A stretch of DNA of 64,000 nucleotides, from positions 1 to 64,000 of the forward strand of contig JADLBL010000012.1 in NCBI GenBank assembly GCA_020847735.1. Direction: 5' to 3'. The notes under the pieces were generated by a model. It did no database searches, was not told the DNA's origin, and saw only the letters and a program-made list of their open reading frames with translations. A program made the position numbers and the translations under genes. Below are positions 1 through 64,000 of this stretch, one piece after another. Position 1 is the stretch's first letter; every line of letters begins with the position of its first letter. This stretch comes from Candidatus Eisenbacteria bacterium. GTDB lineage: Bacteria; Eisenbacteria; RBG-16-71-46.

Positions 1-880
1 CCACCGCCAGCGTGTGCTGGTCGATCGCGAACGTCGCGGTGATGCTCTTGTCCGCGTCCATCGTGACGTCCAGCGGGTTCGTGTTCCCGCTCGCGTCACC
101 GCTCCAGCCGGTGAAGTGCCAGCCGGTGGAAGGCACCGCCGTGAGCTGGACCGTGCTGCCGTTGTCGTAACTCGGCTGGTCGGGCGAGCGCAGGACCGAC
201 CCGCCGGCCAGCGGCGAAACCGTGACGTTCAGCAGGTGCTGGCAGGAATGAGTCGGGGAGGCGCTGTTGCGCGGGGTGGCTGCACCGGCTGCGAAGTCAC
301 TGGAGTTGTCATCGGTGTCCACGCAGCCATCGCTGGTTCTCAGGCCCGCGGTCGTGTTCGAAAGCGCGACCATCGTCGCGGTCTCCGAACAGTTCGCCGT
401 GCCGTAGCCCAGCAGGTCCACCAGTCCGCCACCGCTGGGGCAGCTGCCGATGAGCGCCGTCGTTCCGTTGACGAGAGCGACCTTGCCGGCGGTGGCGCTC
501 ATGGCGATCGAACCGCTCGCATCGGGCGCCGGCAGGCTCGTCGTGCCGCCGCTTCCGGCCGCTTCCTGAACCAGGTAGTAGCCGCCGGGCGGGATGGAAC
601 CCGACAGCGCGGTCACGGACCAGCTCGTCCCGGTGGCGGAGGTGTACTGAACCGACCATCCGGTGACGTTCACGGCGGAGGGGCCACGGTTGAAGATCTC
701 GATGAAGTCGTTCTTGTAAACCGAGCCGGAGTTTCCCCCGCCGCCGTAGGCCTGGCTGATCACCAGGTCCGGAGAAGCCGCGTGCGCGGCCCGGGGCGGA
801 AGCGCGAAGCTGAGGGTGAGGACGGAGATCGTCCCCAGCAGCAGGCGCGCGAGCGTAAGACGAGCTTCCCTGTGGTTCAT
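1..880 (-). CDS. Secreted lamin-tail domain protein (C-terminus beyond the window)
   Basis: The frame is open from an ATG at 880 to the window edge, so 293 codons of a longer protein are visible. Residues 1-34 are a signal peptide (arginines, hydrophobic LLLGTISVLTLSFALPP core, AHA cleavage region). Residues about 36-150 match a lamin-tail domain, beginning LVISQAYGGGGNSGSVY and continuing with the FIEIFNRG motif and a GGYYLVQE strand. Near the visible end is a divergent InlB B-repeat-like module (VPSTGWHFTGWSGDAS, then DKSITATF). A GAGAGG ribosome site precedes the ATG. Such proteins are exported and often anchored or adhesive; the actual role is unknown. A C-terminal sorting tail would be expected outside the window. 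Confidence 0.8.
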   Translation of the reverse strand, partial: MNHREARLTLARLLLGTISVLTLSFALPPRAAHAASPDLVISQAYGGGGNSGSVYKNDFIEIFNRGPSAVNVTGWSVQYTSATGTSWSVTALSGSIPPGGYYLVQEAAGSGGTTSLPAPDASGSIAMSATAGKVALVNGTTALIGSCPSGGGLVDLLGYGTANCSETATMVALSNTTAGLRTSDGCVDTDDNSSDFAAGAATPRNSASPTHSCQHLLNVTVSPLAGGSVLRSPDQPSYDNGSTVQLTAVPSTGWHFTGWSGDASGNTNPLDVTMDADKSITATFAIDQHTLAV

Positions 881-1312
881 GTCTCGGCCTCTCAAACCGC
901 GCCGGATCGGGCCGGCGCATGCGGAACCCTTTGAGGTGCGGCACGAGCACGTCGGGGGCGGGCCGTAGTCGCCTGAACGTTGATGTGGGGGAAGGTCGTC
1001 GGCGCTGCGGCGCGCCGACGCTCTCGGGGAGCCTCCTTCCTCGCTGCCCGGCGTCCATGCGCACGGGCCGGGGATGGGTTCAAGGCGGCCGGACGAGTCG
1101 GGGGCATCTACCGGGGTGATCAGGGATGCCAGCTGCTGATTCTCGTCCACGGGTGGCGCCGAAGCGGTCCGGGCAGCCCTCCGCCGTTCGCTTCGCCCGC
1201 TCCAGCGACGAGCGGGTTCGCTCTGAAGTCCGACCGGGATCGAACTCCTCCCGCCTCATCGGGTCAGGGAAAGTCTAGGAGCAGGCCGGACCGGGGGACA
1301 AGACCAAACTGG
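881..1312. other. 432-nt intergenic region, no gene seen
   Basis: This gap lies between two leftward genes. It holds the 5' region of the lamin-tail gene, including a 7-bp inverted repeat (899-905 with 912-918, loop of 6) just upstream of its ribosome site. No convincing promoter, small ORF with a ribosome site, or RNA gene was found. A short stretch near 1235-1255 resembles a tRNA T-arm read on the minus strand, but its stem does not pair. Confidence 0.5.
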
Positions 1313-2731
1313 TCACTGTCCGCCCGGAAAACGCTCCGCGAGTCGGCCTTCCGAGGGCGACACGTCCGGGTCTTCATCGGGCCCTGCGGCGCGACGGCCG
1401 CGGCGCCAGCCCAGGTAGGCGGGCACACCGGAGGCGATGACGAGCAGTCCGAGCAGGGACTCCCTCGGCGTGCCTGCGAGGGTCGCCCCGGCAAGCCAGA
1501 GCGTCGCACCGACGAACAGCGCGGGCAGCAGCGGGTACCCGGCCACCCGGTAGGGACGGGCCGCACGGGGTCGTGTCGCTCGCAGGCGAAAGAGCGCCAG
1601 CGCGCCGAGCAGGTGAAACAGCAGCGAGCCGAAGGTGACGTAGATGAAGAGCGACGTGTAGCCGCTGGTCAACGTCAGCGCGACGGCCCACGCGCACTGC
1701 AGCCAGAGCGCGGCCGCCGGCGTGCGGCTCTTCGCGTGGATCCGGCCGAAGACCCGCGGGAAAACCCCGTCATCCGCCATCGGCGCGTACACGCGCGAGG
1801 CATAGAGCACGGTCGCGGCCAGGCAGCCGAACGCCGAGAGTGCGACCGCGACCGTGACCAGCGTCGCGCCCGCGTCGCCCATGAGTACGCGCGCCGCCGT
1901 CTCCGCCGGACGGGCGGCGGATCCGAAGACGTCCAGCGATAGCGTGCGCAGGTAGACCAGGTTGAGCAGCACGTAAAGCGCGGTCACCGCGGCGACGCCG
2001 CCCAGGATCGCGCGCGGCAGGTCGCGCGCGGGGTCGCGCATTTCCGCGGCGGCGAAGGTCAGGGCGTACCACCCGTCGAAGGTCCACAACACGGCGACCA
2101 GGGCCATGCCGATGGCCGGCCCGAGCCCGGCGGGCATCACGAAACGGGCGGCCTGCTGCGTGACGCCAGGATGCGTGAAGGCGACCGCGGCGAGCAGCGC
2201 GATCGCCGCGACTTTCGCGGCCGTGAACAGATTCTGCACCCGCGCGCCGTGCCGGACTCCGGCCTGGTTGACGAGCGTGAGCGCCACGATCGCGAGGGCG
2301 CCCGCGAACTGGGCGCCGGTCGCTCGCCAATCTCCCACCGAGAGCACGACCTTCGAACTCGAGAACGCGGGCAGCAGCGCGCCCAGGTACTCGCCGAAGC
2401 CGACTCCGATCGCGGCGATTCCGCCGGTCATGATGACGAGCAGGCAGGTCCAGCCGTAGAGGAACGCGGGCAGCGGGCCCCACGCCTCGCGCACGAAGTG
2501 ATACAGACCTCCCGCACGCGGGAACATGGCGCCCAGTTCGGCGTAGGTGAGCGCGCCCGTCAGCGTCAGGGCGCCGCCCGCCATCCACGCTCCGAGGATG
2601 AGCGACGGGTTGGGAAGCGCCCGCGCCACGTCGCCGGCCGCGAGAAAGATTCCCGTGCCCACCATGGCGCCGACGGTCAGGAGCGCACCGTCGCGCGCCC
2701 GCAGCTCCCGGCGCAATTCGGAGTCGGCCAT
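1313..2731 (-). CDS. APC-family amino acid permease
   Basis: The 472-residue protein is almost entirely hydrophobic, with about 12 membrane segments, the usual size for amino acid/polyamine antiporter (APC) permeases. The first segment carries the family motif GAMVGTGIFLAAG, where the GxGIF loop binds the substrate alpha-carboxylate, and segment 2 has the LTYAELGAMFPRAGG motif. It should import or exchange an amino acid across the inner membrane; the substrate cannot be read. The ATG at 2731 (MADSELRREL) is chosen because the open extension upstream is basic, proline-rich and unlike the family. No ribosome site precedes this ATG, and a -10-like hexamer lies exactly 7 nt before it, suggesting a leaderless mRNA. 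Confidence 0.88.
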   Translation of the reverse strand: MADSELRRELRARDGALLTVGAMVGTGIFLAAGDVARALPNPSLILGAWMAGGALTLTGALTYAELGAMFPRAGGLYHFVREAWGPLPAFLYGWTCLLVIMTGGIAAIGVGFGEYLGALLPAFSSSKVVLSVGDWRATGAQFAGALAIVALTLVNQAGVRHGARVQNLFTAAKVAAIALLAAVAFTHPGVTQQAARFVMPAGLGPAIGMALVAVLWTFDGWYALTFAAAEMRDPARDLPRAILGGVAAVTALYVLLNLVYLRTLSLDVFGSAARPAETAARVLMGDAGATLVTVAVALSAFGCLAATVLYASRVYAPMADDGVFPRVFGRIHAKSRTPAAALWLQCAWAVALTLTSGYTSLFIYVTFGSLLFHLLGALALFRLRATRPRAARPYRVAGYPLLPALFVGATLWLAGATLAGTPRESLLGLLVIASGVPAYLGWRRGRRAAGPDEDPDVSPSEGRLAERFPGGQ

Positions 2732-2738
2732 GCGCCGC

Positions 2739-2744
2739 AGCCTA
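2739..2744 (-). promoter_or_regulatory. -10 element of the permease gene, placing the start at +1
   Basis: On the minus strand the hexamer is TAGGCT, identical to the -10 before aroF. Seven nucleotides separate it from the ATG at 2731. The -35 is weak (TGCGAC, 17 nt upstream). This arrangement would make a leaderless transcript. Confidence 0.4.
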
Positions 2745-2829
2745 AGGCAACGGAATCCCCGGTCGCAGGCGCTTTTCGGAACGCGGGCCGCGGTCGCCGC
2801 CTTCACGGGCGCGCTCGGCGGGAGGGGCG

Positions 2830-2860
2830 TTGACGGCCGGGGCACCCTGCGCTCTAGTGG
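2830..2860 (+). promoter_or_regulatory. Sigma-70-type promoter for the BNR-repeat gene
   Basis: TTGACG at 2830-2835 and TAGTGG at 2855-2860, with a 19-nt spacer (18 nt if CTAGTG is taken as the -10). The start codon of the BNR gene lies about 70 nt downstream. Confidence 0.55.
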
Positions 2861-2934
2861 CGCCTTCCCGCGCCCCTCCCGGGGCGTTCCGCGACACCCC
2901 CCGCAGGCCCTCCTCCGAGGAGATCCGCCTTCCG

Positions 2935-5900
2935 ATGAAACGTCCGCTCATCGCACTGGCCGCGAGCCTGTTCGCGCTCGCTCTCGTCCCGCACGCGCAG
3001 GCCGCGAGGCCCGCGCGCGCCACCGCCCCCGCGCCCGATTCGAAGCTCGCCGCTTCCAGCTTCACCGGGCTCAAGTTCCGCTCGATCGGTCCGGCCGTCT
3101 CCTCCGGACGCATCAGCGACCTCGCCGTGGACCCGAAGGACAAGAGCACCTGGTACGTCGCGGCGGCCTACGGCGGCGTCTGGAAGACCACGAACGCGGG
3201 CACGACCTTCTCGCCCATCTTCGATGCGCAGGGCACCTCCAGCATCGGCTGCGTCGTGCTCGATCCGCGCGACCCGATGACCGTCTGGGTCGGAACGGGC
3301 GAGAACAATTCGCAGCGCAGCGTCGGCTGGGGCGATGGCGTGTACCGTTCGCGGGACGGTGGGAAGTCGTGGGAGAACGTCGGGCTCAAGGCCTCCGAGC
3401 ACATCGGCGGCATCCTCGTGGACCCGAGGAACTCCCAGGTCGTGTTCGTCGCGGCCCAGGGACCGTTGTGGTCGAGCGGGGGGGACCGCGGCGTCTACAA
3501 GACCGGCGACGGCGGACGCACCTGGAAGCAGGTTCTCAAGGTGGACGAGTGGACGGGCGCCAACGAGGTGCATTTCGACCCGCGCAACCCGGACGTCCTG
3601 TACGCGACGACCTACCAGCGCTCGCGCCGGGTGTGGTCGCTGATCGACGGCGGACCGGGCTCGGGCATCTGGAAGAGTTCCGACGCCGGCGAAACGTGGA
3701 CGCGCCTCAAGGGCGGGCTTCCCTCGGGCGACATGGGCCGCATCGGTCTCGCGCTGCCGCCGCTCGAGCCGAACTCGATCGTCGCGACGGTCGAAGCCGC
3801 CGGTGACGGCAACGGCACGTACCGCAGCGACGACGGCGGAGCCAATTGGACGAAGTTGAACGACCGAATCTCCGGCAGTCCGCAGTACTACCAGGAGCTG
3901 TTCGCCGACCCGAACGTTCCGGGCCGCCTGTACCAGATCGACACCTATCTCCAGACGAGCGACGACGGCGGGCGCACCTGGCGGCGCGCGGGGGAGAAGT
4001 CCAAGCACGTGGACAACCACGTCGTGTGGATCGATCCGGCCGACTCGCGGCACCTGCTCGTCGGCTGCGACGGCGGCCTGTACGAAAGCTTCGATCGCTG
4101 CGCCACCTGGGCGTTCTTCCCGAACCTGCCCATCACCCAGTTCTACAAGCTCGAAGTGGACAACGCGACGCCGTTCTACAACGTCTATGGCGGCACCCAG
4201 GACAACATGACCTGGGGCGGTCCTTCCCGGACGACCAGCGTGAACGGCATACGGAACTCCGACTGGTTCGCGGTCGTCGGAGGGGACGGCTTCCAGCCGC
4301 GCGTGGACCCCACGGACCCGAACATCGTCTACGGAGAGTCGCAGAACGCCGGAATCGTCCGCTTCGACCGGCGCTCGGGGAACTCGGTGGACATCCAGCC
4401 GCAGGCCGAGCCGGGTGATCCGCCGCTGCGCTGGAACTGGGACACGCCGCTCGTCATCAGTCCGCACTCGCACACCCGGCTGTGGTTCGCCGCGCAGCGG
4501 GTCTTCCGCAGCGACGATCGTGGCGATTCGTGGACGCCCGCCAGCGGCGACCTCACCCGCCAGCTCGACCGCAACCGCCTGCCCATGATGGGTCGCGTGT
4601 GGAGCGTGGACGCCATCGCGAAGAACGCCTCCACGTCGTTCTACGGGAACATCGTCGCGCTCGACGAGTCCCCGCTCCGGGAAGGGCTGCTGGCCGTCGG
4701 CACCGACGACGGGCTCGTGCAGGTGAGCGAGGACGCCGGCGCCCACTGGCGCCGAATCGACACCTTCCCGGGCGTCGGCGAGTACGCCTACGTCTCGCGT
4801 GTCGTCTGGTCGCGCCACGACGTCAACACCCTGTATGCGACCCTCGACCGCCACAAGATGGGAGATTTTCGGCCGTACGTGCTGAAAAGCACGAACCAGG
4901 GCCGCTCCTGGACCAGCGCGACCGGGGACCTGCCCGCCAACGGCTCGGTGTACTGCCTCGTCGAGGACACGAAGGATTCGCAGCTGCTCTTCGCCGGCAC
5001 CGAGTTCGGCGTGTTCTTCACTCCGAACGGCGGTGCGAAGTGGCTGGCCCTCAAGTCCGGGATCCCCGTCGCCTGCATCCGCGACATGGCGATCCAGCGT
5101 CGCGACGACGACCTGGTCGTCGCGACGTTCTCGAGGGGCTTTTACGTCCTCGACGATCTCGCGCCGCTGCGCCTGATGGCGAGCGAGGCGAAACTCGCGG
5201 AGGAGGCGGTCCTCCTGCCGGTGCGCAACGCGCTGCTGTACGTGCAGTCCGCGCAGCTCGGCGGACGCGGGCGTGCCTCGCAGGGGGAGCGATACTTCGT
5301 TGCTCCGAACCCACCCTATGGCGTGACCTTCACGTACTACCTGAAGAACTCCCTCGAGTCCCTGAAGGACCGTCGCCGGGACTCGGAACGCGCGATCGAG
5401 AAGAAGGGCGGGAACGTCTTCTATCCGAGCTGGGACAGCCTGCGGGCCGAGGCGAGGGAGGAATCGCCGTCCGTCGTGCTGACCGTGAGCGACGCGCAGG
5501 GCAACGTCGTGCGACGGCTCGAAGGGCCGGTCGGTTCGGGCTTCCAGCGGGTCGCGTGGGACTTCCGCACGTTCGACCCCGCGCCCACGTCGCTCGCTCC
5601 CCGCACCCGGGGCGAGTTCGAGAGCATCGGCGGCGGCCCGCTCGCCGCACCCGGCAGCTACCGGGTTTCGCTCGCGAAGCGCGTCGAGGGGAAACTGGTG
5701 GCCCTCTCGCAGCCGCAAGCCTTCGATCTCGCTCCCGTGACGGACGTCTCCCTGCCGGAGCCGGATCGCGCGGCGACGGCCGCGTTCCAGCGACAGGTGT
5801 CCGACCTCTCGCGCGCCGTGCAGGGCGCGCTGCGGGTGTTCGACGACGCCCAGTCGCGCGCGAAACTGCTCGCGAAGGCCGTGGACGACGCGCCGGGCGG

Positions 5901-6231
5901 CAACGAGTCGCTCGCCCAGGAAGTCCGCGCGCTCCAGGGGCGGCTCGCCGATCTGTCGCTGTCGTTGCGCGGCGACGCCGTGCGGCGGGAGTTCAACGAG
6001 CCTTCCCCCGCGACGCTCGTCGAGCGCGTGAACCAGATCACCGACGGAGCCTGGGAGTACACCGGCCCACCGACCCGGACCCACCGGCGCAATTACGAGA
6101 TCGCGGATGGCGAGTTCCGCAAGGCGCTCGCCACGCTTCAGGGCATCCTGACCGATCTCGACGCGCTGGGGGCGAAGGCCGAAGCGGCCGGCGCACCCTG
6201 GACGCCCGGGCGCGTGCCGGTCTGGAAGTAG
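2935..6231 (+). CDS. Secreted sortilin/VPS10-like BNR-repeat beta-propeller protein
   Basis: This 1098-residue protein begins with a signal peptide (MKRPLIALAASLFALALVPHAQA). From about residue 50 to 780 it carries many Asp-box/BNR repeats of the form SxDxGxTW, for example RSRDGGKSWENV, KTGDGGRTWKQV, KSSDAGETWTRL, TSDDGGRTWRRA and KSTNQGRSWTSA. These build one or two large beta-propellers like the VPS10/sortilin and photosystem stability-factor families. The last 300 residues hold a FlgD-like Ig segment (LTVSDAQGNVVRRL) and a helical tail. The ATG at 2935 follows GAGGAG. Proteins of this type are common in Gemmatimonadota- and FCB-like genomes; no enzymatic activity can be claimed. A promoter is visible at 2830. 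Confidence 0.85.
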   Translation: MKRPLIALAASLFALALVPHAQAARPARATAPAPDSKLAASSFTGLKFRSIGPAVSSGRISDLAVDPKDKSTWYVAAAYGGVWKTTNAGTTFSPIFDAQGTSSIGCVVLDPRDPMTVWVGTGENNSQRSVGWGDGVYRSRDGGKSWENVGLKASEHIGGILVDPRNSQVVFVAAQGPLWSSGGDRGVYKTGDGGRTWKQVLKVDEWTGANEVHFDPRNPDVLYATTYQRSRRVWSLIDGGPGSGIWKSSDAGETWTRLKGGLPSGDMGRIGLALPPLEPNSIVATVEAAGDGNGTYRSDDGGANWTKLNDRISGSPQYYQELFADPNVPGRLYQIDTYLQTSDDGGRTWRRAGEKSKHVDNHVVWIDPADSRHLLVGCDGGLYESFDRCATWAFFPNLPITQFYKLEVDNATPFYNVYGGTQDNMTWGGPSRTTSVNGIRNSDWFAVVGGDGFQPRVDPTDPNIVYGESQNAGIVRFDRRSGNSVDIQPQAEPGDPPLRWNWDTPLVISPHSHTRLWFAAQRVFRSDDRGDSWTPASGDLTRQLDRNRLPMMGRVWSVDAIAKNASTSFYGNIVALDESPLREGLLAVGTDDGLVQVSEDAGAHWRRIDTFPGVGEYAYVSRVVWSRHDVNTLYATLDRHKMGDFRPYVLKSTNQGRSWTSATGDLPANGSVYCLVEDTKDSQLLFAGTEFGVFFTPNGGAKWLALKSGIPVACIRDMAIQRRDDDLVVATFSRGFYVLDDLAPLRLMASEAKLAEEAVLLPVRNALLYVQSAQLGGRGRASQGERYFVAPNPPYGVTFTYYLKNSLESLKDRRRDSERAIEKKGGNVFYPSWDSLRAEAREESPSVVLTVSDAQGNVVRRLEGPVGSGFQRVAWDFRTFDPAPTSLAPRTRGEFESIGGGPLAAPGSYRVSLAKRVEGKLVALSQPQAFDLAPVTDVSLPEPDRAATAAFQRQVSDLSRAVQGALRVFDDAQSRAKLLAKAVDDAPGGNESLAQEVRALQGRLADLSLSLRGDAVRREFNEPSPATLVERVNQITDGAWEYTGPPTRTHRRNYEIADGEFRKALATLQGILTDLDALGAKAEAAGAPWTPGRVPVWK

Positions 6232-6240
6232 GTGCCTGCC

Positions 6241-6276
6241 GCGCGGGCGCCCCGGCGTCGTCCGGGGCGCCCGCGC
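6241..6276 (+). terminator. Long GC hairpin after the BNR gene (no U-tract)
   Basis: A perfect 15-bp inverted repeat (6241-6255 with 6262-6276, loop CGTCGT) begins ten bases after the stop codon. There is no T-run. This U-less form is seen several times in the window and may be the local terminator style. Confidence 0.55.
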
Positions 6277-6355
6277 ATCGTGACGGACCGTGCGGCGCGG
6301 GCGATCTGCTACGGTACGTGCCTCGCGTCCGGAAACCGACCCGCAAGGAGATCCG

Positions 6356-6796
6356 ATGCCGCGCAAGCCGACTCACGCCGACGCCGAACTGCTGCTGCGC
6401 CTCTACGAGCTGCGACGGGAGCCCGAACTGCGGAGGGCGCGCCAGTGGTTCCTCAAGGACTTTCAGGCCGCCGGTTGGGAGGAAATCCAGAGCCGCTACC
6501 TGACCCATACCGACGAGGACCGCTGGTTCCGCCAGACCACGTCGTACTGGGAGATGGTGGCGACGCTGGTCCAGCGCGGCGTGCTCCACGCCGAGTTGTT
6601 CTTCGACCACACGGGCGAGGACGTCGTGACCTGGGAGAAGTGCAAGCCATGGCTCGCCGGCGCGCGCGCTGCGATCCGGCCGTCGTACTTGCGCAACTTC
6701 GAGCGACTCGTCGCCGACCACGTCGCGTACCGCGCGAAGCTACACGCGGCGATGCAGCGCGGCACGAGCCGGCCCCGCAGGGCCCGCAAGGGCTGA
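6356..6796 (+). CDS. Small conserved protein, DUF4760-like
   Basis: The 146-residue soluble, helical protein starts MPRKPTHADAELLLRLYELR at an ATG with AAGGAG just upstream. The pattern (helix with LRREPELRRAR, then W-rich RQTTSYWEMVATLVQRG and AELFFDH) resembles small acidobacterial proteins grouped near DUF4760; this is recollection, not a search. No catalytic motif or membrane segment is visible. The tail is basic (TSRPRRARKG). Its stop is one base from the chorismate synthase ATG, so the two are probably cotranscribed. Function unknown. Confidence 0.65.
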   Translation: MPRKPTHADAELLLRLYELRREPELRRARQWFLKDFQAAGWEEIQSRYLTHTDEDRWFRQTTSYWEMVATLVQRGVLHAELFFDHTGEDVVTWEKCKPWLAGARAAIRPSYLRNFERLVADHVAYRAKLHAAMQRGTSRPRRARKG

Positions 6797-6797
6797 A

Positions 6798-7859
6798 ATG
6801 TCCTCAACGTTCGGCCACCTGTTCACGATCACGACGTTCGGCGAGTCGCATGGCGCGGGCGTCGGCGTCGTCGTGGACGGTCTTCCGGCCGGGCTGCCGG
6901 TGGACGCGGACGTCGTCCAGCGCGAACTGGACCGGCGACGGCCGGGACAGAGCGCGATCACCACGCAGCGCCAGGAGGCCGATCGGGTCGAGATCGTTTC
7001 GGGCGTCTACGAGGGACGATCGCTGGGCACTCCGATCCTGATGCTGGTGCGCAACACCGACCAGCGCTCGAAGGACTACGACGCGCTCAAGGACGTCTTC
7101 CGTCCCGGTCACGCCGACTATGCCTACGCGCAGAAGTACGGGTTCCGGGACCATCGCGGCGGCGGCCGGTCCTCGGGCCGCGAAACGGTCGGGCGCGTCG
7201 CGGCCGGCGCGATCGCCCGGGTCGCGCTCGCGACCGCCGGCGTCTCGATCGCGGGCGGGACGGTGCGCGTCGGGGAGGTCGAGGCGACGCACCGCAACTG
7301 GGACGAGGTCGAGCGCAACGCCGTTCGGTGCCCGGACGCCGCGGCGGCCGCGCGCATGATCGAACTCATCGGGCATGCGCGCGATGAGAAGGACTCCGTC
7401 GGCGGAGTGGTCGAGGTCGTCGCCCGCGGCGTGCCGGCCGGCTGGGGCGACCCGACGATGCGAAAGATGGACGCGCTGCTCGGCGCCGCCATGCTCTCCA
7501 TCCCGGCGACCAAGGGCGTCGAAATCGGCGGCGGGTTCGGCATGACGTTCCTGCGCGGCTCGCAGACGAACGACGTGTTCGACGGCCGGACCTACGAGTC
7601 CAATTTCGCCGGCGGCATCTCGGGCGGCATCTCGAACGGCAACGAGATCGTCGTGCGCGTCGCGGTGCGCCCCGCGACCAGCATCGGCCGACCCCAGACG
7701 ATGGCGAAGGCGGGGGGAGGCACGGAAACCGTGGCGATCGAGGGACGCCATGACCCGTGCATCTGCCCGCGCGTCGTCCCGGTGGCCGAAGCGATGATGG
7801 CCGTGACCCTCATGGACGCGTGGCTTCACCAGCGGGCGCTTCGCGGACGCGACAGGTAG
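6798..7859 (+). CDS. aroC: Chorismate synthase
   Basis: The enzyme converts 5-enolpyruvylshikimate-3-phosphate to chorismate, the branch point to Trp, Phe, Tyr and folate, using reduced FMN as cofactor. The 353-residue length is typical. Signature 1 is near the N-terminus (TTFGESHGAGVGVVVDGLP), signature 2 at about residues 115-135 (DHRGGGRSSGRETVGRVAAG), and a third block near the C-terminus (RHDPCICPRVVPVAEAM). All conserved basic and FMN-contact blocks seem present. It starts one base after the preceding stop. Downstream the window also holds DAHP synthase (9528) and the trp operon (35920), but aroC is not contiguous with them. Confidence 0.97.
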   Translation: MSSTFGHLFTITTFGESHGAGVGVVVDGLPAGLPVDADVVQRELDRRRPGQSAITTQRQEADRVEIVSGVYEGRSLGTPILMLVRNTDQRSKDYDALKDVFRPGHADYAYAQKYGFRDHRGGGRSSGRETVGRVAAGAIARVALATAGVSIAGGTVRVGEVEATHRNWDEVERNAVRCPDAAAAARMIELIGHARDEKDSVGGVVEVVARGVPAGWGDPTMRKMDALLGAAMLSIPATKGVEIGGGFGMTFLRGSQTNDVFDGRTYESNFAGGISGGISNGNEIVVRVAVRPATSIGRPQTMAKAGGGTETVAIEGRHDPCICPRVVPVAEAMMAVTLMDAWLHQRALRGRDR

Positions 7860-7982
7860 TCCCCGTGCGAAGCCTCCCGCGGCCGCCGGCCGGCAACTTC
7901 GGCGTGGCGCCCTGTGGTTCGGTGGGCTAGCGTCCACGCGTCGGGCCGGGCCTCGCGGTCACCTGGAGGACTCGCACGCTCC

Positions 7983-9305
7983 ATGTCACGAAGCATCCGC
8001 TGGACGACGGCCATTGCCGTGCTGCTCGCCGCGACGCCCTCGCGCGCGCAGGAGCTCTATTCGGTCGGCGACCTCGGCAGCCTGGGAAACCCGCGCGGCA
8101 GCGGCGCTTCGGCGCTGAACGGGCAGGGGGACGCGGTCGGGTACGCGTTCGTCTCGGGCTCGACCTTCGTGCACGCGACGCTCAATCACCGCGGAACGCT
8201 CACCGACCTGGGAACCCTCGGCGGAACCCAGAGCCTGGCCCGCTCGGTCAACTCGGCCGGCGACATCGTGGGCTGGGCGTTCGCGGCCGGCGGGACCGCG
8301 CAGCGCGCGGTCCTGTGGCGCGGCGGCGCCGCCACGGATCTGGGCACGTTCGGCGGCCCGATCGCCGACGCGCACGACGTCAACGATCCGGGCATCGTCG
8401 TCGGATCGGCGTTCGACGCGCAGGGACTCGAGCGCGCGTTTCGCTGGGACGGCACACTGCACGACCTCGGCACGCTCGGCGGAACGCAGGCGCGCGCCTA
8501 CGCGATCAACAACTGGGGAGACATCGTCGGCATGGCCGCCCCGGTCTCGAACGATCGCTTCCACGCCTTTTTCGGCAAGGCCGGAAGCCCCCTGTACGAC
8601 CTCGGCACCCTGGGCGGCAAGACCAGCCACGCCTACGACGTGAACGAAAGCGGCCACGTCTGCGGCTGGTCACAGGTGGGCTGGAGCCCGACCGCCAGCC
8701 GCGGATTCTTCTGGGCCAACGGGGTGATGAAGGATCTCGGCACCGCGGGCGGGGAGTACAGCGCCGGCTTCGCGCTCAACGATCACGATGAAATCGTCGG
8801 GATGACCTCGCGTGCCGACGGCCAGTATGTCGCGTTCCGGTGGAAGGCCGGCACCCTCACGGACCTCAACACGCTGCTGCCGCAGGGCAGCGGCTGGTTC
8901 CTGACCCGCGCGTGGGACATCGACGAGAACGGGATCATCGTCGGCGAAGGCATCCTGAACGGCGAGACACGGGCGTTCGCGCTGACGCCCTCGAGCCTGA
9001 CGTCGGTGCCGATGGCGGCGGTCCCGGGCGCGATCCGGCTCCTGGGCGCGCGGCCGAACCCGGTGGTCTCGATCGCGCACTTCGAGTTCGACCTGCCGGC
9101 GAGTGGCCGCGCCCGCCTCGAGATCTTCGACGTCTCGGGACGGCGCGTGCGCGAAGTCGCCGATGGGACCTTTCCGGCCGGACGCTCGAGCCTGGCGTGG
9201 GACGGGCTCGACGCGCGGGGCGCCCGACCGCCGGGCGGGCAGTACTGGGCGTGCCTCACCGTGGACGGCCGGCGCTGGACAAGAGCCTTCGCCGTCGCGA
9301 GGTGA
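7983..9305 (+). CDS. Secreted HAF-repeat protein with C-terminal sorting-like tail
   Basis: The 440-residue protein has a signal peptide (RWTTAIAVLLAATPSRAQ). Six HAF-type repeats of about 46 residues follow, each around DLGTLGG and ending in (D/E)IVG: for example TDLGTLGGTQSLARSVN, TDLGTFGGPIADAHDVN, HDLGTLGGTQARAYAIN, YDLGTLGGKTSHAYDVN and KDLGTAGGEYSAGFALN. They probably fold as a propeller. The last 90 residues form an Ig-like tail (ARPNPVVSIAHFEFDLP, then LEIFDVSGRRVREV), as in the Kelch protein at 28199. The ATG at 7983 is chosen because it directly precedes the signal sequence; GGAGGA lies 12 nt upstream. Extracellular location is inferred; function is unknown. Confidence 0.8.
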   Translation: MSRSIRWTTAIAVLLAATPSRAQELYSVGDLGSLGNPRGSGASALNGQGDAVGYAFVSGSTFVHATLNHRGTLTDLGTLGGTQSLARSVNSAGDIVGWAFAAGGTAQRAVLWRGGAATDLGTFGGPIADAHDVNDPGIVVGSAFDAQGLERAFRWDGTLHDLGTLGGTQARAYAINNWGDIVGMAAPVSNDRFHAFFGKAGSPLYDLGTLGGKTSHAYDVNESGHVCGWSQVGWSPTASRGFFWANGVMKDLGTAGGEYSAGFALNDHDEIVGMTSRADGQYVAFRWKAGTLTDLNTLLPQGSGWFLTRAWDIDENGIIVGEGILNGETRAFALTPSSLTSVPMAAVPGAIRLLGARPNPVVSIAHFEFDLPASGRARLEIFDVSGRRVREVADGTFPAGRSSLAWDGLDARGARPPGGQYWACLTVDGRRWTRAFAVAR

Positions 9306-9335
9306 TTGACCCTCGCGAAGCGCGGATGCTAGGCT
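9306..9335 (+). promoter_or_regulatory. Sigma-70-type promoter of the aroF leader
   Basis: TTGACC at 9306-9311, an 18-nt spacer and TAGGCT at 9330-9335. The -35 begins right after the stop of the HAF gene. The predicted start near 9342 gives a leader of about 185 nt before aroF. Confidence 0.7.
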
Positions 9336-9368
9336 CTCCAGCGTTTCGAACCTCGACGGGGGCGCTTC

Positions 9369-9449
9369 ATGCGGTTTCTCAACGAAACGTGGTACAGGCA
9401 CTGGCACGGCTTCGCGTGGCGAAGCCGGGAGACCGCGCCGTCCCGTTGA
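9369..9449 (+). CDS. Aromatic-rich leader peptide of aroF (26 codons)
   Basis: An ATG with a G-rich tract six bases upstream opens a 26-codon frame ending in TGA at 9447-9449. Residues 3-17 contain three Trp, one Tyr, two Phe and two His; residues 8-17 read WYRHWHGFAW. Such clustering is far from the composition of a random GC-rich frame, where Trp, Tyr and Phe are rare. It sits between a promoter and the DAHP synthase gene, upstream of competing hairpins, as trpL, pheL and other leader peptides do. Ribosome stalling at Trp/Tyr/Phe codons would sense charged aromatic tRNAs. The third Trp codon (9417-9419) runs through the loop of the first hairpin. No experimental support is available. Confidence 0.7.
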   Translation: MRFLNETWYRHWHGFAWRSRETAPSR

Positions 9450-9510
9450 AGCGTCCACCAGCGCGTTGATCTCCCAGCCCATGCCGGCACGGCGTGGGCT
9501 TCTCGTTTCG
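9408..9510 (+). promoter_or_regulatory. Transcription attenuator upstream of aroF
   Basis: Three RNA structures can be drawn. The 1:2 pause hairpin is a perfect 8-bp stem, 9408-9415 with 9419-9426, overlapping the end of the leader peptide's aromatic cluster. The terminator is an 11-bp stem (one G-U), 9476-9486 with 9490-9500 and loop GCA, followed by a modest T-rich stretch (TCTCGTTTCG). A competing 2:3 pairing joins GGGAGA at 9427-9432 to TCTCCC at 9470-9475, extendable past one mismatch into the terminator's 5' arm. Stalling on aromatic codons would free region 2, form 2:3 and prevent termination. The U-tract is weak, which is the main doubt. Confidence 0.62.
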
Positions 9511-9527
9511 AGGGCCCGGTACTCCCG

Positions 9528-10541
9528 ATGCTCGTCCTGCTCAAACCCGGCACACCCGAGGCCGCCGCCTCCGACGTCATGACGCGTCTGCGCATGGCCG
9601 GGCTCGCCGTCCATCGCACCGATCACGACGGCCGCATCCGCGTGGCGGCCGTGGGCGACACGGGCGCCGTGGACTGGACGGAGGTCGCCACCTGGCCCGG
9701 AGTCGAGTCCACCCACAAGCTGCCGCGCCCCTTCAAACTGGCGAGCCGCGCATTTCGCCCCCACGACACCATCGTGCAGGTCGGCCGCTGCGGCATCGGC
9801 GGCCGGCAGCTGGCGATCATGGCGGGCCCGTGCTCGGTCGAAGGCGAGGCACAGGCGTTCGCGATCGCCGAGGCCGTGGCCCGCTCCGGGGCCACCGTGC
9901 TGCGCGGCGGCGCCTACAAGCCGCGAACCTCGCCCTATGCCTTCCAGGGTCTGGGCGAGGAGGGACTCAAGATCCTGCGCCGGGCCGCGGACGCGCACGG
10001 GCTCGCGGTCGTGAGCGAGGTGATGGACACGCAGCAGGTCGCGCTGCTCGCGCGCTACGCCGACATCCTGCAGATCGGAGCGCGCAACATGCAGAACTAC
10101 TCGCTGCTTCGCGAGGTCGGACATGCGAGCCGTCCGGTGATGATCAAGCGCGGCCTGTCGAGCACGATCGAGGAATGGCTGCTGTCCGCCGAGCACGTCA
10201 TGGCGCAGGGCAATCAGCAGGTGATCCTGTGCGAGCGCGGCATCCGCACGTTCGAGACCTACACGCGCAACACCCTCGACCTGAACGCGGTGCCGGTCGT
10301 GAAGGAGCTCTCGCACCTGCCGGTCCTCGTCGACCCCTCGCACGGCACCGGCATTCGCGACAAGGTCGCGCCCATGGCGCGCGCCGCGATCGCCGCCGGG
10401 GCGGACGGCCTCATCATCGAGGTCCACAACGACCCCGAGCACGCGCTCTCGGACGGGCCGCAGTCGCTTTGGCCGCGGCAGTTCGACGAGCTCGTCGGCC
10501 AGATCCGCACGATCGCCGAGGTCCTGGGACGTTCGGTGTGA
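9528..10541 (+). CDS. aroF: 3-deoxy-7-phosphoheptulonate (DAHP) synthase, type I with N-terminal regulatory domain
   Basis: The enzyme condenses phosphoenolpyruvate and erythrose-4-phosphate, the first step of the shikimate pathway. The 337-residue protein has an N-terminal ferredoxin-like domain (about residues 1-75), as in the Thermotoga enzyme where it mediates feedback inhibition, and a TIM-barrel catalytic domain. Visible catalytic blocks are [29 protein letters not shown], the metal-ligand segments CERGIRTFE and DPSHGTG, and [16 protein letters not shown]. The ATG is used because it gives the expected N-terminus. Expression seems controlled by the leader at 9342-9510. The next gene overlaps its stop by 4 nt (GTGA). 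Confidence 0.93.
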
Positions 10542-11629
10542 CGAGCGCCGCCCGGCACCGGCACCGAGGCGCACCCGTCGCCCTGCTCGGGGCACTGTGC
10601 GGCCTGCTTCTCGCCGGCGGCTGCGGCGGCACCGGACACCCGAGCGCGCCGGGCGGCGGCCCGCTTCCGTTCCTCGGGCTGGTGCCGAATCCGACGGACG
10701 CCAACTTCGCGAACCCCGATTCGAACCTCGCCGCGATCCAGCTCCTGCAATCCACCGGCGTGGACTTCACGCAGAGCGGCGATCTGTGGAGTTCGCTCGA
10801 GCCCACGCCCGGCGCGATCGACGGCGCACGCGTGCGGTTCCAGGCGCGCGTGTTCGCGACCCTCGGGCTCGCGCAGTACTACAACCTGCGGATCGTGGAC
10901 ACCAACCAGCGCGGCGTGCCCGCCGACCTCGCCGCCACGGCCTGGGATGCGCCGGAGATGCTCGCCCGCGTGGATGCGATGGTGGACACGCTTCTCGCCG
11001 TCGCGGCGAACTGGCCGTTCGTCGCGCTGTCGCTGGGCAACGAGGTGGACGGCTACTTCGGCCAGCCCGCGCACCAGGCCGAGTTCCCCGCCTACCTCGC
11101 GCTCGTGCGACGCGAGATCGCGCGCGTCCATGCCGCCCGCCCGGGGCTGAAGGTCGCGTGCTGCACGACCTCGCCGCCCGCCAACCCGGCGGCGTGGGTG
11201 GGGGACTCCCTCAACGCTTCGACCGACGTGCGCGTCTACACCTACTACCCGTTCGTGCCGGCGAGCGACTTCCAGCACCGCCCGCCGACCGTGCTCGACG
11301 GCGACCTCGACGCCATCGTCGCGCGCGCCGCGACCCCCGTGCTGCTGCAGGAAGTCGGTTATTCCTCGTCGGCCGCGTGCGGCAGCAGTCCGGCCGCGCA
11401 GGCCGAGTTCGTCCGGCGCTTCCGCCGCTGGCACGCGCGCCAGTCCCGCGACCGGGTGCTGGGCGCCAACTACTTCCTGTTCACCGACTGGACCTCGGCG
11501 ACGCTCAACCGGCTGTTCGCCTACTACGGCGGCACGAGCCCGGGATTCGCCGGCTATCTCGGAGGGCTCGGGTTGCGCGACTCGCTCGGACGGGCCAAGC
11601 CTTCGTGGGAGGCGTGGCGCGCTCCCTGA
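10538..11629 (+). CDS. Glycosidase-like lipoprotein (clan GH-A-type fold, tentative)
   Basis: The GTG start overlaps the aroF stop. The 363-residue product has a lipoprotein-type signal ([16 protein letters not shown]). The mature part looks like a TIM-barrel glycosidase of the GH-A clan: a [10 protein letters not shown] segment places Asn-Glu at the usual acid/base position, and [11 protein letters not shown] places a second Glu near the C-terminus as candidate nucleophile. Other barrel-strand segments are [13 protein letters not shown] and VRVYTYYPF. The substrate is unknown and the family assignment is by motif only. Being coupled to aroF says little about function; it may simply be read through from that promoter. 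Confidence 0.65.
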
Positions 11630-11636
11630 GCCGCGG

Positions 11637-13175
11637 TCAGCGTGCCGTGGCCGAACCCGAGTCGGACGGCGCGCGCGGCGCGAACAGGTACTCCGGTCTG
11701 GTCCGCATGCCGGTGACGGGCCAGAAGACCTGCGGGTCCGGAAACACTCCGGAGACCGGCTGGTAACCGGCGCGGACGCACTCCTCCATCAGCCAGTCGC
11801 GGTTGTCGAGCAGGATCGGGTTCCAGGCGTGCGCCGCGAGCGTGTCGCGCAGCGTGGCCAGCAGCGCCCGCTCGCGCGGGCCGTGACCGTCACGAATGAC
11901 GTCCATGAGCGGCATGACGTGCGCGTGCGTCGGCCTGCCGGCGCGGGCGAGCAGGTAGGTGTGGGAGGAGAACCAGACCCGTCCCGGCAGACGAGCGAGA
12001 CCCGAGGTCAGCGTGTCTCCGGCTTTCCGGTCGGCGAAGGTCGGCACCTGGGCGGCCGGATTCCACCCGAGCACGGCAAGCTGCACCGCCATGAGTCCGG
12101 CGGCCACGGCGGCCCTCCAGGAACGCCGCGCGGTGAGCGCGCCGAAGGCGAGAGCGCCGAGCAGCGCGAGTGCGGCGTGCGCGGTGAGCAGCACGTTGTC
12201 GTAGCCGCCCGGGTAAAGGCGCAGCGCCCACGCGAGCCCGAGAAACCCGAACGCCAGCGCGACGGGGAAGACCCGCCGCGAGCCCGGACCCGGTTCCCGC
12301 GGGGCCCGGGCCGCCAGCGCGAGAAGCGCGAGCAGCGGCGCGAAGTGGCGCAGCACGTCCTGCACCGGGAACTGCCAGATCAGCGACAGGCTGCGCGGAT
12401 GAAAGGCGGCGACGGTGAACGCGTAGTAGCGGAACCAGCCGCCGCTCGCCGCATCGAGCGCCAGCAGGCCGGCGCCCGAGAGGGCCGCGAAGACCGCCGC
12501 GAGCACCAGCCCCCGCGGCCGATCGGAGAACACCAGCCACAGCACGAGCGGGCCCACGGCCACGAACGCCGACTGCTTGGCGAGCAGCGCGAGCGCGAAC
12601 AGCGCGCCCGCGGCGACCGGCATGCGCCAGCGCGAGGGGTCCGTGCGGGCCACCAGCGCCCCCAGAAGCAGCAGCGCCAGATGCAGCGAATCGGCGCGCG
12701 CCACGTCGAGCCAGGCTCCGCCCAGCCGGTAGGCCGCGGCGAACAGCCCGACCGCGAGCCATGCCGGCGCGGCCCGGCCCGTTTCGTGGCGCACCAGCTT
12801 CCACATCGCCCAGCCGGCGGCCAGCGCCGCCAGCATCGAGACGAGGCGCATGGCCAGGAACGACTCGCCGAACGCCAGGCTGGCGAGCGCGCAGAGCCAG
12901 AAGTAGAGCGGCGCGTAGTTGAGCGGCACCCACACCAGCGACGGCGCCACGTAGAGCGGCAGTCCGGCGCGCAGCCGCTGCACGTGTTCGAGCGCGATGC
13001 CCTCGAGCCATTCGAGTTCGTAGGGATACGCCCCGCGCCGCACCCACACCCACAGGACCATCGCGACGTACACGAGCGACAGCGCGGCGACGACGGCGGC
13101 GAGCCGGGAGGCGCGCGGCTCGGAGCCGCCCGCGCGCTTCGTGGCCCTGGTCGTGACGTGCCTGCGGCGGCTCAT
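11637..13175 (-). CDS. Polytopic membrane protein, GT39/ArnT-like glycosyltransferase
   Basis: The 512-residue protein starts at an ATG with GGAG five bases before it. About ten membrane segments are followed by a roughly 140-residue soluble C-terminal region. The first periplasmic loop has acidic [19 protein letters not shown] and LPLY, the arrangement of GT39/PMT-type lipid-linked sugar transferases, whose acidic loop-1 residue is catalytic. Such enzymes move sugars from polyprenyl-phosphate carriers to lipids or proteins at the outer face of the inner membrane. Convergent with the glycosidase-like gene: only 7 nt separate the two stops. Donor and acceptor are unknown. Confidence 0.65.
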
Positions 13176-13263
13176 GAACGCTCCGGGAAGTTGCCCGGAG
13201 GGTCCGGGCCCGAGCCCGCACGATGCCGAGCCGCAACGGCCGGCGTCAACCGCGAGCGCATGC

Positions 13264-13293
13264 TTGACGCCCCGCACGCCCTTGTCGTTTACT
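13264..13293 (+). promoter_or_regulatory. Promoter of tRNA-Val
   Basis: TTGACG at 13264-13269, an 18-nt spacer and TTTACT at 13288-13293. The mature tRNA begins 12 nt after the -10. Confidence 0.65.
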
Positions 13294-13305
13294 CCGCGGC
13301 CCCGA

Positions 13306-13381
13306 GGGCGATTAGCTCAGCTGGTAGAGCACTTGCTCGACAAGCAAGGGGTCACTGGTTCAAGTCCAGTATCGCCCACCA
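13306..13381 (+). tRNA. tRNA-Val (anticodon GAC), CCA encoded
   Basis: All four arms fold: acceptor GGGCGAT with ATCGCCC, D-arm GCTC/GAGC, anticodon stem CTTGC/GCAAG, a five-base variable loop and T-stem ACTGG/CCAGT around TTCAAGT. Discriminator A and CCA (13379-13381) are encoded. The anticodon at 13339-13341 is GAC, reading GUC/GUU. The seven-base anticodon loop TCGACAA puts C, not the nearly universal U, at position 33, and its first and last bases could pair to make a tighter loop. It has its own promoter and is followed by a terminator-like hairpin before thrS. Confidence 0.92.
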
Positions 13382-13390
13382 TCTTGATCA

Positions 13391-13432
13391 GGGGCGCGCA
13401 CGCCTGGCCGAGCCGGCGCGCCGCCCCGTTTT
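13391..13432 (+). terminator. Hairpin with T-run between tRNA-Val and thrS
   Basis: GGGGCG at 13391-13396 pairs with CGCCCC at 13422-13427, extendable past a bulged C, followed by GTTTT. It may end the tRNA transcript or limit read-through into thrS. Confidence 0.5.
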
Positions 13433-13473
13433 CGCATCCGGCGCCCGGGTGGCGCCGCGGGAAAGGGTCGGTC

Positions 13474-15249
13474 ATGTCCTCGAGCGCCGCCGCATCGGGC
13501 CCGGACCTCTCGCAGTACCCCGGCGGGGAGGCGCTCTATCGGCTGCGCCACTCGGCCGCGCACGTGCTCGCGACCGCCGTCACCGAACTGTTTCCCGAGG
13601 TGAAGGTCGCCGGCGGGCCGCCGGTGGAGAACGGCTTCTACTACGATTTCGCCCGGCCGACCCCGTTCACCCCCGAGGACCTCGAGCGGATCGAGGCGCG
13701 CATGCGCGAGATCGTCGCGCTCGACCAGCCCTTCGAGTACGCCGAGATCAGCCGCGAGGACGCGCGCCGGCTGTGGGAGGGAAGAGCCGAGAAGTACAAG
13801 CTCCACTTCCTCTCGCAGATTCCCGCGGACGCGAAGATCACCACCTATCGAAACGGCGATTTTCTCGACCTGTGCCGCGGCCCGCACGTCGCGAGCACCG
13901 GAACGCTGAAGGCGTTCAAGCTGACGCACGTCGCCGGCGCCTACTGGCTCGGCTCCGAGAAGAACGAGATGCTGCAGCGCATCTACGGAACCGCGTTCGC
14001 GACCCAGGCGGAGCTCGACGAGCACCTCAAGCGGATCGAGGAGTCGCTCAAGCGCGACCATCGCCGGCTCGGACGCGAGCTCGACCTGTTCTCGATCCAC
14101 GAGGAGGTCGGAGCGGGGCTGGTCCACTGGCATCCGCGGCTCGGCATGGTGCGACACGTGCTCGAGGGGTTCTGGAAGGAGGAGCACCTCAAGGCCGGCT
14201 ACCAGCTCGTCTACACGCCGCACCTCGCGAGCGAGAAGCTGTTCACGATCTCCGGGCACCTCGAGAACTACGCCGACATCATGTATTCGCCCATGCTCAT
14301 CGACGAGCAGGCGTACCGCGCCAAGCCGATGAACTGCCCGATGCACATCATGATCTACAAGAGCCGCAAGCACTCGTACCGCGAGCTGCCGGTGCGCTTC
14401 GCCGAGCTGGGCACCGTGTACCGCTACGAGCGCAGCGGCGTGCTGCACGGCATGGAGCGCGTGCGCGGCTTCACCCAGGACGACTCGCACATCTTCTGCA
14501 CGCCCGACCAGCTGCAGTCCGAGATCGTCGGCGTGCTGAAGCTCATGGACCTGCTGCTCACCACCTGCGGCTACGAATACCGCTGCTACCTCGCCACGCG
14601 GCCGGCCGACAAGTACCTGGGCAGCGACGCCGAGTGGACCTTCGCCACCGAGGCGCTGCGGCAGGCGCTCGAGAGCCGCGGCCTGCCCTACGAGGTGGAC
14701 GAGGGCGGCGGCGCCTTCTACGCGCCCAAGATCGACGTCAAGCTGCGCGACGCGCTCGGTCGCGAATGGCAGTGCCCGACGATCCAGGTGGACCTGAACC
14801 TGCCGAAGCGCTTCGGCGTCGTGTACACCGCGCCCGACGGCCAGGAGCACGAAGTCATCATGCTGCACCGCGCGCTCTACGGCTCGCTCGAACGCTTCGT
14901 CGGCATCTTCATCGAGCACACCGGCGCCGAGTTCCCGGTCTGGGTGGCGCCGCTTCAGGCGATGGTGATCCCCGTGCACCCGAAGGCGCACGAGTACGCG
15001 CAGCAGACCGCGGCGCTGTTCGCCGCCGCCGGGGTGCGCGTCGAGGTGGACACCCGCGACGAGAAGCTCGGGGCCAAGATCCGCGACGCCGAGCTGCAGA
15101 AGGTGCCGTACATGGTCGTGGTCGGCCCGCGTGACGCCGAAGCCGGCACGTGCGCGCCGCGACGCAAGGGGCAGGGCGACCTCGGCACGATGCCACGCGA
15201 ACAATTCGTTTCGCGCATCACGCAGGAGATTCGGGACCGCGTCCACTGA
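13474..15249 (+). CDS. thrS: Threonine-tRNA ligase lacking the TGS domain
   Basis: The enzyme charges tRNA-Thr. At 591 residues it is about 50 shorter than usual because it starts directly at the editing domain (LYRLRHSAAHVLATAV), without the N-terminal TGS domain. Editing residues HSAAH and DLCRGPH are present. The class II core shows zinc ligands in MNCPMHI and in EHEVIMLHRALYG, motif 2 in YERSGVLHGMERVRGFTQDD, and the anticodon-binding domain at the C-terminus. The ATG at 13474 has AAAGGG about 6 nt upstream; the preceding frame codes for tRNA and hairpin, so no longer protein is possible. Unlike many genomes it is separated from infC by a reverse-strand gene. Confidence 0.95.
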   Translation: MSSSAAASGPDLSQYPGGEALYRLRHSAAHVLATAVTELFPEVKVAGGPPVENGFYYDFARPTPFTPEDLERIEARMREIVALDQPFEYAEISREDARRLWEGRAEKYKLHFLSQIPADAKITTYRNGDFLDLCRGPHVASTGTLKAFKLTHVAGAYWLGSEKNEMLQRIYGTAFATQAELDEHLKRIEESLKRDHRRLGRELDLFSIHEEVGAGLVHWHPRLGMVRHVLEGFWKEEHLKAGYQLVYTPHLASEKLFTISGHLENYADIMYSPMLIDEQAYRAKPMNCPMHIMIYKSRKHSYRELPVRFAELGTVYRYERSGVLHGMERVRGFTQDDSHIFCTPDQLQSEIVGVLKLMDLLLTTCGYEYRCYLATRPADKYLGSDAEWTFATEALRQALESRGLPYEVDEGGGAFYAPKIDVKLRDALGREWQCPTIQVDLNLPKRFGVVYTAPDGQEHEVIMLHRALYGSLERFVGIFIEHTGAEFPVWVAPLQAMVIPVHPKAHEYAQQTAALFAAAGVRVEVDTRDEKLGAKIRDAELQKVPYMVVVGPRDAEAGTCAPRRKGQGDLGTMPREQFVSRITQEIRDRVH

Positions 15250-15260
15250 GCGCGCGGCCG

Positions 15261-15291
15261 GCCGGCGGGCCGTGTCCCGACGGCCACCGGC
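15261..15291. terminator. Bidirectional hairpin between thrS and the beta-barrel gene
   Basis: GCCGG plus GGCCGT (15261-15273) pair with ACGGCC plus CCGGC (15280-15291) around a six-base loop. It lies between two convergent genes and has no T-run on either side. Confidence 0.5.
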
Positions 15292-15307
15292 GGCGCGGGG
15301 TGGACGG

Positions 15308-15997
15308 CTACTCGAAGCGGTAGCCGATCGACAGCGGCACGAAGTCGAGCGCGAGGCCTTCGCGCTCCATTCGCGTCCAGCCCGCGGAGACGAACAGCCG
15401 CTCCCGCCGGCGCACGGTGAAGTCGTAGCGCAGGCCGGCGGTCCACGCCGCGCCCCAGCCCGACTGGCCGGGCACGTCCACGGGTTCCCCGGTCACGCCG
15501 TCGTAGAACCGCAGGCTCCCGTAACCGGAAGCGAAGTAGCCGTACCCGCCGCCGCCCTCGAGCCACAGGTCGCGCCACGCGCGCAGGCCGGCGGAGGCGA
15601 GTCCTTCGATCGCGTGTCCACCCGAGATCGCGTCGTAGTTCGCTCCCGGCGCGACGACGACCTGGCCGTTCGAGGTGCTGTAGCTGCCGAGATAGCCGTT
15701 GGCGCCGTTGGGCAGGTCGAGGTAGGCGAGACGGACCGCGAAGCGCAGCCGCGGCGCCGCCTTCGCGACGAGCCCGCCCCCGAAGGCGACGCCCGCGTTG
15801 TAGCGGTCGCTCACCTCGCGCGGCGACTGCATCCACGAGACGCCCGCTTCGAGCGTCGCGTACAACCACGGCGGCAGGAATCGTGTGCTGTCCCGTTTCG
15901 CACCGACCGCCTCACCGAGGTCCACTCCCGAGGCGCGGACTTCTCCGCCGGGCGCGAACCCCAGCAGCAGGACGATGAGCAGTGCGTTTCGAGTCAT
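15308..15997 (-). CDS. Outer-membrane beta-barrel protein
   Basis: The 229-residue protein has a signal peptide (NALLIVLLLGFAPGGEVRASG) and then alternating amphipathic strands rich in Gly, Tyr and Trp, such as LYATLEAGVSWMQS, LRFAVRLAYLDLP, LWLEGGGGYGYFASGYGSL, AWTAGLRYDFTV and RLFVSAGWTRME. It ends in an aromatic strand (PLSIGYRFE), as small outer-membrane barrels of the OmpW/OmpA-like superfamily do. The ATG at 15997 has GGAGGAG five bases upstream. Function unknown; it interrupts the common thrS-infC gene order. Confidence 0.72.
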   Translation of the reverse strand: MTRNALLIVLLLGFAPGGEVRASGVDLGEAVGAKRDSTRFLPPWLYATLEAGVSWMQSPREVSDRYNAGVAFGGGLVAKAAPRLRFAVRLAYLDLPNGANGYLGSYSTSNGQVVVAPGANYDAISGGHAIEGLASAGLRAWRDLWLEGGGGYGYFASGYGSLRFYDGVTGEPVDVPGQSGWGAAWTAGLRYDFTVRRRERLFVSAGWTRMEREGLALDFVPLSIGYRFE

Positions 15998-16144
15998 TCC
16001 AGCTCCTCCCGTGCGCGGCCGCCGGCTGCCAGCATAGCGCCCTCCCGACCGCGCGCGGCGGCAAAGTCGCCGAATCCGGTGCGTTCGCCGCGCGGCCGGC
16101 GCCGGCCGCGTTCGCAGGGCCGCGGATCGTCGCTTGAGGCACGG

Positions 16145-16174
16145 TTGCGGTCCGGGCGGGCCTTCCTTTACTAT
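16145..16174 (+). promoter_or_regulatory. Promoter of the infC-rpmI-rplT-pheST operon
   Basis: TTGCGG at 16145-16150, an 18-nt spacer and TACTAT at 16169-16174. The predicted start near 16181 gives a leader of about 210 nt before infC, containing a strong intrinsic terminator. The 15998-16392 gap holds only this promoter, the leader and the divergent 5' end of the beta-barrel gene. Confidence 0.62.
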
Positions 16175-16297
16175 GCCGCGCGTTCGAAAGCAGAAGCCCC
16201 GCGCTTCTCACCCCAGCGGACCTTCGAGGTCTCGCGACGGGTCGGGCCGCAACCACATCATCGCGGCCGCGGAAGGTTCCGGCACGTCCATCCGACA

Positions 16298-16339
16298 CGC
16301 CGGGCGGGGAGGCTGCATCCCGCCCGGCGTTCTTTTTTT
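16298..16339 (+). terminator. Leader terminator (probable attenuator) upstream of infC
   Basis: A perfect 11-bp GC stem (16298-16308 with 16319-16329, loop of ten) is followed by TTCTTTTTTT. This is the strongest intrinsic terminator in the window, yet it lies downstream of the operon promoter and upstream of the first gene. In Bacillus and others the infC-rpmI-rplT operon is controlled by L20-dependent premature termination in the leader, so the same logic is likely. No alternative antiterminator was worked out. Confidence 0.75.
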
Positions 16340-16392
16340 CGGTCGCGGAACGCATGCGGGCCACGGTTCCACAGGCGACGGAGGACAGCGCC

Positions 16393-16995
16393 ATTACCAT
16401 TCCCGGCAAGCAGCAGGAAGCTCGCGTCAACGAGCGCATCCGCGTTCCCCAGGTCCGCGTGATCGGCGACGACGGCTCGCAGATCGGCATCCTCACGACC
16501 CGCGAGGCCCTGGCGATGGCCCAGTCGAAGGGACTGGACCTGGTCGAGGTGGCGGCCGCCTCGCGTCCGCCCGTGTGCCGCATCATGGACTACGGAAAGT
16601 TCAAGTACGAACAGAACCTCCGGGCACGCAAGGCTCGCAAGAACCAGCACCAGATGCAGCTGAAGGAAGTCAAGATGCGTCCCAAGATCGAGGACCACGA
16701 CTACAACTTCAAGCTGCGTCACGCGCGAGAGTTCCTGGCGGAGCGGGACAAGGTGAAGTTCACGATCACTTTCCGCGGCCGCGAAATGGCCCGCATGGAG
16801 CTGGGCTACAAGATCATCGAGCAGATCCTGGTGGACCTCGCCGAGATCGCGGTCGTCGAGACGCCCGCGCGGGCGGAGGGCCGCACGCTGACCATGGTCG
16901 TGTCGCCGAAGCCGATCACGGGTGGCAAGCCGGCCGGCAAGGCCGCGTCGTCGGACGCGGGCAAGCCGGCGCCCGACGCCAGCGCGGCGTCCTGA
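16393..16995 (+). CDS. infC: Translation initiation factor IF-3, probable AUU start
   Basis: IF-3 binds the 30S subunit, prevents premature 50S joining and proofreads initiator tRNA and start codon. The N-domain begins EARVNERIRVPQVRVIG, the linker is rich in Lys/Arg, and the C-domain carries KEVKMRPKIEDHDY and VKFTITFRGREMARMELG. The tail after about residue 175 is low-complexity (Gly/Ala/Lys/Ser). The start is taken at ATT (16393) because GGAGG lies exactly 8 nt upstream and it gives the family-typical N-terminus; E. coli infC uses AUU for autoregulation by IF-3. An in-frame ATG at 16354 has only a poor ribosome site beside the terminator. First gene of the rpmI-rplT-pheST operon. Confidence 0.93.
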   Translation: MTIPGKQQEARVNERIRVPQVRVIGDDGSQIGILTTREALAMAQSKGLDLVEVAAASRPPVCRIMDYGKFKYEQNLRARKARKNQHQMQLKEVKMRPKIEDHDYNFKLRHAREFLAERDKVKFTITFRGREMARMELGYKIIEQILVDLAEIAVVETPARAEGRTLTMVVSPKPITGGKPAGKAASSDAGKPAPDASAAS

Positions 16996-17018
16996 ATCGA
17001 GAGGAAACGAGGAGACCC

Positions 17019-17216
17019 ATGCCCAAGCAGAAGTCGAACCGAGCCGCGCGCAAGCGCTTCAAGATCACCGGCACCGGCAAGGCCAAGCGCGCCCAGTCGC
17101 ATCTGCGCCACGGCATGATCGCCGACAGTCGCAACCGCAAGCGCAAGCGTGGCGGAATGGTGGTCGTGGCCCAGCCCGACCAGGCCCGCGTGCTCCGCAT
17201 GCTCGGCCAGCGCTGA
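17019..17216 (+). CDS. rpmI: 50S ribosomal protein L35
   Basis: This 65-residue, strongly basic protein has the L35 pattern: MPKQKSNRAARKRFKITGTG, then KRAQSHLRHGMI and a KRKRGG stretch. The length is exactly that of the family. ACGAGGAGA precedes the ATG by a few bases. It lies 23 nt after infC and 81 nt before rplT, in the universal infC-rpmI-rplT order. Confidence 0.97.
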   Translation: MPKQKSNRAARKRFKITGTGKAKRAQSHLRHGMIADSRNRKRKRGGMVVVAQPDQARVLRMLGQR

Positions 17217-17297
17217 CGACCCCGACCGACCCGACACGCCCGACCCTCGCCCCGGCGTTCCTGCTGGCGCCGCGAGCAGGGCAGGAGGAATAAGAAC

Positions 17298-17654
17298 ATG
17301 CCTCGTTCCAAGACCGTCGTTCCCGGCCGCGCGCGCCGGAAGAAGGTTCTCAAGGCCGCGAAGGGCAACTTCGGCGGCCGCCGCAAGCTGTACAAGTCGG
17401 CGCTCCAGACCGTGCAGCGCGCGGGCCAGTTCGCCTGGGAACACCGCCGGCTGAAGAAGCGCGATTTCCGCCGCCTGTGGATCACGCGCATCAACGCGGC
17501 CGCGCGCCTGAACGGACTTTCGTACAGCACGCTCATCGCCGGCCTCAAGAAGGCGAATGTCGAAGTGAACCGCAAGCTGCTCGCCGACCTCGCGGTTCGC
17601 GACGCGGGTGCGTTCGCGAAGCTCGCGGAGGTGGCGAAGGGCGCGACCGCGTAG
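17298..17654 (+). CDS. rplT: 50S ribosomal protein L20
   Basis: The 118-residue basic protein matches L20 in full: long N-terminal helix [20 protein letters not shown], then [20 protein letters not shown] and [14 protein letters not shown]20 is needed early in 50S assembly and in many bacteria represses its own operon by binding leader or intergenic RNA that mimics its 23S site. The leader terminator at 16298 is the natural place for that control here. GGAGGAATAAGAAC provides the ribosome site. Confidence 0.98.
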
Positions 17655-17666
17655 CGGTCGGACCGC

Positions 17667-18809
17667 ATGTCCGACGCGCAACTCGCATCCATCGCCGCCG
17701 ACTGGAGCGAGGCCGATCCGGCCACGCTCACGGCCGGCCATGCCGCCCGGCTCGCCGAATTGCGGCAGCTCGACGGCGCACTCGCCGCGCTCTACGAGCG
17801 CGGCGCCGCGGTGCTGGCCGGGGCGCCGGACGCGAACGCCCTGCGCGAGCGCCATACGGCGCTGCTCGGTCGCGAGCGCGGGATCGTGACGCAGGCGCTC
17901 GGCGGACTGCCGGGCCTGCCGCCCGAACAGCGCAGGACGCGCGGCAGGGGCCTGAACCTCGTCAAGCGCTGGCTCGGCGAGGTCCACGACGCCCGCCGCG
18001 ACGCGCTCGAACGGGAGCGCGAGTCCGCGGGCGCGCTCGACGTGACGCTGCCGGGCCGCCGCCCCTGGACGGGCCGCCCGCACGTCCTCGCCCAGGTGCG
18101 CGACGACCTGCTCGACCTGTTCCACGGCCTCGGCTTCTCCGTCTACACCAGTCCCGAGGTCGAACTCGACGAGTACAACTTCGGCAAGCTCAACTTCGCG
18201 CCGGACCATCCGGCGCGCGACGCGCACGACACCTACTTCGTGAGTCCGGACGTCGTGCTGCGCACGCACACGTCGCCCGGCTGGGTGCGCGCGATGGAGG
18301 AGCGAAAGCCGCCGCTGCGGCTCGTGTTCCCCGGCCGCGTCTATCGCGCCGAGGCGACCGACGCGAGCCACATGGACCAGTTCCACCAGATCGACGGCCT
18401 GTTCGTGGACCGGAACGTCTCGATGGCCGACCTCAAGGCGACCCTGAACACCTTCGCGCGCGCCATCTATCGCGCCGACCTTCCCACGCGCATCGTTCCC
18501 ATCTACTTTCCCTTCGTCGAGCCGGGAATGCAGATGGACGTGCAGTGCGTCCGCTGCGCGGGCTCCGGCCACACGACCGACGCCGAGGGGGAGAAGCGCT
18601 GCCCGGTGTGCAAGGGCACGAAGTGGGTCGAGGTCCTGGGCGCCGGAATGGTGCACCCGAACGTCTTCCGGGCGGTCGGCCTCGATCCCGAGCAGTGGAC
18701 GGGCTTCGCCTTCGGCATGGGACTGGAACGCATCGCCATGGGCCGTCACGGCATCCCCGAGATCCGGCTGTTCCTCGAGAACGACGTGCGGTTCCTGCGT
18801 CAGTTCTAG
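17667..18809 (+). CDS. pheS: Phenylalanine-tRNA ligase alpha subunit
   Basis: The catalytic subunit of the alpha2-beta2 PheRS. The 380-residue protein has an N-terminal coiled coil (about residues 1-95) and the class II catalytic core with motif 2 around PPLRLVFPGRVYRAEATDASH and motif 3 in AFGMGLERIAMGRHGIPEIR. Substrate-site segments FHQIDGLFVD and FPFVEPGMQMDV are typical. An insert with two CxxC pairs (CVRCAG and CPVCKG, near residues 295-315) looks zinc-ribbon-like. It begins 12 nt after rplT and is followed 18 nt later by pheT. Confidence 0.96.
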   Translation: MSDAQLASIAADWSEADPATLTAGHAARLAELRQLDGALAALYERGAAVLAGAPDANALRERHTALLGRERGIVTQALGGLPGLPPEQRRTRGRGLNLVKRWLGEVHDARRDALERERESAGALDVTLPGRRPWTGRPHVLAQVRDDLLDLFHGLGFSVYTSPEVELDEYNFGKLNFAPDHPARDAHDTYFVSPDVVLRTHTSPGWVRAMEERKPPLRLVFPGRVYRAEATDASHMDQFHQIDGLFVDRNVSMADLKATLNTFARAIYRADLPTRIVPIYFPFVEPGMQMDVQCVRCAGSGHTTDAEGEKRCPVCKGTKWVEVLGAGMVHPNVFRAVGLDPEQWTGFAFGMGLERIAMGRHGIPEIRLFLENDVRFLRQF

Positions 18810-18827
18810 GCCGCGGAAAGGTTCTCC

Positions 18828-21269
18828 ATGAAGCTCCCGATCTCGTGGCTGCGCCAGTGGGTCGAGGTGGATGCGTCGCCCGAGGGCGTGGCCGAGGCGC
18901 TGACCACGCGCGGCTTCTACGTCGAAGGGCTCGAACAGCATGGCCGCCGCTATCCCGGCATCGTCGTCGCGAAGGTGCTCGAGGCGGACAAGCACCCCAA
19001 CGCCGACAAGCTCAAGCTGTGCCGCGTGGAGGGCGGCGCCGGCGAACTGCGCATCGTCTGCGGCGCGCCCAACGTGACGGCCGGCATGATCGTGCCGCTC
19101 GCCACGCTCGGAACCGTCATGCCCGGCGGGCTCGTCATCAAGGCGGCGAAGATTCGCGGCGAGGAGAGCCAGGGCATGCTCTGCTCGGGGCGCGAGCTCG
19201 GGCTGTCCGAGGACCACAGCGGCATTCTCGACCTGCGCGAGATGCTGCCGCAGGCGCAGCTCGAAATCGGCCGTCCCTTCGACGAATACCTGCCCGAGCC
19301 GGATTCGGTGCTCGAGGTGGAGATCCCCTTCAACCGGCCCGACGGGATGGGCGTCGTCGGCCTCGCGCGCGAGGTGAAGGCGGCCCTCGGCGGGAACTGG
19401 ACGCCGGCTGCGAAGTCGCTGCGCTCCGCCCGGGCCGGCGCGGGAGAGACGTTCGACCTCGTCATCGAGGATCCCGAAGGTTGTCCCAGCTATCTCGCGC
19501 AGGCGGTGCTCGGCGTCCGGGTCGGTCCCTCGCCGGACTGGCTCGTTCGCCGGCTCGAGGCGATGGGCCAGCGCCCGATCAACAACGTCGTGGACCTGAC
19601 GAACCTCGTGCTGTTCGAGTTCGGCCAGCCGCTGCACGCGTTCGATCTCGACCGCCTGTCGGGTCCGGCGATTCACGTGCGTCGCGCGCGCCAGGGCGAG
19701 TCGCTGGTGACGCTCGACGGCCGGTCGCGCGAGCTGTCGGGCGAGCATCTCGTCATCGCCGACCGCGAGCGACCGGTGGCGATCGCGGGCGTGATGGGCG
19801 GCGCGGACTCCGAGGTCACCGCCAGCACGACCAGCCTCCTGCTCGAGTGCGCATGGTTCGATCCGCGGCGCGTCCGCCGCGGCGCCCGTCTGCTCGGGCT
19901 TTCGACCGAGGCCAGCAAACGCTACGAGCGCGGCGTGGATCCGGGCGTCGGCGCGGCGGCGGCCGCGCGCTTCCTGGCGCTCCTGCTGGAACTGTGCCCG
20001 GGCGCGGCGCTCGGGCACTCGCGGCTTCGTCACACCGCGCCGACCCAGCGCGAGCTGCGGCTTCGCCCCGCGCGCTGCTCCCGGCTGATCGGCCTTCCCT
20101 TCACCGGCGAGCGCTGCCAGGAACTGCTGGCGTCCCTGGAGTTCGGCGTCCGCCGCGGGACCGACGACCTGATCGTCACGGTCCCGACCTGGCGACCCGA
20201 CGTGACGCTCGAGGACGATCTGGTCGAGGAGGTCGCGCGCGCTCACGGCTACGACCGGATCCCCGAGACGCCGCCGGGCACGGGCGGCAGCTTCGCCCGG
20301 CGGACGCCGCGCGAGCGGGCGGTGCGCCGCGCGCGCGAGGCGATGCAGGGGCTGGGATTCGACGAGGCGTGGACGGGCTCGCTCGTCTCGGAGGCCGAGG
20401 CGCTCGCCTGCCGGGATCTGCTCGGAGACGACGCGCCGCTCGTTCACCTCAGCAATCCGCTCAGCCGCGAAAGCGAGGTCCTGCGCCCGAACCCGCTCGC
20501 CGGAATGCTGCGCGCTCTCGCGCACAACCTGCGCCAGGGAGCTTCCGCCGTCCGGCTGTACGAGGTCGGTGCGGGCTTTCTCGACCGGGGAGGGCGTCTG
20601 CCCGAGGAGCGCCTGCTGCTCGTGGCGCTCGCGACCGGACCGCGCTGGCGCCACGCGCACGACCCGAAGCCGGGCGCGCCCGCGCACGCCTACGACAGCG
20701 GCGCGGCGCTCGACTTCTTCGACGCGAAAGGGCTCTGGGAAGCCTGGCTGGGCGAGATGCGCGTTGACTCGCCCGAATGGCGAGCCTATTCTGCGGCCGG
20801 TTGGAAACCCGGTGCCAGTGTGGAAGTTGCGGTCGGAGCTTCACGCATTGCTTGGGCCGGGACGCTGGGCCCGTCGCTGCTTCGCACGTGGGAGATCGAA
20901 GCGCCCGTCCAGGCTTTCGTGGCGACGCTCGATCCGCTCGTCGAAGGCGTTTCGCAACCGGTCCGCGCCCAGGTGCCCGGCCGATTCCCGCCGGTGCGTC
21001 GCGACCTCGCTTTCTTCGTCCCGCGAAGCGTGACGCACGCGCAGTTGCATCACAGCCTCGTCGGCGCGGCCGGCGGGGCGCTGAGCTGGCTCGAACTGTT
21101 CGACGTTTACGAGGGCCCCGGAACTCCGCAGGGAATGAAGAGCCTGGCGTTCGCGATGCAGCTGCACTCGCCCGGTCGAACGCTCGCGGAAGCCGAAGTC
21201 CTGCAGATCCAGGCCCGCATGGTGGCGGCCGTCGCGAGGGATTGCGGCGGTCAACTGAGGGAGCAATGA
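18828..21269 (+). CDS. pheT: Phenylalanine-tRNA ligase beta subunit
   Basis: At 813 residues it has the full domain set: EMAP-II-like tRNA-binding domain (about 40-150; VLEADKHPNADKLKLCRVEG), B3/B4 editing domain with the class-typical NNVVDLTNLVLFEFGQPLHAFD, B5 domain, pseudo-catalytic class II fold, and C-terminal ferredoxin-like anticodon-binding domain (FPPVRRDLAFFVP). It edits Tyr-tRNA-Phe and positions the tRNA. The ATG follows GAAAGG. Its stop overlaps the next start (ATGA). Confidence 0.97.
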   Translation: MKLPISWLRQWVEVDASPEGVAEALTTRGFYVEGLEQHGRRYPGIVVAKVLEADKHPNADKLKLCRVEGGAGELRIVCGAPNVTAGMIVPLATLGTVMPGGLVIKAAKIRGEESQGMLCSGRELGLSEDHSGILDLREMLPQAQLEIGRPFDEYLPEPDSVLEVEIPFNRPDGMGVVGLAREVKAALGGNWTPAAKSLRSARAGAGETFDLVIEDPEGCPSYLAQAVLGVRVGPSPDWLVRRLEAMGQRPINNVVDLTNLVLFEFGQPLHAFDLDRLSGPAIHVRRARQGESLVTLDGRSRELSGEHLVIADRERPVAIAGVMGGADSEVTASTTSLLLECAWFDPRRVRRGARLLGLSTEASKRYERGVDPGVGAAAAARFLALLLELCPGAALGHSRLRHTAPTQRELRLRPARCSRLIGLPFTGERCQELLASLEFGVRRGTDDLIVTVPTWRPDVTLEDDLVEEVARAHGYDRIPETPPGTGGSFARRTPRERAVRRAREAMQGLGFDEAWTGSLVSEAEALACRDLLGDDAPLVHLSNPLSRESEVLRPNPLAGMLRALAHNLRQGASAVRLYEVGAGFLDRGGRLPEERLLLVALATGPRWRHAHDPKPGAPAHAYDSGAALDFFDAKGLWEAWLGEMRVDSPEWRAYSAAGWKPGASVEVAVGASRIAWAGTLGPSLLRTWEIEAPVQAFVATLDPLVEGVSQPVRAQVPGRFPPVRRDLAFFVPRSVTHAQLHHSLVGAAGGALSWLELFDVYEGPGTPQGMKSLAFAMQLHSPGRTLAEAEVLQIQARMVAAVARDCGGQLREQ

Positions 21270-21565
21270 CGACCGACACCGCCGTCGTGACCACCGACCT
21301 CGACCGGCTCGCCGAGCGCGTCGAGAAGGCCGCAGCCGTGATCCACGATCTCCGCGCCCGGCAGGCGCAGCTCGAGTCCGAGAAGGCCGAGATCGCGCGC
21401 CGGCTCGAGGAGACCACGGGCAAGCTTCAGGGCAACGACCCCACGACGCTGCTCGCCGAGATCACCGCGCTCAAGAAGGAGCAGCGCGAATGGCTCGCCG
21501 AGCGCAAGGACGTCGCCACTCGAATCGAGACGCTGCTGCGCAAGCTGGAGCGGATCGAGGGTTAG
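21266..21565 (+). CDS. Small coiled-coil protein, ZapB-like by position
   Basis: The 99-residue protein is nearly all coiled coil: LDRLAERVEKAAAVIHDLR, then long Glu/Lys/Arg-rich heptads to the C-terminus (VATRIETLLRKLERI), with a short NDPTTLL break in the middle. There is no membrane segment. It overlaps pheT by 4 nt and precedes zapA, so a role in Z-ring organisation like ZapB (similar size, all coiled coil) is an attractive inference. Sequence alone cannot confirm it. Confidence 0.6.
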   Translation: MTTDTAVVTTDLDRLAERVEKAAAVIHDLRARQAQLESEKAEIARRLEETTGKLQGNDPTTLLAEITALKKEQREWLAERKDVATRIETLLRKLERIEG

Positions 21566-21617
21566 CAACCGGCACGCGACGCCGGATCCCGCCGCCCCCG
21601 CGGCGTTCTCGGCGAGC

Positions 21618-21648
21618 GTGACGGACCGGTAACGTACGTCACTTACAA
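21618..21648 (+). promoter_or_regulatory. Promoter of zapA with overlapping inverted repeat
   Basis: GTGACG at 21618-21623 and TTACAA at 21643-21648 (19-nt spacer). GTGACG is repeated inverted as CGTCAC at 21637-21642, so a dimeric repressor could cover the promoter. An internal ACGTACGT palindrome also lies in the spacer. Confidence 0.45.
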
Positions 21649-21677
21649 CGCAGGGAAAACGGCGGGAGAGAGCGACG

Positions 21678-22025
21678 ATGGACGCCTCCACCACGGACTC
21701 CGCCTCGACGCAGGGCCGGCCCGACGCCAAGAACGTCGTGCAGGTCCAGATCCTCGGACAGCAGCTCTCCATCCGCGGGGAGGCCGACCAGGCCTACATC
21801 CTCGGCGTGGCGGGCTACGTGGACCGGAAGATGCGGGAGATCACCGAGAAGCTCCCGGTCGCGTCGTTGTCCAAGGTGGCGATCCTCGCCTCGCTCAACA
21901 TCGCCGATGAGCTCTTCAAGGAACGCGCCTCGCGGGAACGCGACGGCGCCGATCAGGGCGATCACGCGCGGCGCCTGAGCGCCGTGATCCACCGCCTCGA
22001 CCAGCTGCTCGACGAGGCCCGCTGA
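21678..22025 (+). CDS. zapA: Cell division protein ZapA
   Basis: The 115-residue protein has the ZapA layout: N-terminal beta strands (VVQVQILGQQLSIRG, then ILGVAGYVDRKMREI) and a long C-terminal helix (LSKVAILASLNIADELFK ... HRLDQLLDEAR). ZapA binds FtsZ and bundles protofilaments. Its own promoter and GGCGGGAGAG ribosome site are visible. The order pheT, coiled coil, zapA, 6S RNA, rny is similar to that in many proteobacteria. Confidence 0.88.
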   Translation: MDASTTDSASTQGRPDAKNVVQVQILGQQLSIRGEADQAYILGVAGYVDRKMREITEKLPVASLSKVAILASLNIADELFKERASRERDGADQGDHARRLSAVIHRLDQLLDEAR

Positions 22026-22042
22026 TCGGACGGCCGTTCCCA

Positions 22043-22249
22043 CGGCGTTCCGGAGCATGGAAGTCCCTGCCCTGTTGGTGATGCGTCCGAGTTCTTGAAC
22101 CAACACTGCAGCAAAGGGTGTCGCGATGCCGGCGACGTCCGTCAGCAGCCGCAAGGTCGCGCGACGGACCGACCCGGCTCCAGCGGCGCCCACCCTGATT
22201 CCAGGGCTCAAAGAACGAGGGCCACACGGCAGCGGCGGGGAGCCTTTTT
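22043..22249 (+). ncRNA. ssrS: 6S RNA candidate (regulator of sigma-70 RNA polymerase)
   Basis: The roughly 200-nt region between zapA and rny has no coding frame worth keeping and shows 6S-like features. GGCGTTCC (22043-22050) pairs with GGGGAGCC (22237-22244), closing the molecule just before a T5 tract. Next to the central bubble is the segment AAGTCCCTGCCCTGTTGG. The opposing strand and apical arm carry GAGTTCTTGAACCAACAC, very like proteobacterial 6S arms where GTTGG pairs with CCAAC. CCCTGATTCCAGGG forms the small hairpin of the opposite bubble side. Downstream-of-zapA is the classic ssrS location. Ends are approximate. Confidence 0.72.
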
Positions 22250-22290
22250 CCTGCCTCGGTCGCGGCACGAGCCGCGACGCGGGGGACGAG

Positions 22291-23853
22291 ATGAATACAG
22301 GCATGCTGTCCGTCGTGATCGCGGCCGCGGCCGTGGTCGCCTTCGGAGTGGGTTGGTTCGTCCGCTCCCAGCTCGGCCGTGCCCGGCTGCGCTCGGCCGA
22401 GCAGCGTGCTCAGTCGGTGCTCGAGGAGGCCCGGCGCGAAGCCGACGCCGCGCGCCGCGACGCGCTCCTGCTGGCGCGCGAGGAGGCGCTTCGGCTCAAG
22501 CAGGAGGTCGAGCGCGAGTCCGGGCAGATCCGCGCCGCGCAGCTCGAGGCCGAACGCGCGTTTCAGCAGAAGGAGGCCGCGTTCAGCCGCCGGGTCGAGG
22601 TCATCGACAAGAAGGAGCGCGACCTGCGCAGGAGCGAGACGGACGTCGCCGCCCGCGAGACCGTCATCGCCACCCGCACCGGCGAGCTGGACCAGGCGAT
22701 CCGCGAGCAGACCGAGCGTCTGGCCCGCATCGCCGGCATGACGCCGGAGGACGCGCGCGCGCAGCTCATCGCCACCATCGAGACCGAGGCGCGCGCCGAA
22801 GCCGGCCGCCGCGCCGCCGAGATTCGCGACACCGCGACCCGCAACGCCGAGCGGGAGGCCCGCAAGGTCATCGCGCTCGCCCTGCAGCGCTATGCCGGGG
22901 ACCATGTCAGCGAGACGAGCGTCTCGGTGGTCCACCTGCCGAGCGACGACATGAAGGGTCGCATCATCGGCCGCGAGGGCCGCAACATCCGCTCCTTCGA
23001 GATCATCACCGGCGTGGACGTGATCATCGACGACACGCCCGAGGCGGTGATCCTGTCGGGTTTCGACCCCGTGCGCCGCGAGATCGCGCGCCTTTCGCTC
23101 GAGCGGCTGGTCGCCGACGGCCGCATTCATCCGGCGCGCATCGAGGAGGTCGTCGCCAAGGTGAAGGCCGAGGTGGACGGGAAGATCCAGGAGCTCGGCG
23201 AGAACGCCTGCCTGGAGGTCGGCGTCGCCGGCGTGCACCCCGAGCTCGCGCGCTACCTCGGGCGGCTCCACTACCGCACCAGCTACGGCCAGAACATCCT
23301 CCGGCACTCGATCGAGGTCGCGCACCTCGCCGGCATGATGGCCGCCGAGATCGGCATGGACCAGAAGACGGCCAAGCGCGGCGGACTGATGCACGACATC
23401 GGCAAGGCCATTGACCACGACCAGGAGGGCACGCACCCGGCGCTCGGCATGGAGCTGGCCGCCCGCTACGGCGAGCCGCAGCCGGTGCTCGACGCGATCG
23501 GGTTCCACCACGACGACTACGCCGGCGGCAGCCTGTGGCCGGTGCTGATCGCCGCGGCCGACGCCATTTCGGGCGCGCGCCCGGGCGCGAGGCGCGAGAG
23601 CCTCGAGGTCTACATCAAGCGGCTCGAGTCGCTGGAGAAGATCGCCAACGCGTTCCCGGGGGTCGAGAAGAGCTACGCGATCCAGGCGGGACGCGAGGTG
23701 CGGATCATGGTCGAGCACCACCGCGTGGACGACGCCCGCGCACAGGGCCTCGCCGGCGAGATCGCCAGACGCATCGAGAAGGAACTTCAGTACCCGGGCC
23801 AGATCCGGGTGACCGTCATCCGCGAGACGCGTGCCGTGGACTACGCGAAATAG
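22291..23853 (+). CDS. rny: Ribonuclease Y
   Basis: This membrane-anchored endoribonuclease initiates mRNA decay. The 520-residue protein has an N-terminal membrane helix (LSVVIAAAAVVAFGVGWFV), a long coiled coil (about 30-205), a KH RNA-binding domain (GRIIGREGRNIRSFEIITG) and an HD phosphohydrolase domain with HDIGKAIDHDQEG preceded by NILRHSIEVAHL. The ATG at 22291 follows GGGGGACGAG and gives the standard N-terminus. It heads a tight cluster with the YmdB-FolD fusion, xseAB and the polyprenyl synthase. Confidence 0.96.
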   Translation: MNTGMLSVVIAAAAVVAFGVGWFVRSQLGRARLRSAEQRAQSVLEEARREADAARRDALLLAREEALRLKQEVERESGQIRAAQLEAERAFQQKEAAFSRRVEVIDKKERDLRRSETDVAARETVIATRTGELDQAIREQTERLARIAGMTPEDARAQLIATIETEARAEAGRRAAEIRDTATRNAEREARKVIALALQRYAGDHVSETSVSVVHLPSDDMKGRIIGREGRNIRSFEIITGVDVIIDDTPEAVILSGFDPVRREIARLSLERLVADGRIHPARIEEVVAKVKAEVDGKIQELGENACLEVGVAGVHPELARYLGRLHYRTSYGQNILRHSIEVAHLAGMMAAEIGMDQKTAKRGGLMHDIGKAIDHDQEGTHPALGMELAARYGEPQPVLDAIGFHHDDYAGGSLWPVLIAAADAISGARPGARRESLEVYIKRLESLEKIANAFPGVEKSYAIQAGREVRIMVEHHRVDDARAQGLAGEIARRIEKELQYPGQIRVTVIRETRAVDYAK

Positions 23854-23865
23854 GACGGAACGGAA

Positions 23866-25557
23866 ATGACCAACCTGCTGTTCATCGCCGACGTGATCGG
23901 TTCGCCGGGGCGCGAGGTCGTCAAGGCCCTGCTCCCCGAGTTGCGCCGGCGCCACGAGTTGCACCTCGTCGTCTGCAACTGCGAAAACTCCGCCGCCGGC
24001 TACGGCGTGACGCGCGACACCGCCCGTGACCTGTTCGCCGCCGGCTGCGACGTGCTCACCGGCGGCAACCACCTCTGGGACAAGAAGGACGCGGTCGGCT
24101 ACATCGCCGAGGAGCCGCGCCTGGTTCGTCCCGCCAACCTGCCGCCCGGCACGCCGGGGCAGGGATGGGCCGTCTTCAAGGCGTCGAACGGCGTCCCGGT
24201 GGCGGTGGTGAACCTGATCGGCCGCGTGTTCATGCGCGAGGCCGACTGCCCGTTCCGCACCGCCGACGCCGCGCTCGAAGCCGTGCGGCGCGAGGCGAAG
24301 ATCGTGCTCGTGGACCTGCACGCCGAGGCTTCCGCCGAGAAGGTGGCGATGGGCTGGCATCTCGACGGCCGCGCGAGCCTGCTGGTCGGAACGCACACGC
24401 ACGTCCAGACCGCCGACGACCGGGTGCTGCCCAGGGGCACGGCGTTCGTGAGCGACGCCGGCATGACGGGCGGCTTCGACTCGGTGATCGGCATGGAGCG
24501 CGACGCCGCGCTGCGCCGCTTCCTGACGCTCCTGCCGGAACGCCTGCAGCCCGCCGACGGCGACCTGCGGCTCAACGCCATCCTCGTCCGCGTGGACGAG
24601 ACGACCGGCCGGGCGCAGTCCATCCAGCGCTTGCAGATGTCCTACGCCCGCGGCGAGGGAGCCCGCGGCACCGCGCGACTGCTGACCGGGGCCGAGCCGG
24701 CCGAGAGCGCGGGCATCGAGGCGCGCCTGCGCGCGAAGGCGCTGCTCGACGAGGGCGTCCAGCCCCGGCTCGCGCTCGTCTCGGTCGGCGACAATCCGGC
24801 TTCGCAGGTCTACCTGAAGAAGAAGGGGGAGGCCTGTGTCGCCGCCGGCATCGTCGCCGAGCGCGTGAAGTTCCCCGCCGGCACCATGACCGACGAGGTC
24901 GTGCGCAAGGTCCGCTCGCTCGGCGAGGACCCGGGCGTGCACGGCATCCTCGTGCAGCTGCCGCTGGCCGAGCCGGCCGACGGCCAGGCCGTGCTCGAGG
25001 CGATCCCGCCTTTCAAGGACGTGGACGGCTTCCATCCCGAGAACGCCGGCCGGCTCGTGCTCGGGCTGCCGGGGTTCGTGCCCGCGACTCCGTTCGGCGT
25101 TCTGCGCCTGCTTCAGCACTACGAGATCCCGACGAAGGGCAGGCACGCGGTCGTGCTCGGCCGCAGCCACATCGTCGGCCGGCCCATGAGCATCCTGCTG
25201 TCGAGCAAGGGCTGCGACGCGACGGTCACCGTCGGACACAGCGCGAGCGGCCCCCTGTTGCAGTCCATGGCGCGGGAAGCGGACATCCTCGTGGCGGCGG
25301 TGGGGCGACGGCACATGGTGACGGCGGACTGGGTCAAGCCCGGCGCCGTCGTCGTGGACGTCGGCATCCACAGGGTGCCGCCCGGCCCCGGCGAGACGAA
25401 GGGCCGCATCACGGGCGACGTCGAGTTCGAGAGCGTGAAGCACGTCGCCTCGGCGATCACGCCCGTGCCGGGCGGCGTCGGCCCGATGACGGTCGCGATG
25501 GTCGTGCTGAACACGGTGATCGCCGCCGAGCGGCAGGCCGTGAAGGTGCGCGCCTGA
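23866..25557 (+). CDS. Fusion of YmdB-type metallophosphoesterase and FolD
   Basis: One 563-residue frame encodes two enzymes. Residues 1-258 are a TIGR00282/YmdB phosphodiesterase with metal ligands in ADVIG (D9), NCEN (E40), GGNH (N68), DLHAE (H152) and GTHTH (H177, H179). Residues about 265-563 are FolD, 5,10-methylene-THF dehydrogenase/cyclohydrolase: catalytic K320 in SQVYLKKK, D385 in PFKDVDGFHPENAGRL, NADP loop GRSHIVGRPMS and the C-terminal ITPVPGGVGPMTVAM. No stop or frame change lies between; the linker is SYARGEGARG. An internal ATG at residue 258 could also start FolD alone. The neighbours rny (often next to ymdB) and xseA (often next to folD) fit a fusion of adjacent genes. Confidence 0.9.
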   Translation: MTNLLFIADVIGSPGREVVKALLPELRRRHELHLVVCNCENSAAGYGVTRDTARDLFAAGCDVLTGGNHLWDKKDAVGYIAEEPRLVRPANLPPGTPGQGWAVFKASNGVPVAVVNLIGRVFMREADCPFRTADAALEAVRREAKIVLVDLHAEASAEKVAMGWHLDGRASLLVGTHTHVQTADDRVLPRGTAFVSDAGMTGGFDSVIGMERDAALRRFLTLLPERLQPADGDLRLNAILVRVDETTGRAQSIQRLQMSYARGEGARGTARLLTGAEPAESAGIEARLRAKALLDEGVQPRLALVSVGDNPASQVYLKKKGEACVAAGIVAERVKFPAGTMTDEVVRKVRSLGEDPGVHGILVQLPLAEPADGQAVLEAIPPFKDVDGFHPENAGRLVLGLPGFVPATPFGVLRLLQHYEIPTKGRHAVVLGRSHIVGRPMSILLSSKGCDATVTVGHSASGPLLQSMAREADILVAAVGRRHMVTADWVKPGAVVVDVGIHRVPPGPGETKGRITGDVEFESVKHVASAITPVPGGVGPMTVAMVVLNTVIAAERQAVKVRA

Positions 25558-25574
25558 CGGCGCGCGGGACGGCC

Positions 25575-26960
25575 ATGGCGACCCTGCCCACGCCCGACGA
25601 GCGCATCCTCACGGTCGGCGAGCTCGCGCGCGCCCTCAAGGAGACGCTGAACGCCTCCTTTCCGGCCGTGTGGGTGAAGGGCGAGCTCTCGGGAGTCAAG
25701 CGGTACGACAGCGGTCACGTCTACTTCAGCCTCAAGGACGCGACACCCGCGGTGGTGCAGGCGGCGATGTTCCGCAACTGGGCCGCGAAGCTCGCGTTCG
25801 ATCCGAAGGACGGCGCCGAGGTCGAGGCCTACGGCGAGATCGACTACTACGCGCCCAGCGGCCGCTGCCAGATGCTGGTGCGGGCGATGCGTCCGGCCGG
25901 GCTCGGCGCGCTGCTGCTGCAGCTCGAGGAGCTCAGGCGCCGGCTCGCGGCCGAGGGACTGTTCGATCCCGCCCGCAAGCGGCCGTTGCCGCCGTACCCC
26001 GCGCGCGTCGGCATCGTCACCTCGCCCATCGGCGCGGCGGTCCGCGACATCGTCAAGGTCCTGCGCGCGCGCTGGCCGGGCATCGGCATCGTCCTCGCAC
26101 CGGTCAAGGTGCAGGGAGCCGGCGCGGCGCAGGAGATCGCCGCGGCGATCGGGCGGTTCAATCGTCACGGCGGCGTGGACCTGCTGATCGTCGGCCGCGG
26201 CGGCGGCTCTCTCGAGGACCTGTGGGCGTTCAACGAGGAGCCCGTCGTGCGCGCCATCGCCGCGTCCGCGATCCCGGTGATCAGCGCCGTCGGACACGAG
26301 GTGGACACGACGCTCGCCGACCTCGCCGCCGACGTGCGCGCGGCGACCCCGAGCCACGCGGCCGAGCTCTCGGTGCGCGACGCCGCCGAGCTGCGGCGCC
26401 TCGTCGTCGCGCGCGGCGAGCGCGCCCGTCGCGACGTGCTGCGCCTCGTGCAGCTCCACCGCCGTCGTGTCGAGGAGATGCACGGCAAGTACGGGTTCCG
26501 GCGCGTGCGCGACGTGTTCGGCAACCTGCAGCAGCGCATTGACGACGCCCGCGGCCGCATCGAGACGGCCGTGAAGGCGCGCGTCCGCGGAGCCCGGCTC
26601 GACTCCGATCGCCTGGTGCGGGCGTGGGCGCTGCGCGATTTCGCCCGCCGCTTGGAGGAGCGCCGCGACGACGTCGCCGGGCTCGCGCGGCGGATGCAGA
26701 ACACGGTCGTCGAGGCCGCGCTGCGCGAACGCCGGCGCCTCGTGGCGCTGCTTGCCCAGCTGCGCGCGCTTTCTCCCCGCAACGTGCTGGAACGCGGATA
26801 CACGCTGGCCCGCGGGGCCGACGGACGGCTGCTGCGCGGGCCGGACGGGCTCGCGGCCGGCGACGTCGTCACCCTCGAGTTCGCGCGCGGCGAAGCCGAA
26901 ACGGTCGTGCGCATGGTTCGCAAAGGAGGCAGGCATGGCGAAGAAGACCGCCGCGGATAG
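25575..26960 (+). CDS. xseA: Exodeoxyribonuclease VII large subunit
   Basis: The large subunit of the ATP-independent single-strand exonuclease. The 461-residue protein has an N-terminal OB fold (about 12-110; FPAVWVKGELSGVK, SGHVYFSLKD), the catalytic region (RVGIVTSPIGAAVRDI, LLIVGRGGGSLEDLWAFNEE, ISAVGHEVDTTLADLAADVRA) and a C-terminal coiled coil ending in SPRNVLERGYTLAR. The ATG at 25575 lies 17 nt after the FolD stop. The 3' end overlaps xseB by 26 nt. Confidence 0.96.
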   Translation: MATLPTPDERILTVGELARALKETLNASFPAVWVKGELSGVKRYDSGHVYFSLKDATPAVVQAAMFRNWAAKLAFDPKDGAEVEAYGEIDYYAPSGRCQMLVRAMRPAGLGALLLQLEELRRRLAAEGLFDPARKRPLPPYPARVGIVTSPIGAAVRDIVKVLRARWPGIGIVLAPVKVQGAGAAQEIAAAIGRFNRHGGVDLLIVGRGGGSLEDLWAFNEEPVVRAIAASAIPVISAVGHEVDTTLADLAADVRAATPSHAAELSVRDAAELRRLVVARGERARRDVLRLVQLHRRRVEEMHGKYGFRRVRDVFGNLQQRIDDARGRIETAVKARVRGARLDSDRLVRAWALRDFARRLEERRDDVAGLARRMQNTVVEAALRERRRLVALLAQLRALSPRNVLERGYTLARGADGRLLRGPDGLAAGDVVTLEFARGEAETVVRMVRKGGRHGEEDRRG

Positions 26961-27222
26961 CGGCCCGCAGCCGTCGTTCGAGGAGGCGCTCAAGCGCCTC
27001 GAGACCATCGTCGAGGAACTGGAGGGCGGCGAACTCTCGCTCGAGGACTCGATCGCCCGCTACGAGGAAGGCACCCGGCTCTCGCGAAGGCTGACGCAGC
27101 AGCTCGACGAGGCCGAAAAGCGCATCGAGCGCCTCTCCGAGAACGAGGCGGGCGAGACGTCCACCGAACCCCTCGAGCTCGAAGAGCGCCCGGGCGCGCC
27201 CGAGGGCGAGCTGCCGTTCTGA
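26935..27222 (+). CDS. xseB: Exodeoxyribonuclease VII small subunit
   Basis: The 95-residue protein shows the XseB signature SFEEALKRLETIVEELEGGE, then LSLEDSIARYEEGTRLSR, forming a helical hairpin that binds XseA. The acidic tail (ETSTEPLELEERPG) is longer than usual. AAAGGAGG gives a strong ribosome site inside xseA. Its TGA shares a base with the next ATG (TGATG), so translation is coupled to the downstream synthase. Confidence 0.94.
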   Translation: MAKKTAADSGPQPSFEEALKRLETIVEELEGGELSLEDSIARYEEGTRLSRRLTQQLDEAEKRIERLSENEAGETSTEPLELEERPGAPEGELPF

Positions 27223-28139
27223 TGCCGCGAGCGACCGCGAAGCCGCTGCTCTCCGCCGGCAGCCGCGACCTGGGCCTGCGGCTCGCCGAGTTCGAACGGG
27301 CGCTCGCGCGCGCCGTGCGCGAACGCGCGGGCGGGCCTGCTCGTCTGGGAACGGCGCTGCGCTACGCGGCACTCTCGCCCGGCAAGCGCCTGCGCCCGAT
27401 GCTGGTCCTCACCGCCTGCGAGGCGGTGGGCGGCGATTGGCGGCGGGCCCTTCCGGCCGCGGTCGCGGTCGAGTGCGTGCACGCCTTCTCGCTCGTTCAC
27501 GACGATCTGCCGGCGATGGACGACGACGACTACCGGCGGGGGCGGCTGACGACGCATAAGAAGTTCGGCGAGGCGCTCGGCATTCTCGCAGGGGACGCGC
27601 TGCAGGCGTTCGCGTTCGAGGAGCTGTCGCGACTGCGCGAGGCCGGCGTGCCCGACGCGCGGGTCGTGGACGCGGTGCGCCGGCTGGCGCGCGCGGCCGG
27701 CGCCGACCAGCTGATCGGCGGCCAGGCGCTCGATCTGGCGGCCGAGGGCCGGCGCGCGAGCGCCGCCTCGGTGCGCGACATCCACGTGCGCAAGACCGGG
27801 GCGCTGATGGGAGCGTGCCTGGCGATCGGCGCGCTCGCCGGCGATGCCGACGCCCGCACCGCCGACCGGCTGGAGGCCGCCGGGATCCAGCTCGGCTTCG
27901 CGTTCCAGATCACCGACGACCTGCTGAACGCCGGTTCGTCGCTGCGCACGCTCGGCAAGCGCGCCGGCACCGACGCGGCCCGCGGCAAGGCCACCTACCC
28001 GGTCGCGGTGGGCGAAAAGCGCGCCCGCGCCGAGTGCGCCCGGCTCGTGCGCGGCGTGCGCGCCGCGATCGCGCGCTCCTGCGAACGGCCGGATCTGCTG
28101 CTGCAGATCCTCGAGGCGACGGCGAAGCGGGAACGCTGA
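27222..28139 (+). CDS. ispA: Polyprenyl (farnesyl/geranylgeranyl) diphosphate synthase
   Basis: This chain-elongating trans-prenyl transferase makes FPP or GGPP for quinones and the cell-wall lipid carrier. The 305-residue helical protein has the first Asp-rich motif in LVHDDLPAMDDDDYRRG, the isopentenyl-PP basic site GKRLRPML, the HKKFGEA segment and RGKATYPVAVG. The second Asp-rich motif reads ITDDLLNAG, with Asn where DDxxD has its last Asp. Product length cannot be set from sequence. dxs follows about 3 kb on, so two isoprenoid steps lie nearby. Confidence 0.9.
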   Translation: MPRATAKPLLSAGSRDLGLRLAEFERALARAVRERAGGPARLGTALRYAALSPGKRLRPMLVLTACEAVGGDWRRALPAAVAVECVHAFSLVHDDLPAMDDDDYRRGRLTTHKKFGEALGILAGDALQAFAFEELSRLREAGVPDARVVDAVRRLARAAGADQLIGGQALDLAAEGRRASAASVRDIHVRKTGALMGACLAIGALAGDADARTADRLEAAGIQLGFAFQITDDLLNAGSSLRTLGKRAGTDAARGKATYPVAVGEKRARAECARLVRGVRAAIARSCERPDLLLQILEATAKRER

Positions 28140-28144
28140 GGCCG

Positions 28145-28177
28145 AGGCGGTGCGGCGCGCTGGGCGCCGCACCGCCT
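28145..28177. terminator. Perfect 14-bp hairpin between convergent ispA and Kelch gene
   Basis: 28145-28158 pairs perfectly with 28164-28177 around GCTGG. It begins six bases after the ispA stop and can serve both strands. There is no T-run, as with several other hairpins here. Confidence 0.6.
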
Positions 28178-28198
28178 TCGAGACGCGAAACTCCACCG

Positions 28199-30721
28199 TC
28201 AGTGCACCACGGCCACCCGTGCCCGCCGCTCGAGCGCGCCGGAGAGGCGTGCGAAGTAGACTCCCGCCGGCAACGCCAAGAGGTCCGCGAGACGCAACTC
28301 TCCCGGACCTGCCGGCAGGTCGGCGGCGACCGGACCTCGCACGCGGCGCCCCGAGAGGTCGTGCAGCTCGAGCGACACGCGCCCGGGCCGCGCGAGCGCG
28401 AAGCGCGCCGTGCACGCGCCGCGCGCCGGATTGGGGGCGATTCGAAACGCGGCCACCGCGCCCGTGCTTCCGGGCGGCACGTCGAGCGGCGCTTCGCCGA
28501 ACGAGAGCGCCCACGTTCCCTCGTTGCCGTATGCAGCGCCCCCGAACCAGGCGATCCGGCGCAGCTGCGGATCGAAGGCACCCCTAGCATCGCTGCTCGC
28601 CGGCGGCGGCATTCCACCGAATGGGACGGCAGTCCACGAGGTGTCCCCTGTGGGATGGAGCCGTGCGACCCTCGTTTCGCCGCTCGAGATGTAGCCGCCG
28701 TAGTTGTAGACACGCACGATCGCACCCTGCGAGGCATCGTAGAAACAGGCCCCCGTCACCACGGGGTAGGCATAGTTGGCCGGGGTGCCGGCGGCGAGGC
28801 GCGTCCAGGAAGGTCCCGGGGAGAGGGACAACCGCCAGACCTCGTCCGGCCGTACGCTGCCGCCGTAGTAGTCGTTCAAGCTGGTGGAGCGCCCGCCCAC
28901 GAGGTAGGCGCACTGCCGGACCGGATCGAGGACCAGCGCCCCGTCCATGCGTCCCGCCGGGCGCTCACCCGCGGGTTCCAGTTTCGTCCACTGCGGTGTC
29001 GCTCCGAGCGACAGGGACCAGAGGTCCGCGAGATAGAAGCCCGTGCCCGAGCTGTAGTCGTAACCGCCGAAGACGAGCAGCCGATCACCCTCGGGGTCGT
29101 ACGCCGCGGCCGCGTTTGCGCGCTGTCGCGGCAGAATGCCGCCGATCGCCAGCGGGTACCACGTCCCGTCGCCCGAAAGCGGGCGCTGCCACAGCTCGTT
29201 CGTCATCGCCGTGCCGTCGGCGCCGCCGAAGAGCAGAAGCCGATCCCGCACCGGATCCACCACCAGCGAAGCGTCGCGCCGCGGCAGCAGCGGTCCGCCG
29301 CCCGAAATCTCCGGCGACCACGCCGGCGATGCGGAACCCAGCGAGAGTCTCCAGAGCGTGTTCGTCAGAATGCTTCCATATCCCGATCCGGTGCTGTCGC
29401 AAGCGCCCCCGAAGAGATGGAGGACGCCGCGCGCAGGATCGAGCGCGAGGCTGTGTCCGCCGCGCGGTGGCGGATCGCCGGCGACGTTGGTCCAGGCCGA
29501 AAGCCCGACGAGATCAAGTGACGCCAGGTCGCTCGAGAAGCGCACCGAAGAGTAACTTCCCGGGCCGCCGCCGGCGAAGTAGAGGCGCCGGTTCGGGGCG
29601 TCCAGCGCGCTCGCGCGTCCGTAGCGGAACGGGGGCGTGGCCCCCATCCCCAGCACCTGCGTCCACTGGGACGGCGACCCACCGAGCGCGAGGGCGTACG
29701 TGTAGCTGTAGTAGTCGGCCTGCACGCACACGAGCCGGTCCCCGGTCGCGTCGATCGAAAACGTCGGAGGGACGCTCGGATAGGCGGACGGCCCGTTGGT
29801 GTAGGGCGTGGCCTGGACGGTCCAGTTCGGCGTTGGCACCATCAACGACAGCGTCGCGAGCACCCAGCTGGGCGAGTAGTTCACGGTCTGGAGACCGGGA
29901 AAGACGAGCCGCTGGCGGCCTTCGTCGACGAGCATCGCCTGCGGCGCGAACGAGGCGGGGAACGCGTTTCCCGGGTGGAGCGGCGTCCACGCCGGACTGG
30001 CGTCCAGCGACAGAGCCCACAGGTCCGCGAGCGGCGAGAACCCGCCGTTTCCGCCGCCGAAGACGATCATCCGCGCATGCGCCGTGTCCACGACCGCGAA
30101 GTGGTTCGCCCGGGCCCACGGCGCGTCGCCCGCGGGGGACAGGCTCGTCCACACCGGAGGGCCGTCGAGGTTCAGCGCCCAGAGGTCCGCGAGATAGCTG
30201 CCATCCGCGTCCGCCCCTCCGTAGACGAGCATCCGGCGATTCACCGGATCGATCACGGCGGCATGCGCGAGGCGAGCGGGCGGCGCGGATCCCGAGACGG
30301 CCAGCGCGTGCCACTCGCGCGCCCCGTCGGGCTCCAGCACGAAGACGGTGTTGAACACGTCGGTGCCGTTGCGTCCGCCGAACGCGAACAGCCTCCCGGT
30401 GGTGGCGTCGAGCACCAGCGACTGGCCCTGGCGGCGCGGTGTGTCGGCGAGCACGCTCCAGATCGGCGGCGTATCCGTCGCCGCGAGCGGCGTCGCGATC
30501 TCGTCGTGAGCGGGCGCGGGCGGCGCGAGCGCCTCGTCGAGGCGCTCGCGGTAGAACCCGCGCTGCCACTCGGCGAGGCCGGGATCGGAGGCGGCGCGCG
30601 CGAGGCTGGCGACACGGGCTGCGCCGGTGAGCGCGAAGGCGGGAGGGACGGGCGGCAGCGCGAGCGCGGACACGATCGTCCACGCGGCGCCCAGGGCGAC
30701 TCGATGCGCAAATCGCGGCAT
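28199..30721 (-). CDS. Secreted Kelch-repeat beta-propeller protein with C-terminal sorting-like tail
   Basis: The 840-residue protein has a signal peptide (AAWTIVSALALPPVPPAFA). Galactose-oxidase/Kelch repeats run from about residue 95 to 740, with recurrent units such as LFAFGGRNGTDVFNTVF, MLVYGGADADGSYLADLW, MIVFGGGNGGFSPLADLW, LLLFGGADGTAMTNELW and LLVFGGYDYSSG, giving around two propellers. The last 80 residues are an Ig-like tail (RIAPNPARGACTARF, then LELHDLSGRRVRGP and PAGVYFARLSG), the same kind as in the HAF protein. GAGGAG sits six bases before the ATG. Exported location is inferred; ligand unknown. Confidence 0.83.
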   Translation of the reverse strand: MPRFAHRVALGAAWTIVSALALPPVPPAFALTGAARVASLARAASDPGLAEWQRGFYRERLDEALAPPAPAHDEIATPLAATDTPPIWSVLADTPRRQGQSLVLDATTGRLFAFGGRNGTDVFNTVFVLEPDGAREWHALAVSGSAPPARLAHAAVIDPVNRRMLVYGGADADGSYLADLWALNLDGPPVWTSLSPAGDAPWARANHFAVVDTAHARMIVFGGGNGGFSPLADLWALSLDASPAWTPLHPGNAFPASFAPQAMLVDEGRQRLVFPGLQTVNYSPSWVLATLSLMVPTPNWTVQATPYTNGPSAYPSVPPTFSIDATGDRLVCVQADYYSYTYALALGGSPSQWTQVLGMGATPPFRYGRASALDAPNRRLYFAGGGPGSYSSVRFSSDLASLDLVGLSAWTNVAGDPPPRGGHSLALDPARGVLHLFGGACDSTGSGYGSILTNTLWRLSLGSASPAWSPEISGGGPLLPRRDASLVVDPVRDRLLLFGGADGTAMTNELWQRPLSGDGTWYPLAIGGILPRQRANAAAAYDPEGDRLLVFGGYDYSSGTGFYLADLWSLSLGATPQWTKLEPAGERPAGRMDGALVLDPVRQCAYLVGGRSTSLNDYYGGSVRPDEVWRLSLSPGPSWTRLAAGTPANYAYPVVTGACFYDASQGAIVRVYNYGGYISSGETRVARLHPTGDTSWTAVPFGGMPPPASSDARGAFDPQLRRIAWFGGAAYGNEGTWALSFGEAPLDVPPGSTGAVAAFRIAPNPARGACTARFALARPGRVSLELHDLSGRRVRGPVAADLPAGPGELRLADLLALPAGVYFARLSGALERRARVAVVH

Positions 30722-30777
30722 GGGCGGCTCCTCGGAAGAAGAGGGCCGGGAACGACTCGGGGGGTGACGAGGCCGTC

Positions 30778-30808
30778 AGACTAGCACCTTCCCGGTCGGC
30801 GACCGCAA
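30778..30808 (-). promoter_or_regulatory. Promoter of the Kelch gene
   Basis: On the minus strand TTGCGG (30808-30803) and TAGTCT (30783-30778) are separated by 19 nt. It is back to back with the promoter at 30835. Confidence 0.5.
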
Positions 30809-30834
30809 CCTCCTTCTTGTGCCCCCCGCCGCCG

Positions 30835-30864
30835 TTGACAAGCGGCTCTCCGCGACCGCACCAT
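30835..30864 (+). promoter_or_regulatory. Promoter of the DUF212-dxs-nadK-recN unit
   Basis: A consensus TTGACA at 30835-30840, an 18-nt spacer and CACCAT at 30859-30864. Transcription would start near 30871, which rules out the upstream TTG at 30817 as a start codon for the first gene. Confidence 0.55.
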
Positions 30865-30906
30865 CCGCCGCGCTCCTGCAGGGCGCGCTCCGGAGGGAGC
30901 CGTTCG

Positions 30907-31359
30907 CTGGCCGGCAAGGAGGTCGTTACGGAACCGTTCTGGATCGCGCTGCTGGTGGGTCTGGTCGTGCAGTTCTACAAGGGCATTTCGCAGTACTTCG
31001 TGACCGGTCGCTGGAACCTGCACCGGTTCGTCCAGACGGGCGGCATGCCGAGCTCGCACTCGGCCGCGGTCGCCGCCCTGAGCACGGCGGTCGGGCTGCA
31101 GCAGGGGTTCACGTCCGCGCTCTTCGGCGTCACCCTTTACTTCAGCCTCATCGTGATGTACGACGCGGCCGGGCTGCGGCGCGCCGCCGGCCGCCAGGCC
31201 ACGGTGCTCAACCGCCTGATCGAAAGTCACTTCAAGCACCCGGAAGGCGACACGCAGAAACTGATGGAGCTGCTGGGCCACACCCCTTTCGAAGTCTTTG
31301 TCGGCGCCTCGCTGGGCGTCCTCAGCGCCCTCCTCTGGAACCGGATCCATCCGATATGA
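30907..31359 (+). CDS. DUF212/YuiD-type divergent PAP2 membrane protein; start codon unusual
   Basis: The protein matches the DUF212 family (acid phosphatase/vanadium haloperoxidase-related): GGMPSSHSAAVAALSTAVGL is the hallmark, followed by LIVMYDAAGLRRAAGRQA and LMELLGHTPFEVFVGASLG. Three to four membrane segments are present. Family members have about 150 residues. No ATG, GTG or TTG fits after the promoter; the best candidate is CTG at 30907 with GGAGGGAG seven bases upstream, giving 150 residues. ACG at 30928 after AAGGAGG is an alternative. The stop overlaps dxs (ATGA). The possible PAP2-like phosphatase activity is unproven for the family. Confidence 0.78.
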   Translation: MAGKEVVTEPFWIALLVGLVVQFYKGISQYFVTGRWNLHRFVQTGGMPSSHSAAVAALSTAVGLQQGFTSALFGVTLYFSLIVMYDAAGLRRAAGRQATVLNRLIESHFKHPEGDTQKLMELLGHTPFEVFVGASLGVLSALLWNRIHPI

Positions 31360-33248
31360 GCCTGCTCGAAGGTATCCATTCGCCCGCCGACCTGCGTGCC
31401 CTCTCGCGCGAACAGCTTCCGCTGCTCGCCGCCGAGATCCGCCACGTCATCATCCAGACGGTCGCCCGCAACGCCGGCCACCTGGCTCCCAACCTGGGCG
31501 TGGTCGAGCTGACGCTGGCGCTGCACCGCGTCTTCGATTCGCCGCGCGACCGGATCCTGTGGGACGTCGGCCACCAGTCGTACCCGCACAAGCTCGTCAC
31601 CGGGCGTTTCGAGCGTTTCCACACGCTGCGCCAGCTGGACGGCATCGCCGGTTATCCGCGGCGCGCCGAGAGCGAGCACGACCCGTTCGGCACGAGCCAC
31701 GGCAGCACCTCGATCTCGGCGGCGCTGGGCTTCGCGGCCGCGCGCGACCTGAAGGGCGGGGATCACCACGTCATCGCGGTCATCGGCGACGGGGCGCTCA
31801 CCGGCGGCATGGCGTTCGAGGGGCTCAACAACGCCGGCGAGCTCGGCAAGCGTCTGATCCTCGTCCTCAACGACAACGAGATGAGCATCTCGCCCAACAT
31901 CGGCGCGATCCACCGCTACCTGACCAAGCTCACGACCAGCCGCATCTACCGGCGCTTCGAACACGACGTCTGGGACCTGCTCGGCAAGCTGCCGAAGGCG
32001 CTGCGCGCGCAGCAGGGGGCGAGCCGCGTCAAGGAAGGACTGCAGAACATGGTCGCGCCGACGATCCTGTTCGAGGAGATGGGCCTGAAGTACTTCGGGC
32101 CGATCGATGGTCACGACCTCGGCGTGCTCGAGGAGACTCTCTCGGACCTCAAGCGTTTCGAGGGGCCGGTGCTCCTGCACGTCGTCACGAGCAAGGGCAA
32201 GGGCTACCTGCCGGCCGAGTCCGATCGCACCACCTTCCACGGCGTCGGCGTCTTCGACCCCGAATCGGGCGTCGCCTCGAAGGGCGCGAAGAAGACCTAT
32301 TCGCACGTCTTCGGCGAGACGGCCGTGCTGATCGGCGAGCGGATGCCCACCGCGGTGGCGGTGACCGCCGCGATGACCGACAACACCGGCCTGACGAGGT
32401 TCGCGAAGACCTTCCCGGAACGCTTCTTCGACGTCGGGATGGCCGAGGAGCACGCGGTGACGTTCTCGGCCGGGCTGGCGGCCGAAGGCCTGACGCCGCT
32501 CACCGCCATCTATTCGACGTTCCTGCAGCGGGGCTTCGATCAGATCATCCACGACTGCGCCGTCCAGGACCTGAAGATCGTCCTGTGCCTCGACCGCGCC
32601 GGACTGGTCGGGGACGACGGCGCGCCGCAGCACGGCTGCTTCGACGTCGGCTACCTGCGCATGATTCCGGGCACGGTCGTGATGCAGCCGCGCAACGGCG
32701 AGGAGCTGCGCGACATGCTGTGGACCGCCGCCCACTGGCCGGGCACCCGTCCGATCGCCGTGCGCTACCCGCGCTCGCCGATTCCCGAGGACGCGCTGCC
32801 CGAGCGCGAGCCGCGCCTGCTCGAAATTGGCGCCGCCGAGCAAATGCGGGCCGGCGGCGACGTGGCGATCTGGGCGCTCGGCACCATGGTGCAACCCTCG
32901 CTCGAAGCGGCCGAGCGGCTCGCGGGCGACGGAGTTTCGGCCACGGTCGTCAACGCCCGCTTCGCCGCGCCGCTCGACGAACGCATGCTCGCGGGGCTCG
33001 CGCGCAGCGTCGGTCGCATCGTCACGGTCGAGGAGAACGTGCCGATGGGCGGCTTCGGCAGCGCCGTGAGCGAGGCGCTGGACCGCATGGGGCTGGCGCA
33101 CGTGCCCGTGCGCCGCATCGCGCTGCCGCGCGAGTTCGTGCTGCACGGCAAGCGCGAGCAGTTGCTGCGCGCGGCCGGGCTCGATGCCGAGGGCATCGCG
33201 CGCGAAACTCTCGCGTTCGTGCGGCAGTCGCAGCGCCAGCTCACGTGA
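31356..33248 (+). CDS. dxs: 1-deoxy-D-xylulose-5-phosphate synthase
   Basis: The first enzyme of the MEP isoprenoid pathway joins pyruvate and glyceraldehyde-3-phosphate using thiamine diphosphate. The 630-residue protein has all transketolase-type domains: HQSYPHKLVTGR, the ThDP motif GDGALTGGMAFEGLNN ... NDNEMSIS, the pyrimidine domain with the conserved Glu in DVGMAEEHAVTFSAGLA, and the C-terminal domain (VTVEENVPMGGFGSAV). The ATG overlaps the DUF212 stop, and its own stop overlaps the nadK GTG. Confidence 0.97.
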   Translation: MSLLEGIHSPADLRALSREQLPLLAAEIRHVIIQTVARNAGHLAPNLGVVELTLALHRVFDSPRDRILWDVGHQSYPHKLVTGRFERFHTLRQLDGIAGYPRRAESEHDPFGTSHGSTSISAALGFAAARDLKGGDHHVIAVIGDGALTGGMAFEGLNNAGELGKRLILVLNDNEMSISPNIGAIHRYLTKLTTSRIYRRFEHDVWDLLGKLPKALRAQQGASRVKEGLQNMVAPTILFEEMGLKYFGPIDGHDLGVLEETLSDLKRFEGPVLLHVVTSKGKGYLPAESDRTTFHGVGVFDPESGVASKGAKKTYSHVFGETAVLIGERMPTAVAVTAAMTDNTGLTRFAKTFPERFFDVGMAEEHAVTFSAGLAAEGLTPLTAIYSTFLQRGFDQIIHDCAVQDLKIVLCLDRAGLVGDDGAPQHGCFDVGYLRMIPGTVVMQPRNGEELRDMLWTAAHWPGTRPIAVRYPRSPIPEDALPEREPRLLEIGAAEQMRAGGDVAIWALGTMVQPSLEAAERLAGDGVSATVVNARFAAPLDERMLAGLARSVGRIVTVEENVPMGGFGSAVSEALDRMGLAHVPVRRIALPREFVLHGKREQLLRAAGLDAEGIARETLAFVRQSQRQLT

Positions 33249-34126
33249 GCCCGCGCCCGCGCCGCATCGCCATCGCCGGCCACACGGGCCGGCCGTCGGT
33301 GCGACGCGAGGCGCTGCGCCTGCACGCCCGCCTGCGGCGATCCGGCGCGCAGGTCCGCATCGAGCGCGAGCTGGCCGCCGCCTGCGGGGTCGCCGGCGAG
33401 CCGATGCGGGAGCTCGGCCGGTGGTGCGAGGCGATGATCTCGCTGGGCGGAGACGGCACGATCCTGCACGCGGCACGCGCGCTCGCGGGCCGCCGCGGCG
33501 TGCTGCTGCCCGTCAACTTCGGCGGCCTCGGCTTCCTCGCCGCGGCCGAGGAACGCGAGCTGGCCGCGGCGGTCACCGCCGCTTTCGCGGGACGCTGGCC
33601 GGTGGTGGCGCGCACCGGTGTCGAGACCGCGCTGCGGCGCCACCGCGACGGCCGGGGGCGCTCGCGCGGCTTCGCCCTCAACGACGTCGTCGTGCGGAGC
33701 GCCACCTCGTTCTCGGCCGTGCACCTGCGCGTCACCGCGCTCGGACTCGACCTCGGGCACCTGGTCGCCGACGGGCTGATCGCCGCGAGCGCCTCGGGCT
33801 CGACCGCCTACTCGCTCTCGGCGGGGGGGCCGATCGTCGCGCCCGACCTCGACGCGCTGGTCGTGACCCCGGCCTGCGCGCACTCGCTGGCCAGCCGCTC
33901 GCTCGTGCTCGCGCCCGGCTCGGTCCTGAAGGCCAGGGTGCTCACGAACCGGCCTGCGCTGCTGGTGCTGGACGGCCAGGAAGCCGTCGAGCTGGCCCGC
34001 CACGACGAGGTCGAGATCACGCTGGCGCGCAGGGTCGTGCGCGTCTACCAGAACCCCGAGCGTCCGTTCCTGCGCGCGCTGCAGCGCAAGCTGGGCTGGC
34101 AGGGCAGCGAGAAGCGCAGTCTGTAG
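33245..34126 (+). CDS. nadK: NAD kinase
   Basis: The enzyme phosphorylates NAD to NADP. The 293-residue protein has GGDGTILHAAR, the NFGGLGFLA loop, an ND variant of the NE motif in ALNDVVVRS, and SASGSTAYSLSAGGPIVAPD. GTG is used as start, sharing bases with the dxs stop (GTGA), and gives a normal N-terminus (RIAIAGHTGRPS). NADPH is consumed by the MEP pathway, but the pairing may only reflect gene-order habit. Confidence 0.93.
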   Translation: MSPRPRRIAIAGHTGRPSVRREALRLHARLRRSGAQVRIERELAAACGVAGEPMRELGRWCEAMISLGGDGTILHAARALAGRRGVLLPVNFGGLGFLAAAEERELAAAVTAAFAGRWPVVARTGVETALRRHRDGRGRSRGFALNDVVVRSATSFSAVHLRVTALGLDLGHLVADGLIAASASGSTAYSLSAGGPIVAPDLDALVVTPACAHSLASRSLVLAPGSVLKARVLTNRPALLVLDGQEAVELARHDEVEITLARRVVRVYQNPERPFLRALQRKLGWQGSEKRSL

Positions 34127-34161
34127 CGCGCGGCCCCGGACCGCGCCCCGGAGCAACCGCC

Positions 34162-35847
34162 ATGCTGGACCGCCTGAGCATCCGCGACGTCGCGCTGGTC
34201 GAACGGGCCGAGATCGAGTTCGGCCCCGGCCTGCACGTCGTGACCGGCGAGACGGGCGCCGGCAAGTCGCTGTTCGTCGAGTCGCTGGCGCTCGCCCTGG
34301 GCGGCCGCGCGGATGCGGGCCTCGTGCGAACCGGCGCGAAGGCGGCCGTGGTCGTGGCCGAGTTCCGCCTCGGCGGCGACGGCGCGCGACGCGCCAACGC
34401 GCTGCTCGCGGAGTGGGGCGTCGAGTTCGACGGCGAGACGCTGCTGGTCCGCCGCGAACTTTCGGCCGAGGGCCGCAGTCGCGCGTTCGTCAACGACGCG
34501 AGCGTGACCGTCGCCTCGCTCAGGCGCCTCGCCGAGGGCCTCGTGGACCTGCACGGCCAGCACGAGCACCAGAGCCTGCTGCGCGAGGGCGCCGCGCTCG
34601 CCACCCTCGACCGTCTGGGCGCGCTCGAGGACCGGCGCGCGGCGTTCGCAGAAGCGCTCGCTTCGCTGCGCGAGGCCGAAGGCGATCTCGAGCGGCTGGC
34701 GGATTCGCTGGCCACGTTCGCCGAGCGGCGCGACCACCTCGAGACGGCCGCGCGCGAGCTGGACGAGGCGAAGTTCGCCCAGGGCGAGGAAGAGGCGCTG
34801 CGCCTCGAAGCCGCGCGCCTCGCTCACGCCGACCGCCTGCGTGAACTGGCCGCGGGCGCGCTGGAACGCCTTTCGGACGGCGAGGGCGCCGCGGCCGATT
34901 CGCTCGGCGCGGCGCGGCGCGCGCTCGAGCAGGCGGCGGCGCTGGACGCGACCCTCGAGGATACGCTCGGGTCCGTGCAGGAGGCCGCGATCGCCGCCGA
35001 GGACGCCGCCCGCTCGCTGTCCGCGTACCTGGAGCGGCTCGACTCCGATCCGGCGGCGCTCGAGCGGATCGAGGCGCGGCGCGAGCTGTACGCGCGGCTG
35101 ACACGCAAGTACCGGCGCGACGTACCGGGGTTGCTGGCCTGGCGCGAGGAGCTGCGCGCCGAACTCACACAGGGAGCGGACGCCGACGGCACGCTCGAAC
35201 AAGCCCGGGAGCGCGTCGCCGCGCGCGGGACGACCGCCCGCGCGCTCGGGCAGGCGCTGACGCGCGCCCGCAAGTCGGCCGCCCTTCAGTGGAGCACGCT
35301 GCTCTCGAGGGAACTCGAGCCGCTCGGCCTGCCGCGCGCGACGCTGGCGTTCGAAGTCATGGCCCTGCCCGATGGGCGCCCCGGACCCGCGGGTCTCGAC
35401 GAGGTGCTTCTGCAGTTCGCCGCCAATCCGGGCGAAAGCGCGCGGCCGCTGCAGAAGATCGCATCGGGGGGCGAGCTCTCCCGGGTCATGCTGGCGCTTA
35501 AGTCAGCGCTGCAAACCCGTGACCGCGTTGACCTTCTCGTCTTCGACGAAGTAGATTCCGGCATCGGCGGTGCCGTCGCTCAGGCCGTGGGGGAAAGACT
35601 CCGCGATCTGGCGGAGCACCGCCAGATCGTATGCGTCACCCACCTGCCCGTGATCGCGGCGCTCGGACGGCGTCACTTCGCGGTCTCGAAACAGGTCGCC
35701 AACGGGCGCACCATCGCCCGCGTGCACACGCTCGAGCCCGGGGAGCGAGTCGAGGAACTGGCGCGAATGCTCGCGGGCGAGCGGGTGACCGAGACCACCC
35801 GCCGACAGGCGCGCGAATTGCTGTCGGCGCCCGCCGGAGAGCGCTGA
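34162..35847 (+). CDS. recN: DNA repair protein RecN
   Basis: This SMC-like ATPase acts early in double-strand-break repair. The 561-residue protein shows Walker A GETGAGKS, a coiled coil of Glu/Arg/Ala heptads (about 160-365), the ABC signature GGELSRVMLALKSAL and Walker B VFDEVDSGIGGAVAQAVG, then CVTHLPVIAALGRRHF. The ATG at 34162 sits downstream of CGGAG. Two GC hairpins follow the stop. Confidence 0.96.
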   Translation: MLDRLSIRDVALVERAEIEFGPGLHVVTGETGAGKSLFVESLALALGGRADAGLVRTGAKAAVVVAEFRLGGDGARRANALLAEWGVEFDGETLLVRRELSAEGRSRAFVNDASVTVASLRRLAEGLVDLHGQHEHQSLLREGAALATLDRLGALEDRRAAFAEALASLREAEGDLERLADSLATFAERRDHLETAARELDEAKFAQGEEEALRLEAARLAHADRLRELAAGALERLSDGEGAAADSLGAARRALEQAAALDATLEDTLGSVQEAAIAAEDAARSLSAYLERLDSDPAALERIEARRELYARLTRKYRRDVPGLLAWREELRAELTQGADADGTLEQARERVAARGTTARALGQALTRARKSAALQWSTLLSRELEPLGLPRATLAFEVMALPDGRPGPAGLDEVLLQFAANPGESARPLQKIASGGELSRVMLALKSALQTRDRVDLLVFDEVDSGIGGAVAQAVGERLRDLAEHRQIVCVTHLPVIAALGRRHFAVSKQVANGRTIARVHTLEPGERVEELARMLAGERVTETTRRQARELLSAPAGER

Positions 35848-35851
35848 CGAA

Positions 35852-35910
35852 CGGCGCGGCAGCGCCGCACACCGATTCCATGGAGCCAGGGCGCCGCCGG
35901 TGGCGGTGCC
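35852..35910 (+). terminator. Two GC hairpins between recN and trpE
   Basis: Hairpin 1: 35852-35857 with 35862-35867 (loop GGCA). Hairpin 2: 35890-35898 with 35902-35910 (loop GGT, one G-U), ten bases before the trpE ATG. No T-run and no Trp-rich leader peptide was found, so a trp-type attenuator is not claimed. They may end recN transcripts or affect trpE translation. Confidence 0.4.
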
Positions 35911-35919
35911 GACCATCCG

Positions 35920-37386
35920 ATGCTCGTGCCGACCCGATCCGAGTTCCACGCGCTGGCCCGCACGGGCAAGCTCGTGCCCGTCTACCGCGAGGTCTTCGCG
36001 GACCACGACACCCCCGTGTCGGCGTTCCGCAAGATCGACGACGGACCGTACGGGTTCCTGCTCGAGAGCGTCGAGGGCGGCGAGAAGTGGGGGCGCTACT
36101 CGATCCTCGGCAGCCGGCCCTCGATGGTCTTCGTGGCTCGCGGGGAGCGATGCGAGATCCACGCGGGCGGCAAGGTGACGGCCTGCGCCGGGCACCCGCT
36201 CGAGGAACTCGCCCGGCTGCTGCGCGAGAACCAGGCGGTCGCGCTGCCCGGCCTGCCGCGCTTCTGCGGCGGAGCGGTCGGCTATCTCGGATACGACACC
36301 GTGCGCTGGTTCGAGAAGCTGCCCGGGCACGCCGCCGACGAACTTCACCTGCCCGACGCGGTGTTCCTGTTCGGCGACGTCGTGAGCGTGTTCGACAACC
36401 TGACGCACACGATGAAGGTCGTCACGCACGCGCGGGGCGGGAGCGATCCGGACAAGGCCTACGACGCGGCGGTGGCGCGGCTCAACGCCGAGGTCGAGCG
36501 ATTGCGCACACCGCTGTCGTGGATCGAGCCGCCCGCCTGGGGCGAGGCCGGCGAGCCCGTCTCGACGGTTTCGCGTGAGCGGTACATGGCGGCCGTCGAG
36601 ACCGCCCGGGAGCACATCCGCGCCGGCGACATCTTTCAGGTCGTGCTCAGCCACCGGATGAGCGCCGCCGTCTCGCAGCCCGCCTTCGAGGGCTACCGCG
36701 CGCTGCGCATCACGAATCCTTCGCCGTACATGTACTACCTGCGCCTCGGCGACTTCACGATCGTCGGCAGCTCGCCCGAAGTGCTCGTGCGCCGCACGGA
36801 CACGACCCTGGAGGTCAGGCCGATCGCCGGCACCCGGCCGCGCGGCCGCACCGCCGACGAGGACCGCCAGCTCGAGGAGGAGCTGCGGGCTTCCGAGAAG
36901 GAGAGGGCCGAGCACCTGATGCTCGTGGACCTCGGCCGCAACGACGTCGGACGCGTCGCCGAGTTCGGCACGGTCGAGACCAACGAATACATGGTCGTCG
37001 AGCGCTACTCACAGGTCATGCACCTCGTCTCGAACGTCCGCGGCCGCGTCCGGGCCGACCTCGCGCCGCTGTCGGTCGTGGGCGCGACGTTCCCGGCCGG
37101 CACCGTCAGCGGCGCACCGAAGGTGCGCGCCATGGAGATCATTGACGCCCTCGAGCCGGTGCGGCGCGGCATCTACGCCGGCGCCATCGGGCACTTCGAC
37201 TACCACGGCAACTTCGACCTCGCGATCGCGATCCGCACGCTCGTCTACGCCAACGGCCGCGCCTACTGGGGCGTCGGCGCGGGCATCGTCGCCGACTCCG
37301 ACCCGGCCGAGGAGTGGGAGGAGACCATGAACAAGGGACGCGCGCTGTGGCTGGCCGTCCAGCGGGCCGAGCGGGGGGCGCGATGA
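35920..37386 (+). CDS. trpE: Anthranilate synthase component I
   Basis: The subunit converts chorismate to anthranilate with ammonia from TrpG. The 488-residue protein carries the Trp feedback-site motif LLES ([16 protein letters not shown]) and the chorismate-binding core: [48 protein letters not shown] and [18 protein letters not shown]. The presence of LLES suggests tryptophan inhibits it. First gene of the trp cluster; its stop overlaps trpG (ATGA). No clear promoter was found in the 72 nt before it. Confidence 0.97.
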
Positions 37387-37973
37387 TCGCCGTCATCGAC
37401 AACTACGACTCCTTCACCTACAACCTCGTCCAGTACCTGGGTTCGCTCGGCGCCGAGGTGCAGGTGCGGCGCAACGACGCGATCACCGTCGAGGAGTTGA
37501 AGGCGCTGGCGCCGCACGGGCTGGTGATCTCCCCCGGTCCCGGGGTGCCGGGCGATGCGGGCGTCTCCGAGGCCGCGATCCGCGCGCTGGCGGGCGAGGT
37601 GCCGATCCTCGGCGTCTGCCTCGGCCACCAGGCCATCGGCGAGGTCTTCGGCGGGCGCGTCGTGCGCGCGCCGCGCCTCATGCACGGCAAGACGAGCCCG
37701 ATTCTGCACAAGGGCCGCGGCCTGTTCGCCGGGCTCGACAACCCCTTCGAGGCGACCCGCTACCATTCACTGATCGTCGAGAAGGACGGGCTGCCCGAGG
37801 TGCTCGAACCGGTCGCCTGGACGCCCGAGGGCGAGCTGATGGGCGTCAAGCACCGCGAGCACGAGACGTGGGGCGTCCAGTTCCATCCCGAATCCGTGCT
37901 CACCGCGCAGGGCCTGCGCCTGGTCGAGAACTTCCTCACGCTGTGCCGCCAGCAAAGGAGAGTCGCGAGTTGA
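37383..37973 (+). CDS. trpG: Anthranilate synthase component II (glutamine amidotransferase)
   Basis: A class I glutamine amidotransferase of 196 residues. It has [20 protein letters not shown], the oxyanion strand SPGPGVP, nucleophile Cys in [14 protein letters not shown], and the His-Glu pair in [11 protein letters not shown]. It supplies ammonia to TrpE and could also serve aminodeoxychorismate synthase, since no pabA is seen here. The ATG overlaps the trpE stop; its own stop overlaps the trpD TTG. Confidence 0.96.
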
Positions 37974-38977
37974 TCCAGACCGCCATCGCCCGCGCCGTCG
38001 TGAGGGAGGACCTGTCCCGCGAGCTGTCCCGCGCCACCATGGAGCAGGTGCTCGCCGGCGAGGCCACGCCGTCGCAGATCGCGGGCCTCGCGATCGCGCT
38101 GCGCATGAAGGGGGAGACGACCGAGGAGATCGCCGGCTTCGCCGAGGCGATGCGCGGGCGGGTGCCGCCGATGCACACCAAGCGCAAGCCGCTGCTCGAC
38201 ACCTGCGGCACCGGCGGCGACAACGCCGGCACGTTCAACATCTCGACGACCGTCGCGATCGTCGTGGCGAGCTGCGACGTGGCGGTGGCCAAGCACGGCA
38301 ATCGCGCCGTCTCGAGCCGCACCGGTTCGGCCGACGTCCTCGAATCGCTGGGCGTGGGCATCGATCTCGCGCCCATCGACGCGGCGCGCTCGATCGACGC
38401 GCTCGGCATCACCTTCCTGTTCGCGCCCAACTACCACGGCGCGCTGCGGCACGCGGTCGGGCCCCGGCGTGAGCTGGGCGTGCGCACCGTCTTCAACGTG
38501 CTGGGCCCCCTGACCAATCCGGCGGGCGCGACCCGCCAGCTGCTGGGCGTCTATTCCGACTCGCTGGTGCGCACGATCGCCGAGGTGCTGCTCGTGCTCG
38601 GCAGCGAGCGGGCGATGATCGTGCACGGGCACGACGGCATGGACGAGCTGACGGTCTTCGCCCACAACCACGTCGCGGAACTGCACGACGGCAGGATCCG
38701 CGAGTTCGCGGTGGACCCGGCCGAGTTCGGGCTCGCGCACACCGATCGCGCCGGCGTGGCGGGCGGAACGGCCGCGGAGAACGCCGCCCGGGTGCGGTCG
38801 ATCCTCGGCGGCGAACCGGGCGCGGGACGCGACATCGTCGTGCTCAACGCCGGCGCCGCGCTGGTCGTCGCGGGCGCGGCGGCCGACCTCGCCTCGGGCG
38901 TGGCCCGCGCGCAGCGCGCCATTGACAGCGGCGACGCGGCCCGCAAGCTCGCCGACCTCGCCGCGTTCCGGGGCTGA
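37970..38977 (+). CDS. trpD: Anthranilate phosphoribosyltransferase
   Basis: The enzyme adds phosphoribosyl pyrophosphate to anthranilate. The 335-residue protein has the PRPP site [37 protein letters not shown] and [14 protein letters not shown] at 37970 is chosen as start: AAAGGAG lies nine bases upstream, it overlaps the trpG stop (TTGA), and it yields the standard N-terminal helix. In the same frame only trpG-overlapping sequence lies further upstream. Confidence 0.95.
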
Positions 38978-38991
38978 AGGGAGGGGCCGGC

Positions 38992-39600
38992 ATGTTCTGC
39001 GCGCAATGCGGCCAGTGGCTTTCCGAAGGCGAGGCGGTCTGTTCGCGCTGCGGAGCGCCCGTGCACGGCGGCGCCGCCGGCGTGAGCGCCCCGGCCCTCC
39101 CGGAGCCCGCGACCGCGGTCCATCCTCCGTCCGTCGCCCACGCCGCGGACGCCATGATTCCCGGCGGCTTCTGGCGGCGCTTCGCGAGCGGAATCGTGGA
39201 CACGCTGGTGCTGTTCTTTCCCACCGCCATCGTTCGCGTGCTCTCGGGCATGGATGCGTGGGGGAGCGGCAACCCGATGGATGCCGCCCTGCTGCGCGCC
39301 GGGGTGATCAACCTCCTGCTCTACTGGCTCTACTGCGCGGTCCTCGAGTCCTCCCGCGCCCAGGGGACGCTCGGTCAGCAGCTCCTCGGGCTGCGCGTGT
39401 GCGACGACCGGATGCGGCGCATCTCGTTCCTGCGGGCGACCGGCCGAAACTGGGCGCAATGGCTGTCGGGCATGACCTGCGGGCTGGGCTACCTGCTCAA
39501 CCTGTGGACCCGCAGGCGACAGACGCTTCACGACCTGGTGGCGGGCTGCCTGGTCGTGCGCTCGCCCGAAGCCGGCGCCGCGCATCAGGGCCCGGCGTGA
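38992..39600 (+). CDS. Zinc-ribbon plus RDD-family membrane protein inside the trp operon
   Basis: The 202-residue protein begins with a zinc ribbon of two CxxC pairs (MFCAQCGQW and CSRCGAPV), a Pro/Ala-rich linker, then an RDD domain with three membrane segments: GGFWRRFASGIVDTLVL starts the domain and supplies the Arg-Asp pair, and LGQQLLGLRVCDDRMRRIS and YLLNLWTRRRQTLHDLVAG finish it. RDD proteins have been linked to ion exchange and stress, but no function is assigned here. It sits 14 nt after trpD and shares its stop with the trpC start (TGATG), so it is part of the operon. Confidence 0.85.
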   Translation: MFCAQCGQWLSEGEAVCSRCGAPVHGGAAGVSAPALPEPATAVHPPSVAHAADAMIPGGFWRRFASGIVDTLVLFFPTAIVRVLSGMDAWGSGNPMDAALLRAGVINLLLYWLYCAVLESSRAQGTLGQQLLGLRVCDDRMRRISFLRATGRNWAQWLSGMTCGLGYLLNLWTRRRQTLHDLVAGCLVVRSPEAGAAHQGPA

Positions 39601-40427
39601 TGTCCGGCGGAGCGGCAGGCGTCCCCGACGTCCTCGTGCGCATCGCCGGGGACCGTCGCCGCCGCGTCGCGGCGATGCACCAGGCGGTCCCGCCGCACGT
39701 CCTGCGCGCGCGATTGCCGCGGACCGAGCCCGCCGGCAGGCTCGAGCGCGCCCTGCGCCGCGGCCCGGCCGGAAACCCGCTGCGGCTGCTGTGCGAGGTC
39801 AAGCGCGCCTCGCCCTCGCGCGGGGTGCTGCGCGGGGACGTGGACCCCGTCGCGATGGCCGGGCTGTACGCCGCCGGCGGCGCTGCCGCCGTTTCGCTCG
39901 TGACCGAGCCCGACCACTTCGGCGGCGACCTCGCATGGCTGGACGCCGTGCGCCCCACCGTCGCGCTGCCGCTGCTGCTCAAGGACTTCGTCGTGGACTC
40001 CTACCAGATCCTCGACGCGGCCGCGCGCGGGGCCGATGGCGTGCTGCTTCTGGCCTCGCTGCTCTCGGAGACCGAACTGCAGCGCTACATCACCGAGGCC
40101 CGGCTGCTCGGGCTGGACGCGCTGGTCGAGGTGCACGACGAGCCCGAGCTGATCCGCAGCCTGCGCGCGGGCGCGACCCTGGTCGGCATCAACAACCGCG
40201 ACCTGCGCACGTTCGAGGTGGACCTCGGGGTTTCGCTCGCGCTGCTGCCCAGGGTTCCCCCGCTCGTCACCGCCGTCGCCGAGAGCGGCCTTTCGCGGCC
40301 CGAGGATCTCGCGCGCCTGCGTGCGACGCGCTGCGACGCGGTGCTGATGGGCGAGGTGTTCATGACCAGCGCCGACCCCGCGGCGACGCTCTCGATGCTC
40401 GCGTCCGCGGCGGGGGAAGGGCGGTGA
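39600..40427 (+). CDS. trpC: Indole-3-glycerol phosphate synthase
   Basis: The enzyme closes the indole ring from CdRP. The 275-residue TIM barrel carries the motifs EVKRASPSRGVLR, LPLLLKDFVVDSYQI, GINNRDLRTFEVDL and AESGLSRPEDLARL, including the catalytic Lys/Glu segments. The ATG overlaps the RDD gene's stop. The stop overlaps the trpF GTG (GTGA). Confidence 0.96.
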   Translation: MSGGAAGVPDVLVRIAGDRRRRVAAMHQAVPPHVLRARLPRTEPAGRLERALRRGPAGNPLRLLCEVKRASPSRGVLRGDVDPVAMAGLYAAGGAAAVSLVTEPDHFGGDLAWLDAVRPTVALPLLLKDFVVDSYQILDAAARGADGVLLLASLLSETELQRYITEARLLGLDALVEVHDEPELIRSLRAGATLVGINNRDLRTFEVDLGVSLALLPRVPPLVTAVAESGLSRPEDLARLRATRCDAVLMGEVFMTSADPAATLSMLASAAGEGR

Positions 40428-41054
40428 GAACCGTGGCTTCCGGCGGCCACACCATCGTCAAGGTCTGCGGCGTGACGAACGCCGAGGATGCGCGCGTCGC
40501 GCTCGCGGCCGGCGCTGACTGGCTCGGATTCGTGCTCCACGCCGACAGCCCCCGCCGCGTGGACGCCGCGCTCGCCGGCGAAATCGTCGCCGGACTCGGC
40601 GGCGCGGTCGCCGTCGCGGTGATGGCGGGGGTCGGCCCCGAACAGGCGCTCGCGCTGGCGCAGCGGGCCGGCGCGGCGCGCGTCCAGCTGCATCGCGTGG
40701 ATCCGGACCGCTGGCCGGTGGATTTTCCGCTGCCGTGCGCGTTCTCGGCGCGCGTGGGCGCGGACGGCCTGCGCCGCGACCCGCTGCCCGCGGAACCGCA
40801 CCTGATCCTGCTCGACACCGCGCACGCCACGCTCGCCGGCGGTACGGGCGAGTCGTTCCCGTGGACGTCGGCGCGCGAACTCGCCGCGAGCCGGCCGGTC
40901 ATGCTGGCCGGCGGGCTCGCCGCGGACAACGTCGCCGCCGCGATCGCCGCGGCGCGCCCGTTCGGCGTGGACGCGGCCTCGCGGCTCGAGCGCGCCCCTG
41001 GACTCAAGGACCCTGATCGCGTCCGGCGCTTCGTCGCCGCCGTGAGGGAGTGCG

Positions 41055-41080
<26 letters not shown>
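40424..41080 (+). CDS. trpF: Phosphoribosylanthranilate isomerase
   Basis: The enzyme performs the Amadori rearrangement of PRA to CdRP. The 218-residue barrel has the general-base motif [13 protein letters not shown], the Asp acid in [19 protein letters not shown], and the phosphate loop [14 protein letters not shown] is the start, overlapping the trpC stop. The 3' end overlaps trpB by 26 nt. Confidence 0.94.
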
Positions 41081-42263
<1,183 letters not shown>

Positions 42264-42293
42264 CCTGCGCGCGACGCGGGAGGCTCGCGTGGC

Positions 42294-43763
42294 TCAGGCG
42301 TGCGCCGCGGCCGCGCCGTTGGCCGCGACTCGCGACCCTCCCAGCAGCCAGCGAACGACATCGGCGGCCGCGTAGCGCGTCCGGCCGGCGAGGAAATCGC
42401 CGAGATGGGCCGCGTCGTCGCCGCTCGTCAGCAGCGGTGGCTCGAGCCCTTCCTCGCGCACCTGCGCGAGGCCGATGGTGGCGAGCAGCGAGTTGCACAG
42501 GCACCGGCGCCCGTCGAGCTCGGCGGCGTCGCCTCCCTTGGCGAGGTAGTCGCGTTCCGGCTCGCTCGCGCAGCGGTAGCCGACACCGCCCTCGGGCTTT
42601 TCGTAGGCGACGCGCAGGTAGCCGAGATCGCAGATGCGCTTCCGCGGAGCGTCCGCCCCCGGCGCCTGCGGCCACGACACGACCTTGAACGGAAATCCCG
42701 TGGGCGAGGCGCGCGAGTCGGTCCGCACGCGCACCTCGCCGCGCGCGGCGCTCGCCAGCACGGAGCCGCGGATGCGTTCGTCGAGACCCGACTCCTCGCA
42801 GTAGGCGAACAGCGTCCCGACCTGCACGCCGGCCGCGCCCGCGGCGCGGGCCGCGGTCAGCGCCGCCGGGGAGCCGCCGCCGCCCGCGACCCAGAAGGGC
42901 AGGCCCAGTTCGCGGATCTTCTCCAGGTCGGCGAGGTCGCGCGGTCCGTACACCGGCTCTCCGTTCTCGTCGAAGACGCCCTTTTCGCGCGGAGGCGTGT
43001 TGTGGCCGCCCGCGGTCGGACCCTCGACGACGAACCCGTCTATGCCGGGCGTCTTGCGCGCCAGCATGATCGCGAGCGAATGGCTGCCGACGATGGGCAG
43101 GAAGCGCGGACGCGCAAGGGGCGCGGGAAGCGCCGACCAGTGGCGCGCGGGGTCGAGCCGCAGCAGCTCGACGCGCCCCGCGGACGCCTGCTCCAGGTCG
43201 AGCCGGATCTCCGCCGGGCGGTGCAGCGCCAGAGCGTCGAGCGCGGCGGGGATGTCGCGGGGAATGCCGGCGCCCATGAGCACGAAGTCAACGCCGGCGA
43301 GCAGGGCCCCGTAGAGCAGCGCCAGGTTCGGCATCTGCACCTTGGTCAGCAGGTTGATGCCGACGAGGCCGTCGTGGCCTTCCTTGGCGAGCCGGACTTC
43401 GGTGAAGGCGGCGAGCATCGCGAGCTGCTCGCGCGCCGCCGTCACGACCTGCTGGTACATGGGCAGCAGCGCGTAGGGTGCGCTGCCGCGCGCACCCTCG
43501 GGCAGGAAGAACCGCTCGAGCACCGACGCCGCGACGCCGGGAATCGGGAAGTGCGTCATCGCGCGGCGCACATGTCCGCCGGGGTCGCCGTCCTGCAGCC
43601 TCCGCACGAGCACGGTGTCGATCACGGTTCCCGACACCACGCCGATCTGCCCGAGGCTCGCGACCGCACGCGCGAGCCGCCAGTTGGACACCGCGATGCC
43701 CATTCCGCCCTGGATGATGGGGGGCAGGGGACCGCCCATGACCTGCGCGGCATGAACGCTCAC
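42294..43763 (-). CDS. Nitronate monooxygenase-family FMN oxidoreductase
   Basis: The 489-residue protein has the 2-nitropropane dioxygenase/nitronate monooxygenase barrel: IIQGGMGIAVSNWRLARAVA at the N-terminus, VDFVLMGAGIPRD, VVEGPTAGGHNT (flavin phosphate/His region), LPFWVAGGGGSPAALTAARAAGA and VQVGTLFAYCEES. It is longer than the common 320-350-residue enzymes, with a C-terminal part containing RRCLCNSLLATIG. Substrate unknown; relatives include enoyl reductase-like and PfaD-like proteins. The GTG start follows AAGGAG. Its convergent neighbour is trpB. Confidence 0.8.
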   Translation of the reverse strand: MSVHAAQVMGGPLPPIIQGGMGIAVSNWRLARAVASLGQIGVVSGTVIDTVLVRRLQDGDPGGHVRRAMTHFPIPGVAASVLERFFLPEGARGSAPYALLPMYQQVVTAAREQLAMLAAFTEVRLAKEGHDGLVGINLLTKVQMPNLALLYGALLAGVDFVLMGAGIPRDIPAALDALALHRPAEIRLDLEQASAGRVELLRLDPARHWSALPAPLARPRFLPIVGSHSLAIMLARKTPGIDGFVVEGPTAGGHNTPPREKGVFDENGEPVYGPRDLADLEKIRELGLPFWVAGGGGSPAALTAARAAGAAGVQVGTLFAYCEESGLDERIRGSVLASAARGEVRVRTDSRASPTGFPFKVVSWPQAPGADAPRKRICDLGYLRVAYEKPEGGVGYRCASEPERDYLAKGGDAAELDGRRCLCNSLLATIGLAQVREEGLEPPLLTSGDDAAHLGDFLAGRTRYAAADVVRWLLGGSRVAANGAAAAHA

Positions 43764-43922
43764 GGAACTCCTTGCGGGAACGGGTTTCGCGCGCGGGCGC
43801 CGCGTGAACCACCGCGGGGCGCCGGCGCATTCGCCTCAACGTAGCATCGCTCGCGGAGGATTGCGCCTGCTTTCTGCGGGCCGGCGCCGAAAAGTCGCGA
43901 GGGAGACCGCGACGCCTCGCGC

Positions 43923-43951
43923 GTGAAAGTCACCGGGCGCTGTGCTATAAA
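43923..43951 (+). promoter_or_regulatory. Promoter of tRNA-Arg
   Basis: GTGAAA at 43923-43928, a 17-nt spacer and TATAAA at 43946-43951; the tRNA begins 14 nt further on. TATAAA is the most AT-rich -10 in the window. Confidence 0.6.
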
Positions 43952-43964
43952 CCTCGCCCGCCGT

Positions 43965-44041
43965 GCGCCCGTAGCTCAATTGGATAGAGCGTTAGCCTCC
44001 GGAGCTAAAGGTTACAGGTTCGATTCCTGTCGGGCGCACCA
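43965..44041 (+). tRNA. tRNA-Arg (anticodon CCG), CCA encoded
   Basis: The acceptor GCGCCCG pairs with CGGGCGC, D-arm GCTC/GAGC, anticodon stem TTAGC/GCTAA around CTCCGGA, and T-stem ACAGG/CCTGT around TTCGATT. Position 33 is the normal T. Discriminator A and CCA are encoded. It reads CGG, a common Arg codon in this GC-rich genome. Confidence 0.95.
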
Positions 44042-44067
44042 CCCTTCGCGCTGCACGGGCCCTGCGC

Positions 44068-45096
44068 ATGACCTCCGACCGATTCGAGCCGCACGCCTCG
44101 CGCGCGATGGCATCGATGTTCGACGACGTCTCGGGGCGTTACGACCTGCTCAACCGGCTCATGACGCTGGGGCAGGACGGCGCCTGGCGCGAGGCGATGT
44201 GGCGCGCGGTTCCCGCGGACGCGCGTTCGGTCCTCGACCTGTGCACCGGCAGCGGCGTCTCGCTGAGCGGGCTGCGCCGGCCGGGAAGGCTGCTGCTCGG
44301 CATGGACGTCAGCGCGCGCATGCTGGAGACGGCGCGTGAGGCGCAGGGGGCCACCGGCTGGGCGCCTCGTTTCGCGTGCGCGGACGGCTTCCGGCTGCCG
44401 CTGCGCGACGGTTCGCTCGACGCCGTGACCATCGCCTTCGGCATCCGCAACCTGCGCCCGCGCGGCGCGGCGCTCGCCGAGATCGCCCGGGTGCTGCGTC
44501 CGGGCGGCGTGCTGTGCGTGCTCGAAGCGACCGCGCCGGCGGAGGGCCCCCTTCGCCCGCTGCTCGCGACCTACGTCCGCCACGGGATCCCGCTGCTCGG
44601 CCGGCTGTCGCCCGACCCGAGCGCCTATCGCTACCTGAGTCGGTCCATCTTCGAGTTCGGCAGCGGGCCCGAGTTCGAGCGCGAGCTGGCCGCGGCCGGC
44701 TTCGAGGTCCGCGCGCGGCGGGCGTTCCTGCTCGGGGCCGCGCGGCTGTGGGCTGCCCGACGGGCCGGAGAGGTTGGTCAAAATCCCACCGCGCCCCCGG
44801 AGCCCGTGCATTCCGCACGCGGTCCCTCGGGCGAAATCGCGCATGCCGGCAGGGGCCCCGACCTGGCGCTGGGCGCGCCCGAGGGCTGGCTCGCGGCCCG
44901 GGCCGTGTTCTCGGTGTCGCTCTTCGCGGCCCTTCTCTGGGCGCTCATCGTCTGGAGCAAACTCAATCACGAGTTGCCTTTGACACAGGCCCAGCGCGCG
45001 CTCGGCTGGGTGCTGATCGTGGCGGGCACGGTGATCTTCGGCCTCCGCAGCGCCTGGCTGGTGCTGCGCCTGCTGGCCGGCGCGCGGAGGCGCTGA
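44068..45096 (+). CDS. UbiE/MenG-type quinone methyltransferase with C-terminal membrane extension
   Basis: Residues 1-230 are a SAM-dependent UbiE/MenG methyltransferase: FDDVSGRYDLLNRLMTLGQD, motif I in VLDLCTGSGVSLSGL, VTIAFGIRNLRPR and RVLRPGGVLCVLE. It would methylate demethylmenaquinone or a ubiquinone precursor. After the domain's normal end come about 110 extra residues: a Pro/Gly-rich linker and two membrane helices (ARAVFSVSLFAALLWALIV; ALGWVLIVAGTVIFGL). This tail is not part of the family and would tether the enzyme to the membrane where its substrate lies. The ATG lies 26 nt after tRNA-Arg. Confidence 0.85.
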   Translation: MTSDRFEPHASRAMASMFDDVSGRYDLLNRLMTLGQDGAWREAMWRAVPADARSVLDLCTGSGVSLSGLRRPGRLLLGMDVSARMLETAREAQGATGWAPRFACADGFRLPLRDGSLDAVTIAFGIRNLRPRGAALAEIARVLRPGGVLCVLEATAPAEGPLRPLLATYVRHGIPLLGRLSPDPSAYRYLSRSIFEFGSGPEFERELAAAGFEVRARRAFLLGAARLWAARRAGEVGQNPTAPPEPVHSARGPSGEIAHAGRGPDLALGAPEGWLAARAVFSVSLFAALLWALIVWSKLNHELPLTQAQRALGWVLIVAGTVIFGLRSAWLVLRLLAGARRR

Positions 45097-45110
45097 CCGA
45101 ATTCGCGTCG

Positions 45111-45125
45111 TGGCACAGGCATTGC
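45111..45125 (+). promoter_or_regulatory. Sigma-54-type (-24/-12) promoter of the GGDEF gene
   Basis: TGGCAC, five bases, TTGC: the -24 GG is at 45112-45113 and the -12 GC at 45124-45125, the required ten bases apart. It matches TGGCAC-N5-TTGC at every invariant position. The start would be near 45137, 30 nt before the ATG. The window also codes an NtrC-type sigma-54 activator (51267), though no link is shown. Confidence 0.6.
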
Positions 45126-45166
45126 CACCTTTGCGTGGGATTTGCCCCACACGCCGCGGAGCCAAC

Positions 45167-46177
45167 ATGCTGGGACGCAGAAAACTCCTCGCCGCACTCA
45201 TGGACCTGACCGGCCGCTCGGCCCCGCGCTCGCGGACCGAACTGATCGCGGCGCTGCTCCAGCAGGCGCTCCTGCAGACCGATGCCGACGGTGCGACGCT
45301 GCTCGTCGGGACCGGGCGTCACCTCGAGCGATTCACGCTGCGGCGGGGCGAACCGAACCCCGACGCCCCCGAAGGGGCGTGCGCCCCCACCAGCTTCGAC
45401 CGCTCGTTCCTGACCGGGGGAGGGCCGCGCGTCTTCGCCGACCTTTCCGAGGCGCGCCCGCCGGCACGGGAGGCCGGCTGCCCCGGACTCGACTCGGGTC
45501 CGGCGCTGTTCGTGCCGCTGCGGCTGAGGGAACACGAGATGGGGCACGTGGCCGTCTACCGCCGCCGGCAGTCGCCGCGCTTCCAGTTCCGCGACGCGCG
45601 CGCGCTCATGCTGCTCGCCTCGTGGGCGGCCGCGCTGTTCGAGAACCTGCGCATCGGCGAGAACCTCGAGAAGATGGCGGTGACCGACGACCTCACGCAG
45701 GTCTACAACTATCGTTACCTCAAGACCGCCCTGCGCCGCGAAATCAAGCGCGCGCTGCGCTTCCGCCAGAGCCTGACGCTGCTCATGGTGGACGTGGACA
45801 ACCTCAAGACCTACAACGACCGCAACGGGCACCTGCGCGGCAGCTTCCTGCTCAAGGAGATCGCGCAGCTGTTCACCCGGCAGGTGCGCTCGTGGGACCT
45901 GGTGGCCAAGTACGGCGGCGACGAGTTCACGGTGATCCTTCCGCAGACGGAACGCGTCGGCGCCGCCTCGGTCGCCGAACGGCTGCGCGCCTGCATCGCC
46001 CAGCACACCTTCCCGCTGGCGCCGACCGGCAGCATCACGGTGAGCGTGGGCATCTCCTGCTACCCGGACGACGGCGACACGGTCGCTTCGCTGATCGAGG
46101 CGGCCGATCGGGCGCTCTACACCGCGAAGCGGAACGGGCGCAACCGGGTGGAGGGCATCGAGCCGATGGCGGCCTGA
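45167..46177 (+). CDS. GAF-GGDEF diguanylate cyclase
   Basis: The 336-residue soluble protein makes cyclic di-GMP. Residues about 20-170 form a GAF-like sensor domain (LFVPLRLREHEMGHVAVYRR is its core). The GGDEF domain follows (about 175-330) with DDLTQVYNYRYLKTAL, LMVDVDNLKTYND and the active-site loop KYGGDEFTVIL. RSWD, five residues before GGDEF, is an intact inhibitory RxxD site, so product inhibition is expected. ATG at 45167 is preferred to the upstream GTG at 45110 because a -24/-12 promoter overlaps that region. Confidence 0.88.
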   Translation: MLGRRKLLAALMDLTGRSAPRSRTELIAALLQQALLQTDADGATLLVGTGRHLERFTLRRGEPNPDAPEGACAPTSFDRSFLTGGGPRVFADLSEARPPAREAGCPGLDSGPALFVPLRLREHEMGHVAVYRRRQSPRFQFRDARALMLLASWAAALFENLRIGENLEKMAVTDDLTQVYNYRYLKTALRREIKRALRFRQSLTLLMVDVDNLKTYNDRNGHLRGSFLLKEIAQLFTRQVRSWDLVAKYGGDEFTVILPQTERVGAASVAERLRACIAQHTFPLAPTGSITVSVGISCYPDDGDTVASLIEAADRALYTAKRNGRNRVEGIEPMAA

Positions 46178-46188
46178 GCCGCCGTGCG

Positions 46189-46218
46189 TTGACCCCTTCG
46201 CGGCGCGCGGGTTAGTTT
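46189..46218 (+). promoter_or_regulatory. Promoter of the wbpB-D-E cassette
   Basis: TTGACC at 46189-46194, an 18-nt spacer and TAGTTT at 46213-46218. The first gene starts about 50 nt after the expected transcription start. Confidence 0.65.
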
Positions 46219-46275
46219 CGCGCGTTCGCACTTGGGATCCCGGATGTTCGCGCGGAAATGGAATGGGAGGAAGCG

Positions 46276-47313
46276 GTGTCGGATCGGATCGGAATCGCGG
46301 TCGTGGGAACGGGGGACTGGGGCGCGAACCTGGTCCGTAACTTCTCGAATCTGCCCGGCGCGCGGCTGGTCGCGGTCTGCGACGCCGACGCGAAGCGACT
46401 CGAGAAGACGGCCGCGCAGTACGCGGGCACGAAGGCGTATTCCGACGTCGCGCAGGTCGCCGCCGACCCCGACATCCAGGGCGTGGTCGTCGCGGCGTCG
46501 GCGGTGAGCCACTATCCGCTCGCCAAGTCGCTGCTCGAGGCGGGCAAGGACGTTTACGTCGAGAAGCCGCTGACGCTCGAGGTCGCGCACGCCGAGGAGC
46601 TCTGCCGGCTGGCGAAGCAGAAGGGCCGCGTCCTGATGGTCGGGCACCTGCTCCTGTACCACCCGGGCGTCCAGTACCTGAAGAAGATGGTGCAGGACGG
46701 ATCGATCGGCGACCTGCTCTACATCTACTGTCAGCGCGTCAACCTCGGCAAGGTCCGCAGGGACGAGAACGCGCTGTGGAGCTTCGCGCCGCACGACCTG
46801 TCGGTCGTGCTCCACCTGCTCGAAGCCGAACCGCTGGACGTGGTCGCCCGCGGCTCCGACTTCCTGCAGTCCGGCGTCGAGGACGTCGTGTTCGTGGACA
46901 TGAAGTTCCCCGGCGGCAAGCTGGCGCACGTGCACGTTTCGTGGCTCGATCCCCACAAGCTGCGCAAGTTCACCGTCGTGGGCTCGCAGAAGATGGTCGT
47001 GTTCGACGACATGGAGGCCAGCGAGAAGATCCGGATCTACGACAAGGGCGTGGACCGCGCCGGACAGATCGTGTCGTACGGCGACGCGCTCACGGTGCGC
47101 AGCGGCGACATCCTGATCCCGAAGATCTCGCTGCAGGAGCCGCTGCGGCTCGAGTGTCTGCACTTCGTCGAGTGCGTCCGCGATCGCAAGACCCCGCTCA
47201 CGGACGGGCTCGGCGGGCTGCGGGTCGTCAAGGTCCTGGACGCGGCCCAGAAGTCGCTCAGGTCCGGCGGCGCTCCGGTGGCGATCCAGCCGCTGCCCCA
47301 GGAGGTCGCGTGA
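46276..47313 (+). CDS. wbpB: Gfo/Idh/MocA sugar dehydrogenase, WbpB-like
   Basis: The 345-residue NAD-dependent oxidoreductase has a Rossmann start (GIAVVGTGDWGANLVRNF), the catalytic EKP motif (VYVEKPLTLEVAHAEEL) and HLLLYHPGVQYLKK. With the next two genes it matches the WbpB-WbpD-WbpE set that converts UDP-GlcNAc-uronate to its 3-keto, 3-amino and 3-acetamido forms. GTG at 46276 is chosen: GGAGG lies five bases upstream, whereas the ATG at 46258 lacks a ribosome site. The WbpB role is inferred from context. Confidence 0.82.
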   Translation: MSDRIGIAVVGTGDWGANLVRNFSNLPGARLVAVCDADAKRLEKTAAQYAGTKAYSDVAQVAADPDIQGVVVAASAVSHYPLAKSLLEAGKDVYVEKPLTLEVAHAEELCRLAKQKGRVLMVGHLLLYHPGVQYLKKMVQDGSIGDLLYIYCQRVNLGKVRRDENALWSFAPHDLSVVLHLLEAEPLDVVARGSDFLQSGVEDVVFVDMKFPGGKLAHVHVSWLDPHKLRKFTVVGSQKMVVFDDMEASEKIRIYDKGVDRAGQIVSYGDALTVRSGDILIPKISLQEPLRLECLHFVECVRDRKTPLTDGLGGLRVVKVLDAAQKSLRSGGAPVAIQPLPQEVA

Positions 47314-48068
47314 CCAGCGTCGTCCATCCGACCGCGCGCATCGGCGAGGGCACGACGCTCGGCGAGTTCTGCGTCATCGGGGCGAACGTCGTGCTCGGGG
47401 CCGGCTGCCGGCTGGGCCATCACGTCGTGATCCACGAGGACACGGTGGTGGGGAGCACCGTCCGCATCGACGACCACGCCTCCCTGGGCAAGCGCCCCAT
47501 GAAGGCCGCGAACTCCGCGACCACGAAGGAGCAGGAGCTGCCGCCGCTCACGGTCGGTGAGCTGAGCATCGTCGGCACGGGCGTCGTGCTCTATCGCGGC
47601 GCCGCCGTGGACGCCAAGGTCCTGATGGCCGACCTCGCGACCATCCGCGAGAACGTCACCATCGGGCGCGGCACGATCGTCGGGCGCGGCGTCACGGTCG
47701 AGAATTTCTGCACCGTCGGCCGCTACTGCAAGCTCGAGAGCGAGTGCTACATCACCGCCTACTCGACGCTCGAGGACCGCGTCTTCATCGCCCCCGGCGT
47801 CGTCACCTCGAACGACAACTTCGTAGGTCGCACGCAGGAGCGCTTCAAGCACTTCAAGGGCGTCACGGTCCGCAAGGGCGGCCGCGTCGGCGCCGGCAGC
47901 GTGACGCTGCCGGGCGTGACCATCGGCGAGGACGCCCTCGTCGCCGCCGGCTCGACGGTCACGAAGGACGTCGAGGCGCGCATGATCGTGATGGGCAAGC
48001 CGGCGCGTCCGCTGCGGCCGGTGCCCGTCGAACAGTTGCTCGAGAACCAGGGATGGGCGGACGCGTAG
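47310..48068 (+). CDS. wbpD: Hexapeptide-repeat acetyltransferase, WbpD-like
   Basis: The 252-residue protein is a left-handed beta-helix of hexapeptide repeats (PTARIGEGTTLGEFCVIG, VLGAGCRLGHHVVI, VGAGSVTLPGVTIGEDALV). It should N-acetylate the 3-amino group of a nucleotide sugar. It is longer than WbpD (about 190) owing to a middle segment (KRPMKAANSATTKEQELPP). GTG overlaps the wbpB stop (GTGA). Other hexapeptide acyltransferases of surface sugars remain possible. Confidence 0.78.
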   Translation: MTSVVHPTARIGEGTTLGEFCVIGANVVLGAGCRLGHHVVIHEDTVVGSTVRIDDHASLGKRPMKAANSATTKEQELPPLTVGELSIVGTGVVLYRGAAVDAKVLMADLATIRENVTIGRGTIVGRGVTVENFCTVGRYCKLESECYITAYSTLEDRVFIAPGVVTSNDNFVGRTQERFKHFKGVTVRKGGRVGAGSVTLPGVTIGEDALVAAGSTVTKDVEARMIVMGKPARPLRPVPVEQLLENQGWADA

Positions 48069-48103
48069 CCGCGGCCGCCCGGAATCGACCGAGGGAGAGC
48101 CCC

Positions 48104-49225
48104 ATGCCGACCAACACCATCGCGAAGGTGCCGCTGCTCGACCTGCGCGCGCAGTACGACACGATCCGTCCCGAGGTCGACGCCGCCGTCCGGGGCGTCC
48201 TGGAGAGCTGCCATTTCATCGGCGGGCCCGAGATCGCGGGGCTCGAGCAGGAGGTCGCACGCTATTCGCAGACCTCGCACGCGGTAGCCTGCGCGTCGGG
48301 CACGGACGCGATCCTGCTCGGGCTGTGGGCCCTGGACATCGGTCCCGGGGACGAGGTGATCTGCCCGACCTACACGTTCTTCGCCACGGCCGGCACGGTG
48401 GCCAACAACGGCGCCACCCCGGTGTTCGTGGACGTGGACCCGAAGACCTACAACCTCGATCTGCACCTGCTCGAGAAGGCAATCACCCCGCGCACCAAGG
48501 CGGTCGTGGCGGTCTCGCTGTTCGGCCAGTGCGCGGACATCCCGGCGCTCAAGGCGATCTGCGACAAGCACCAGCTCTACCTGATCGAGGACGCGGCGCA
48601 GTCCATCGGCTCGGAGTGGGAGGGCCGCCGCTCGGGTTCGATGAGCGACTTCGGCACGTTCTCGTTCTTCCCCTCGAAGAACCTCGGCGGCGCCGGTGAC
48701 GGCGGGATGATCGTCACCCAGAGCGCCGAGCTGGCGGACAAGGTCCGGCTGCTGTGCAACCACGGCGCGAGGCCGAAGTACTACCACTCGGTCGTCGGGA
48801 CCAACTCGCGGCTGGACGCCCTGCAGGCGGCCATCCTGCGCGTGAAGCTGCGGCACCTCGACCGCTGGAGCGAGGGCCGGGCGAAGAACGCCGCGCTCTA
48901 CAACCGCCTGTTCGAGGGCTCGAAGGTCGGCACGCCCCACCACGACCCGCGCACGCGCCACATCTACAACCAGTACGTGATCCGCGTGGCCCGCCGCGAC
49001 GAGCTCAAGAAGCATCTGGCCGAGCGGAACATCGGCTGCGAGGTCTACTACCCGGTGCCGCTGCACCTGCAGAAGTGCTTCGCCCACCTCGGGGGCAAGC
49101 CGGGCGACCTGCCCGTCTCCGAGGCGGCGGCGAACGAGACGCTGGCCCTGCCCATCTATCCCGAGCTGACGGAGGACATGATTCGCCACGTCGCGCAGTC
49201 CGTGCGCGAGTTCGTGGAAGGCTGA
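48104..49225 (+). CDS. wbpE: DegT/DnrJ/EryC1/StrS sugar aminotransferase, WbpE-like
   Basis: The 373-residue PLP enzyme transfers an amino group to a keto-sugar nucleotide. Conserved blocks: PLLDLRAQYDTIRPEV, ACASGTDAILLGLWAL, PTYTFFATAGTVAN, LIEDAAQSIGSEWEG and the PLP-Lys segment FFPSKNLGGAGDGGM. It follows wbpD by 35 nt behind GAGGGAGAG. The three-gene set is predicted to build a 2,3-diacetamido uronate for polysaccharide or glycoprotein; no polymerase or transferase genes are adjacent. Confidence 0.85.
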   Translation: MPTNTIAKVPLLDLRAQYDTIRPEVDAAVRGVLESCHFIGGPEIAGLEQEVARYSQTSHAVACASGTDAILLGLWALDIGPGDEVICPTYTFFATAGTVANNGATPVFVDVDPKTYNLDLHLLEKAITPRTKAVVAVSLFGQCADIPALKAICDKHQLYLIEDAAQSIGSEWEGRRSGSMSDFGTFSFFPSKNLGGAGDGGMIVTQSAELADKVRLLCNHGARPKYYHSVVGTNSRLDALQAAILRVKLRHLDRWSEGRAKNAALYNRLFEGSKVGTPHHDPRTRHIYNQYVIRVARRDELKKHLAERNIGCEVYYPVPLHLQKCFAHLGGKPGDLPVSEAAANETLALPIYPELTEDMIRHVAQSVREFVEG

Positions 49226-49230
49226 AACCA

Positions 49231-49321
49231 GCGGGCGCGATCGCGCCCGCAGGACGTGGATCACCGAAGCGCGCCGCCCACCCGCCCTCACGGCGGCGCG
49301 CTTCCGACGGTTCGACGAACC
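49231..49321. terminator. Cluster of three hairpins between wbpE and the kinase gene
   Basis: A perfect 20-bp palindrome (49231-49250), a 13-bp perfect inverted repeat (49266-49278 with 49292-49304) and a 5-bp hairpin (49309-49313 with 49317-49321) follow in tandem. None has a T-run. The first probably ends the wbp transcript. No clear promoter for the kinase gene was recognised in the remaining bases. Confidence 0.45.
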
Positions 49322-49359
49322 CCGCCGAGCAACCCCTGGCCCGGCGGTGACGCGGGTCC

Positions 49360-51270
49360 ATGACCGAAGCGAACAGCGAAGCGCTGCGCACCCTGTTGCG
49401 CAGGGTGGACGAAGTCCGGGGGCTTTCCGATCGCGCCGCGACCACGGCGACGGCGGGGCTCGACGACTCCGACACGCTCGTGCGCACGCTCTCGGAGCTG
49501 GTCGAAGAGCTCGAGCGCAGCCATCGGCGCCTGATCGAGACGAACGTCCAGCTCGTCTCCCTGCGCGAGGTGGCCGGCAGCCTGAGCCGCACCGTGGACA
49601 CTGGCGAGACCACCCGCACGGTCGCGCGCTACCTGCAGCACGCCTTCGGCTTCGAGCAGGTGGGCCTGCTGCTCGTGGATCGCGAGCGCGGGCGGCTCAC
49701 GGGCGCGTGGACCGGCGCCTCCGGCCCCGGCGAGACGCTGGAATGCCCGCTCATCGGCGAGCGCGGCGCCCTCGCGCGCACCGTGTGGCGAAACCGCGCG
49801 CTGCTCCACCAGGACGGCCGCCGGCATCCGCCCGTCTTCCTCGCCGAAGGTCACCCGCTTTACGAACGTTTCCAGCAGATCGGCTCGCTGGCGAGCGTGC
49901 CGCTGCAGCGCAGCCCCTCGGGGGGCGCGGCCGGTGCGTGCGAGGGCTGCCTGCTCGGAGATGCCCGCCTGCTCGTGCCGCCTCCGGGACCGGCCGCGGA
50001 CGGGTGGCCCGGCGAGACCGAGGCCGCTCAGAAGCGCTGCCTCGCCTGCGGCGGCTTCGCCTCCCTCGGCGTGATCGCCGCCGCCCGCTCGGCCGGCGCG
50101 CCGCCGCTGACCGCCGGCGACGTCACGCTGCTCGAATCCATCGCGCTGTCGGTGGCGCCGATGGTCGAAAACGCCCGGCTCCTGCAGGATCTGCGACGGA
50201 GCGAGCGATTCCAGCAGGACGTGCTCGACGGCATCGTCAGCTCGCTCGTGGCCGTGAACCTCGACGGCGAGGTCCTGAGCCTCAACCGCGCGGCCGAGGA
50301 TCTCCTGGGCTGGCCCGAGGCCGAGGCGCTCACGCGGCCGGCCGCCGAGGTGCTGGGCGAGGACGTGGACCTGCTGGTGCGCGACACGCTCGATCAGGGC
50401 CGTGACGCCCAGCGGCAGGAAGCCATGGTGCGTGCACGCGACGGATCGGCCGTGCCGGTCCAGCTCACGACCTCGCGGCTGCGTGACGATTCCGACGTCG
50501 TCTACGGGGCGATCGCCACCTTCCTCGATCTGACGCCGATCAAGCGCGCCGAGGAGAACGCCCGGCGCCTCGACCGCCTGGCCGCGCTCGGGCGGTTCAC
50601 TTCCAGCGTCGCGCACGAGATCCGCAATCCACTCACCGGAATCGGCATGGGCGTCCAACACCTGTCGCGGGCGCTGGGGGAGGATCCGGCGCAGCGGCGC
50701 AGCGTCGACTTCATCCTCGGCGAGATCAAGCGCCTCGACCGCATCGTGCAGGACCTGTTCGACGTCACGCACCCGCGCCGCCTGGAACTGCGGCCGCGCC
50801 CGCTGCTCGAGACGGCGCGGCGCGCGCACCAGTCGCTCGAGCCGGTGCTTCGCGAGCGGCGCGTGGAGGTCTTCTTCGACTCCCCCCACGGCCTGCCGGA
50901 CGCGCCGCACGACGCCGACCAGCTCCAGCAGGTGTTCATCAACCTCATCAAGAACGCGGCCGAGGCGTCGCCCGCCGGCAGCCGCATCGCCGTGCGCTTC
51001 GCCAGCGAGCGGCCGGCCGGCGGGCGCGGCGCGCCCGTCAGCCTCGTGGCGACGGTCACCGACCAGGGCCACGGAATCGACGAAGCGACCTGCCGCACGT
51101 TGTTCGAGCCGTTCTTCACGACCAAGCCCGGAGGCACCGGCCTCGGGTTGTACATCTCACACGACATCGTCAAGCGACACGGCGGAAACCTGTCCGTCCA
51201 CAGCGAACCGGGCCACGGCGCCACGTTCCGCGTGGAGTTGCCGTTGGATGCCCAGGGAGGACGATCATGA
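49360..51270 (+). CDS. Sensor histidine kinase (GAF with cysteine-pair insert, PAS, HisKA, HATPase)
   Basis: The 636-residue cytoplasmic kinase has no membrane segment. An N-terminal helix (1-75) leads to a GAF domain (about 78-275), a PAS domain (about 280-395), the HisKA domain with phospho-acceptor H419 in SSVAHEIRNPLTG, and an ATPase domain (N-box INLIKNAAEAS, G1 DQGHGID, G2 GGTGLGLYISHDIVKRHGG). The GAF carries an insert with C194xxC197 and C227xxC230, a possible metal or redox site. It is the NtrB class and overlaps its partner regulator (ATGA). Confidence 0.92.
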   Translation: MTEANSEALRTLLRRVDEVRGLSDRAATTATAGLDDSDTLVRTLSELVEELERSHRRLIETNVQLVSLREVAGSLSRTVDTGETTRTVARYLQHAFGFEQVGLLLVDRERGRLTGAWTGASGPGETLECPLIGERGALARTVWRNRALLHQDGRRHPPVFLAEGHPLYERFQQIGSLASVPLQRSPSGGAAGACEGCLLGDARLLVPPPGPAADGWPGETEAAQKRCLACGGFASLGVIAAARSAGAPPLTAGDVTLLESIALSVAPMVENARLLQDLRRSERFQQDVLDGIVSSLVAVNLDGEVLSLNRAAEDLLGWPEAEALTRPAAEVLGEDVDLLVRDTLDQGRDAQRQEAMVRARDGSAVPVQLTTSRLRDDSDVVYGAIATFLDLTPIKRAEENARRLDRLAALGRFTSSVAHEIRNPLTGIGMGVQHLSRALGEDPAQRRSVDFILGEIKRLDRIVQDLFDVTHPRRLELRPRPLLETARRAHQSLEPVLRERRVEVFFDSPHGLPDAPHDADQLQQVFINLIKNAAEASPAGSRIAVRFASERPAGGRGAPVSLVATVTDQGHGIDEATCRTLFEPFFTTKPGGTGLGLYISHDIVKRHGGNLSVHSEPGHGATFRVELPLDAQGGRS

Positions 51271-52703
51271 GCAAGGCGAACGTACTGGTCGTGGACGACC
51301 AGGATTCGATCCGACACTTCGTCAGCCAGGCGCTCGAGGAGGACGGCTACACGGTCCTCGCGGCGGCCTCCGTGCGCGAGGCCCGCGAGGCCATCGAGCG
51401 GGACATGCCCGACCTGGCGTTTCTCGACCTCAAACTTCCCGACGGCACCGGGATCGAGCTGCTGCGCGAGATCAAGCGCGTCCAGCCCGAGGTTCCGGTC
51501 GTGCTCATGACCGCCTTCGGCGAGCTGGAAACGGCCGTCGAGGCCATGAGCGCCGGCGCCTTCTGGTTCGTGAAGAAGCCGTTCCAGAACGAGGAGCTGC
51601 TGGCGCTGGCCCAGCGGGCGATGGAGTCGCAGAAGCTGTGGCTCGAGCTGCGCCGCCTGCGCAACCAGGCGTTCGCGGACGAGGACTACCTGCACTCGTC
51701 CAGCCCGGCGATGCAGGAGGCCTACGCGATCGCCGAGCAGGTGGCGCGCGGCGACACGACCAGCGTCCTGATCGAGGGCGAGAGCGGCACCGGCAAGGAA
51801 TACTTCGCGAACCTCATCCACCGCATGAGCGCCCGGCACTCCCAGCCGTTCGTCGAAATCAACTGCGCGGCCATCCCGAGCGAATTGCTCGAATCCGAGC
51901 TGTTCGGCCACGAGAAGGGCGCGTTCACCGATGCGCGTGCCCAGAAACTCGGGCTCATGGAGCTGGCGAACGGCGGCACCCTGTTCCTCGACGAAATCGG
52001 CGAGATGTCGCCGATGCTGCAGGTCAAGCTGCTGCGTGTCCTCGAGCGCCGCACCTTCAAGCGTGTCGGCGGCACCAAGGACATCGCCGTCAATCTGCGC
52101 ATCATCTCGGCGACCAACCAGGACCTGGAGAAGATGGTGAAGGAAGGTTCGTTCCGCGAGGACCTCTACTATCGTCTCAAGGTCGTGCCGCTCTACGTGC
52201 CGCCGCTTCGCGAACGACGGGAGGACATCGTCCCGCTGGCCCGGCTGTTCATGGAACGCTTCGCGAAGCAGTTCAAGAAGCCGTTCCGCGACCTGTCCAC
52301 GGCGGGCCAGCGCCTGCTGCTCGACTACCCGTGGCCCGGAAACATCCGCGAGTTGCGGAACCTGTTCGAGCGCACCGTGCTTCTGGAGTCGGGGGAGGTG
52401 CTCGACGCTCCGCACTTCAAGCTCGCGGGCAGGGTCCGCGCCTCCGGCGACGCCTCGATCGGCCAGCGCGTGGACGAGGTCGTGACCGGGCCGATTCCGT
52501 CCACCGGCATTCCGTTCGAATCGCTCGTCGAGGAACTGGAGCGGGCCTTGATCCTGCGAGCTTCGTATGCTACGAAGTGGAACCAGAGCCGCACGGCGGA
52601 ACTCCTCAACCTGAAGCGCGACAAGCTCCGCTACCGCATGAAGCTCTTCGGCATCCAGTCGAAGGGCGACGACGAGGCCCAGGACCATTCTTCGGCTGCC
52701 TGA
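51267..52703 (+). CDS. NtrC-family sigma-54-dependent response regulator
   Basis: The 478-residue regulator has a receiver domain with D10/D11, phospho-acceptor D54 and K103, an AAA+ domain with Walker A GESGTGKE and Walker [13 protein letters not shown], and a Fis-type helix-turn-helix ([20 protein letters not shown]). The sigma-54 contact loop reads GAFTDA, not the usual GAFTGA, which may alter contact with sigma-54. The R-finger region [22 protein letters not shown] is normal. Coupled to the kinase; target promoters unknown, but one -24/-12 site lies at 45111. Confidence 0.94.
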
Positions 52704-53226
52704 CACCGAGCCCCGCGCCCCGCGCGCGGCCCTCGCGGCCGCGCTGACGGCCGCGGGGCTCGTGCTTTGTTCCTGCGCCTACACGAGCAGTCCCGCGCTG
52801 CTGCCGTCGCACCTCAAGTCGGTGGCGATCCCGACGTTCGAGAACGCGACCACCGAGTACACGCTCGACCAGGAGATCTCGCAGGCCGTGGTCCAGCGTT
52901 TCGTGCGCGACAACCATCTCAAGGTCGTGGACGAGAAGTCGGCGAACTGCGTCGTGCGGGGAAGGATCACGCAGTACAAGAACGCGGTCTTCGGCTTCAC
53001 CGACGCCTCGACCGCGCAGGAGTACCGCGTCACGATCGCCGTGCAGGTGACGTTCAAGGACCTGGTCAAGAATCGCGAGCTGTGGAGCGACGAGATCGTC
53101 CGCACCGCGAACTACTACGTGCAGGACGTGCCGGGGCAGACGGCGAAGACGGAGAGCGATGGACGCAAGGAAGCCATCGACAAGATCGCGGACGAAATCC
53201 TCACCCGCTCGGTCGAAGGCTGGTGA
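52696..53226 (+). CDS. lptE: LptE-like LPS-assembly lipoprotein; start uncertain
   Basis: The mature part (from the Cys in VLCSCAYTSS) matches LptE: LKSVAIPTFENATTEYTL, LDQEISQAVVQRFVRD, ANCVVRGRITQYKN and VQVTFKDLVKNRELWSDE. LptE plugs LptD in the outer membrane for LPS insertion. A signal peptide (ALAAALTAAGLVL before LCSC) is coded upstream of the first standard start (GTG 52762), so translation must begin earlier; CTG 52696 gives an n-region PDTEPRAPR and overlaps the regulator by 8 nt. ATT 52687 is another option. lptE next to holA and leuS is a common grouping. Confidence 0.75.
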   Translation: MPDTEPRAPRAALAAALTAAGLVLCSCAYTSSPALLPSHLKSVAIPTFENATTEYTLDQEISQAVVQRFVRDNHLKVVDEKSANCVVRGRITQYKNAVFGFTDASTAQEYRVTIAVQVTFKDLVKNRELWSDEIVRTANYYVQDVPGQTAKTESDGRKEAIDKIADEILTRSVEGW

Positions 53227-53284
53227 CGACGCGGGCGCGCGCGCGCCCGCCCGCCGCGGCGCCGCGACGAAGGCCCGCGCGGCG

Positions 53285-54235
53285 GTGCCGGCCGACGGCC
53301 CGGCGCTGCTCGAACGCGCCTTCGCCGGCGATTTCCCGCCGTCGCTGTACGTCCACGGTCCCGACGAAGCGCTGAAGGCGGCGTTCCTCGGCGAGTACCG
53401 CCGCGCCTGGGCGCTGGCGGTGCCCGAGTCGGCCGCGGCCCGCGTGCTGTGGCCGGGCGAGGACGACGTGGACGTGGTGCTCAACGCCTGGCAGAGCGTC
53501 TCGCTGTTCGCGCCGCGCGAGCTGACGCTGGTGATGGGGGTCGAGGGGCTGGCGCGCAGCGAGAAGCGCGCGAACGAGCTGGCAGCGGGGCTCGGCCGGC
53601 CCGGGGGGGAGTCGCGCATCGTGTTGATCGAGGCGGCGGCCGACAAGCCCCGCAAGACCCTCGCGCCCCTGCAGTCGGCCTGCGCGAACACCTGGGAGGC
53701 CGCGGGCGCGGACACGCGCACCCTCGCGCAATGGGGCAGACGCCGGCTGGCGTCGGAGTCCATCGCCGTCGAGGCCGAAGCGCTCGAGACGCTGGTCAGC
53801 GTGTGCGAAGCCGAGTCGGTTTCCTTCTTCAGCGAGCTCTCCAAGCTCGCGGGCTGGGCGGGACCCGGCGGGAGGGTGACCCGGGCCGACGTGCTGGCCC
53901 TCGCCCGTCCGGTGCTCGGATCGGAGCTGCCGCAGTACCTGCTGGCCGTCGCGATGGGCGACGCGGCCCTCGCCGGCAAGCGGCTCGGCCGGCTGCTCGC
54001 CGCCCGCGAGAGCGAGGGCGAACTGATGTTCGCGCTCGCGAACCTGGTCGGCGGCGCGCTCGGCGGCTGGGCGCGCTGGAAGCCGGCTTCGGCCGAGCTC
54101 ATGCGCCGTCGCTCGCCGCGCGAGCTGGCGCACGCTCTCGACGAGATCTATCGCGCCGAAGCGGCGTGGAAGGGCGGTCGCGCCGACCCGATCGCGGCGC
54201 TCGAGCAGGCGACGCGGGCGGTCGCGGGAGGGTAG
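53285..54235 (+). CDS. holA: DNA polymerase III delta subunit
   Basis: HolA is the clamp-loader subunit that opens the beta clamp. The protein shows the divergent AAA+ start LYVHGPDEALKAAFLGEYR, a middle segment RIVLIEAAADKPRKTLAPLQ and the C-terminal helical domain (LSKLAGWAGPGGRVTRADV, LPQYLLAVAMGDAALAGKRL, LMFALANLVGGALGGW). GTG at 53285 gives the family's roughly 20-residue lead before the first strand. An ATG at 53159 with GGAG is also in frame, but would overlap lptE by 68 nt and add a basic low-complexity region. Confidence 0.8.
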   Translation: MPADGPALLERAFAGDFPPSLYVHGPDEALKAAFLGEYRRAWALAVPESAAARVLWPGEDDVDVVLNAWQSVSLFAPRELTLVMGVEGLARSEKRANELAAGLGRPGGESRIVLIEAAADKPRKTLAPLQSACANTWEAAGADTRTLAQWGRRRLASESIAVEAEALETLVSVCEAESVSFFSELSKLAGWAGPGGRVTRADVLALARPVLGSELPQYLLAVAMGDAALAGKRLGRLLAARESEGELMFALANLVGGALGGWARWKPASAELMRRRSPRELAHALDEIYRAEAAWKGGRADPIAALEQATRAVAGG

Positions 54236-54258
54236 CCGCCGCACGATCGCGCGCCGCC

Positions 54259-54272
54259 CCCGCGCTCGCGGG
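54259..54272 (+). terminator. Short GC hairpin after holA
   Basis: CCCGCG and CGCGGG flank CT (effectively a 4-bp stem with a six-base loop), 24 bases after the stop. No T-run. Weak. Confidence 0.3.
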
Positions 54273-54315
54273 AGCAGGCTCGCCCGCCTCGGCCCGCCGG
54301 CCGGCCGGCCGCCGC

Positions 54316-54345
54316 GTGACGCTCGCCGGGCAGGTCCGTTATCCT
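54316..54345 (+). promoter_or_regulatory. Promoter of leuS
   Basis: GTGACG at 54316-54321, an 18-nt spacer and TATCCT at 54340-54345; the ATG is 40 nt further on. Confidence 0.55.
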
Positions 54346-54385
54346 GCGGCCCCGCTTTCCACTTCGGACCCACGATCAGGGCCCC

Positions 54386-56827
54386 ATGAGCAATCGCTAT
54401 CCATTTTCGGAAGTCGAGCCCCGCTGGCAGCGGTACTGGGTCGAGAACAAGACCTTCCGCGCCGTGGAGGATCCCGCCCGCGAGAAGTTCTACTGCATCG
54501 ACATGTTTCCGTACCCCTCGGGCGCGGGGCTGCACGTCGGACATCTCGAGGGCTACACGGCGACCGACATCCTGTGCCGGATGAAGCGCATGCAGGGCTT
54601 CAGTGTCCTGCACTGCACCGGCTGGGACGCCTTCGGGCTGCCCGCCGAGCAATACGCGGTCAAGACCGGCGTGCACCCGGCGATCACGACGCGCCAGAAC
54701 ATCGACAACTTCCGCAAGCAGATGCGTCGGGCCGGCCTGTCCCACGACTGGGACCGCGAAGTGGACACGACGGACCCGGACTACTACCGCTGGACGCAGT
54801 GGATCTTTCTCAAGCTGTACGAGCGCGGACTCGCCTACGTGGCGGAGGTCCCGGTCAACTGGTGCCCCGAGCTCGGCACCGTGCTCGCGAACGAGGAGGT
54901 CGTGGACGGCCGCAGCGAGGTCGGCGGCTTCGAGGTGGTCCGCCGGCCGATGCGGCAATGGGTCCTGAAGATCACCGAGTACGCCGACCGGCTGCTGGAC
55001 GACCTGAAGCTCGTGGACTGGCCGGCGAGCACGCTCGAGATGCAGAAGAACTGGATCGGCCGCTCGATCGGCGCCGAGGTGGATTTCCCGATCGACGGCG
55101 CCGCCGGCAGCCTGCGCATCTTCACGACCCGGCCGGACACGCTGTTCGGCGCGACCTACATGGTGCTCGCGCCCGAGCACCCGCTCGTGGATGCCGTGAC
55201 GACGCCGGACCGCCGCGCGGCGGTCCAGGCCTACCGCGCGGCGGCCGCGCACAAGAGCGACCTCGCGCGCCAGGAGGAGAAGGACAAGTCGGGAGAGTTC
55301 ACCGGCGGTCACGCGGTGAATCCGGTCAACGGCGAGAAGCTGCCCGTGTGGATCGCGGACTACGTCCTGATGGGCTACGGGACCGGCGCCATCATGGCCG
55401 TGCCCGCCCACGACGAGCGCGACTGGGAGTTCGCGCGCGCGTTCGGACTGCCCATTCGCGAGGTGGTCGCCGGCGGGGACGTCGGGCAGGCGGCCTACTG
55501 CGACCACGAGTCCGGCACGGCCGTGAACTCCACGACCCCCGACGGCTCCTTCTCGATCGACGGGCTGGCGCCCGAGGCGGCGCGGCGCAAGATCACCGCC
55601 TGGCTGGAAGCGCGAGGCGTCGGGCGCAGGGCGGTCAACTACAAGCTCCGGGACTGGCTGTTCTCACGCCAGCGCTACTGGGGCGAACCGTTTCCGATCG
55701 TCTGGGTGGACGGGCAGCACCGGCCGCTGCCGGAACAGCAGCTGCCCGTTCGACTGCCCGAGCTCAAGGATTTCAAGCCGTCCGGTACGGGGGAGAGCCC
55801 GCTCGCGAACGCGACCGACTGGCTCGCGACGACCGACCCGGCCAGCGGCCGGCCGGCCCGGCGCGAGACGAACACCATGCCGCAGTGGGCGGGCTCGTGC
55901 TGGTACTACCTGCGCTTCCTCGACCCGGGGAACCGCGACGCCCTGGTGGACCCGGCGAAGGAGAAGTACTGGATGCCGGTGGACCTGTACGTCGGTGGGG
56001 CGGAGCACGCCGTGCTGCACCTGTTGTACGCGCGCTTCTGGCACAAGGTCCTGTTCGACATCGGCGTCGTGAGCACGCCCGAGCCGTTCATGAAGCTGGT
56101 GCACCAGGGCACGATCCTCGGCGAGGACAACCGCAAGATGTCGAAGAGCTGGGGGAACGTCGTCAGCCCCGACGACATGATCGAGCAGTACGGCGCCGAC
56201 GCGCTGCGCATCTACGAAATGTTCATGGGCCCGCTGGAGGCCATGAAGCCGTGGAGCTCGAAGAGCGTCGAGGGCATCACCCGGTTCCTGGACCGCGTCT
56301 GGCGGCTGTACCTGAACGAGGACGGCTCGCTCACGCTGACGGACGATGCGCCGCCCGAGGCGGCGTTGCGAACGCTTCACCGGACGATCCGCAAGGTCGG
56401 CGACGACGTCGCGGCGCTCAAGTTCAACACGGCGATCGCGCAGATGATGGTGTTCGTCAACGAGGTCAACCCGCTCGGCACGCGGCCGCGGGCGCTGCTC
56501 GAACCGTTCCTCAAGCTGATTTCCCCGTTCGCGCCTCACCTGGGTGAGGAACTCTGGTCGCGGCTCGGGCATCCGGGCTCGATCGCCTACGAGCCGTGGC
56601 CGGCCCACGACCCGGCCCTGTGCGTCGAGGAAACGGTCACGGTCGCCATCCAGGTGAACGGCAGACTGCGGGCGACGCTCGAACTGCCGCGAGGATCGGC
56701 GCAGGATGCCGTTCAGGCCGCCGCGCTGGCCGACGAGCGCATCCGGCGGTACGTCGAGGGAGCGACGGTCCGCAAGATCATCCACGTGCCGGACAAGCTT
56801 CTCAACGTCGTCGTCGCGGCGGTCTGA
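54386..56827 (+). CDS. leuS: Leucine-tRNA ligase
   Basis: A class I synthetase of 813 residues. The HIGH motif is HVGH in [25 protein letters not shown] is intact in [16 protein letters not shown], and the CP1 editing domain shows [20 protein letters not shown] and [34 protein letters not shown] and [11 protein letters not shown] are further LeuRS blocks. The C-terminal domain ends [17 protein letters not shown]. It is somewhat shorter than E. coli LeuRS (860), mainly in small insertions. Confidence 0.97.
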
Positions 56828-56930
56828 GGAATCCACGGGGAGCGCCCGGTTCGCGGTCTGGACACACGAGGCGGACCCGCGTTGACCCGCACGGCGCTGG
56901 CCCGGCGGGGAAGGCCGGCGTCGCGCCCGC

Positions 56931-56992
56931 CCGGGTTCGAACCCGGAACGGCGACCGATTTCCATCCGTAGCGTTACATAATATCTCTTATG
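56931..56992. other. T-arm-like palindrome followed by an AT-rich inverted repeat
   Basis: CCGGGTTCGAACCCGG (56931-56946) is a perfect palindrome identical in form to a tRNA T-arm. About 30 nt later is the most AT-rich stretch in the region (about 56974-56991), containing CATAA and TTATG (56977-56981, 56988-56992) inverted around six bases; CATAAT can serve as a -10 for the radical SAM gene. No D-arm or anticodon arm was found on either strand, so no complete tRNA is called. The rest of 56828-57074 shows nothing else. Confidence 0.4.
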
Positions 56993-57074
56993 CGACATGG
57001 ACGACTCGGCCCCCTCGAATGGTCTCGCGACTGCCCACTTGTGCAGGTGCCTGCCCTGCGGTATCCCTGCCTTC

Positions 57075-57980
57075 ATGTCGCGCCCCGAATACCGCGAGGA
57101 GCCCTGCCGCTCGGCCCTGAACCCGGTTCGCGGAATGCCGTTCGAGTGGTCTCTGAACCCGTACATGGGCTGCGCCCACCGCTGCACCTTCTGCTACGTG
57201 CGCGCCTTCGAACGGCGCGCCGAGCGTCCCTCGGACTCGCGCTACGGCACCTCGATCCGCGTGAAGGTCAACGTCGCCGAAGTGCTCAGGCGCGAACTCT
57301 CGCGTCGTTCGTGGCAGCGCGGGTTCGTCGCCGTCGGCGCCGCCACCGATCCGTATCAACCGGCCGAGGGGCGCTATCGGCTGACGCGCGAGTGCCTGGT
57401 CGCCCTCGCCGGGGCCGCGACCCCGTTCGGGATCCTGACACGCGGCCCGCTCGTCGTTCGCGACCTCGACGTGCTCGCGACGGCCGCGGCGCGGGCGAAG
57501 GTCAGCGTGCAGATCTCGCTGCCGACCCTCGAGGATCGCGTCGCGCAACTGACCGAACCGGGCGCGCCGCCGCCGCGACAGCGGCTCCGGGCGGTTCGGG
57601 CGCTGGCCGACGCCGGAATTCGCGTCGGGATCGCGATGGCTCCGATCATCCCGGGGCTCTCGGATTCCCCGGCGGTCATCGCCGAGGTGGTCCGGGCGGC
57701 TCGCGACGCGGGCGCCGAGAAGATCTGGACGAACCTCCTCTACCTGCGCCCCGGCACCCGGGAACACTTCCTCGCGGAGCTGGACCGGACCTGGCCCGAG
57801 GTGCGCGTCGCTCTGGAAAACGACTTTCGAGGGAGGGCGCACCTCGAGCGGTCCCGGATCAAGGCCCTTGGCGACCAGGTGGCGACACTGGTGCGCGGCG
57901 TGGCCCGGCGCGAGCCCGCCCGGCCGGCCATCGAGCCCGAGCCTCCCGTGCTGGCGCGCCAGCTCGGCCTCGGCCTGTGA
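57075..57980 (+). CDS. Radical SAM protein, SplB/Rv2578c-like
   Basis: The 301-residue protein has the radical SAM cluster motif CAHRCTFC in SLNPYMGCAHRCTFCYVR, with the family lead YREEPCRSALNPVRGMPFEW. Further segments GAATDPYQPAEGRYRLTREC and VSVQISLPTLEDRVAQL are typical of the Rv2578c/spore-photoproduct-lyase-related group, whose substrates are mostly unknown. The ATG at 57075 (MSRPEYREEP) gives the usual family N-terminus; an ATG at 56997 is also in frame but adds an uncharacteristic stretch containing CRCLPC. Confidence 0.85.
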   Translation: MSRPEYREEPCRSALNPVRGMPFEWSLNPYMGCAHRCTFCYVRAFERRAERPSDSRYGTSIRVKVNVAEVLRRELSRRSWQRGFVAVGAATDPYQPAEGRYRLTRECLVALAGAATPFGILTRGPLVVRDLDVLATAAARAKVSVQISLPTLEDRVAQLTEPGAPPPRQRLRAVRALADAGIRVGIAMAPIIPGLSDSPAVIAEVVRAARDAGAEKIWTNLLYLRPGTREHFLAELDRTWPEVRVALENDFRGRAHLERSRIKALGDQVATLVRGVARREPARPAIEPEPPVLARQLGLGL

Positions 57981-58000
57981 CGGCCGCGGTTTTCCTGCCC

Positions 58001-58031
58001 GACGCGCCCTCACCCGGGACGGGCGCGCGTC
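58001..58031 (+). terminator. Hairpin after the radical SAM gene
   Basis: GACGCGCCC at 58001-58009 pairs with GGGCGCGCGTC at 58021-58031 (two-base bulge), 20 nt after the stop. No T-run. Confidence 0.45.
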
Positions 58032-58055
58032 TCCGGCCGATTCGATGACAAGCCG

Positions 58056-58086
58056 CTGACTTACCCCCACACGACTCGGCTAGACT
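58056..58086 (+). promoter_or_regulatory. Promoter of the RND efflux operon
   Basis: CTGACT at 58056-58061, a 19-nt spacer and TAGACT at 58081-58086. The -10 is good, the -35 moderate. No operator or adjacent repressor gene was seen. Confidence 0.5.
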
Positions 58087-58160
58087 GGCGCATACGTCGC
58101 GAACCGTTCGTGGCGCTCCGGCCCAGGCTCGCAGGGCTTCCACCCCACGGTCCCCCCCCG

Positions 58161-59294
58161 ATGATCGAACCGCCACGACGCATCCCGCCCACCCCCGTCC
58201 GCGGCATCCTCGCCTGCCTGCTGCTTCTCGCGCTCGCGCTGACCGCCGGTTGCGGAGCCGGGCGCAAGACCGGCCGCCCGCGGGTTCCGGTCACCGTCGC
58301 GGTCGCGGTCCAACAGGATGTTCCCTACGCGCTCATCGCCACCGGCACCGTCGAAGCCATCGAGAGCGCCCAGGTGGGTTCCAACGTCGGCGGCGTCGTC
58401 GTGCGAGTCGGCTTCCGCGAGGGCAGCGACGTGAGCCAGGGGCAGGTGCTGTTCGAACTCGACCCCCGGCCGTTCCGGGCGACCTTCGAGCAATGGCGCT
58501 CGCAACTCGCACGCGACCGCGCGCAGGCGGACGCGGCCCGTCTCGACGCGGCCCGGGCGCGACAACTGCTGGCGCAGCAGCTGACGTCGCAGGCCGACTT
58601 CGAACAGCGCAACGCCTCGGCCGAGGCGCTGGCGGCCACGGTGAGCGCCGACTCGGCCGCCATGGAGGCGGCGCGGCTCAACCTGCAATACGCCACCATT
58701 CGCGCCCCCGTCTCGGGCCGGACCGGGCGCCGGCTGGTCAACGTCGGCGACTACGTCAAGGCGGCGACGAGCGATCCGCTCGTCACCATCAACCGCGTGG
58801 AGCCCATCCGGGTCACCTTCAGCATTCCGCAGGACGCGGTGCGCGAGCTGATGCGTCACCGGCAGACCGCGTGGGTCGAGGTGCGTTCGTCCGTGAACGA
58901 CTCGACCTGGCGCCGTGGCCGCCTCGCGTTCGTGGACAACGCCGTGGATCCGCAGACGGGAACGCTCCTGCTCAAGGGCGAGTTCGAAAATCGCCGCGGC
59001 CAGCTCATTCCCGGCCAGTTCGTGGACACCCGCCTCGTGCTGTACACCGACGCGAAGGCGCTGGTCGTCCCCGAGCCGGCCGTCACCATTGGCCAGCAGG
59101 GCCCCTACGTTTACGTCGTGAACCCCGACTCGACGGTCTCGATCCGCCCGGTGACCGCCCGGCGCACGGTGGACGAGCAGACGATCCTCGAAGACGGCCT
59201 CAAGCCGGGCGAGCTCGTCGTGACCGACGGCCAGCTTCGTCTTTCGCCCGGCGCCCGCGTCGTCGTCCGCGCTCCGGTGCGGGCACGCCCATGA
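58161..59294 (+). CDS. RND efflux periplasmic adaptor (membrane fusion lipoprotein)
   Basis: The 377-residue protein has a lipoprotein signal with lipobox LTAGC (Cys 31). The lipoyl halves (GTVEAIESAQVGSNVGGVVV and YATIRAPVSGRTGRRLVNVGDYV) flank an alpha-hairpin coiled coil (about 115-195), followed by beta-barrel and membrane-proximal domains (VVPEPAVTIGQQGPYVYVV). It bridges the inner-membrane pump and an outer-membrane channel, as AcrA/MdtA do. No ribosome site precedes the ATG; GTG 58110 is an in-frame alternative. It overlaps the pump gene (ATGA). Confidence 0.9.
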   Translation: MIEPPRRIPPTPVRGILACLLLLALALTAGCGAGRKTGRPRVPVTVAVAVQQDVPYALIATGTVEAIESAQVGSNVGGVVVRVGFREGSDVSQGQVLFELDPRPFRATFEQWRSQLARDRAQADAARLDAARARQLLAQQLTSQADFEQRNASAEALAATVSADSAAMEAARLNLQYATIRAPVSGRTGRRLVNVGDYVKAATSDPLVTINRVEPIRVTFSIPQDAVRELMRHRQTAWVEVRSSVNDSTWRRGRLAFVDNAVDPQTGTLLLKGEFENRRGQLIPGQFVDTRLVLYTDAKALVVPEPAVTIGQQGPYVYVVNPDSTVSIRPVTARRTVDEQTILEDGLKPGELVVTDGQLRLSPGARVVVRAPVRARP

Positions 59295-62200
59295 ACCTCT
59301 CCGCGCTGTTCATCCGGCGTCCGGTGATGACGGCGCTGCTCACCTTCGGCCTCGTCTTCTTCGGTGCGATCGCCTACACGCACCTGCCGGTCAGCGACCT
59401 GCCGAACGTGGACTATCCGTCCATCTCCGTCTCGGCCAGCCTGCCGGGCGCGAGCCCCGAGACGATGGCCTCGGCCGTCGCGACTCCGCTCGAGAAGCAG
59501 TTCGCCACGATCGCCGGCCTCGACGTGATGACGTCCACGAGCGGACAGGGTTCGACCAGCATCACGCTGACCTTCACGCTCGGCCGCAACATCGACGCCG
59601 CCGCGCAGGACGTTCAGGCGGCGATCGCCAAGACGCTGCGCTCGCTGCCGTCGGGGATCCTCCCGCCCTCGTACCAGAAGGTGAACCCGGCCGACCGCCC
59701 GGTCATGTTCCTGGCGCTGACTTCCCCGCTGCTGCCGCTCTCGAAGCTCAACGAATACGCCGAGGACTTCCTCGCGCAGCGCATCTCGATGGTGCAGGGA
59801 GTCGCCCAGGTCCAGATCTACGGATCGCAGAAGTACGCGGTCCGGGTGCGGCTCGATCCGCAGGCGCTGTCCGCGCGCGGCATCCCGATCCGGGCCGTCT
59901 CGGACGCGATCGCGCGGTCGAACGTCAATCTGCCGACCGGCATCCTGTGGGGACCGAACAAGACCGCGACCGTCCAGGCCTCGGGTGAGCTGACCAACGC
60001 GAAGGCGTTTGGCGACATCGTCGTCGCCTACCGCAATGGGGCGCCCGTGCGCCTGCGGGATCTCGGCGACGTCCTCGACGACGTGCAGAACAACCGCGTC
60101 GCCAGCTGGTACAAGGGCCAGCGCGCCATCGCGCTCGCGATCCAGCGTCAGCCGGGGACGAACACCGTCCAGGTCACGCGCGGCGTCAAGGCGCTGCTCG
60201 CCGAGCTTGAACCGCAACTGCCGGCCGCGGTCGAAGTCCACGCGCTCAACGATCGCTCGCTCTCCATCCAGCACTCCGTCACCGACGTCCAGTTCACCCT
60301 GCTCCTGACGCTCGTGCTCGTCGTGCTGGTCATCTTCCTGTTCCTGCGCAACCTTCCGGCGACGGCGATCCCCAGCGTGGCCCTGCCGCTGTCCGTCATC
60401 GGCACCTTCACGGTCATGTACCTGTGCGGGTTCAGCCTCGACAACCTGTCGCTGATGGCGCTCACGCTCTCGGTCGGCTTCGTGGTGGACGACGCCATCG
60501 TCATGCTCGAGAACATCCACCGGCACATGGAAATGGGTAAGCCGCCGCTGCAGGCGGCGCTCGACGGCTCCCGCGAGATCGGCTTCACCATCGTCTCCAT
60601 GACGGTCTCGCTCGTCGCGGTGTTCATTCCCGTGCTCTTCATGGGCGGACTTCTGGGTCGGCTCTTCCACGAGTTCGCCATCACCATCAGCACCGCCATC
60701 CTCGTCTCCGGCGTCGTCTCGCTCACGCTCACGCCGATGCTGTGCGAACGCTTCCTGCGCACCGAGCACCGGCAGGAGCACGGGCGCGTCTACAACGCGA
60801 TCGAACAGGGTTACGAGCGCACGCTGGCTTTCTATCGCCGGACGCTCCTGTGGGTGATGGAACACCGGCGCGCCACGATGCTGTTCACGCTCGCGATTCT
60901 CATCGGCACGATCGGACTCTTCCGGATCGTCCCGAAAGGCTTCGTGCCGAGCGAGGACACCGGCCAGCTCTTCGCGACGACGGAGATGGACCAGGGAACG
61001 TCGTTCGAAGCCATGGCGGCGCACCAGCAGCAGATCGCGGCGATCATCGCGAAGGATCCCAACGTCAGCGACTTCATGTCGTCCGTCGGCGCCGGCGGCC
61101 CCAACTCGTCGTCCAACCAGGGCCGCATCTTCATGAACCTGAAGGACCGCTCCCAGCGCTCGCTCTCCGCGGACGAAGTCATCCACGAGCTGCAGCCCAA
61201 GCTCGCGCAGGTGCAGGGCATCCGGGTCTTCCTCAGCAATCCGCCGGCGATCAACGTCGGCGGACGGCTCTCGAAGAGCCAGTACCAGTTCACCCTGCAG
61301 TCCACCGACATCGCCGCGCTCTACGAGGCCTCCGAGGATCTGCTCGCGAAGCTGCAGACGCTCCCCGGCCTGCAGGACGTGACCAGCGACCTGCAGATCC
61401 GCAACCCGCAGGTGAACGTCAACATCGATCGCGACCGGGCGGCGGCGCTGGGGGTCAGCGCGCAATCCATCGAGCAGGCGCTCTACGACGCCTATGGCTC
61501 CCGCCAGGTCTCGACGATCTTCACGCCGACCAACCAGTACTGGGTGATCCTCGAGCTGCAACCCGAGCACCAGCGAGACGTCTCCGCGCTTCAGAAGCTG
61601 TACGTGGCGTCGGACGCCGGCTCGCTCGTTCCGCTCGGCGCCGTGGCGACGCTGACGCCCACGCTCGGCCCCCTGAGCGTCAACCACGCCGGGCAGATTC
61701 CGGCGGTGACACTTTCGTTCAACCTGAAGCCCGGCGTGTCGCTGGGCGAGGCCGTGGACGAGGTCCAGCGAAGCGCGCGCGCCACGCTCCCCTCGACCAT
61801 CTCGACGAACTTCGCCGGCACCGCCCAGGTGTTCCAGGACAGCCAGCGCGGGCTCGCCTGGCTGTTGCTGCTCGCCGTGCTCGTCATCTACCTCGTGCTC
61901 GGCGTGCTCTACGAGAGCTTCATCCATCCGCTGACGATTCTCTCGGGCCTGCCGTTCGCGGGGTTCGGCGCGCTGCTCACGCTCTGGATCTTCCGCACCG
62001 AGCTCAGCATCTACGCGTTCGTGGGCGTGATCATGCTCATCGGCCTCGTCAAGAAGAACGCGATCATGATGATCGACTTCGCGCTGGACGCCGAGCGCAA
62101 CGAGGGCAGGCCCGCCCGCGAGGCGATCGTCGAGGCGTGCCTCATCCGGTTCCGCCCCATCATGATGACGACCCTCGCCGCGCTGATGGGCACCCTGCCG

Positions 62201-62410
62201 ATCGCCATCGGCTTCGGCGCGGGCGCCGAATCCAGGCGGCCGCTGGGCCTGGCCGTGGTCGGTGGGCTCGCGTTCTCGCAGGTCGTGACGCTCTACGTGA
62301 CGCCGGTCATCTACACCTATCTCGACGCCTTCCAGCAGTGGCTGACCCATCGCCGCGCTTCGCGGACCCGCGTCGGGGCCGCGGGTCCGGCGAAACCCGA
62401 GGTCGGCTAG
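59291..62410 (+). CDS. RND multidrug efflux pump (MdtB/MdtC-type)
   Basis: The 1039-residue transporter has 12 membrane segments, with large periplasmic loops after segments 1 and 7. It starts LSALFIRRPVMTALLTFGLV; proton-relay acidic residues lie in VGFVVDDAIVMLENIHRHME, and the second-half match is IGLVKKNAIMMIDFALDAER. PRPVMFLAL-like porter strands (NPADRPVMFLALTSP) and GTNTVQVTRGVKALLAEL are typical of the MdtB/MdtC branch. It exports drugs or metabolites using the proton gradient. No outer-membrane factor gene follows. Confidence 0.94.
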   Translation: MNLSALFIRRPVMTALLTFGLVFFGAIAYTHLPVSDLPNVDYPSISVSASLPGASPETMASAVATPLEKQFATIAGLDVMTSTSGQGSTSITLTFTLGRNIDAAAQDVQAAIAKTLRSLPSGILPPSYQKVNPADRPVMFLALTSPLLPLSKLNEYAEDFLAQRISMVQGVAQVQIYGSQKYAVRVRLDPQALSARGIPIRAVSDAIARSNVNLPTGILWGPNKTATVQASGELTNAKAFGDIVVAYRNGAPVRLRDLGDVLDDVQNNRVASWYKGQRAIALAIQRQPGTNTVQVTRGVKALLAELEPQLPAAVEVHALNDRSLSIQHSVTDVQFTLLLTLVLVVLVIFLFLRNLPATAIPSVALPLSVIGTFTVMYLCGFSLDNLSLMALTLSVGFVVDDAIVMLENIHRHMEMGKPPLQAALDGSREIGFTIVSMTVSLVAVFIPVLFMGGLLGRLFHEFAITISTAILVSGVVSLTLTPMLCERFLRTEHRQEHGRVYNAIEQGYERTLAFYRRTLLWVMEHRRATMLFTLAILIGTIGLFRIVPKGFVPSEDTGQLFATTEMDQGTSFEAMAAHQQQIAAIIAKDPNVSDFMSSVGAGGPNSSSNQGRIFMNLKDRSQRSLSADEVIHELQPKLAQVQGIRVFLSNPPAINVGGRLSKSQYQFTLQSTDIAALYEASEDLLAKLQTLPGLQDVTSDLQIRNPQVNVNIDRDRAAALGVSAQSIEQALYDAYGSRQVSTIFTPTNQYWVILELQPEHQRDVSALQKLYVASDAGSLVPLGAVATLTPTLGPLSVNHAGQIPAVTLSFNLKPGVSLGEAVDEVQRSARATLPSTISTNFAGTAQVFQDSQRGLAWLLLLAVLVIYLVLGVLYESFIHPLTILSGLPFAGFGALLTLWIFRTELSIYAFVGVIMLIGLVKKNAIMMIDFALDAERNEGRPAREAIVEACLIRFRPIMMTTLAALMGTLPIAIGFGAGAESRRPLGLAVVGGLAFSQVVTLYVTPVIYTYLDAFQQWLTHRRASRTRVGAAGPAKPEVG

Positions 62411-62426
62411 GCGATTCCAGAATCCC

Positions 62427-62445
62427 GGCGCCCCGCTGGGGCGCC
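62427..62445. terminator. Bidirectional hairpin between the RND pump and GH57 gene
   Basis: GGCGCCCC (62427-62434) pairs perfectly with GGGGCGCC (62438-62445) around GCT, midway between two convergent stop codons. Confidence 0.55.
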
Positions 62446-62459
62446 CGTTCCGGGCACGC

Positions 62460-64000
62460 CTAGACGTTCCAGTTCATCGCTTCCCAGTCCGCACCCGGCA
62501 GCACGACGCGCAGCGGCTGGCCCGGAGGAAGCGAGTCGAGCCGCTCGCCGCCCCTGCGAAGATGGATGAACAGTTCGAGTGATTGCCCAGCCGAAACTCC
62601 GAGCACGGCGAACGGCAGGGCCAGCTCGAGGATCTCCTCGAGCGCGGCCTCACCCGCGGGCGGCGCAGCCTCCGGCCCGCCCGTGCCGAAACGCCACCGG
62701 CCCACGCGCAGGATGCCGACGTCGAGTTGAAGCGGTGCGGGCGAGAGCACCTCGATCTCCGCCGAAACCTCGCCCCCGGGTGCGCCTCCGCCGGAGAAGT
62801 CCACGCGCAGGTAGAGCCGCTCGGAGTCGAAGCCGAAATGCAGGCGGGTGGCGAGCGGGGCGCTGACACGATGCATCGAGCCGCCGCCCGCCAGATCCCA
62901 CGAACCGGCGCCGTGCCACTCGTAGAAGCGCGTGAGGTGGCCGTCGATCACCGGCCGCACGAGCCCGGTCGGCTCGAGGCGCCCGGCCGCGACCGGCAGG
63001 CGGTTCGCGATCGGGCGCAGCAGGACGTTCGGAACTGGCAGTCCGGCGTGCTCATGCGCCGCCTGAAGATGAGCACGGAAGAGGCTGTCGAACAACGCCT
63101 TGTCCGCCGTGTAATTGTCTTCGCCAAACCACCAGAACCAGTCCGACCCCTCGGCCGCGCCAAGCGACTCCCAGGCGACCGGGTGCGAATCCCGGGTGCG
63201 CCCCTCTCTCACCAGCGCGGCGCGAGAGAGCGCCAGCAGTTCCCAGGCCCGGTTCTTCTCCGGGTGCCCGGCCCAGATATGGAAGTCGGCGTCGATCCAC
63301 GAGCCCGAGTGCAGGAACGCGAGCCTTCCGGGCTCGGGTCCGTCCGCGAGCACCTCCGACGGCGTGCGCGTGCGGATGTCGTCCGCCTCCGCGAGCGCCG
63401 CGTACAGCGCCTCGAGGAACGGCCGGCCATCCTCCGCGTAGTGCTCCCAGCAGTTCTCGCCGTCGAGGATGACGCTGACGACGGGACGGCCGTCCCGTCC
63501 GGCCGCCCGGTGGGCCTCGCCGATCCCCCGAAGGCGCCTCAGGAAGTCTTCGGTCGCCTCCGCGGCATCCCACGTGCTGTAAACGAAGCCGATACGGTCC
63601 GAGAGCTCGTGATCGCGGAAGAAGAGCGCCAGCTCCCCCGCCGGCGTCGGCAGGATCCACGGCCGGTAGAGCGACTCCCTTCCCGGGACGGCGTCCTTCA
63701 CCGATCGCCAGAGCACGAGTTCGTCGGTGGCCGCCCAGCGAACGCCGGCGGCCACGAGGATCTCGGCCGCTTCCGGGCTGACCCCGCCTTCCGAGGGCCA
63801 CATGCCGGTGGGCCGTGCGCCGAACGAGCGCGCCGCGAGATCGAGCCCTCGCTCGACCTGCCAGCGTGCGTCCTCGGGCGCCGCGAACTCCCGGGTCGGC
63901 AGCGGCAGGTCCGGGCGCGAGCGCTTCGCCGTCCGCACGTCCACGAGCAGGGGCAGGATCGGGTGGAAGGCCGGCGAACACGTCAACTCGACCTGGCCCC
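62460..64000 (-). CDS. GH57-family glycoside hydrolase (N-terminus beyond the window)
   Basis: About 513 codons are visible and the frame stays open through the right edge, where the conserved QVELTCSPAFHPILPLL appears. Other GH57 blocks are FGARPTGMWPSEGGVSPEA (including the usual Trp-Pro-Ser-Glu) and VVSVILDGENCWEHYAEDG, whose Asp and Glu lie near the family's catalytic region. The C-terminal part (about the last 130 residues) is a beta-rich domain (LYLRVDFSGGG) as in amylopullulanase-like members. GH57 enzymes act on alpha-glucans; the substrate here is unproven. A TTG at 63986 is not a credible start because conserved residues precede it. Confidence 0.85.
   Translation of the reverse strand, partial: GQVELTCSPAFHPILPLLVDVRTAKRSRPDLPLPTREFAAPEDARWQVERGLDLAARSFGARPTGMWPSEGGVSPEAAEILVAAGVRWAATDELVLWRSVKDAVPGRESLYRPWILPTPAGELALFFRDHELSDRIGFVYSTWDAAEATEDFLRRLRGIGEAHRAAGRDGRPVVSVILDGENCWEHYAEDGRPFLEALYAALAEADDIRTRTPSEVLADGPEPGRLAFLHSGSWIDADFHIWAGHPEKNRAWELLALSRAALVREGRTRDSHPVAWESLGAAEGSDWFWWFGEDNYTADKALFDSLFRAHLQAAHEHAGLPVPNVLLRPIANRLPVAAGRLEPTGLVRPVIDGHLTRFYEWHGAGSWDLAGGGSMHRVSAPLATRLHFGFDSERLYLRVDFSGGGAPGGEVSAEIEVLSPAPLQLDVGILRVGRWRFGTGGPEAAPPAGEAALEEILELALPFAVLGVSAGQSLELFIHLRRGGERLDSLPPGQPLRVVLPGADWEAMNWNV

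Follow-up and report, generated by a model that had tools for sequence, protein, structure and literature searches.

Known systems and the locus under study

In Bacillus subtilis, infC, rpmI and rplT lie downstream of an L20 leader RNA (RF00558), which is built from an AAG-N-AGAAGC hairpin, a CACC...GG stem and a terminator and can adopt two exclusive folds (PMC6097659; PMC10931766). The binding site of ribosomal protein L20 was mapped to the H1/H2 junction of this RNA (PMC6097659), and binding of L20 favours the terminator (PMC10931766). The leader was described as narrowly distributed and as occurring in Firmicutes only (PMC6097659). Translation of infC in B. subtilis starts at an ATT codon (PMC6097659). 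ATT is also the start codon of infC in Escherichia coli, and ATC is that of the often misannotated infC in Streptomyces (PMC5472188). A precedent for repression by IF3 of its own translation via the start codon comes from E. coli (cited in PMC5472188).

Here, we analysed a stretch of 64,000 nucleotides from an uncultured Candidatus Eisenbacteria bacterium (assembly GCA_020847735.1, contig JADLBL010000012.1, positions 1 to 64,000), referred to as the window. Its infC locus shares with B. subtilis the leader elements listed above, two predicted exclusive folds, the downstream genes infC-rpmI-rplT and the ATT start. In contrast to B. subtilis, the leader is GC-rich, falls below the Rfam cut-off, has a longer GC terminator and stems from the class that contains the Eisenbacteria, and pheS and a probable pheT follow in the cluster. 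With infC of E. coli the locus has in common an AUU start behind a good Shine-Dalgarno sequence, whereas L20 of E. coli represses translation of rpmI-rplT via a pseudoknot and infC is not controlled (PMC10931766). The non-canonical start is likewise shared with Streptomyces, for whose infC, unlike in the window, no L20 leader is described. A leader candidate from Deltaproteobacteria (Eckert and Weinberg 2020) resembles the window leader in that it is proposed to bind L20 and contains an AA dimer as well as two G-C pairs in succession, but its scaffold is different (PMC7247131).

Genomic context

The gene infC is located at 16393..16995 on the forward strand (Pfam IF3_N and IF3_C) and is present as a single copy in the 3.66-Mb genome (a single match in G000). 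It is followed on the same strand by rpmI for ribosomal protein L35 (17019..17216, Pfam Ribosomal_L35p), rplT for ribosomal protein L20, the proposed ligand of the leader (17298..17654, Pfam Ribosomal_L20), and pheS (17667-18809, Pfam tRNA-synt_2d). The next open reading frame in the list (18828-21269, forward strand) was read as pheT solely on the basis of where it lies and of its translation. Judging from the spacing, pheS and the probable pheT (17667..21269) are probably part of the same transcript as infC. A 6S RNA gene (SsrS) was detected downstream of the cluster at 22061-22245 on the forward strand (Rfam RF00013, 55.7 bits).

Upstream of the locus, thrS is encoded on the forward strand and its open reading frame ends at 15249; a tRNA-Val(gac) gene lies further 5' at 13306. 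The region between thrS and infC holds an open reading frame on the reverse strand (15308-15997) for a protein of 229 aa whose N-terminus resembles a signal peptide and which has no Pfam match. According to the list of open reading frames, no forward-strand gene is present between the end of thrS and the leader.

In seven loci of the class (L035, L036, L038, L039, L041, L042 and L046), a tRNA gene, tRNA-Val GAC by sequence, adjoins the leader on its 5' side. Such a tRNA gene directly 5' of the leader was also observed outside the class (L168, L176). No separate promoter was found at the tRNA-adjoining leaders in the class loci tested, and infC may be co-transcribed with the upstream tRNA gene.

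Start codon of infC

The Shine-Dalgarno sequence GGAGG (16380..16384), which is kept in relatives, is separated by 8 nt from an ATT codon (16393..16395) in the reading frame of IF3. This arrangement had been noted in a first-pass annotation and was confirmed by comparison with related genomes. infC was found in 55 of the 59 genomes searched, and the window's family comprises 18 genomes with a readable infC, the window included. In all 18, the Shine-Dalgarno sequence is followed after 7–8 nt by ATT (17 genomes) or ATC (one genome) at the homologous position. Automatic scoring of 43 relatives from the class yielded ATT in 20, ATC in 19, ATA in 2 and GTG in 2 cases; the two GTG calls (L025 and L030) each have an ATC immediately 5' of the GTG and one of the ATA calls (L026) is doubtful, so that about 40 of the 43 clearly have a non-canonical start at this position. 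ATT is typical of the window's family, and ATC, ATT or ATA occur elsewhere in the class.

The sole ATG in frame, at 16354, lies 13 codons 5' of the ATT, and automatic gene callers would pick it. If IF3 started there, the protein would carry a 13-residue N-terminal extension and the ATT would be an ordinary isoleucine codon. However, this ATG lacks a Shine-Dalgarno sequence and directly follows the U tract of the terminator, and it is present in 0 of the 17 other family members. The pattern that the first-pass annotation had named as speaking against its reading, a conserved ATG at this position combined with a missing ATT, was looked for in the relatives, and the reverse was found. In eight relatives from the class (L022, L024, L027, L029, L031, L033, L041 and L042), an in-frame stop codon (TGA or TAG) is located a few codons 5' of the ATC or ATA, and in L020 and L023 the stretch examined holds no canonical start codon. 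ATG, GTG or TTG starts are therefore excluded or very poor in these relatives. We rejected ATG 16354 as the start codon and regard a start at this position as exceedingly unlikely. A second ATT at 16399 was also rejected, as it is 14 nt away from the Shine-Dalgarno sequence and conserved in close relatives only.

Non-AUG starts of infC also dominate among the 80 named loci from many phyla and are found in most of the phyla sampled. Taken alone, such a start is ordinary. Since gene callers refuse ATT and ATC as start codons, infC is likely to be misannotated in these genomes.

Identity and fold of the leader RNA

The leader extends over positions 16182..16340 on the forward strand, based on Rfam family RF00558 and on a covariance model built in this study (R1). 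The match to the L20 leader family RF00558 obtained with cmscan (16182-16341) has a score of 28.2 bits and an E-value of 0.0014, which is below the gathering score of 58.7. The cut-off is a threshold of the database and not a biological feature; we therefore regard the leader as the same kind of switch, without membership certified by Rfam. Other leaders also miss the cut-off, e.g. L066 from the Bacillota (31.1 bits) and L073 from the Selenomonadaceae (56.8 bits), and the relatives L025 and L036 score higher than the window (38 bits).

The element comprises an unpaired AAG (16188..16190, invariant in alignments A1 and A3), a hairpin P1 (AGAAGC/GCUUCU, 16192..16208, loop CCCGC) and a stem P2 (16210..16242), which pairs ACCC with GGGU and, in its inner part, GCGGACC with GGUC-U-CGC and contains invariant consecutive C-G pairs. 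The core AAG-N-AGAAGC-loop-GCUUCU-CACC...GGGU was found in nearly all leaders of the class. P1 is invariant within the family, and its covariation hence stems from more distant leaders: across phyla, two-sided changes were observed in 5 of its 6 pairs, with 100% of cells paired. For the entire fold, including P2, an alignment of 38 diverse leaders showed 98.1% of cells paired and 50 two-sided compensatory cells, compared to 10.1 in shuffled alignments; with the partner slid by 1–3 columns, no more than 7 were counted. Fitting of this alignment to the model favours the structure, P1 nonetheless being anchored by its invariant flanks.

Model R1 was built from the cores of the 18 family members (alignment A3), since P2 was misaligned when MAFFT was applied to the cores of the whole class. 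In the window's own genome it yields a single match (16185-16245, 72.5 bits). Matches were obtained in 37 of 47 genomes of the class, and in nearly all of them the infC leader ranks first. Two weak matches away from infC (L010 301-361 and L003 2292-2339) were attributed to chance.

Besides infC, the operon contains pheS and a probable pheT, and pheST operons can be controlled by attenuators or T-boxes. This favours the alternative that the leader senses a signal other than L20, namely IF3 or, via a ribosome-dependent attenuator, the status of tRNA or PheRS. However, no T-box and no leader family besides L20 was scored by Rfam over the leader, and the conserved core, AAG-P1-CACC-P2, corresponds to that of an L20 leader, so that we consider such sensing highly improbable. 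Weak Rfam matches of Scr4115, Streptomyces-metK and ctRNA over the leader are at chance level.

The two consecutive C-G pairs and the AA of the AAG are practically invariant. The elements by which L20 is bound in both leader and rRNA have been named as an AA dimer together with two G-C pairs (PMC7247131). By analogy, the invariant AAG and the two C-G pairs are likely the elements contacted by L20. A search for mimicry of 23S rRNA helices H40/H41, using a 23S segment of the relative G024, yielded no convincing match; no 23S rRNA was found in the window's own genome. In another family member, the 23S rRNA match (G012:C22:1-827) covers just 205 positions of the model but is 827 bases long, and an intron or intervening sequence may thus be inserted there.

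Promoter, terminator and alternative pairing

A sigma70-type promoter is located at 16145..16174 on the forward strand. It consists of a -35 element TTGCGG (16145-16150), an 18-nt spacer and a -10 element TACTAT (16169-16174), and ends 13 nt 5' of the AAG. A scan for strict consensus promoters did not list it. The pattern TTG-N3, a spacer of 16–19 nt and TA-N3-T was found at this position in 31 of 39 class leaders, compared to 0.45 expected from shuffled sequences.

At its 3' end, the leader carries an intrinsic terminator (16297..16340) composed of a GC-rich 13-bp hairpin (16297-16330) followed by TCTTTTTTTC. The fold of this strand has a free energy of -30.3 kcal/mol (z = -5.3). In all 18 family leaders a strong hairpin is followed by a T-rich tail, so that the terminator noted in the first-pass annotation is not a chance feature.

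A strong terminator immediately 5' of a gene can insulate that gene, and it could be constitutive or serve an upstream gene, while infC would have a promoter of its own 3' of the terminator and no control by L20. The gene layout rules out the second function, since no forward-strand gene lies between thrS and the leader: thrS, the nearest one, ends 1 kb earlier, and a reverse-strand gene is located in between. Insulation is also at odds with the conserved promoter 5' of the L20 element and with the conservation of the element, its distance from the terminator and its pairing with it. This alternative is very unlikely in our view.

The predicted antiterminator connects both parts of the leader. 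Its 5' half (16190..16202), identified in the minimum-energy fold before the 3' arm of the terminator, consists of the segments GCAG and CCCCGC from P1 and its loop. The 3' half (16304..16316) is the 5' arm of the terminator (GCGGGG at 16304-16309, CUGC at 16313-16316), as supported by a comparison of cognate and non-cognate duplexes. When the window leader is folded before the 3' arm of the terminator, the antiterminator is the minimum-energy structure (-62.0 kcal/mol vs -53.5 kcal/mol with P1 enforced). Pairing of P1 with the terminator was predicted at this stage in 17 of the 18 family leaders, the window included, and folding of the full-length leaders yielded P1 together with the terminator in 16 of 18. 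In L007, for example, the exchange pairing can join AGAAGCCCCGC from the 5' side and loop of P1 to GCGGGGUUUCU in the terminator 5' arm.

Cognate duplexes are stronger than non-cognate ones within the family (mean -23.0 vs -21.6 kcal/mol, p=2e-4), with one genome per genus (p=0.0036) and in 20 other leaders, Bacillota among them (p=5e-5), the test being partly inflated by relatedness. The antiterminator duplex of the window was not stronger than base-shuffled controls (z = -0.3). Compensatory changes between the P1 loop and the terminator were found in L008, L014 and L017. In the latter two, the loop reads CUCCGC and the terminator GCGGAG, and the new A is left bulged or mismatched within the terminator stem. 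As the matched change fits this stem badly, it argues for selection on the antiterminator. In lineages such as L035-L042, the pairing involves the 3' arm of P1 instead. The predicted folds thus support a terminator that is exclusive with an alternative structure.

Five leaders of family f5 (L020, L021, L023, L027 and L029) have a nearly invariant L20 core, and no terminator was found before infC by the criteria used; the output mechanism may be different in this lineage. In the sister leaders L022, L024, L031 and L033, a long hairpin is followed by only a weak U tract. The f5 leaders favour the view that, at least in lineages devoid of a U tract, leader-bound L20 mainly affects how infC is translated or how stable the RNA is, rather than termination. 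Against this, the window and its whole family possess a strong terminator in exchange pairing with P1, and we assign this alternative a very small probability.

Taken together, comparison of the sequences established the start codon, the conserved fold, the promoter, the terminator and the exclusive pairings. The leader is of the Bacillus type, in line with the first-pass annotation, based on its sequence, covarying fold, gene context, promoter, terminator and the exchange between terminator and antiterminator.

Proposed control of the operon

We consider it highly likely, based on the comparison with relatives, that the infC-rpmI-rplT(-pheST) operon is subject to two controls, L20-dependent attenuation and AUU-limited translation of IF3. 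Transcription from the promoter at 16145-16174 would yield an RNA that opens with the Bacillus-type L20-binding element (AAG, P1 and P2). At low levels of L20, P1 would pair through its 5' side and loop with the 5' arm of the terminator, and this antiterminator would allow RNA polymerase to read through into infC, rpmI and rplT. L20 in excess of its rRNA sites would bind the leader and hold P1 and P2, the terminator (16297-16340) would form and transcription would stop. On read-through transcripts, IF3 would be translated from the AUU at 16393, a codon against which IF3 discriminates, and would in this way limit its own synthesis. For L20 binding, termination in the cell and feedback by IF3, we infer the behaviour known from E. 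coli and B. subtilis.

The two layers suggested earlier, translational for infC and transcriptional for the operon, are thus supported by the conserved AUU/AUC start and a leader that resembles an L20 attenuator. The hint that both signals at one locus are unusual did not hold: infC of B. subtilis has both an ATT start and an L20 attenuator (PMC6097659), and hence the combination is not new.

Distribution and implications

infC is located downstream of the leader across the class, which includes Candidatus Eisenbacteria SS_bin_28; the leader sequences of L040 and L052 are identical. Outside the class, R1 matches infC leaders of Abyssobacteria (L057), Hydrogenedentota (L120), Krumholzibacteriota (L123), Aquicultor (L081) and Bacillota, and more weakly those of Coriobacteriia (L096) and an Actinomycetota bin (L112). 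Among the loci scanned, only two Bacilli exceeded the Rfam cut-off for RF00558. A second model (R2), applied to a sample of 385 genomes, gave matches in 30 genomes outside the class. The 26 loci with E<=0.0012 all have infC directly downstream, nearly all with a non-AUG start; four weaker matches (E 0.002 to 0.018) do not precede infC and were dismissed as chance.

The leader precedes infC in the class and in other phyla, and the range of Firmicutes only (PMC6097659) is therefore too narrow. Compared to the open-access literature, the distribution of the leader and the evidence for exchange pairing are new. These results suggest that L20 attenuation is a widespread and maybe old way to balance IF3, L35 and L20, with several phyla missed by the Rfam cut-off. 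It is quite possible, if slightly short of an even chance in our estimate, that the combination of L20 attenuator and AUU-type start of infC is old, was inherited widely among bacteria and is no invention of the Firmicutes, and that some lineages of the class kept the L20-binding core, lost the terminator and moved to a different expression platform.
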